Assembly: GCA_002730235.1 (NCBI GenBank)
Contig: PBZS01000084.1
Coordinates: 1 to 37,793, forward strand
Length of the DNA stretch: 37,793 bases
Direction of reading: 5' to 3'
From: Gammaproteobacteria bacterium
GTDB taxonomy: Bacteria; Pseudomonadota; Gammaproteobacteria; Pseudomonadales; Litorivicinaceae
The notes under the pieces were generated by a model that saw only the letters and a list, made by a program, of their open reading frames with translations, was not told where the DNA came from and did not search any database. This document shows, one piece after another, positions 1 through 37,793 of the stretch. The stretch's first letter is position 1, and each line of letters begins with the position of its first letter. A program made the translations under genes and the position numbers.

Positions 1-309
1 CTTCGCAAAGCAGGTTATATCTTCATTGAGGAGCTCAGAAAGGCTGATTTATACGATAAGGTATCACAGGCATTTGCTGTTTTTTTACCAGTAAACTCTG
101 TTGGCGTAGTCGGCGATCAGCGCCGATATGCCCCCGTAATTGCGTTGCGCGCTGTTGAGACGGTTGACTTTATGACAGCCCGTTGGGCACGTTTACCTCA
201 CGAGTTTATCGAACGTGTCTCTGGCAGAATCATTAATGAAATCGAGGACGTCAGTCGGGTTGTCTATGATGTGAGTTCGAAACCACCGGCAACGATCGAG
301 TGGGAGTAG
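1..309 (+). CDS. guaA: GMP synthase (glutamine-hydrolysing), C-terminal part; truncated by window start
   Basis: Frame 1 from base 1 translates to [102 protein letters not shown], with the characteristic GuaA C-terminus (GDQRRY...; KPPATIEWE). Confidence 0.97.
232..309 (+). repeat. Left copy of guaA 3'-end direct repeat (attL-like)
   Basis: attaatgaaatcgaggacgtcagtcgggttgtctatgatgtgagttcgaaaccaccggcaacgatcgagtgggagtag aligns ungapped with 5761-5838 (60/78 identical by hand count). Confidence 0.85.
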
Positions 310-351
310 CTGATAGCCAGTAATTCCTTTTTTTGGTTGGCGAAATCTTTA

Positions 352-369
352 ACCTATAGAGTTATAGGT
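352..369. repeat. Short inverted repeat downstream of guaA (acctata-gagt-tataggt)
   Basis: 7-bp arms, 4-nt loop; another tataggt at 391-397. Confidence 0.5.
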
Positions 370-398
370 AACTACAAATCCCAGATTCACTATAGGTG

Positions 399-1319
399 TC
401 AGTGGTTAGTAAAAAAATCATTGCAGTCGATTCTTGGTAGGGTCAAGCTCGGAAAATAAGATTCGGTATTAAGGCGATTGTCGATAAACCCAGCCTTTAT
501 CTGAAACTCTTCGCAAATATCCAGTGTGTCACTGTTGTAGTCTCCGTATGGATAAGCGATCAGTAAGTCCTGCGAAACACCAAATTCTCGAAATACATTT
601 ATACTCTCCTCGAAGTCCATTTTTTGCCTGGCCTTTGAAAGCGAACTTAGATAGAAATGATTATAGCCATGCAAGCCGAGGCTGTGTCCCTGTTTCTGAA
701 GCGCGCTGAAATCATCAGGGGCCATGTACAGCTCGTCTCTGAGAAGATTAAACTTCATTGGCTCATCATCCAAAAATGACTCACAAAACGAGCTTAGTTG
801 ACTACTTTCAAATTTTTTCTGGAATACTCGTTTTAGGAAATTAGTAACAGCGCCATCGTATTTACCGTCTTTAAGGTATTTAGATTTAAGATCGTTTAAT
901 TCATCGGTACCGAATCGCTCAATTTGAATTAGGTACTGAATCAAGTGCTCCATTAATTGAGCTTCGCGTCCCCTAAACCGGTGCAGCATAAGATGTATTT
1001 TATTGACTAAGAGGATTTCACGGGTGACCAGTATCTTTGCCGGTACGAAAAAGAGACCGTGTATGCCAATATCCTTTAGGAATGGGGCTACTAAACGTAC
1101 GTGATCGATGTACCCGTCGTCAAAAGTTAAAACTATGCTATTTGAGTCCTCCGCCACATCTAACCATTGCTCAGTGGTTAGAGATTTGGGGTCCAAAAAA
1201 ACTTTCCCATTGTTTAATAGTCCGTAAATATTTTTTTTAAATAAATCGAAATCATAGAAATTATTTACTTTCGCGGAGAATGAATCGGACAGCCGAACAT
1301 AGTGGTACATGATAATCAT
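399..1319 (-). CDS. Polysaccharide deacetylase (NodB-homology family)
   Basis: TFDDGYIDH motif, SLGLHGYNH metal-binding-type motif, AYPYGDYN segment. Start overlaps the FkbH-like gene stop. Confidence 0.9.
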   Translation of the reverse strand: MIIMYHYVRLSDSFSAKVNNFYDFDLFKKNIYGLLNNGKVFLDPKSLTTEQWLDVAEDSNSIVLTFDDGYIDHVRLVAPFLKDIGIHGLFFVPAKILVTREILLVNKIHLMLHRFRGREAQLMEHLIQYLIQIERFGTDELNDLKSKYLKDGKYDGAVTNFLKRVFQKKFESSQLSSFCESFLDDEPMKFNLLRDELYMAPDDFSALQKQGHSLGLHGYNHFYLSSLSKARQKMDFEESINVFREFGVSQDLLIAYPYGDYNSDTLDICEEFQIKAGFIDNRLNTESYFPSLTLPRIDCNDFFTNH

Positions 1320-2947
1320 TGTTTTTCATCTATTTCGTATGAGATGTATGTCGTCTCATTGATTATAGTTTGACTGGGCTTAGTAAATTCGATCATTGAC
1401 TCTTGGAAGGTTTTTTGTTTAAAACCATGAGTTTGGAAATAGCTTTTAGCATATTTATTCTTCGATGTTAGATTTAACGCTAGCGAAATCGTTTGGCACT
1501 GTGGGTATTTGCTACACAGGAATTGAAGGATTGAATTCTCTACATTACGAGTGAATGCACGGCATGAGAGACACCAACCTTTAATTTCCAACATCTGCTC
1601 TGTGTAAACCGTACCGTAGATACAGGAAATAATCCCATAATTCGAATAAATATCTTGCAACGTGAATAGCCAAAAAAAGTCCCTTTGATGAATAGTGAAT
1701 GCTTTCACTTCTTCGTAATCGACTTGCGAGCCCCTGATATTAAATTGATTAGTTTTATTTAAGAGTTGTATTGCTCGATCTATGTTTTCAGATGATACCG
1801 ATTGCGCTCGCAATACTAGCTGCAGTGACTGGAGGTATTCTGAATTTGACATTGATTTGCTCGAGGCTAAGCGTTTTCCTTCGTGCTGATAAAATTGCGT
1901 GCGTGTTAAGTCCTCGCCGGTAACAACTGGAGTGTGGAAAAGGTTTGAATCTGTGAGGTATTTGTTCCACTCATATGGTTCTTCAGGCATTTCGAAGACG
2001 ATTATTTCAGGCAGTGTCGAAGAAACTTCGTTCTGTTCGAACCTACTGTCGTCGATAAATGCAACGCCAGAGTGTGTTAAGTTCAACTCAGCAAGCGCTT
2101 TGCTTATATTTTCGGATTTTGGTTTCCAGTTGGCATTAATGGTAGCGAAATCCTCCCAGTGAAGTATGAGTTCCTCTTTTCTAACGTTAAAAAATTCTTT
2201 CACGATATCGGTATCGTTTTTAGATACGATGTTGAGTAAGACACCGCTCTGCTTCAGCTTTTTTAGGCGGTGTTGCAGGTCCAAATGCGGGAGGGCTGAC
2301 GAGTCTGGAGCTAGATTGATTCCTCCGACACCCTCATCCCCAAGTACTCCTGGCCATAACGTATTATCTAAATCAACGAAAATGGTTTTTAATGGACGTG
2401 AGATTGATGCGTCAATGATACTGAAAATCCGTTGACTGATAGCCTCATAGTATTTCGGGTGAAATGAGAATACCCCAATTCCATGGTATTTCCGTGGCAA
2501 AAAGTTTTCTGCATTCTCATAAAAAAATAAGTCGAATAGATCAATGAATATATATTTTTCCTGTTGAGTAAGCAAAAATAGTTCTCTGTTGATGTGATCT
2601 ATTGTTAACTTGAGGAATGTGTCCGAACATGCGGATTCCGGATATTCTATTGCAGTAATATATAATTTTCCGCTAAACCATTCGGTGATTGAAGCGAGAG
2701 ATTGCTTGACCTCTTCGAGGAATTGACCAGTTGACAGTCTGTCTGGTGAGATAGCAGTCGCAGATAAAAATAATAACATCGAATCGGGTTCAAAGTCGTT
2801 CAACGTTGAGTCGAGACCCCTACTACAAAGCTTCCAAGCACCGAAACTGGTTTCTAACATTTCGACTTCATATTTTTTTTCGAGAAGCGCACTTAAATTC
2901 TGGGTTAAAAATTGGGTGCTAACATTACTGAGTATAGCCAGTTTCAA
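1316..2947 (-). CDS. FkbH-like protein (HAD-superfamily phosphatase/glyceryl transferase)
   Basis: KTIFVDLDNTLWPGVLGDEGVGGI and NIVSKND HAD motifs, FIDDSRFE; C-terminal GNAT-like part with the LSCRAFTRNVE motif typical of FkbH proteins. Confidence 0.92.
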   Translation of the reverse strand: MKLAILSNVSTQFLTQNLSALLEKKYEVEMLETSFGAWKLCSRGLDSTLNDFEPDSMLLFLSATAISPDRLSTGQFLEEVKQSLASITEWFSGKLYITAIEYPESACSDTFLKLTIDHINRELFLLTQQEKYIFIDLFDLFFYENAENFLPRKYHGIGVFSFHPKYYEAISQRIFSIIDASISRPLKTIFVDLDNTLWPGVLGDEGVGGINLAPDSSALPHLDLQHRLKKLKQSGVLLNIVSKNDTDIVKEFFNVRKEELILHWEDFATINANWKPKSENISKALAELNLTHSGVAFIDDSRFEQNEVSSTLPEIIVFEMPEEPYEWNKYLTDSNLFHTPVVTGEDLTRTQFYQHEGKRLASSKSMSNSEYLQSLQLVLRAQSVSSENIDRAIQLLNKTNQFNIRGSQVDYEEVKAFTIHQRDFFWLFTLQDIYSNYGIISCIYGTVYTEQMLEIKGWCLSCRAFTRNVENSILQFLCSKYPQCQTISLALNLTSKNKYAKSYFQTHGFKQKTFQESMIEFTKPSQTIINETTYISYEIDEKQ

Positions 2948-4050
2948 TTTTTCCCTCCTCTGATTATATTATTTATGCTCGGCCGATCTTGATCGCCGTC
3001 TGATTTTGTTATGTATAGCTCATCCCAGGTTGGTTTTGCTCCGTCTTTCAGAAAAAGTTCGACATTTTGGTCTCTAGGACTCTCTACGATCGGGTTGAGT
3101 AAGTTTGGCAAAATATGGTTCACATCAGGAACGTAACCAAACAGCTGCAATTGTTTATGCAACTCTACATTTGTACAATAAAAATCAGAAAAAGTGACCT
3201 CATGCTGTTTCGCGAATGAGTCCAAATACATTAGCATAGCTCCAAGAATGGTAGATGCTTCGCGGTCGTCTGGGATTAAAACTTCAACTATTCTAATACA
3301 ATTGAATACAGATCGACCCGACGTTCTCTCTAGTCTAAAAACTAATAAATATGGTTTATCTCTGTTCTGAAATAAACAGAATTCATACCTGAATGCTGGG
3401 GTTTGGAGGTATTTCTTTTTTATAAACTGATAATCTCGCAGCGTTCCATAATGATTATTTTTATAGTGCTTCCAGTTAGGTTTAAAGTTTGATTCGTTAA
3501 CGTAGTTAGTTAATTTGATATCCTCAAATCTTGTTGACTTTAAATAGGGTTTGTTTTGGTCGGTACTAGGCTGTAACTCGTGTAGGTTATGTTCTGGAAA
3601 TGTCTCGTTTAACTTTTTTTGATTAAAGATTTTGACTGATCGTGGTATGGCGTCAAGGAAGTGGTGCCCCATTTTGGTCACAAGACTCTTATTGAGTTGG
3701 TTTGCTCCTTGGCCGAGGATTATCGTGTACAGCTCCTGGAGCCGTTTCATAAGTAAAATACCTACACCGTGCCTATGAGCCCTATCTACTGTCCAGTGAG
3801 ATGTCCAAACTCCCTCGATCGTCACCCCTCCCCACCTAATTTGCGAAGGCATATATCCAAGAATGCCGACGATTCTTTCGGCCTCAAGAGCACAAATAAT
3901 ATTATAATTGTTATTTTCAAAATCTTTAAAATAATAGTCCAGCATAATTACTTGCGTCATGACGTGCTCTTCACCATGATTTTTTCTAAAAAATTGAACT
4001 AACTCTGCTAGGTACTCTCCGGGCAACTGGTCTACTAATTTAAGAGTCAC
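2944..4050 (-). CDS. GNAT-like N-acyltransferase family protein (368 aa)
   Basis: N-terminal region EAERIVGILGYMPSQIRWGG...GVWTSHWTVDRAHRHGVGILLMKRLQE resembles a GNAT acyl-CoA-binding fold; large C-terminal extension. Confidence 0.65.
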   Translation of the reverse strand: MTLKLVDQLPGEYLAELVQFFRKNHGEEHVMTQVIMLDYYFKDFENNNYNIICALEAERIVGILGYMPSQIRWGGVTIEGVWTSHWTVDRAHRHGVGILLMKRLQELYTIILGQGANQLNKSLVTKMGHHFLDAIPRSVKIFNQKKLNETFPEHNLHELQPSTDQNKPYLKSTRFEDIKLTNYVNESNFKPNWKHYKNNHYGTLRDYQFIKKKYLQTPAFRYEFCLFQNRDKPYLLVFRLERTSGRSVFNCIRIVEVLIPDDREASTILGAMLMYLDSFAKQHEVTFSDFYCTNVELHKQLQLFGYVPDVNHILPNLLNPIVESPRDQNVELFLKDGAKPTWDELYITKSDGDQDRPSINNIIRGGKN

Positions 4051-4054
4051 TGGT

Positions 4055-4474
4055 TTAAGTGTCCTCAGACGGGTAGCTACATATCACCCGTCCGGAAACG
4101 ACTTTTTTTGAGCTGGATTTCTCAAAGATAGTTATTGCCAGATACACTGCGTTGACTGCGTGGACAACACGCTGGACTGACACACGAACTTGGATCGTTT
4201 GACCTTTGTAGAGAGGGCGGTGGTACTTTAAGGTAAGTTCATTAATGACGCTCTCGGGCCCTGGCAAACTGTTTCCAAGTACTCCGGAGATGAAAGACGC
4301 TGTAAATAGTCCGTGGGCAATAGTGTCATCAAAACCCTTATTTCGAGCAAATTCAGAGTCGAAATGAATCGGCGCGAAATCACCCACTAACTCAGCAAAT
4401 TGAAGAATTTTTTCTTCGGTTACCCAGAAGTCGGTTACGACCTCGTCGCCCTCTTTAACGTCAACCAGCGCCAT
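4055..4474 (-). CDS. MaoC-like (hotdog fold) dehydratase/hydratase
   Basis: MaoC signature GDFAPIHFDSEFARNKGFDDTIAHGLFTASFISGVLGNSLPGP. Start chosen at MALVDVKEGDEV (ATG 4474) inside the 4055-4522 ORF. Confidence 0.88.
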   Translation of the reverse strand: MALVDVKEGDEVVTDFWVTEEKILQFAELVGDFAPIHFDSEFARNKGFDDTIAHGLFTASFISGVLGNSLPGPESVINELTLKYHRPLYKGQTIQVRVSVQRVVHAVNAVYLAITIFEKSSSKKVVSGRVICSYPSEDT

Positions 4475-4715
4475 TTGGAATGAAGCCCTTCGATTCAAGC
4501 ATATCGATGAAATCTCCAACATTTGCCAAGTTCATGAGATCTTCAGTTGTCAGTGTTAAGCCTGTATGCAGTTCAATTTCAACGATCAAAGTGATGTGAT
4601 TGAGTGAATCCCAGTTCTCGACGTCGTTTGCACTCATTTCACGAGTGACAATTAAACCGGTATCTTCAAATACCGATCTGAAAATGGGCTGTAGCTCTTC
4701 AATAATACTCATCAT
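4461..4715 (-). CDS. Stand-alone acyl carrier protein
   Basis: 84 aa acidic protein with phosphopantetheine site WDSLNHI and typical ACP spacing; overlaps the MaoC gene start. Confidence 0.9.
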   Translation of the reverse strand: MMSIIEELQPIFRSVFEDTGLIVTREMSANDVENWDSLNHITLIVEIELHTGLTLTTEDLMNLANVGDFIDMLESKGFIPNGAG

Positions 4716-4719
4716 TACC

Positions 4720-5697
4720 TCATTTGGTTACGACAAACGCCGCATTGGTTGGAACTATGTCACCTGGTTTGCGCGGCTCATAAGCCTGGTCGACAGTCTG
4801 GCTGAGAATTGTAAAATCTGCAGTTTGAATTTGTTCTGCGACTTCGTCTGCATTCCTGTACAGATAAATATGGTCCGCATTAGGCGCGTTTATGGCCGCG
4901 GATATGAAGCCTAATCCTCCTGTACGCAGCATGCTGTTCAGTCCGTGAAGGAAATCAACTGGATTTTCTAAATGTTCTAGCACCTCGATCGAATTGATCA
5001 CGTCGCAGACTTCGGTTTGATCACGTTCTAAAATATCGCCAAGTCGCGATTGATACCGCTCGGAAAAATCCCAACGTTCGACCATCATCTCCGTGTGGCC
5101 TAAAGAGTGCGGACTCATATCGAACCCAGTGACCTGACTCGATTTCAAACGTCGTAAATACTCTTTCGTATAGAAACCAGTGCCAACCCCAACGTCGTAG
5201 ATTAATGGATTACTGATCTCCGCGATCCGAGGGATTAGTTCTTTTTCATAAAACTTCAGTTGGACATAATGATGCTCCCACAGGTAGTGAGAAATTAATA
5301 TTCCCGGCAGATACAAGCCAAACATATAGTCACGATTTTGATAGACCTCGGAAGACGCCTCCGCATATGTCTTATTTCGATATTCTAATGTCTTATTGAA
5401 CTCAACTTGCAGTTTCATCGAATCTAAGCAGAAAGCTCCGTATCCCAGTGCGGCCGATTGGATACGGTCTTCATCGGAGCCAAAAAATACCTCTAGTTCT
5501 TTGTTAAAGGCGCTAGCCCAGTCGTCACCAAATTTTGCGTATTGACGGTCGAATCCACCCATGAAGTAGGGAAATTTCGAGCAAATGAATTCCTTTAAAG
5601 TATTGATATATTTGTAATCTTCTATCATTTTAACCTTCGATATTGCATTGTAGTCGTGTAACGCATGTCCAGCCACGTAAGTCCGTTCACGATTCAT
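4720..5697 (-). CDS. Class I SAM-dependent methyltransferase
   Basis: LIYDVGVGTGFYTKEYLRR (motif I), TGFDMSP (motif II), DVINSIEVLEHLENP, LRTGGLGFISAA. Confidence 0.88.
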   Translation of the reverse strand: MNRERTYVAGHALHDYNAISKVKMIEDYKYINTLKEFICSKFPYFMGGFDRQYAKFGDDWASAFNKELEVFFGSDEDRIQSAALGYGAFCLDSMKLQVEFNKTLEYRNKTYAEASSEVYQNRDYMFGLYLPGILISHYLWEHHYVQLKFYEKELIPRIAEISNPLIYDVGVGTGFYTKEYLRRLKSSQVTGFDMSPHSLGHTEMMVERWDFSERYQSRLGDILERDQTEVCDVINSIEVLEHLENPVDFLHGLNSMLRTGGLGFISAAINAPNADHIYLYRNADEVAEQIQTADFTILSQTVDQAYEPRKPGDIVPTNAAFVVTK

Positions 5698-5736
5698 CAG
5701 CGGAGACTGACTGAATATATTGAATCTCTTGTTGAC

Positions 5737-5838
5737 ATCTGAACAGTCTCGAATTTTAACATTAATGAGATCGGAGGCGTCAGTCGGGTTACCTATGATG
5801 TAAGCTTGAGGACGCCTGTAACGATCGAGTAGGCATAG
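5737..5838 (+). pseudogene. guaA 3'-end remnant (attR-like right copy of the direct repeat)
   Basis: 5761-5838 attaatgagatcggaggcgtcagtcgggttacctatgatgtaagcttgaggacgcctgtaacgatcgagtaggcatag; same frame gives INEIGGVSRVTYDVSLRTPVTIE*, matching the GuaA C-terminus [25 protein letters not shown]. Weaker similarity extends upstream to about 5737. Confidence 0.85.
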
Positions 5839-6091
5839 ATCCTATAATAAAATTTAGATAAACCAATAATCTAGAATAAATAATCGACTAAGAGGTACTC
5901 AAAAATTTAAGGTTTCCTTGCTATTGGAACTTTAGTGTGAAGAAAACTCAGATTTTAGAATGAGTCTTTCGCTCAAATCCCGTGATTTATTGGGAAGATT
6001 AAGTTTTTCGACTTGTATATTAAGATCTAAGAGTTGAAACATAGACGAACGTCATTGCAGATCAATACGATACTTAGGATTCAGTGAGCAG

Positions 6092-7873
6092 ATGCCAAAA
6101 GTAAATAGAAAACTAGCCACCATTTTAGCTACTGACTGCGTGGGCTTCAGCAAGTTTATGGAAACCCAGGAGGTGCTTACACTAGCCAATTTAACTGCTT
6201 GTCGTGAAATTATTGATCCAATAATTGAAGAGCATGGTGGAAGAATTTTTCATACGGCGGGGGACTCTGTGATTGCTGACTTTGGGAGCCCTGTTGAGTG
6301 TGTTCATGCTGCTATGAAATTTCAGGAAGCGCTCGCTAGCCGAAATGAGACTGTTGAGGAAGGCCCAAAACTAGAATGGCGAGTTGGCATTCATGTAGAT
6401 GACGTGATCACAGAGGGTGAAAATATATATGGAAGTGGGGTGAATATTGCTGCACGTTTAGAAGCGCAATGTGAGCCTGGCAAGATTCTTTTATCTCGAA
6501 TAGTTCAGGAACAAGTTCAAAAACGGGTGGATTTTACCGTTAGCCCAGCCGGTACTCGTGCCTTGAAAAATATTTCCGATGAATTTGAGGTTTTTTATAT
6601 TGCCAAGGGTACGGAGAAGAGTGGTGGAGATTGGAAAGCCCCGTCTGCCATGGTGAGAGAAACTCCTGAGTCCAATTCAGGGGGCGTTAGTAAAAAACCT
6701 AGGTTGGCAATTCTTCCTTTCACAAAAGACGGAAGAGATGAAGATAGCGGTTATCTCGCGGACGGAATTGTCGAGGACCTAATCACCGAATTTTCGATGA
6801 TACGTGAATTTGAAATTGTATCGAGTAAAACCAGTTTTGATTTCAGAGACAAAGAGGAGAACACCTCAGAATTTGCAGCTGCTCACGATTTGGACTTCAT
6901 CATTTCTGGAGGGATCAGATCCTCCGGTAAGCGTGTTAGGATTTCTTTGGAATTGAGTGAAGTCGAGAGTGGCAAGGCCGTTTGGAGAGGTAGGTATGAC
7001 CGCGTAATAGAAGACATTTTCGATTTACAAGACGAAATAGTCCGTACCATTACGATATCCTTACTAGGAGAAATCGAGATATCAAGCCTACAGCGATCTA
7101 AGCGTAAGGCCACAGAAAATATATCATCTTATGAGTATTTATTACGCGGCAAGGAAATGCATCACAGGTTCGAGAAAGAAGCGAACAAACAAGCTCTAAA
7201 ATTTTTCGATAAAGCTGTCGAGGCTGACCCGTTGAACGCACAAGCCCATGCGTGGAAGGCGTGTACGATTGGGCAGGGAGTTGTTCGTGGTTTCCTTGAG
7301 GGAGATCCCGACAAAATTGTAGGCCAGGCTATGGAGAGTATTTCTCGAGCGCTGGACTTGAACGAGAATGACTTTGAATGTCACAGAATGCTGTCGGCTG
7401 TCTATTTGAGTCAGCACGAGTATCAATTCGCCGAAGAGCATGGGCGAAGAGCCTACGACATGAACCCTAATGATCCAAGAGTTCTTGCCGGCTATGGTGA
7501 GGTATTGGCTAGGGTAGGAAAATCAGAAAAGGGTATTGAGCTGCTAGAGAAAGCCCTTTCCCTCGATCCTATCCCGCAAGGTCAAATAAATTCAGATAAC
7601 AGATACACAGATCTTCTACTTGCACATTTTTACGCGAGTGATTTTCAAAAATGTATAGAAATTGAAAAAAAAGTTGAACATATCAATTTTAAATCTTGGT
7701 TATTCGTAAATTATTCAAAGTCTAAGCTTGGCAGGTTTGATCAAAAAGATGTGCACTTTAAGCAGGGGCTGAAGGAATTTAAGGACGGTAACTGGGATCT
7801 GAAAGTCGACCGACTTCATCTGCCAAATGAAGAGACCCGATTAGATTTGTTAGATTTTCTAAATAATCTGTGA
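6092..7873 (+). CDS. Class III adenylate/guanylate cyclase fused to TolB-N-like and TPR domains
   Basis: RKLATILATDCVGFSKFM; GGRIFHTAGDSVIADF; ENIYGSGVNIAARLEA cyclase motifs; then PRLAILPFTKDGRDEDSGYLADGIVEDLITE (TolB-N-like) and TPR-like C-terminus. Confidence 0.92.
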   Translation: MPKVNRKLATILATDCVGFSKFMETQEVLTLANLTACREIIDPIIEEHGGRIFHTAGDSVIADFGSPVECVHAAMKFQEALASRNETVEEGPKLEWRVGIHVDDVITEGENIYGSGVNIAARLEAQCEPGKILLSRIVQEQVQKRVDFTVSPAGTRALKNISDEFEVFYIAKGTEKSGGDWKAPSAMVRETPESNSGGVSKKPRLAILPFTKDGRDEDSGYLADGIVEDLITEFSMIREFEIVSSKTSFDFRDKEENTSEFAAAHDLDFIISGGIRSSGKRVRISLELSEVESGKAVWRGRYDRVIEDIFDLQDEIVRTITISLLGEIEISSLQRSKRKATENISSYEYLLRGKEMHHRFEKEANKQALKFFDKAVEADPLNAQAHAWKACTIGQGVVRGFLEGDPDKIVGQAMESISRALDLNENDFECHRMLSAVYLSQHEYQFAEEHGRRAYDMNPNDPRVLAGYGEVLARVGKSEKGIELLEKALSLDPIPQGQINSDNRYTDLLLAHFYASDFQKCIEIEKKVEHINFKSWLFVNYSKSKLGRFDQKDVHFKQGLKEFKDGNWDLKVDRLHLPNEETRLDLLDFLNNL

Positions 7874-7944
7874 GACGTTTTCTTACGGTATGAGTTTGTC
7901 GAATGGATTATCACTTTTTCCAATTCTCCCAATGGTAAATCAGC

Positions 7945-8871
7945 ATGTCAGAACTTATTCTTCATCATTATTGGCAGTCACCATTTGCTCATAAAATTCG
8001 CCTTGTGCTTGGTTTGATAGATATCTCATGGCGGTCGGTTGAGATTCCTAGGATCCCACCTAAACCGCTGTTGATTCCGTTAACCGCGGGATATCGTAGG
8101 ACTCCTGTCTTACAGTGTGGTGCAGACGTGTTTTGCGATACCCAAAATATTGTGAGGGCTATAGCTGACCTGACTGATGATCATCAACTGATTCCAGCAT
8201 CTAAGCGTGCGAAAATTCTGATGTTTACTGACTGGATTGATGGCACTGTTTTTAACCTGGCGGTGCGAGTTATATTGACGTCGGCAATGGAGACGGCGCC
8301 CCCAGAGTTTATTCAAGATCGTGCTGGGTTGTACTTCGGATCAAATTGGACACCAGATGGACTCAAAGCACAGCTTCCTGGGGTTATTTTGCAGCTGGGC
8401 GCCCATTTGAAATTGATTGATCAAGGCTTGGCTGGATCTGGTGGTTTTGTGAGTAGAGCACCGTCATACGCAGATATTTCGATTGCCAATATCGCTTGGT
8501 TTATTCGCGGTCGTTGGGAGAATGGCCCTAATTTTTTAAAGCAATTTCCAAATATTGAGCGTGTTGAAAGAGAGATCCATGTGCAGACTAGTGAGCGCTG
8601 TGAGGATCTTACAGGCGATGCTGCGTTGGCGATCGCTCATGATTCGCTCTCCTCTGCACCCGAGGGTGTTCAAAGACAGGCCGAATGTTCTATGCAACAA
8701 GGCATGCGAGTTTCGATCACGCCACAGGCTGATACCTCAGACCCTCCCATAATTGGCCAACTCCGTTCTTTGGATGATATTCGTGTGTCGATTGATCACA
8801 ATGCGCCAGAGGTTGGTGATGTAGTAGTTCACCTACCAATCGCTGGGTATCAGATTCAATCTTGTGAGTAA
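7945..8871 (+). CDS. Glutathione S-transferase-like protein with C-terminal extension
   Basis: N-terminal ELILHHYWQSPFAHKIRLVLGLIDISWRSVEIP...GYRRTPVLQCGADVFCDTQNIVRAI is GST thioredoxin-fold-like. Confidence 0.82.
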   Translation: MSELILHHYWQSPFAHKIRLVLGLIDISWRSVEIPRIPPKPLLIPLTAGYRRTPVLQCGADVFCDTQNIVRAIADLTDDHQLIPASKRAKILMFTDWIDGTVFNLAVRVILTSAMETAPPEFIQDRAGLYFGSNWTPDGLKAQLPGVILQLGAHLKLIDQGLAGSGGFVSRAPSYADISIANIAWFIRGRWENGPNFLKQFPNIERVEREIHVQTSERCEDLTGDAALAIAHDSLSSAPEGVQRQAECSMQQGMRVSITPQADTSDPPIIGQLRSLDDIRVSIDHNAPEVGDVVVHLPIAGYQIQSCE

Positions 8872-9745
8872 GCAGACGCCCCAAGAAGAAAATATTCGTT
8901 GCATTGTGTTCATGGTTGTCGCAATGGCTGGCTTTGCCATCGAAGACGCAGTCATTAAACAGCTCTCATATACAATGCCGATTCCCCAAGTCCTTATGTT
9001 GATAGGAATCGGTGGATTATTGATCTTTGGAATAACAGCAGTAGTGACCGGTGTACACCTGGTGACGGATGACATGGTGAGGCCCTGGTTTATCATCAGA
9101 ACGACGTCTGAACTGGCTTCAGCGATATGTTTTGTGACCGCCATTGTGTACGCATCACTCTCAATTTCCTCAGCGATCCTTCAGGCGACACCCTTAGCTG
9201 TCTCTTTCGCAGCGGCTGTGTTTCTTAAACAGCAGGTCAGTAGGAGGCAATGGTCGCTAATCGCTATTGGATTTGTTGGGGTTATTTGTGTTGTCCAACC
9301 AGGCCTCGATGGTTTTAGGCCGGCGGCGTTAGCCGCGGTATTGGGCGTAGTGTTTCTCGCGTTAAGAGATGCAATCACACGTTCGATTTCTGTATCGATT
9401 CCTGCAGTCTCTGTATCTTTTTGGGCATTTTTTGCTCTTTTCATTGCGGGTATTGTCACCATACCTTTCTTCGGAAAATTTGGCGTAATTACTTTTGTCG
9501 ATGTTGGCCTTCTGGCAGTTTCTGCCCTGGCCGGTAGTGGGGCATATTTCTGTATTGTTATGGCTACTCGTAGCGGTGATGTAGCCGTCGTAGCTCCCTT
9601 TCGTTATACGCGACTGCTGTTTGCCCTCGGGCTTGCAGTAGCCGTCTTCGATGAGCAGATCAACGCGTTGATGATTTTAGGTAGTAGCCTGATCGTAGGA
9701 TCTGGTATGGCTATGTTTGTCTCAGGCGTCCCGTCCCGGCAATAA
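8864..9745 (+). CDS. EamA/DMT-superfamily transporter
   Basis: About 10 hydrophobic helices; two EamA-like repeats (AIEDAVIKQLS...; LQATPLAVSFAAAVFLKQQVSRRQWSLIAIGFVGVICVVQPG; VAPFRYTRLLFALGLAVAVFDEQ). Confidence 0.9.
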   Translation: MSKQTPQEENIRCIVFMVVAMAGFAIEDAVIKQLSYTMPIPQVLMLIGIGGLLIFGITAVVTGVHLVTDDMVRPWFIIRTTSELASAICFVTAIVYASLSISSAILQATPLAVSFAAAVFLKQQVSRRQWSLIAIGFVGVICVVQPGLDGFRPAALAAVLGVVFLALRDAITRSISVSIPAVSVSFWAFFALFIAGIVTIPFFGKFGVITFVDVGLLAVSALAGSGAYFCIVMATRSGDVAVVAPFRYTRLLFALGLAVAVFDEQINALMILGSSLIVGSGMAMFVSGVPSRQ

Positions 9746-10495
9746 CTCCACCAAAGCGCTAACGAGAGCAGCATTACTGTCGGCAGTTGTTCCATCGGGT
9801 AACCATATCCCATTTTCGAAACCGATACGGAGATCAATACCTTCTGAAGCGGCTCGGAGTAAGCATGGGATCTGGCCTTTCCCAAATGCGCAGATCATTT
9901 CTTGAGTTGGGTTACAGGTCTTTTTGAACCGATCTCTGATATCTAAAAATGGATCAAGTTGGTCAGGGGTGCTCTCTTGATTGTCCGAGTACCGCCCGAG
10001 GACGTAAAGCACTTCAAGTACCTTGGTTTGAATGATTGACTTATGAATGAGAGCCGTGAGCGTTTTAAAATCATCTGTATTATACAAGATAAATTGCACA
10101 CGACTTTTGTTGAGTAATCGATAAAAAAATGGCTGCAATCTTGCTGGATCTTGAGAGCGTAAGATCTCTTGTATCGCGACTGAAACCCATGGAACTCTGA
10201 TTCGAGATAATAGATCGATCTGAGCATCTGACTCGTAGATGCCCGCCGCCTCTGAGGTTACTTGAACTTCGAGGTTTGGTAATCGTTCGTTCAGTTTCGT
10301 GACCAGTGACTCGTACCGTTCAACATCCAGAAGGTGTGTTTGTTTTTTAGTGCGGATGTGTGCATGGAGGCCACGGGCCCCCGCCTCATAACAGGATATT
10401 GCGGTTTCAATCAGATTCTCGTCAGTTACTGGAGTGGCTGGATGATCATGTGTGGTCCTGCGAGCACCGTTCGGTGCGACCATTATAAATGTCAC
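9722..10495 (-). CDS. BKACE (beta-keto acid cleavage enzyme, DUF849) family protein
   Basis: IMVAPNGARRTTHDHPATPVTDENLIETAISCYEAGARGLHAHIR (HxH metal site) and RIGFENGIWLPDG near the C-terminus. Confidence 0.85.
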   Translation of the reverse strand: MTFIMVAPNGARRTTHDHPATPVTDENLIETAISCYEAGARGLHAHIRTKKQTHLLDVERYESLVTKLNERLPNLEVQVTSEAAGIYESDAQIDLLSRIRVPWVSVAIQEILRSQDPARLQPFFYRLLNKSRVQFILYNTDDFKTLTALIHKSIIQTKVLEVLYVLGRYSDNQESTPDQLDPFLDIRDRFKKTCNPTQEMICAFGKGQIPCLLRAASEGIDLRIGFENGIWLPDGTTADSNAALVSALVELLPGRDA

Positions 10496-10597
10496 GATGT
10501 GCTCACTGCGTGGCTGCTTAAAAGGTAAGACATGACTGGCGGTCTTTGGGTGGCACGAAGATATTCGAGGTAATTCTCATAATTCACTATAGCCGCG

Positions 10598-11749
10598 TTA
10601 TTTATTAGAGGGTTGACTGAGTTTTTTGAGGGCGTCGTTTAGATACGAGACAGTACGATCAACGTTTAACAGTTTGTCTAGTCCGAATAAGCCAATACGG
10701 AAGGTTTGAAAATTAGCCGATTCGCCACACTCGAGAGGAACGCCGGCGGCGATCTGTATACCGACATCTGCAAATGCACTACCGTTTTTGAAGTCAGCTC
10801 GATCGGTGTGTAAAACCACCACGGTTGGAGACTTGAATCCTTCGGCGGCTAGACTCTTGAACCCATAATCGTCCATCAAGGATCGAGTTTTATTCCCCAA
10901 ATCAATTTGTCGTGCTTTGAGGACGTCAAACCCAGTGGTCGTCATTTCCTGGTACGTTGCATGGAATGTTGCGAGCCCGTCGGTCGGCATTGTCGCATGG
11001 TAGGCATGGCTCCCATTAAGGTAGGCCGCCATGATGTTGTGCCATTTTTTTAGATCGAGAGTGAAGCTGTCTGACTCAGTAACCGCCATCCGCTCCAACG
11101 CACGATCAGAGAGCATTACCACTCCCGCGCATGGGGTCGATGTCCACCCTTTTTGCGGAGCGGTGATCAAAACGTCAATCGCAAGCGCCTGCATATCCAC
11201 CCAGAGCGCGCCAGCTGCAACACAGTCCAGAATGAAAATAGCGCCAACTTCGTGCGCCGTGTCGGTCAGTTGTTTAATATAACTATCCGGAAGCAGCATA
11301 CCAGCCGATGTCTCCACGTGAGGCGCAACCACAACGTCCGGCTTTAAGGAACGGATTCGGTCACAGATTTCGTCTACAGGCACTGGTGCAAACTGTTGAT
11401 CTGACCGATTACTGTCCGCGCGCGCTTTTGCTACCTCGACATGTGCTGGAGTTACGCCCTGTTCAAAAATCTGGGTCCAGCGAAAACTGAACCAGCCATT
11501 ACGCAATACGACTACTTTTTGATCTTTAGCGAATTGCCTAGCGACGGCTTCCATGCCAAAGGTTCCACCGCCGGGGATCAATACGCAAGATGACGCTTGA
11601 TAAAGAGATGTAAGCCCTTCATGCAGTCCGCACATGATGTTTCGAAAGGCTAGAGACATTTGATTTATTGAACGATCACTAAATACAACCGAATATTCAA
11701 GTAATCCGTCCGGATCAATTTTTGGATATAGTGTCGACAACGTTGCCAT
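10598..11749 (-). CDS. Class V aminotransferase (alanine-glyoxylate/serine-pyruvate aminotransferase-like)
   Basis: PGGGTFGMEAVARQF; VVAPHVETSAGMLLPD; FILDCVAAGALWVDMQALAIDVLITAPQKGWTSTPCAGVVMLS (PLP-lysine region). Confidence 0.9.
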   Translation of the reverse strand: MATLSTLYPKIDPDGLLEYSVVFSDRSINQMSLAFRNIMCGLHEGLTSLYQASSCVLIPGGGTFGMEAVARQFAKDQKVVVLRNGWFSFRWTQIFEQGVTPAHVEVAKARADSNRSDQQFAPVPVDEICDRIRSLKPDVVVAPHVETSAGMLLPDSYIKQLTDTAHEVGAIFILDCVAAGALWVDMQALAIDVLITAPQKGWTSTPCAGVVMLSDRALERMAVTESDSFTLDLKKWHNIMAAYLNGSHAYHATMPTDGLATFHATYQEMTTTGFDVLKARQIDLGNKTRSLMDDYGFKSLAAEGFKSPTVVVLHTDRADFKNGSAFADVGIQIAAGVPLECGESANFQTFRIGLFGLDKLLNVDRTVSYLNDALKKLSQPSNK

Positions 11750-11833
11750 CCTTTGTTCTGCACGAATTACCAGACTGTGTAGGAAAACCTATTCGGAATG
11801 GCTCGTCAACCAACACGAGCGCGCGGGGATTCT

Positions 11834-12307
11834 ATGACAGCTGTTGAATTTACAGACGATGATGTGCGTTGGATGAGGCGAGCACTCGCGTTGGCAAATC
11901 ATGCCGCGGCCCTTGAGGAAGTTCCGGTCGGCGCTGTTTTAGTTCGGGATGGAATTTTGCTCGGTGAGGGTTGGAATGCGCCGATTTCTAGCTGCGATGC
12001 GAGTCATCATGCTGAAATTGCGGCAATTCGGGAGGCCAACCGTTCCGTGAACAATTATCGGCTGCCGGGCTCTACGCTTTATGTCACTCTTGAACCCTGC
12101 ACCATGTGTTTTGGTGCGCTTATCCATGCGCGCGTTAAACGACTTTTTTATGCTACGGAGCAAAGGGCGGGTGTTTTGGTCTCTCAGCTGCAACTTGCAG
12201 ATTCTGGCTTCTACAATCATGAGATTCACGTTAAGGGTGGTCTTTTGGCGGATGAATCGGCTGCTCTTCTGAGACAATTTTTTCGATCGCGGAGGGTCTC
12301 AAATTGA
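11834..12307 (+). CDS. tadA: tRNA-specific adenosine deaminase
   Basis: HAEIAAIREA and TLEPCTMCFGALIHARVKRLFYA zinc-deaminase motifs; expected position near guaA and purL. ORF opens at 11798; start at MTAVEFTDDD preferred. Confidence 0.95.
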   Translation: MTAVEFTDDDVRWMRRALALANHAAALEEVPVGAVLVRDGILLGEGWNAPISSCDASHHAEIAAIREANRSVNNYRLPGSTLYVTLEPCTMCFGALIHARVKRLFYATEQRAGVLVSQLQLADSGFYNHEIHVKGGLLADESAALLRQFFRSRRVSN

Positions 12308-12367
12308 ATGGCTTTGGGGAAAAAAATCCATAGGAAACTCCGGCTTAAGTGCTAGCTCTGCTAAACT

Positions 12368-15300
12368 ATGACTCTTAATTTTCAATCGTATCAAGGACCG
12401 ATTGACATGCTCATTCTGCAGGGAGGTCGTGCTCTCTCCTCTTTTCGTATTCAGTCACTTATCGCGAGCGCTCAATCTGCTGGAATCCAGATTAAGGATT
12501 TGACTTGTACCTACCTATTCTTCGTTATGGGTGAGATCTGTGATCCCGCAAAACTAAAGCAACTTTTGGATGCAGATTCTTGTGATGTTGGTTCGGGTCG
12601 CGTGGTGGTCCCACGCTCGGGGACGACCTCACCTTGGAGTTCTAAAGCCACCGAAATAGCAAAAAATTGCGGGTTTAGGAGCGTTTCCCGGATTGAACGC
12701 GGCATGCATGTGGTGATTAAAGGGAATTATGCAGAAGCTGATCAGACCTTCATAAATCGACTTATTTCTGATCCGATGATGGAAGACGTCCTTGACACCC
12801 TGCCTTTTGATGGCTTCTTTACTCCGAACTCTCCTGAGTCCCTGGGTGTTGTTAGACTTGGGACTGAACCGACGAAAGCACTCAAAGCAGCTGGTCAAGA
12901 ATATGGGCTAGCACTGTCTCAGGATGAGATTGAATATCTTGCCAGTGCATATGAGATACTTAACCGCGATCCAACCGATGTCGAGTTAATGATGTTTGCA
13001 CAAGCAAACTCTGAGCACTGCCGTCACAAAATTTTCAATGCATCCTGGACGCTTGATGGCGAGGATCAATCAAAGAGTCTGTTTCAGTGGATAAGAAATA
13101 CTTATAAAATCTCTCCCGGTGGTGTTTTGTCTGCCTACACCGATAATGCTGCCGTTGTAGAAGGAAACTTGGCCGAAATATTCCATGTCAATCCCCTGAC
13201 AAATAGTTATCAATCAGTCCTCGAGCCGGTCCATTTGGTGATGAAAGTGGAAACGCACAACCATCCGACAGCGGTGTCTCCGAATCCGGGTGCAGCAACG
13301 GGTGCTGGTGGGGAGATCCGGGATGAGGGCGCGACCGGTCGTGGCGCCAAACCTAAGGCGGGCCTTACTGGATTTAGTGTGAATTATCTCAGGATCCCAG
13401 AACTTGAAATGCCGTGGGAGCATGATCTTCCAATGCCTAGTCGTTTGGCCTCTTCCCTGCAGATCATGCTGGAGGCACCAATCGGTGGTGCCGCTTTCAA
13501 TAATGAATTTGGTCGACCAAACCTAACTGGCTATTTCAGAGCTTACGAGGCCTCTGAAATTACGCCATTAGGAGCTCGGCGCCGTGGTTATGTGAAACCA
13601 ATTATGATTGCAGGCGGTATCGGGTCTATTATGGACGGCCAAGTTGAAAAAAAAGCATTTGCTTCCGGCACACCCTTGATTGTCCTGGGCGGACCAGCGA
13701 TGCTAATTGGATTGGGTGGGGGAGCAGCTAGTTCCGTTAGTGAAGGCACCTCCGGAAGTGATTTGGACTACGCCTCTGTTCAGCGGGCGAATCCCGAGAT
13801 GGAACGGCGTTGCCAGGAGGTGATAGATCGCTGCTGGTTGCGTGGACGGGACAATCCGATTGTCTTTATTCACGATGTTGGTGCGGGTGGCCTTTCGAAT
13901 GCTTTACCCGAGCTAGTCAAAGATGGAGGCGTGGGAGCTACTTTCTCGATGGACTGCATTCCGTCGGCCGATCCATCATTATCCCCACGGGCGTTGTGGT
14001 GTAACGAATCGCAAGAGCGCTATGTTCTTGCCATTGACTTGGACGAGTTGGAAGCATTTGAGTCTATTTGTGTGCGTGAACGATGTCCTTACGCTGTTGT
14101 CGGTTATGCAAACAATAAACCGCATTTATCGGTCGAAAAAATAGGGGAAAATATCACGCCGGTTGACCTGCCAGTAGATATGCTATTTGGCAATCCACCC
14201 AAAATGCATCGTGACGCATTGTCAATCTCAGCTGAGCTCGTACCCGCTGACTTTTCTAAGATTACATTTCCTGAACTTGTCCATCGCGTTCTTAAACATC
14301 CGACGGTGGCGTCCAAAAACTTTCTTATTACCATTGGTGACCGGACAGTATCTGGCTTAGTTCATCGAGATCAGATGATTGGACCTTGGCAGGTACCAGT
14401 AGCTGACTGCGCAGTCACTCATTCCGCAATCGGTTCTTTAACCGGCGAGGCGATGGCTATGGGTGAGAGGACTCCATTGGCTCTGGTTAACGCGGCAGCA
14501 TCCGCTCGAATGGCTGTAGCAGAGACCATTTTGAATATGGCGGGTGCTGCCATTGGTGATCTGGGCCAGATTAAACTCTCTGCTAACTGGATGTGTGCAG
14601 CAGGCACGGAGGGTGAGGATGCCAGGCTTTATAATGCAGTGAAGGCGATAGGTGGTGAGTTTTGTCCTGCACTCGGCATTTGTATTCCTGTGGGCAAGGA
14701 TTCTATGTCGATGAAAACAGGTTGGAGCGATTCTGACGGTGTCCATGAGGTAGTTGGCCCGATGTCTTTGATTTGCTCTGGCTTCGCGCCGGTTTCAGAT
14801 ATCGAGAAGACAAAAACCCCGTTAATACAGGGCTATGATTCAACATTGATTGCGATTGATCTGGGATATTGCCGGTTGGCTGGGTCGATCGCATGTGAAG
14901 TAACGTCACAGATTGGCGATCTACCACCGGACGTTGCCCCCAATGAATTGAGAACATGCTTTGATTTGCTACAACAATTAAATTCTACTGGTCGTCTATT
15001 GGCCTATCACGACCGCTCAGATGGTGGCCTACTTGCGACCGTTGCAGAGATGCTATTTGCGTCTCGTATGGGCCTAAAAGCGCAAACTCCCAGAGGATTG
15101 GATCCAATAGCTTTCTGGTTTAACGAAGAAGCGGGATGTGTTTTCGAGGTGGCAAACGCAGATGTTGTGGCAGTCCTTGACCAATGTGCAGATTTAACTT
15201 TGCCTGCCTATGTGTTGGGTGAGCCCGACCGGACGCAAATCTTAACGATTATTTCTAACGGATCGGTCATTCTTGAGGAGAGCCGCATAGCGCTCGAACG

Positions 15301-16237
15301 GTCTTGGACTGCGGTCAGTTTCGCAATGGCAGGATTACGCGATAATCCGAGTAGCGTGAAGGAAGAGTCACTGAAGATCGAGCACGAGACAAAAGGCTTG
15401 GCTGCAACAGTGATCCCTGAGGCGATACGGATTACTGGAAAACGTCGAAGTGAGGATCAGAGGCCTAGTGTTGCAATTTTACGTGAACAGGGTGTGAATG
15501 GTCAGATTGAGATGGCCTATGCATTCAATTACTGCGGATTTGAGGCCATCGATGTGCATATGTCGGACCTGATGAGCGGTCGACAGACGCTGGAGTCTTT
15601 CGATGCCTTAGCTGCCTGTGGTGGGTTTAGCTACGGTGATGTCCTTGGGGCTGGATCCGGATGGGCTCGCTCAATCCTTTTCAACGATGAGTTATCCAGG
15701 ATGTTCACTGATTTCTTCCATCGAGAAAATACCGTATCGCTGGGCATCTGCAATGGATGCCAGATGATGGCCCAGTTGGCGTCGTTGATACCCGGCGCAA
15801 ACCACTTTAAGCCTCTGCTATCAAATAAGTCTCAGCAGTTTGAGGCGCGTTTGACGCTGGCGGCTCTGCCGCAGAGCCGATCAGTATTGCTTAAAGGTTT
15901 AACAGGTACGCGGTTCCCGATTGCTGTTGCACATGGTGAAGGCCGATTTGTGCATAAAACCTCGGAGGTGCAAACTTTGGCTGACGCTGGACTCACGAGT
16001 CTCGTATATACCGACGATAAGGGACATCCAGAAACGAGCTATCCCGGTAACCCTAATGGATCCGCGGCAGGACTTGCTGGTCTGTGTAATGAGGATGGAC
16101 GAGTAACCATTATGATGCCTCACCCGGAACGAGTCGTATTACGTTCACAGCTATCCTTTGCGCCAGTGAGTACATCACGGATTACTCCATGGATGGGGCT
16201 GTTTGATAACGCCTGGCGTTTCGTCAAAGGAATCTGA
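12368..16237 (+). CDS. purL: Phosphoribosylformylglycinamidine synthase
   Basis: 1289 aa; MMFAQANSEHCRHKIFNA, KVETHNHPTAVSPNPGAATGAGGEIRDEGATGRG, C-terminal glutaminase GICNGCQ and HGEGRF. Confidence 0.99.
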   Translation: MTLNFQSYQGPIDMLILQGGRALSSFRIQSLIASAQSAGIQIKDLTCTYLFFVMGEICDPAKLKQLLDADSCDVGSGRVVVPRSGTTSPWSSKATEIAKNCGFRSVSRIERGMHVVIKGNYAEADQTFINRLISDPMMEDVLDTLPFDGFFTPNSPESLGVVRLGTEPTKALKAAGQEYGLALSQDEIEYLASAYEILNRDPTDVELMMFAQANSEHCRHKIFNASWTLDGEDQSKSLFQWIRNTYKISPGGVLSAYTDNAAVVEGNLAEIFHVNPLTNSYQSVLEPVHLVMKVETHNHPTAVSPNPGAATGAGGEIRDEGATGRGAKPKAGLTGFSVNYLRIPELEMPWEHDLPMPSRLASSLQIMLEAPIGGAAFNNEFGRPNLTGYFRAYEASEITPLGARRRGYVKPIMIAGGIGSIMDGQVEKKAFASGTPLIVLGGPAMLIGLGGGAASSVSEGTSGSDLDYASVQRANPEMERRCQEVIDRCWLRGRDNPIVFIHDVGAGGLSNALPELVKDGGVGATFSMDCIPSADPSLSPRALWCNESQERYVLAIDLDELEAFESICVRERCPYAVVGYANNKPHLSVEKIGENITPVDLPVDMLFGNPPKMHRDALSISAELVPADFSKITFPELVHRVLKHPTVASKNFLITIGDRTVSGLVHRDQMIGPWQVPVADCAVTHSAIGSLTGEAMAMGERTPLALVNAAASARMAVAETILNMAGAAIGDLGQIKLSANWMCAAGTEGEDARLYNAVKAIGGEFCPALGICIPVGKDSMSMKTGWSDSDGVHEVVGPMSLICSGFAPVSDIEKTKTPLIQGYDSTLIAIDLGYCRLAGSIACEVTSQIGDLPPDVAPNELRTCFDLLQQLNSTGRLLAYHDRSDGGLLATVAEMLFASRMGLKAQTPRGLDPIAFWFNEEAGCVFEVANADVVAVLDQCADLTLPAYVLGEPDRTQILTIISNGSVILEESRIALERSWTAVSFAMAGLRDNPSSVKEESLKIEHETKGLAATVIPEAIRITGKRRSEDQRPSVAILREQGVNGQIEMAYAFNYCGFEAIDVHMSDLMSGRQTLESFDALAACGGFSYGDVLGAGSGWARSILFNDELSRMFTDFFHRENTVSLGICNGCQMMAQLASLIPGANHFKPLLSNKSQQFEARLTLAALPQSRSVLLKGLTGTRFPIAVAHGEGRFVHKTSEVQTLADAGLTSLVYTDDKGHPETSYPGNPNGSAAGLAGLCNEDGRVTIMMPHPERVVLRSQLSFAPVSTSRITPWMGLFDNAWRFVKGI

Positions 16238-16244
16238 GATAGAG

Positions 16245-17033
16245 ATGGATTGGGTTGGTGTGGATCCACTTCGCCAAGTGGTGAGTCGAGATGCAGCAAT
16301 GGCACAGATCGACTGGCTAAATATTCATTGGCAGGTTGATATCCCCGATTTTGGGTATTATTTTTGGTGGGACGACAAAGGTCTGTCGCTTAAGTCGGCG
16401 GCGTTTGATTTCCGTTCCAGAGTACATATCGATTTTGTTGAGGGTACTCAAGCACGCCGTATCAAGGCTGTGACCGGTGAAGCACTGACCCGAGCAATGG
16501 GTTGCCAGAAAGGGTTGCGTCCTGCGATTTTTGATGCAACTGCGGGTCTAGGTGGTGATTTGAGCGTTCTTGCGAATGTCGGTTGCGCGGTTTACGCGGT
16601 TGAGCGACAGCCGGTAGTGGCTGCTTTGTTAAAAGATGCGCTGCGTCGTCATGCTATAGACGGCGATGCTGGTTGGTGTGAGCGTGTGCAATTGCAGTGT
16701 GCGGACAGTCGTGATCTCATGTCGCATATTTCGCATGGTGTCGTTTATATTGACCCAATGTTTCAAAAAGACCGTAAATCAGCTCCTTCGTTATCGATGC
16801 AGGTTTTGCATACTCTAGAAGGAACAACAGAACGGCCTGAACAACTCATCGATGCTGCTCTGGATTCGGGTGCGGCCCGAGTTGTCGTCAAGCGGCCAAT
16901 CAGAGCTGATTTTTTGGCCGGTCGCTCACCTTCATCGCAAGTGAAGGGCAAAACAGTTCGCTTCGATTTGTATTCCCGACGGAAACTAACGGATGCGGAT
17001 GCGATTCCACATCAGGGATTGATTGACGGATGA
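16245..17033 (+). CDS. rsmJ: 16S rRNA (guanine1516-N2)-methyltransferase
   Basis: IFDATAGLGGDLSVLANVGCAVYAVERQPVVAALLKDAL...VVYIDPMFQKDRKSA. ORF opens at 16203; start at MDWVGVDPL preferred. Confidence 0.93.
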   Translation: MDWVGVDPLRQVVSRDAAMAQIDWLNIHWQVDIPDFGYYFWWDDKGLSLKSAAFDFRSRVHIDFVEGTQARRIKAVTGEALTRAMGCQKGLRPAIFDATAGLGGDLSVLANVGCAVYAVERQPVVAALLKDALRRHAIDGDAGWCERVQLQCADSRDLMSHISHGVVYIDPMFQKDRKSAPSLSMQVLHTLEGTTERPEQLIDAALDSGAARVVVKRPIRADFLAGRSPSSQVKGKTVRFDLYSRRKLTDADAIPHQGLIDG

Positions 17034-18394
17034 TGGATTGGAATCAATTGCTCTCGACCGCTCGCATGGAGCACAACCACGCTTGGGTGCAGCAGCAGCT
17101 GGGAGATGAGCGCAGTCAGTGGCAACGTGATCATGATCGTCTTATTTTTTCGGGTGCTTTCCGGCGTTTGGCGGTTAAAACGCAGGTGCATTCGTTGTCG
17201 GATAATGACCACGTACACACTCGTCTTTCTCATTCCTTGGAGGTTGCATCGGTTGGTCGATCGTTGGGTGTGCGGCTTGGCCGTTGGATGCGAGAGCAAG
17301 GATTACTGTCAGACCAGTATTCCGACCTGGGGATTGGTACTTTGGTTCAGGCTGCTTGCTTAGCGCATGATATTGGTAATCCACCATTTGGTCATGCAGG
17401 GGAGCTGGCCATACGTCAATTCTTTGAGTCTAGACCGGATTATTTGGATGGATTAACACACGCCGAGCGTTCAGATCTCTTGGGGTTTGAAGGAAACGCA
17501 CAGGGATTTCGGGTGATCACCTGTCTCGAGCGTCATTGGTTTGATGGTGGAATGCGTTTGACGGCTGCTGCGCTTGGTACCTTTTTAAAATACCCATTTA
17601 CTGCGGATTCTCTGTTTGGTCAGACCAATTGCAAACACGGAGTTAATCAAGCGGAACTTCCATTTATGCGGGAGTTAGCGTCTCACTTAGGCCTCGTGGA
17701 GAAGATACCTGACGCTTGGGCTCGTCATCCGCTTGTGTATGCGGTCGAGGCTGCTGACGACATTTGTTACGCACTGATCGATCTGGAAGATGCGGTCGAG
17801 CTCGGACATCTCGATTACGAGGAAGTGTCTTTGATCATGAAGGAGCTTGTTGACCGCGGCGCGAGACGGAATTTGTATGAACAACTCCTTGACGACTCGA
17901 AAGCGAAGCTTGAGCTATTGCGCTCAGCAGCGATCGATGCCCTAATAAATGAAGCTCAAGCAAGATTTCAATCACACTACAACGATATTCTCGAAGGCGT
18001 CTTTGACGAAGACTTACTCGATTGGCGGCAGGACTCCGCCGGCGAAGTTATTCAGCGAGCGAAAACCTTGGCCCGTGAGCGTATCTATATCGACCTAACC
18101 AAACAGGCTGATGAGGGTCGTTGTGATCATTTATTAGGTGGAGTGTTATCACATCTGATAACTGGCGCTGAGGCTTTCTCTCACTCTGATGGAGGCAGGA
18201 CCAGTATTAACTTAAAAGCACACGATGCAGTGATCCGTCTTGGTAAATTCAGGCCTCAACCAGAGGACTCAAAATATCAGCGTTTGATGAGAGTGACGGA
18301 TTATGTCTCTTCAATGACGGATAGGTATCTAATTCGGTTAGCTGATGATCTGACTCGGTTGAATTACCTTGCCATTGATTCGTGCAGGAATTGA
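17030..18394 (+). CDS. dgt: Deoxyguanosinetriphosphate triphosphohydrolase-like HD protein
   Basis: DRLIFSGAFRRLAVKTQVHSLSDNDHVHTRLSHSLEVASVGRSLG; CLAHDIGNPPFGHAGE HD motifs. Confidence 0.95.
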   Translation: MMDWNQLLSTARMEHNHAWVQQQLGDERSQWQRDHDRLIFSGAFRRLAVKTQVHSLSDNDHVHTRLSHSLEVASVGRSLGVRLGRWMREQGLLSDQYSDLGIGTLVQAACLAHDIGNPPFGHAGELAIRQFFESRPDYLDGLTHAERSDLLGFEGNAQGFRVITCLERHWFDGGMRLTAAALGTFLKYPFTADSLFGQTNCKHGVNQAELPFMRELASHLGLVEKIPDAWARHPLVYAVEAADDICYALIDLEDAVELGHLDYEEVSLIMKELVDRGARRNLYEQLLDDSKAKLELLRSAAIDALINEAQARFQSHYNDILEGVFDEDLLDWRQDSAGEVIQRAKTLARERIYIDLTKQADEGRCDHLLGGVLSHLITGAEAFSHSDGGRTSINLKAHDAVIRLGKFRPQPEDSKYQRLMRVTDYVSSMTDRYLIRLADDLTRLNYLAIDSCRN

Positions 18395-19005
18395 CCAACA
18401 TATTCAGCAATTATGGGTTGTGCATCCGCCGTTGGATGTAGCCCATCGTCTTGAAACAGACTCCGATCAAGCGCCACAGGCTCTAAAAAAAATGGTAGAT
18501 AGGATACACCGGTCTCTTTGGCGATCGAGTCCTGCGCATTTCGAAATGCGCGCGTGAAGGGGCCTCCATAATTTCGTGGTAGTTCAACACCGGCGTAGAG
18601 GACTTGAGCCCCCATTGCTTCTACAAGAGCAAACATGGATTTTAAGTTTTCTCGCATTGTCTCTAAAGGTAGACCGCGCAGTCCGTCATTCGCCCCTAGA
18701 ATAATGAGTACTGAATTGGGTTGATGGCGATCCAACAAACCAGGAAGACGTGATAGGCCTCCAGTAGTAGTTTCTCCTGAAATCGAAGCATTTAAAACGT
18801 GCACATCTGTCCCCAATAATCGCCTAGCATTAATGGCTAGGATATCGACCCAACTGCTACCCTGATCGAGTCTATAACCGGCACTCAAACTGTCACCAAC
18901 GACCAGGAGTGTCGGCATAGCGAATGCAGGTGAGATCAAAGTCAACCAAAGGAAAAAGACGCGTAATGTCTGCACAACCAGTCCTTCATGTTCGCAATGT
19001 GTCAC
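18364..19005 (-). CDS. tesA: GDSL/SGNH esterase, acyl-CoA thioesterase I/arylesterase
   Basis: LLVVGDSLSAGYRLDQGSSWV; NASISGETTTGGLSRLP; ILGANDGLRGLP; DGLHPTADAQ. Start uncertain: GTG 19005, or GTG 18975 just upstream of a signal-peptide-like segment. Confidence 0.92.
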   Translation of the reverse strand: MTHCEHEGLVVQTLRVFFLWLTLISPAFAMPTLLVVGDSLSAGYRLDQGSSWVDILAINARRLLGTDVHVLNASISGETTTGGLSRLPGLLDRHQPNSVLIILGANDGLRGLPLETMRENLKSMFALVEAMGAQVLYAGVELPRNYGGPFTRAFRNAQDSIAKETGVSYLPFFLEPVALDRSLFQDDGLHPTADAQPIIAEYVGQFLHESMAR

Positions 19006-19658
19006 ACGGGTTCGAAGACCATACCGGTCATCATTTGTCAGTTTTAGAGTCTCTCGAGCTGAAGATCAACCCTGGAGACAGTTTAGCCATTGTTGGTCCG
19101 TCGGGCGCTGGTAAAAGTACGCTATTGTCACTGTTGGCTGGTCTGGATGTGCCGGGGTCTGGTGATATTCTGTTTAATGGAGAGGCGTTCAGTGGTTTGA
19201 CCGAAGATCAGCGTGCGAATATTCGTCGCGGTCGCATTGGGTTTGTATTTCAAAGTTTCCAACTTTTACAGGGTTTAACGGCTTTGGAAAATGTCATGTT
19301 GCCACTCGAGTTGATGGGTCTGTCAGTAAAAGAATCGAAACAACGCTCGACCAGGTGGCTTGATCGTGTGGGCCTCAGAGCCCGCACGCATCACCGGCCC
19401 AGGATGTTATCAGGCGGCGAGCAACAACGCGTCGCTGTCGCTAGGGCATTTGTTAGTGAGCCTTCACTTTTATTTGCCGACGAACCGACCGGTAATCTCG
19501 ATCGTAAGACTGGCGAGTCTATAACTGATCTATTGTTTAGCCTGAATCGAGAGACCGGTACAACTCTTATCCTGGTCACCCATGACGAGCGCCTCGCTGG
19601 TCAGTGTCAACGCTTACTCCATCTGGAAGATGGACAACTGAATGAGGTCCCTGCGTGA
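18966..19658 (+). CDS. ybbA: ABC transporter ATP-binding protein, YbbA/LolD-like
   Basis: Walker A GPSGAGKST, signature LSGGEQQRVAVARA, Walker B LLFADEPTGNLD; divergent to tesA and followed by an FtsX-like permease, as in E. coli tesA-ybbA-ybbP. ORF opens at 18924. Confidence 0.93.
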   Translation: MSAQPVLHVRNVSHGFEDHTGHHLSVLESLELKINPGDSLAIVGPSGAGKSTLLSLLAGLDVPGSGDILFNGEAFSGLTEDQRANIRRGRIGFVFQSFQLLQGLTALENVMLPLELMGLSVKESKQRSTRWLDRVGLRARTHHRPRMLSGGEQQRVAVARAFVSEPSLLFADEPTGNLDRKTGESITDLLFSLNRETGTTLILVTHDERLAGQCQRLLHLEDGQLNEVPA

Positions 19659-22120
19659 TAGCATTACGGCTCTTGTGGCGCGAGTTTTCGAGCGGCCAAC
19701 TGACGCTATTAGCTCTGGCAATTGTCGTGTCCGTCGCTGCAATGACCACCACTGAAGTACTGACCGATCGCATAGACCGCGCGATGCGCTCTGATGCTGC
19801 CGCTTTACTTGGTGGCGACCTAAAACTGACGGGCCCCCGTCCTATTCAGACGGAGTGGCTGGTAGCAGCTGAATCGATGGGCGTTCTCGCAACGGAGACC
19901 ATTGAATTCCCGTCGGTTATTGGCCGTGGTTCGACCTTTGAGTTAACGGGCGTAAAAATTATTACCGATGGGTATCCTCTCAAAGGGCAGCTCGAAATTT
20001 CCGATAGTCGGGCGGGGATTGGCTATCCGGCCTCGAGAATTCCAGATCCTGGTACTGCTTGGGCTGACCCTCAGTTAGTATCGAAACTTGATATCGATGT
20101 TGGAGATCAAGTTTCTGTTGGTGAGACCGAACTTGAAATCACCAAGATCCTTATTTTCGAGCCAGACCGTGGTGGTTCGTTTGTGTCACTGACACCAAGA
20201 CTACTCATGAATCAGGTCGATTTAGAGTCCTCTCAACTGATTCAGCCGGGAAGTCGCGTCCGCTATATCACGTTATTTGCCGATGGCGATATTAAGGGAT
20301 TTCAAGCTTTTGTCGAACCAAAACTCGATATCAGTCAGCGGTTGAGTGGTGTCGTGGATGGTCGCCCTGAGGTCGGTAATGCAGTGACACGAGCAACCAC
20401 TTATCTATCCTTGGCGGGGCTATTGACGGTTCTATTGTCCGGCGCTGCAATTGCTATGACGGCTAATCGGTGGGCCTCAGATCACGTTACCGACAGTGCG
20501 TTGTTTCGAACATTCGGGCTGAGTGGTCGTGAGACATTCAAGATTTTCGCTACGGAGCTTGTGGTCCTGGGTGGTGTGGCCAGTAGTCTTGGCGTAATTA
20601 TCGGTTATGCCTTACAGATCATTTTGATCGATGCCATCGCGGGACTTCTGACAATTAGCTTACCCGAGCCCAGTGGTCAACCTGCCTTTTTGGGTCTGTT
20701 GACCGGCTTTGTCACACTATTTGGGTTTGCGGCACCGGCATTAATCCTGCTCGCGAACGTGCCGCCAATCCGTATTCTTAAGCGCGATTACCCGGTCGCT
20801 ATTATGGGACAAATTGGTCGTTATGGGTTTGCACTTTTTGCGGTCGGGACGCTCGGATATCTTTACAGTAACGACTGGCGTCTCACTGCTTGGGTATTAG
20901 TAGCTGTCGTCATACTTGTAGCTGCAGTTACGCTGATTGGGCGCGTCGTCATCCGGGGCCTTAGTCCGTTAGAGCGATTGGGTCCGGCTTGGCGGTTTGG
21001 TATACAGCAGTTGATTCGAGATCCTGCATCCTCGGGCGGTCAACTGATGGCATTTTCGCTGACGGCACTCGCTGTTGCTATGGTTGCGTTAATTCGATTC
21101 GATCTAATTTCTACTTGGGAAACACAGGTGCCAAATGACGCCCCCAATACCTTCGCCTTGAATATTACCGATCAGGATCAAGCCGATTTTATTCAGGCAG
21201 TGACCTCAAAAGGTGGTGATTTGGCACCCTTATATCCTATTGTTCGGGGACGGTTGGAGTCTGTGAACGGAACGCAATTGGTTGAGCATCTAGATGGGAA
21301 CGAGCCGCCAAGATCTGTCAGACGTGAATTGAGCTTGACCGAATCGGGAGTACTTGGTCGCGACAATTCAATTGATCGCGGGCGTTTTTTTACGTCCACT
21401 GATGGTCCCGGTCTCGTCACTGTTGAGTCAAAGCTTTTCGAAGAACTAGAGTTAGAAATCGGGGATGTTATTGTTTACAACATTGGGCCAGATCAGGTTT
21501 CGGCTGAGGTTGTTGGTACCCGCAAGGTTCATTGGGAATCGATGCTTCCAAACTTTTTTATGATTTTTTCACCTGGGACCCTCGAGCCATTTCAGGCGAC
21601 ACGATTGACTAGTATGCGTCTTCCGAATCCGTCGGTGCAGACGGCTGAGATCAGTAGTGAGTTTCGACAAGTGACTTTGCTTTCGGTGGACGCAATTTTG
21701 AATCAGATCCGTGACATCCTTGGGCGTGTCTCTCAGGCTGTCAGCATAGTGCTCTATTTTGTTCTGGCGGGCGGTATTCTGGTGCTAGCGGCAAGCATCC
21801 AAACATCACTTCCTGAACGTCGCAAGGAGGCAGCGATCCTCAGGAGTCTCGGTGGCTCTGACAATTTGTTGTCGCAGTCGCAATGGGCTGAATTTCTAAC
21901 CTTGGGGGTTGTCAGCGGCGTTTTGGCAGCGCTTAGCACTGATTTTTTAAGTTGGTTTCTCTACTCAAAGATTCTCAATCTTGAGTGGTCATCGAATTGG
22001 CAGGTATGGTTACTTGCGCCATTAATAACAGGTGCTATCGTTGGAGTGATAGGTCGTTTGTCAGCGAAGCAGGCGCGACAAATGTCGCCAGCCCTGCTAT
22101 TAAAAATTGCAGATACATAA
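19655..22120 (+). CDS. ybbP: ABC transporter permease, YbbP/FtsX-like
   Basis: 821 aa with FtsX-like hydrophobic repeats; RRKEAAILRSLGGS segment; overlaps the ybbA stop. Confidence 0.9.
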   Translation: MIALRLLWREFSSGQLTLLALAIVVSVAAMTTTEVLTDRIDRAMRSDAAALLGGDLKLTGPRPIQTEWLVAAESMGVLATETIEFPSVIGRGSTFELTGVKIITDGYPLKGQLEISDSRAGIGYPASRIPDPGTAWADPQLVSKLDIDVGDQVSVGETELEITKILIFEPDRGGSFVSLTPRLLMNQVDLESSQLIQPGSRVRYITLFADGDIKGFQAFVEPKLDISQRLSGVVDGRPEVGNAVTRATTYLSLAGLLTVLLSGAAIAMTANRWASDHVTDSALFRTFGLSGRETFKIFATELVVLGGVASSLGVIIGYALQIILIDAIAGLLTISLPEPSGQPAFLGLLTGFVTLFGFAAPALILLANVPPIRILKRDYPVAIMGQIGRYGFALFAVGTLGYLYSNDWRLTAWVLVAVVILVAAVTLIGRVVIRGLSPLERLGPAWRFGIQQLIRDPASSGGQLMAFSLTALAVAMVALIRFDLISTWETQVPNDAPNTFALNITDQDQADFIQAVTSKGGDLAPLYPIVRGRLESVNGTQLVEHLDGNEPPRSVRRELSLTESGVLGRDNSIDRGRFFTSTDGPGLVTVESKLFEELELEIGDVIVYNIGPDQVSAEVVGTRKVHWESMLPNFFMIFSPGTLEPFQATRLTSMRLPNPSVQTAEISSEFRQVTLLSVDAILNQIRDILGRVSQAVSIVLYFVLAGGILVLAASIQTSLPERRKEAAILRSLGGSDNLLSQSQWAEFLTLGVVSGVLAALSTDFLSWFLYSKILNLEWSSNWQVWLLAPLITGAIVGVIGRLSAKQARQMSPALLLKIADT

Positions 22121-22124
22121 AAAG

Positions 22125-22709
22125 TTGGATTCATTGAAGCGTTATGCACCATTAGTTGCCGCATGTCTGTTGGCTGGATTAGTTGCGTTTCCATTTCTGC
22201 GTAACTTGGCTACCGGTGAGCGCGGAATGCCCGGTGCTCAAATTGGTGGACACTTTACACTTCAAACATCCGCAGGCCCTTTGGATACAGCATCCTTGGG
22301 AACAGAATTAACCATGATTTATTTTGGTTACACCTACTGTCCTGATGTCTGCCCGACTGAGCTTGCGCGGATGGCACATGTATATAAGGGGCTTGGTAGC
22401 GATAAGACCCGTGTCTCTGGGCTGTTCGTCACCGTCGATCCTGAACGTGACACGGTTGCGGCTGTCACCGAGTACGCCCAGGCATTTGATCCCGCTTTCA
22501 AGGGTCTATCCGGAGACCGCGTAAGGATTGAGCAGGTTATGCGTCGTTATCAGGTGTATGCTCAGAAAGCTGGGAAGGATCCTAGGAACTATACAGTCGA
22601 TCATTCCTCACGGATCTACCTGATGGACAGAGACGCCAAACTGATGGCCCTTTTTACGATGGATACCGACATCCCCACCATAATAAACCAAGTGAAGAAC
22701 TTTCTTTGA
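22125..22709 (+). CDS. SCO1/SenC/PrrC-family copper chaperone
   Basis: YFGYTYCPDVCPTELARM (CPDVCP), TVDPERDT, distal VDHSS histidine; N-terminal membrane segment. Start uncertain (ORF opens at 22107). Confidence 0.93.
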   Translation: MDSLKRYAPLVAACLLAGLVAFPFLRNLATGERGMPGAQIGGHFTLQTSAGPLDTASLGTELTMIYFGYTYCPDVCPTELARMAHVYKGLGSDKTRVSGLFVTVDPERDTVAAVTEYAQAFDPAFKGLSGDRVRIEQVMRRYQVYAQKAGKDPRNYTVDHSSRIYLMDRDAKLMALFTMDTDIPTIINQVKNFL

Positions 22710-22810
22710 AGATTGTACTTTGTTTGAATCTTCGAGACGATCGTCGTATTGGGAGTTTTTCTTTTAAGGTTGAAAATTCGGCCATCAAAAATTGTTAACG
22801 AGGAGTTTTC

Positions 22811-24754
22811 ATGTCCGATTCCAAGTTGTATCCGGTTGATCCTGCACTTTCGGCGAGTGCTTGGGTAGACGAGAGAACTTATGAAACGATGTATCGTCAA
22901 TCCATCGAAGATCCAGATACGTTCTGGGCAGAGCAGGCCAAGCGTCTCGATTGGATTCAGTTTCCTACTAAAATCAAAAATACCTCGTTTGCTGCTGGTA
23001 ATGTTGATATCCGGTGGTATGAAGACGGTATTTTGAACGTTTCATATAACTGCCTTGATCGTCATCTTGTGAGTCGTGGCGATCAAACAGCGATCATCTG
23101 GGAAGGCGATGACCCAAGCTCTGATGAGAAAGTAACTTTTCGAGATTTGTACGAGCGTGTGTGTCGTTTCGCGAATGGTCTACGTGCTCAGGGTGTCAAG
23201 AAGGGCGATGTCGTCACGCTTTACATGCCAATGATTCCTGAAGCGGTTGTGGCGATGCTTGCGTGTACCCGGATTGGTGCGGTTCACTCGATTGTTTTTG
23301 GTGGATTCTCTCCAGACGCCCTGGCTGTTCGTGTAGAGGAATCGGGTTCTAAGACCATTATCACTGCCGACGAGGGTCGTAGGGGCGGCCGTGCTGTTGC
23401 ACTGAAGGCCAACGTCGATAAGGCAATGAATCTTGAATCATGTAAAGGCGTTGAAAAAATCTTTGTTGTGAAGTGCACGGGCGGTGATGTTGCCATGGGT
23501 CCAAAGGATTTGTGGTACCACGACGTGTGCGCCGACCAGTCGGAGGACTGTGACCCAGAGCCAATGAACGCTGAGGATCCGCTGTTCGTACTCTACACTT
23601 CAGGCTCAACAGGCAAGCCAAAGGGTCTGAAACACACCACTGGTGGCTATCTCGTTTATACCTCGTTGACCCACCAGTATGTGTTTGACTATAAGGATGG
23701 CGATATTTACTGGTGCACTGCTGACGTGGGTTGGATCACGGGTCACTCGTATATCGTGTATGGACCGCTTGCCAATGGTGCAACCACCTTAATGTTTGAG
23801 GGTATACCAACATATCCTGATACTTCTCGTGTCGGTCGTGTTATCGAAAAGCACAAGGTCAACCAGTTTTATACAGCACCCACGGCTATTCGGTCGTTGA
23901 TGGTAAAAGGGGAGGGTGTGCTCGGTGACTCGGATCTTTCATCACTTCGCCTTTTGGGTTCGGTCGGGGAGCCAATTAATCCGGAGGCTTGGGAATGGTA
24001 TCGTCGTGTTTTCGGTGAAGGGAAATGTCCAATCGTTGACACATGGTGGCAGACAGAGACCGGTGGCATCATGATAGTGCCATTGCCGGGAGCAACCGCG
24101 GCAAAGCCCGGCTCGGCAACCTTGCCATTCTTTGGTGTACAGCCAGCGCTAGTTGATAATGATGGAAATATCCTTGAGGGTGCTGCGGATGGTAATCTCG
24201 TGATTCTTGACTCTTGGCCGTCATCGGGCCGCAGTTGCTGGGGGGATCATGAGCGGTTTGAACAGACTTATTTCTCTTCATTTGCGAATCGTTATTTCAC
24301 GGGCGACGGTGCGCGTCGTGATGAGGATGGATATTACTGGATTACCGGCCGTGTCGATGACGTATTGAATGTTTCGGGTCATCGGATGGGCACCGCTGAA
24401 ATAGAGTCTGCGATGGTTGCCCATAGTGCGGTCGCTGAAGCTGCGACAGTCGGCTATCCACATAATATTAAAGGTGAGGGTATCTACGTCTATGTAACCT
24501 TACAGCAAGGCGTTGAACCGACGGAGGAGCTTCGTATCCAACTTAAGAATCAAGTGCGTTCTGAGATAGGACCTATCGCATCACCCGACTTCATTCAGTG
24601 GGCACCAAGCTTACCGAAGACCCGATCGGGTAAGATCATGCGACGTATTCTGCGGAAAATTGCCGCTAATGATTATGGTACATTGGGTGACACGTCAACG
24701 CTGGCGGACCCTTCAGTTGTTGATGAATTGATCGATAATCGGATGAATCGCTAA
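22811..24754 (+). CDS. acs: Acetyl-CoA synthetase (AMP-forming)
   Basis: [88 protein letters not shown]. Confidence 0.98.
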
Positions 24755-24893
24755 TTTACCAATACACCTCGCAATACCCGCTAGGTAGAATTGTCGTGGA
24801 TTTTTTAATAAAAAGCGCACAAATTTGTGGTTGTTTTCGCATATCTCTAAAACTTTGGTATCTTTGGAGACTAGTCAGTAACGGATTTACGTT

Positions 24894-25547
24894 ATGCATC
24901 ATTGCAAGATTGTGATCGCGGATGATCACCCCTTATTTCGAGCAGCTCTGAAGCAAGCTGTGTCCAAGGTAGCCAAACAGGTAGACATTGTTGAGGTATC
25001 CTCAATGGCTGGGTTGCAAGATGCGGCATCGGAGCACAATGATGCGGATTTGGTACTTTTAGATTTAACAATGCCTGGAGCCAGCGGTTTCTCGAGTCTT
25101 GTTTACTTGAAAGGACAGAGTCCAGAAATGCCAGTGGTTGTTGTGTCTGGAAGTGAAGACCATACAGTTATCCGTCGGTCGATTGAGTATGGTGCGCTTG
25201 GGTTCATTCCTAAGAGTGTTGCTCTAGAAACGATAGTTGAGGCGGTCCAGGCGGCGCTTGAAGGTGAGGCGTGGATACCTGACGATGTGAATCTTGATGC
25301 GCCTGTTGTCGAAGACAAAGAAGCAAAAATCGCTGAAGGGATTGCTTCGCTTACGCCACAGCAGTTCCGTGTGCTGGTGATGTTGATGCAGGGACTTCTG
25401 AATAAGCAAATCGCTTACGATTTGGATGTCAGTGAGGCAACTGTCAAGGCCCATGTCACAGCTATCCTCAGAAAACTCAAAGTTCACTCACGAACGCAGG
25501 CTGTCATTGCCGCCCGATCATTGGACATTGAGTCACTGGCCAGCTGA
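24894..25547 (+). CDS. NarL/LuxR-family response regulator (CrbR/ErdR-like by context)
   Basis: Receiver [25 protein letters not shown]-terminal [48 protein letters not shown]; directly downstream of acs. Confidence 0.93.
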
Positions 25548-26240
25548 GTCTTCGTTTGGGTTCCATCCACCCAGATCGCGCCATCGATTGACGATTTCGC
25601 AAAATAGTTGTGCGGTTAAGTCGGCGTCGTAGCAGGCCGAGTGTGCTTCCTCATGATTAAAATCTAAACCTGCCGCGCCACAAGCTCTTGCGAGCACGGT
25701 TTGACCATATGCGAGCCCACCAAGCGTGGCGGTATCAAAACATGAGAATGGATGGAAGGGTGCGCGCTTCACCCCTGATCGCCTTATAGCCTGGTTGAGA
25801 AATCCAAGATCGAAGTGAGCATTGTGACCGACCAATACCGCGCGATTACACCCATGATGCTTAATTGCATCACGTATTGGTTTAAACATGCGACTGAGCG
25901 CCTCTTTTTCAGTCTCAGCCATACGCAGAGGGTGGTAGGGATCGATACCTGTAAACTCGAGCGCTGCGGGCTCAAGGTTAGCACCATCAAATGGCTCGAT
26001 ATGGGCATGGACCTGATCGTGAATGAAAATCGTACCGTCTTCATCCATATTCATCGTTACCATAGCGATCTCAAGCAACGCATCGGTTTCCGCATTGAAA
26101 CCACCAGTTTCGAGATCAACTACCACGGGCAAGAATCCGCGAAAACGTTCGCCAAGCCGTGTTTTCTTTTTTTTCTTCTGTATTTCGTTTGAGTCGCCGT
26201 CATGCGACACAACATCGGGCTCAATCATATGAGGCTCCAT
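25533..26240 (-). CDS. rnt: Ribonuclease T
   Basis: [75 protein letters not shown] exonuclease motifs; next to pyrC as in Pseudomonas. Confidence 0.95.
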
Positions 26241-27265
26241 GTAACGGGCTCTCCACCACGGAGTAAACGGACTTCGCTTTCACCCAATGCTTTGGCGAGT
26301 GGGATTGACGATTCTTTTTTGATAAGCGTCACGGTATCGGTATTCCTTGGAAGACCGTAAAAATCGGGGCCATTAAAACTTGCGAATGCCTCAAGTGCAT
26401 CAAGCTTATCGTGAGCTTCAAAGACCTCAGCGTAGAGCTCTAAAGCGAAGGGTGCGGTATAGCACCCAGCGCATCCACAGTCAGATTCTTTGTCACCAAT
26501 AGCATGAGGCGCGGAATCAGTTCCCAGAAAGAATTGACCTGCGCCCGAGGTTGCCGCCTCGATCAGAGCATCTCGATGTGAGCCACGTTTCAGTATCGGT
26601 AGGCAATATAAGTGAGGTCGGATACCCCCTGCCAGCATATCGTTACGTTCATACATCAAGTGATGTACCGTAATGGTTGCACCCATCTCTGGGTGTGCTT
26701 TGACAAAATCAACAGAGTCCTTGGTGGTAATGTGTTCGAGAATGACACGCAGAGTGGGTAGTCGCTCCATCAATGGGCCCAGAGTCCTACCGAGAAATAC
26801 GGCCTCGCGATCAAATATGTCGATTGAGCGGTCTGTGACCTCACCATGGATCAAAAGTGGTAGACCGGTCTCGGCCATTGTTTCGAGCGTTTTCATCACG
26901 CCATTAAGATTCGCCACACCGGCATCAGAATTGGTTGTTGCACCTCGTGGGTAGAGTTTGACTCCGTGCACGTGAGCGGATGCAGCAGCCTCTCGAATTG
27001 TGCTTGGGCTGAGTTCAGGGGCGAGATAGAGTGTCATCAGTGGGTCGAACGACATATTCGATGGCAGCGCGCCGAGGATACGCTCGCGATAGCCCAGAGC
27101 AGCTCCCACCGTGGTCACAGGAGGCTTGAGGTTCGGCATCACAATGGCGCGACGAAACGTTCTAGCGGTGTCAGGGACAGTGGTCGGTAGAGCGGCGCCG
27201 TCACGGAGATGCAGGTGCCAGTCATCGGGACGGGTGAGAGTCAATTCCACAAAATAATCCTTCAT
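26225..27265 (-). CDS. pyrC: Dihydroorotase
   Basis: [65 protein letters not shown] opens at 27301; start at [10 protein letters not shown] likely. Confidence 0.96.
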
Positions 27266-27390
27266 CAAGGCCTGATAGGGTAGAGGAAAACGACAATTCA
27301 TTCATCCGTTTCAGGGTAAAGACTCTGCAACTTTCTTATGCTCTGGTATCATGCGCGGCCAAGTCACAGCGTCGCTTAGGATTTTTTTTG

Positions 27391-28611
27391 ATGTCGGATA
27401 TTAAAAAGGTCGTTTTGGCATACTCTGGCGGTCTGGATACCAGTGTGATTGTGCGTTGGCTTCAGGAAACTTATCAGTGTGAGGTGGTAACCTTTACGGC
27501 TGATTTGGGTCAGGGCGAGGAAGTTGAGCCGGCGCGCGCAAAGGCCAAGGCACTCGGCGTGAAAGAAATTTACATCGAGGATTTGCGCGAAGAGTTCGTT
27601 TCCGAGTACGTGTTTCCGATGTTTCGAGCAAATACAATCTATGAAGGGGAATATTTGCTTGGCACATCCATCGCGCGTCCCCTGATTACCAAGCGTTTGG
27701 TAGAGATCGCCGAAGAGACTTGCGCGGATGCTATCAGTCATGGTGCGACGGGCAAGGGTAACGACCAGGTACGTTTTGAGCTGGGTGCGTATGCACTAAA
27801 CCCCGCGGTCCAAGTCATTGCCCCGTGGCGTCAATGGGACCTGACTTCGCGTGACACACTGCTTAAATATTGTGAACAACGCGACATCCCGGTTGAACAG
27901 AAACGCGGGAAAAAATCACCTTACTCGATGGACGCCAATCTACTTCACATCAGCTACGAAGGTGCGATCTTGGAAGACCCATGGACAGAGCCTGAAGAAG
28001 ATATGTGGCGGTGGTCTGTTTCTCCAGAAATGGCCCCTGACCAGCCTGAAGAGATCATCTTAGGCTTCAAAAAAGGCGACCCGGTGAGCCTCAATGACCA
28101 AGCGATGTCGCCGGCGAGTTTGCTTGCCGAACTCAACGCGATAGGTGGTCGGCATGGTATTGGCCGTTTGGATATCGTTGAAAACCGCTATGTAGGTATG
28201 AAATCACGAGGTTGTTATGAAACACCGGGTGGAACCATCATGCTGAAAGCGCACCGCGCACTCGAATCGATCACTCTGGATCGCGAGGTCGCCCACTTTA
28301 AGGACAGTTTGATCGCGAAATATGCTGATCTTGTGTACAACGGGTACTGGTGGTCGCCAGAGAGAAAGATGATGCAGTCCGCCATCGATGAATCGCAGAC
28401 AGACGTGAATGGCGAGGTTAGATTAAAGCTTTATAAGGGCTCTGTCGCGGTTACCGGTCGTCGTTCAGGTCAGTCTCTGTTTGATGAAGCGATCGCAACT
28501 TTTGAGGATGATTCTGGTGCATATAACCAAAAGGATGCGGAGGGTTTTATTAAACTCAACGCACTTCGGTTAAGGACCGCTGCCAAGAAGGGCCGTACAC
28601 TGCGGGAATAA
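27391..28611 (+). CDS. argG: Argininosuccinate synthase
   Basis: [54 protein letters not shown]. Confidence 0.98.
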
Positions 28612-28612
28612 T

Positions 28613-29248
28613 TTAAAGGCTCTGTTTGCCTTTATACTCACATAGGTCGGAAATTAGACAATTGGCACAGTCTGGCTTCCGTGCTTTACACACATAACGT
28701 CCGTGCAAAATCATCCAATGGTGTGCATCTTTTAAGAATTCCTTTGGAATCGAGCGTACGAGCCGGTCTTCGACTTTTCTGACATCTTTGCCTGGAGCAA
28801 TCCTCGTCCTGTTTGCAAGCCGAAAAATATGGGTATCGACAGCCATAGTAGGTTCGCCAAAGGCTGTGTTCATGACCACGTTGGCAGTTTTACGACCAAC
28901 TCCCGGTAATGCCTCTAAAGCATCGCGAGTTCTTGGGGTTTCCCCACCATGCTTCTCAAGCAAAATGGTACAGGTCTTCATCATATTCTCTGCTTTTGAG
29001 TTATAGAGACCAATGGTTTTAATGCAGTCTTTGACGGCATCGATTCCGAGCAAAAGGATGGCTTCTGGCGTATTTGCCTGTGGATAAAGCTTGCGTGTTG
29101 CCCGATTGACTGAGATATCTGTCGCTTGTGCAGAGAGTAAAACCGCAATCAAGAGCTCAAATGGCGTTGTCCATTCGAGTTCTGTTGTTGGATTGGGATT
29201 TTGATCTCTGAGACGCGTAAATATTTCCGTACGGACATCTCTATTCAT
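28613..29248 (-). CDS. nth: Endonuclease III
   Basis: LLSAQATDISVNRAT; ALPGVGRKTANVVMNTAFGEPTMAVDTHIFRLANR HhH-GPD; C-terminal 4Fe-4S cysteines (CKARKPDCANCLISDLC). Confidence 0.97.
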   Translation of the reverse strand: MNRDVRTEIFTRLRDQNPNPTTELEWTTPFELLIAVLLSAQATDISVNRATRKLYPQANTPEAILLLGIDAVKDCIKTIGLYNSKAENMMKTCTILLEKHGGETPRTRDALEALPGVGRKTANVVMNTAFGEPTMAVDTHIFRLANRTRIAPGKDVRKVEDRLVRSIPKEFLKDAHHWMILHGRYVCKARKPDCANCLISDLCEYKGKQSL

Positions 29249-29862
29249 GAGATATCTCCAGTCGTTCGAACTCGACGCTCTTTACTACTAAGTTGAGTTT
29301 TTGGTCTGAATCGATTGAGTGTTTTCTGGATGACTTGATGTATAGCGATTAGCATCCCAAGGGCGATAAATGCACCAGGGGGTAGGGCCGCTAAAATGAG
29401 TGTGTCTGAGACCCACTCGCGGATGGCACCGAGGCTGACTAGCACCAAGAAAAAACCAAGGCCCTGGGCTATGCCATCCATGGTGCTGATCAGCAACGGT
29501 TCCTGTCGGGCGAGGGCTTCAGCGCGTCCAAGTATTAAACAGTTAGTCACAATCAGTGGTAGGAAGATACCGAGTGATTGATACAAAGGGTAATCAAATG
29601 CTTGAATCAATAGTTCTGCAGAAGTGGTCAGTGCCGCAATCACGAGAACAAAAGCGGGCAGTCGGATGGCTTCATCGACGAGGTGTCTAATCAGGCTAAT
29701 TGATGCATTGGACATAACCAACACAAAAAGTGTGGCGAGCCCAAGACCGATTGCGTTGTCCACGGTATTGGATACCGCTAAGAGTGGACACAGTCCTAGC
29801 AGTTGAATCAGCCCCGGATTTTGGTCCCATAGGCCTCGGAGCCAGACTGTGGAGAGTTTCAC
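29245..29862 (-). CDS. rnfE: Rnf complex subunit E
   Basis: LWDQNPGLIQLLGLCPLLAVSNTVDNAIGLGLATLFVLVMSNASISLIR; cluster context. Confidence 0.95.
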   Translation of the reverse strand: MKLSTVWLRGLWDQNPGLIQLLGLCPLLAVSNTVDNAIGLGLATLFVLVMSNASISLIRHLVDEAIRLPAFVLVIAALTTSAELLIQAFDYPLYQSLGIFLPLIVTNCLILGRAEALARQEPLLISTMDGIAQGLGFFLVLVSLGAIREWVSDTLILAALPPGAFIALGMLIAIHQVIQKTLNRFRPKTQLSSKERRVRTTGDIS

Positions 29863-30458
29863 TTCCCACCCTCCAGGACCTGTGGATGGGTTTTAAAGTA
29901 GCCCAGCGTCTCAGCCAATGCGTCGACCACAGCTCGCGGTGTAATGGTCGCACCAGTAAAGCTATCGAACTGTCCACCATCTTTAGTCACAGCCCATGCT
30001 GTGGGACTCAGATCCTCATATCTCAGACCATTGAATTGTAAAATCCAATCGGTTTTTTGGGTGTCGATTTTATCACCAAGTCCCGGTGTTTCTTTGTGGT
30101 CGATGGCTCGAACCCCGACGATTCGTTGTTCGAGGTCAAGCGCGAGAAGTAACTTGATCGTCCCACTGTACCCCTCGACTGCACGAAATGGGATTACCGC
30201 ACCGATCTGTAGTTGGTCATTATCAATTGGGGTCACCGGTAATGGGTTTATGAGTGAAACCGGTGCGTCGGTAGCTAATACTTTATAAACCGGGTTGCCG
30301 ATTTTGCCATCAGTGAGGAGGGGCTTGGCGAGCGAATATAGCCGCTCAATCCGGGCCTTTTCTTTCGATTCAATAATCATGGGCTCCGTGATCACGTAAA
30401 TAATACCGACAAAGGCGCTGGCAATCAGACCAAAGAGTGCGAGGCGAAAGGTCATCAT
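29859..30458 (-). CDS. rnfG: Rnf complex subunit G
   Basis: KETPGLGDKID and FDSFTGATITPRAVVDAL (covalent flavin site). Confidence 0.95.
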   Translation of the reverse strand: MMTFRLALFGLIASAFVGIIYVITEPMIIESKEKARIERLYSLAKPLLTDGKIGNPVYKVLATDAPVSLINPLPVTPIDNDQLQIGAVIPFRAVEGYSGTIKLLLALDLEQRIVGVRAIDHKETPGLGDKIDTQKTDWILQFNGLRYEDLSPTAWAVTKDGGQFDSFTGATITPRAVVDALAETLGYFKTHPQVLEGGK

Positions 30459-31471
30459 CGTCCTCCCGAGCCCTTTACACTGGACTCATGACCCATAATG
30501 CGTGGTCTTGTGTAGTGATCAATCATGGGCGCAGTGAAGTTCATCAGCAGCACCGAAAAAGCAATCGCATCCGGATATTGTCCGTAGGTCCTCATCGAGT
30601 AGGTTAGAACACCAACGCAGATCGCAAACCAGAGTCGTCCCCTAGGGCTCGTGGCTCCAGAAACGGGATCTGTCAGAATGAAAAATGCAGCGAAGATACC
30701 TGCGCCCGCGATTAGGTGCACCCAAACAGGTGTCGCGGTGTCAGGATCGATACTGAAAAATGCGCTAATCACAATCAGAGTGGCCAAGAGCCCGACAGGG
30801 GTATGCCAGGTGATGACACGCTGATAGATGAGCCACAAGCCACCTAACAGGTAGGACAATGCGACCCACTCATAGCCATAAATAAGACCAAGATGGGCTT
30901 TAGTAAAGAGTGGATGATCTGAAGCCTCTATCGCAGTCAGTGAGAGGAATTGGGTTCTATAGAGATCCAGCATGGTGGCGCCTGTAAGCGCGTCATTCGC
31001 CTGACCAACATACGCTGCCCAGGCAGCGCTGATGCTTGGTGTTGTTAATGGATTTATCCAGAAAGTTGTCATTGCAACGGGCGCTGAAATCAGCATCAAC
31101 GCGTATCCGAGCATGGCAGGATTAACAGGATTTTGACCAAGCCCCCCATAAAGATGCTTGCCAAGGATGATTGAGGAACCGCTAGCAGCGACGATCAACC
31201 ACCATGGTGCTGCCTGAGGCAGTGACAGTGCGATCAGAACACCCGTGAGTGCGGCCGAGAGATCCCTAAGGCGTGGCATGAGTGCGCGGCCGCGCAATGA
31301 AATACAGAGCGCCTCCGTAGCAACCGCTGTGAAGATAGAAGTCGCTAGATTGAATAGAACCCCTGGCCCAAAAAAGATCGTCATGGCGACGATACCTGGA
31401 ATCAATGATATCAATACCGAACGCATCACGATTGCGGTATTCCTAGGTGGGTAGGCAGGCCGTTTGATCAT
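30455..31471 (-). CDS. rnfD: Rnf complex subunit D
   Basis: LYGGLGQNPVNPAMLGYALMLIS; DALTGATMLD flavinylation motif; hydrophobic. Confidence 0.95.
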   Translation of the reverse strand: MIKRPAYPPRNTAIVMRSVLISLIPGIVAMTIFFGPGVLFNLATSIFTAVATEALCISLRGRALMPRLRDLSAALTGVLIALSLPQAAPWWLIVAASGSSIILGKHLYGGLGQNPVNPAMLGYALMLISAPVAMTTFWINPLTTPSISAAWAAYVGQANDALTGATMLDLYRTQFLSLTAIEASDHPLFTKAHLGLIYGYEWVALSYLLGGLWLIYQRVITWHTPVGLLATLIVISAFFSIDPDTATPVWVHLIAGAGIFAAFFILTDPVSGATSPRGRLWFAICVGVLTYSMRTYGQYPDAIAFSVLLMNFTAPMIDHYTRPRIMGHESSVKGSGGR

Positions 31472-32937
31472 GAGGCCGCTTCCCGGGCTTTCCTAGCTTT
31501 TTCAAGGGCCTCGCTGCTTTTCGCTTTGCGTGTTAGACGTTTAAGGTCCTGCTCTGCAGCGATTCGTTTTAATCGTAGATTGCGTGTTTCGAATCGTTCT
31601 CGCGCCTCTGATGATCGTAGCCGTTTGGCCGAAATTTCTTTGGTTTGAAACCAGCCAAGCCGAAACCATTCAGCGAGCGGAATATGACTCGGACACACTG
31701 TATCGCAAGCGGCGCACTCTACACAGTCCGTCAGGCCCTCGTGAATTGCGTGATTTAAGGCCCCTCCTTTGAGGGCAAAAAGCATCAGTTGTGGTTGCAG
31801 ACGGACGGGGCACACGGTTGCACATGCGCCGCAGCGGATACAGGGTGACTCTGGTTGAAGCTCTACGCTGCGGGCTAATAAGCAATTCGTTGTTTTCGTG
31901 ATTCCTGCAGCAAAATCAGTGATTGCGAAACCCATCATTGGGCCACCAACCGTGATTGAGTCGAGAAGTTCTGGATCTGTACCTGCTGCTTCAATCAAAT
32001 CAGTAATTGGTGTTCCAATGGGTGCTATTACATTTCTTGGTCTGGCTAAGGCTTGCCCGGTAAGCGTGACCAGTCGGTCTGTTATCGATTTACCATCGAT
32101 GGCTCTCGACAGATCAATCAACGTCCCTGGGTTGTGGACGATCACACCCGTCTCGACGGACCGAGATCCAGTCGGGATCTCAATACCTAGCGTCAACCAT
32201 ACCAATTGTCTTTCAGATCCTGACGGATATTTAGGATCGAGCAGCACGATATCGAAGAAACAGTTCGAATGATATTGCTTGAGAACTCCCTCAATCGCTG
32301 TCAGTGCTTCGGGTTTGTTATTTTCGATTCCGATAACAATCGTCTTGATATCAAGTGCCTGAGATAGAAGATAAGCGCCCCGAATCATGGAGTGAGTATC
32401 GATCTGCATCAGGGTATCGTCGGCGGTTATATATGGCTCACATTCAGCGCCGTTGATAATCAGTGTCGTAGTGCCGTCTATCCATCTTTTGAGACTGGGG
32501 AAGCTGGCTCCGCTCAGCCCTAAAACACCCGCCTCTATTGCTCGATCCCTCAATGTATTTGCGTCAAACGGCCAACTAAGGGGATTCAGAGATTCCTGGG
32601 TATCGGATCCATCAGGCTCTATAACGATGCAGGAACTGCGCTCTCCGGAGGGATGGGTCATCGCATGATCAGTGATATCAACGACAATGCCCGCGCGTGA
32701 GGCGACATGGATGATCCCACTGTGACAACGAATAATCGGAGTTCTTTTTGCGACTTGATCACCGATAGAGACGATTGACTCGCCGGGGCCGCCTCCTGAG
32801 AAATGGATAGGAAATGTCAGTCGCGTTGGCGTATTAACGAACGAACAGGGTTCCGCTGTCGAGAGGGCCTTATAAGTCTCAGTATATATACCACCCTCCA
32901 GCTTGCGCTCACAATGTCTGATTTGGTAGTCAGCCAT
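31468..32937 (-). CDS. rnfC: Rnf complex subunit C
   Basis: [36 protein letters not shown] and [22 protein letters not shown] ferredoxin motifs. Confidence 0.96.
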
Positions 32938-33523
32938 GCTTCATCTCAATCCTTTCAAACCGGTCTGATGAAATCATATTAGGATGCTGTGGCGTCCAGA
33001 AATTGGATACTTTCGGTCTTGGCACCATGTCTATGCAATCCACAGGGCACGGGTCAACGCATAGGTCACAGCCTGTACAGTCATCCATAATAACGGTATG
33101 CATAAGCTTTGTGGCACCGACGATTGCATCCACCGGACATGCCTGAATACACTTCGTGCATCCGATACATTCGTCTTCAATAATGAGTGCAACCAAGTCC
33201 TGCTCGATAATATTTTTATCAGCATCCAGCGCAAGAGAGTCAACACCCAGAAGATTCGCGATGCGATCAACTGTGGCTTGTCCGCCCGGTGGGCAAAGAT
33301 TTATCGCCTCTCCATATGCTATCGCTTCGGCATAGGGTTTGCACCCTGGGTGCCCGCACTGACCGCATTGCGTTTGTGGGAGCAGTGCGTCGATAGGATC
33401 GACCAAAGGATTTCCGTTGACCTTGAATGCTTTTGATGCGTACTGGAGTAATAGTCCCCCGATCAAGCCGATCGCTGAGAGCCCGATGACGGCTGCACCA
33501 ATTGACACGATACCGTCTGTCAC
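32930..33523 (-). CDS. rnfB: Rnf complex subunit B
   Basis: [57 protein letters not shown]. Confidence 0.97.
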
Positions 33524-34101
33524 AGTCGGATCATTCCGCTAAAGCCCATGAACGCGAGAGCCATAAAACCAGCAGTAATCAGCGCGATGGAAGCGCCTTG
33601 GAATGGTTCGGGGATATCGGCCAGTTGCAAGCGCTCACGAACCCCGGCGAACAATATTAAAACTAACGAGAACCCTAATGCCGCGCCAAGTCCATAAAAT
33701 ACAGATTCGACGAGCGTGTAGGCCCGGGCGGTGTTTAATAGAGCAACTCCCAAAACGGCGCAATTGCTCGTGACCAGTGGAAGATAAATACCAAGTACGC
33801 TGTGTAGTAGTGGTGATGCCTTCTTTACGGCAAGCTCGGTAAATTGAACGGCTACGGCGATTGCCATAATGAAAGCCAATGTCCGTAGCCACATCGCGTC
33901 CAATGGAATTAGAAAAAGACTCTGCAGCAGGTAGGCTACGACAGAAGATAAGGTGAGAACAAAGGTCGTAGCGAACGACATACCGAGGGCGCTGTCAATT
34001 CGTGACGAGACGCCCAAAAACGGGCAAAGCCCCAGAAATTGGACCAACACAAAGTTGTTGACTAGGGCTGCTGAAACAATCAACAGTAATAAATCTGTCA
34101 A
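33520..34101 (-). CDS. rnfA: Rnf complex subunit A
   Basis: [55 protein letters not shown]. Confidence 0.97.
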
Positions 34102-34190
34102 CCGGTCTCTCCAGACAACCCAGAGCGACTGAAAGTAGTATCGAACTTAGACGAACTGCGTGCTATTTTTTTGTGTTCCATCGAATCCCC

Positions 34191-36224
34191 TTAGCGAACA
34201 CGTTGGCCAGCCTTAGCGCCTCGATCGGGTTCCAACAAATAAATATCTGATCCGCCGGGGCCTGCTGCGAGGACCATGCCTTCTGATATTCCAAATTTCA
34301 TTTTTCGAGGCGCTAGATTGGCAATCATGACTGTTTGGCGACCGACCAGGTCTTCGGCCTCATAGGCCCCTTTGATGCCACTGAAAACCTGACGGGTTTC
34401 ACCGTCAAGATCGAGCGTGAGTCTTAACAACTTGTCGGCACCCTCAACAGCCTCTGCGGCAACGATCGTTACGACTCGTAAATCCACTTTGGTGAAGTCA
34501 TCAATAGTGCACTCGGGTGCGATCGGTTCGTTATTAGTTGCGACCTCAGATTTTGATGGATTGTCAATTTCATTTACGTCGGGCTGAATCATGGCCTCTA
34601 CATCTTTCATCTCAATCCGGGTTAACAGTGGCGTGAATGGGGCGATGGTATGATCGAGAATTGTGTCATTCAGGGTCTCATAGTCAAGCGAATCAACTTG
34701 AAGGAATTCCTGCACCTTCCCTGCGAGCACGGGCGTCACTGGCTTCAGATAGAGCACTAGCATCCGGAATGCATTTATGGCCGTGGTGCAGATCGGCTGT
34801 ACTTCTGCGAGCGTATCTTCGTTCTTAGCGAGCTGCCATGGTGCAACAGCCGCTATCCAGACGTTGACGTCATCAGCGAGTGCCATGATTTCGCGTGTGG
34901 CTTTGGAGAACTCTCTCTTTTCAAAGGCAGAACGAATATTTGGGCCTTTGGCTCGGATGGCTTCGATCAGTTCGGGATTCGCTAGATCAGCAGACAACTG
35001 ACCGTCGAATTTCTTAGTAATGAATCCAGCGGTCCTGCTCGCGATGTTTACGAGTTTTCCGACCAGATCCGAATTGACCTTCTGTACGAAATCCTCGAGT
35101 GAAAGATCAATGTCCTCGATGTGAGCAGAGAGTTTGGTTGCAAAGTAATAGCGCAAGTATTCAGGATCCAAATGATCGAGATAGGTACGTGCCTTGATAA
35201 AGGTTCCCCGGGACTTCGACATCTTCCGCCCATCAACAGTCACGAAACCATGCACATTCACACCGGTTGGCGTGCGGTAATTTGCTTGATTCAGCATTGC
35301 TGGCCAGAAAAGGCAATGAAAATTTACGATATCCTTACCGATGAAGTGATAGACCTCTGCATCACTTTTGGGACTCCAAACAGAATCGAAGTCAAAGTCG
35401 TTCTTGTCACACCACTCTTTAAAAGCACCCATGTAGCCGATTGGTGCGTCGAGCCACACATAAAAGAACATTCCCGGATGATCGGGGACCTCGAAGCCGA
35501 AGTATGGGGCATCACGAGAAATGTCCCAACTCTTGAGTCCACCCTCTATCCACTCAGCGAGCTTGTTGGCAACTTCTGATTGCAACCGACCTGACCGAGT
35601 CCAGGCTTTCAAGAACTCCGCATGCTGGTCAAGTTCAAAGAAGAGATGCTCTGTGTCCTTGAGCACAGGGACCGCACCGGATAGCGTTGATTTGGGATCT
35701 TTAAGTTCTGATGCCTGGTAGGTGGCACCGCAAGCCTCGCAGTTATCACCGTACTGATCATCAGTACCACATTTGGGGCACGTACCTTTGACGTAGCGAT
35801 CTGCAAGGAACAGTCCTTTCTCTGGATCGAACAGTTGCGAGATGGTCCGCGCTTTGATGCCGCCCGCATCACGGACACGCGAATAGATCAGTTCCGAGTA
35901 ATGCCGGTTGGCCTCGGTGTGCGTCGAGGAGTAGTGATCAAAATCAATATGGAAATCGCTAAAATCGGACTCATGTTCTGCCTTCACATCAGAGATAAGT
36001 TCCTCTGGTGTAATGCCAAGTATTTGTGCGCGGAGCATGATCGCTGTACCGTGAGCATCGTCGGCGCACACATAGACGCACTGATGCCCAGATTGCTTTT
36101 GATAGCGAACCCAAATGTCAGTTTGGATATACTCAAGCATGTGGCCTAAATGAATCGATCCATTGGCATAGGGCAGGGCGCTTGTGACTAAAATAGTGCG
36201 TTTGTCTGTCGGCACAGGCTGCAC
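34191..36224 (-). CDS. metG: Methionyl-tRNA synthetase
   Basis: [55 protein letters not shown]-terminal tRNA-binding domain. Confidence 0.98.
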
Positions 36225-36308
36225 TCCTTGTTACGGTGCAAGAGAGATCGCAAGTATACCGTTACTGACGCAAGTTTTGGCTTCCTGTTATTTAAAACGG
36301 AGACGATT

Positions 36309-37409
36309 TTGACCACCTCCATTTATGATCGTGTAATTGCTATCCTCTCAGAGTGTGATGATCCCTATCGTGGAACTAATCTTGGGCGTCACGGCGTTCT
36401 CACTCGGTGCGATCTTAACGACGGTGAACTCGGGATTGAGCTCACATTTCCCTACCCTTTGGCTGGGATTACACGGTCGCTTGTCGAACAATTGAAACCG
36501 AAACTTGAGGGAATCGACGTTGTCCGGGAAGCGTTCATTCAGGTTTCTCACAAAGTTCCTCTCACCACCGCACGTGAGGGGACAGAATCTATATTGGGTG
36601 TTCGGCAGATATTTTGTGTGGCCTCGGGCAAGGGTGGTGTGGGAAAGTCGACAACGGCTGTAAATCTCGCTCTGGCATTGCGGGCTGAGGGAGGACGTGT
36701 TGGACTGCTTGATGCGGATATTTATGGGCCTTCCCAGGCCTTGATGCTTGGAGTTCAGGGTCAACGTCCTGAAACACCGGATGGTAAATCATTCAATCCA
36801 GTGATCGCGCAAGGTATTTCCGTGATGTCGATGGCATTTTTGCTGACAGAACGCTCTCCAACAATTTGGCGAGGACCTATGGTCAGTGGTGCGTTCACGC
36901 AGATGCTCCGCCAGACGAATTGGGGAAATTTAGATTACTTAGTCATCGATTTACCGCCCGGAACGGGGGATATCCAATTGACTCTCAGCCAGCAAGTTCC
37001 TGTGAATGGAGCGGTCGTCGTGACTACGCCCCAAGATATTGCATTGCTCGATGCGCGTCGTGGTATCGAAATGTTCAGGCGCGTAGAGGTGCCTGTGCTG
37101 GGCGTGATCGAGAACATGTCACTTCACTGTTGTCCAAAATGTGGACACACGGAGCACTTATTTGGAGAAGGCGGCGGTGATAGAATTGCGGCAGAATATG
37201 ACACTGAATTGCTGGGTGCTCTGCCCTTGGATCTGGAAATCAGGCAACAAACTGATAGCGGTAATCCCTCTGTGATCAGTGATCCGGATGGTTCTGTTGC
37301 GTTGGTGTATCGGGATATTGCGCGACGGACAGGGGCGAGACTATCTCTATTTGCTGAGCGGAACGGCTCGAGCAGTTTAATTGCCAAAACCAAAGGGGCC
37401 GACGAGTAA
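36309..37409 (+). CDS. mrp: Mrp/ApbC-family iron-sulfur carrier P-loop ATPase
   Basis: VASGKGGVGKSTTAVNLALAL; LDADIYGPSQALMLG; IDLPPGTGDIQLTL; CCPKCGH. ORF opens at 36228; TTG at 36309 (LTTSIYDRVIA) is a plausible start. Confidence 0.95.
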   Translation: MTTSIYDRVIAILSECDDPYRGTNLGRHGVLTRCDLNDGELGIELTFPYPLAGITRSLVEQLKPKLEGIDVVREAFIQVSHKVPLTTAREGTESILGVRQIFCVASGKGGVGKSTTAVNLALALRAEGGRVGLLDADIYGPSQALMLGVQGQRPETPDGKSFNPVIAQGISVMSMAFLLTERSPTIWRGPMVSGAFTQMLRQTNWGNLDYLVIDLPPGTGDIQLTLSQQVPVNGAVVVTTPQDIALLDARRGIEMFRRVEVPVLGVIENMSLHCCPKCGHTEHLFGEGGGDRIAAEYDTELLGALPLDLEIRQQTDSGNPSVISDPDGSVALVYRDIARRTGARLSLFAERNGSSSLIAKTKGADE

Positions 37410-37412
37410 TCC

Positions 37413-37793
37413 ATGACTATTAAATCTGACCGCTGGATTCAGCAAATGGCAGAAACTCAGGCAATGATTTCGCCATTTGAAGCAGGACAAGTACGAGAGC
37501 GTGATGGCGAGAATTTAATCTCGTATGGCACGTCGAGCTACGGCTACGACGTTCGCTGTGCTGATGAGTTCAAAGTATTTACCAATATTTATTCTGCTGT
37601 TGTCGATCCAAAAAACTTTGATGACAACAGCTTTATCGATATTGAATCGGATGTTTGTATTATTCCCCCGAATTCCTTTGCGCTCGCACGTACCGTCGAA
37701 TATTTCAAAATTCCAGGGGACGTGTTGACCATCTGTCTCGGCAAGTCGACTTATGCGCGTTGCGGAATTATCGTAAACGTCACCCCACTCGAA
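37413..37793 (+). CDS. dcd: dCTP deaminase, N-terminal part; truncated by window end
   Basis: ATG 37413 opens [58 protein letters not shown]...[19 protein letters not shown], open to the end. Confidence 0.96.

Follow-up and report, generated by a model that had tools for sequence, protein, structure and literature searches.

On balance, the operon described here would be an island-borne cassette which adds an N-acyl group to an amino sugar on the cell surface. The acceptor would most likely be a nonulosonic acid, pseudaminic or legionaminic in type, on flagellin or on another surface glycan. The operon is found in the window, which is the whole stretch of 37,793 nt that was analysed and comes from a marine bacterium. 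A sequence-only reading had described six packed genes between positions 399 and 5697, with no condensing enzyme among them, and this is confirmed by the open reading frames, all on the minus strand, and by family scans. The order of transcription is methyltransferase, ACP, MaoC, GNAT, FkbH and NodB-type deacetylase. The features of the region are as follows:

1–309, plus strand: 3' end of guaA (GMP synthase; PF00958, 3.3e-43), the insertion site, at the contig start
231–309, plus strand: direct repeat, copy 1, the final 79 nt of guaA
399–1319, minus strand: NodB/CE4-type deacetylase (PF01522, 4.5e-19)
1316–2947, minus strand: FkbH-family HAD glyceryl transferase/phosphatase, with a TTG start
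2944–4050, minus strand: large GNAT-like acyltransferase (368 aa), with a GTG start
4055–4474 (open reading frame to 4522), minus strand: MaoC, an (R)-specific hydratase-like hot-dog protein
4461–4715, minus strand: stand-alone ACP, predicted phosphopantetheine site Ser37 in ENWDSL
4720–5628 (open reading frame to 5697), minus strand: class I SAM-dependent methyltransferase with an N-terminal helical domain
5760–5838, plus strand: direct repeat, copy 2, a degenerate guaA 3' end beyond the operon

The spacing, read from the coordinates of the open reading frames, is the one stated earlier. There are gaps of 4 nt between the methyltransferase and the ACP and between MaoC and the GNAT, and overlaps of 4 nt between the GNAT and FkbH and between FkbH and the deacetylase. 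The ACP and MaoC genes overlap by 14 nt if MaoC starts at an internal ATG (4474), or by 62 nt if it starts at the first ATG. A scan for promoters and terminators gave nothing in excess of shuffles.

The families to which the proteins had been assigned agree with our profile searches: These support FkbH, MaoC, the deacetylase and the methyltransferase, and less strongly the ACP, while the GNAT is recognized through its relatives. FkbH matches TIGR01686 (1.2e-79, 267.8 bits, cut-off 146.65); its match to the FkbH_N model PF21211 is below the cut-off (18 bits vs. 27). It keeps the motifs DLDNTLW, SKND, IDDS and KTNQFN, and the HAD catalytic residues D192, D194, S242, K243, D299 and D300 are invariant. 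The deacetylase shows the motifs TFDDGY, HGYNH and AYPYG, and no signal peptide is apparent from its sequence. MaoC (PF01575, 2.4e-18) has a conserved GD..P.H motif, and its closest solved structures are HTD2 (3ir3) and PhaJ (1iq6). The ACP match is weak, over the cut-off (PF00550, 1.6e-4, 22.3 bits, cut-off 20.8). An AcpS is encoded in the host genome (G000, contig C67), where only three PP-binding matches are found, all of them in open frames of 78–88 aa.

The methyltransferase (PF08242, 6.3e-12) probably starts at 5628 rather than 5697, since the protein of a congener begins at the equivalent methionine. It aligns end to end with methyltransferases which are neighbours of FkbH in other genomes, including a Campylobacter-type locus (L207); residues Y63, Y83, Y96, W117, D252 and H253 are invariant in this alignment. 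Its AF2 model (pLDDT 91.7) resembles natural-product methyltransferases. The GNAT family scan gave a single match, PF13527, below its cut-off (0.016), and three of nine relatives match GNAT models, with values down to 8.7e-7. The predicted structure also matches GNAT folds, with a low confidence (pLDDT 46.9), which is too weak to give more than a hint of the fold. The assignment of 2944–4050 as a putative GNAT is thus supported by the matches of its relatives and by this low-confidence model. A C-terminal motif, TKxDxDQDRP, is conserved throughout the family of the window GNAT (A5). No solved relatives of the methyltransferase or of the GNAT were found by sequence.

Judged from the DNA, the six genes form a genomic island, inserted at the 3' end of guaA. 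The two copies of the repeat are identical in 61 of 79 nt; with 60 shuffled queries, the highest count was 41. Copy 2 is also found in a congener, G017. In two sister species (G005 and G016) guaA runs straight into an adenylate-cyclase gene, the same gene which lies past the operon in the window: An empty site therefore exists. No integrase open reading frame is found in the insert (310–5760).

Across this genus, guaA 3' ends are a hot spot (L153, L154, L159, L160, L163, L164 and L165). What follows guaA varies with the species: toxin-antitoxin-like pairs or an EamA-like gene in some, a GNAT or nothing at all in others. In G020, a second guaA 3' end is found about 4 kb further on.

Of the 21 other species of the genus that were compared, a single one has the operon; several of the 21 are incomplete assemblies. 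In this congener (G017, locus L011) the same six genes have an identical order and place. The proteins are 78–90% identical to those of the window (82% for FkbH), and all six are intact. Five genes have dN/dS values of 0.09–0.15, the short ACP gene has 0.33, and the comparison shows no internal stops: The six genes are under purifying selection. A degraded operon is ruled out by dN/dS values of about 0.1 and by the lack of internal stops.

The cassette itself names no sugar, and in the host it is not adjacent to sugar genes. Contig C11 of the same assembly contains PseB, PseC, PseF and PseI over the curated cut-offs, and PseG and PseH just under them. These genes, together with an N-acetyl sugar amidotransferase, adjoin a flagellin C-terminus. 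The host genome has four Flagellin_N matches and two NeuB genes, the second one on contig C65. The host assembly is a MAG, for which contamination stands at 3.5%. On contig C80 (L156) it contains another guaA, which is complete and has the empty type of downstream region; this second copy may reflect either a mixed bin or a true duplication. The window and the Pse contig are likely part of one chromosome, and this falls short of proof because of the second guaA. In G017, which is an independent assembly, the cassette is found together with nonulosonate genes. In the region read these are of the legionaminate type, not Pse, so the acceptor may differ. The model for the Maf transferase (PF01973) has no match in the host genome; it matched archaeal controls alone, so little weight is given to this.

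Two further observations concern genes of this kind. Positions 6038–12671 of contig C65 (L016) code for a DUF4910 protein, a hexapeptide acetyltransferase, an AMP-binding enzyme, an ACP, an AAC(3)-like transferase, a cytidylyltransferase-like gene product and NeuB, which looks like a second ACP-dependent system for nonulosonate acylation. In locus L045 (10222–11958), a 578 aa protein with no Pfam match lies between PseI and flagellin; its TPR-like start, seen by eye only, suggests a FlmG-type flagellin glycosyltransferase.

The closest described parallel comes from Campylobacter jejuni. In strain 11168 the Cj1293–Cj1315 locus gives pseudaminic acid which is 5-N-acylated with 2,3-di-O-methylglyceroyl. 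Cj1295 is required, and its authors propose that it removes an acetyl group ahead of re-acylation (PMC3068675). The FkbH of this locus is Cj1302 (PMC7099621). As a stand-in for C. jejuni itself we have used L207, which its gene order and the taxonomic order of its source mark as a Campylobacter-type locus. It contains PseB, PseC, a DUF4910 protein (Cj1295 type), an AAC(3)-like protein, an ACP, a methyltransferase, FkbH, FabH and another ACP, followed by a PseF-like cytidylyltransferase and by PseG- and PseH-like genes. Cj1295 is aminopeptidase-like, and L207 has a DUF4910 protein in the corresponding position. The L207 methyltransferase belongs to the same family as the one in the window.

In both systems, therefore, one gene set combines an ACP and an FkbH with a methyltransferase from this shared family. 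In C. jejuni they are neighbours, whereas MaoC and the GNAT stand between ACP and FkbH in the window. The C. jejuni locus has a proposed DUF4910/DUF2172 deacylase (Cj1295), an AAC(3)-like protein, FabH and a second ACP; in their stead, the window has a NodB-type deacetylase, a GNAT and MaoC. The DUF4910 protein and the AAC(3)-like transferase are absent from the cassette and present elsewhere in the host (L016). A deacylase and an acyltransferase which swap an N-acyl group, as proposed for C. jejuni, would be common to both, and the two window enzymes, deacetylase and GNAT, seem to be a different pair with the same task. The di-O-methylglyceroyl group of C. jejuni would have the composition expected from glyceryl-ACP and two methylations. 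Finally, the C. jejuni locus lies beside pse genes and flagellin, while the window cassette is in an island away from its pse genes.

Other known systems share parts of the cassette. Methoxymalonyl-ACP cassettes (fkbG–K type) also have FkbH, an ACP and an O-methyltransferase. This identity is ruled out by the absence of their two dehydrogenases, for which, as had been pointed out, there is no open reading frame beside the cassette. A PKS or NRPS fragment is ruled out as well: The KS, AT and adenylation domains reported as absent are indeed not found beside the cassette, and no partner PKS is present in the window. These absences also count against the idea of a minimal natural-product cluster, whose product would be a small secreted metabolite or a lipid headgroup (a glyceryl- or methoxy-acylated amine). 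FkbH, ACP and O-methyltransferase do occur in polyketide pathways (PMC7489565, PMC3679948), and the methyltransferase model has the resemblance mentioned above. Nevertheless, many relatives are found in glycan clusters, and we consider this idea quite improbable.

In the tetronate glycerate-utilisation operon, FkbH and a stand-alone ACP make glyceryl-ACP. That operon has a FabH-like ring-forming enzyme, which is not found beside the window FkbH. Sets of FkbH, ACP, MaoC and SDR with no condensing enzyme are common in many phyla (Bacteroidota, Bacillota and others), so the lack of a KS is not strange in itself. They resemble the window in FkbH, ACP and MaoC; they differ in having an SDR, and most of them have no GNAT or deacetylase.

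The neighbourhood search which the sequence-only reading had proposed, for co-occurrence outside PKS loci, shows that GNAT, deacetylase, FkbH and ACP do recur together, several times in nonulosonate clusters. A scan of named genomes for FkbH left 80 loci. Of 103 loci, 13 have a member of the methyltransferase family no more than 6 kb from FkbH; the Campylobacter flagellin locus is among them. A GNAT is found at 6 of 8 FkbH loci with a nearby deacetylase and at 1 of 93 without it (p 1.5e-7), a count in which some loci were found through the GNAT. GNAT and nonulosonate genes also co-occur at FkbH loci (4/7 vs. 8/94, p 0.003). Three GNAT loci were found by FkbH alone: L097, L103 and L122. All three have a deacetylase, which is found at 2 of the remaining loci, about 74 in number (p about 1e-4, calculated by hand). 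When the GNAT profile was run on 399 genomes drawn separately, 8 further genomes matched, 7 of which have a deacetylase, FkbH or ACP within the fetched stretch.

The combination of FkbH, GNAT and deacetylase, mostly with an ACP, thus recurs in unrelated phyla, and several of these sets are in nonulosonic-acid clusters. The order FkbH-ACP-GNAT-deacetylase is found in L024, L103 and L122. L024 is a flagellin locus with NeuB, NeuC, PtmE and Maf, L103 (Pelagibacter) has two PseA-like amidotransferases, and L122 (Paludibaculum) has NeuC. L097 (Anaerolineales) contains NeuA, deacetylase, ACP, MaoC, SDR, FkbH, GNAT and a NeuB fragment. A related arrangement is seen in L051: NeuB, NeuA, ACP, AAC(3)-like, MaoC, methyltransferase and FkbH. 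The FkbHs linked to a GNAT fall in at least three separate branches of the FkbH tree, so this association was made repeatedly. The window FkbH is on a long branch, and its exact position is therefore unsure.

Several GNAT/FkbH/deacetylase loci (L218, L219 and L223), on the other hand, are not close to any nonulosonate gene, which counts against a nonulosonic acid as acceptor. L218, from another class, has a stand-alone operon of four genes (6402–10457): deacetylase, probable ACP, FkbH and GNAT.

The same chemistry might act on another amino sugar, such as an amino-deoxyhexose of O-antigen or exopolysaccharide. This is suggested by the operons lacking sugar genes (L218, L219) and by L023, a polysaccharide cluster with GNAT and deacetylase and no visible NeuB. 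Against it, all three GNAT loci found by FkbH alone have nonulosonate-type genes, which are present at 5 of the remaining loci, again about 74 in number (p about 8e-4, calculated by hand). We regard such an acceptor as rather unlikely. L023 has no FkbH, and GNATs normally use acetyl-CoA: Deacetylase and GNAT might then perform an ordinary turnover of polysaccharide N-acetyl groups, with ACP, FkbH, methyltransferase and MaoC feeding a separate process. The tight coupling of the genes, their conserved order in three phyla and the repeated, independent linkage to FkbH make this very improbable.

For the N-acylation of a nonulosonic acid, which we prefer, the mechanism would be as follows. The transfer of glyceryl from 1,3-bisphosphoglycerate to an ACP is established chemistry for the FkbH and ACP families. 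AcpS would convert the ACP to its holo form, and FkbH would load it in this way, removing the phosphate. The methyltransferase would O-methylate the bound acyl group, and MaoC would hydrate or dehydrate it, or an intermediate. The NodB-type deacetylase, presumably cytoplasmic, would strip the N-acetyl group from a nucleotide-activated or lipid-linked sugar, and the GNAT would move the acyl group from the ACP to the freed amine. We infer the order of these steps, the acceptor sugar, the role of MaoC and the use of ACP, not CoA, as the donor. GNATs usually use acyl-CoA, which counts against the last point. This chemistry is weakest in the part given to MaoC, which is uncertain because dehydration of a glyceroyl thioester removes a hydroxyl which the methyltransferase could use. 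Such a dehydration would give the enol of a pyruvoyl group, and the SDR of other loci could reduce it to lactoyl; the window operon has no SDR. As a whole, the sequence-only proposal that a glyceryl-type acyl group may be built on the ACP, tailored by methyltransferase and MaoC and then moved to a sugar amine fits all the comparative evidence.

The operon had also been called a candidate for an undescribed pathway. This goes too far. The ACP, FkbH and methyltransferase set is already present in the Campylobacter flagellin locus, and FkbH-ACP-MaoC-SDR sets lacking a condensing enzyme are common. The NodB-type deacetylase and GNAT as an acyl-swapping pair, and the location in a guaA island, seem undescribed. 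In the literature searched, no paper joins FkbH with a polysaccharide deacetylase or with O-antigen. More tentatively, a mobile, recurrent module (FkbH, ACP, GNAT and NodB-type deacetylase, with optional methyltransferase and MaoC) could exchange the N-acetyl group on nonulosonic acids for a C3 acyl group, methylated or dehydrated, which is carried by the ACP.

Unusual N-acyl groups of nonulosonic acids diversify flagella and surface glycans. The enzymes which modify these sugars are largely unknown, according to papers on Tannerella, and for Pse5Am7Gra of Tannerella forsythia the gene for the glyceroyl step is stated as elusive (PMC6120980). This sugar is a pseudaminic acid with N-glyceroyl, amidinated as the host amidotransferase might allow; there is no link at the level of genes. 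The cassette bears on this openly stated gap, the genes for N-glyceroyl on nonulosonic acids. All the candidate activities are found in one compact operon of six genes, which makes the question testable in vitro in a single series of experiments. If true, the acyl-swap module would be the missing enzyme set for sialic-acid-like sugars of the N-glyceroyl type outside Campylobacter, and its GNAT would be an example of one which depends on ACP and acts on such sugars.
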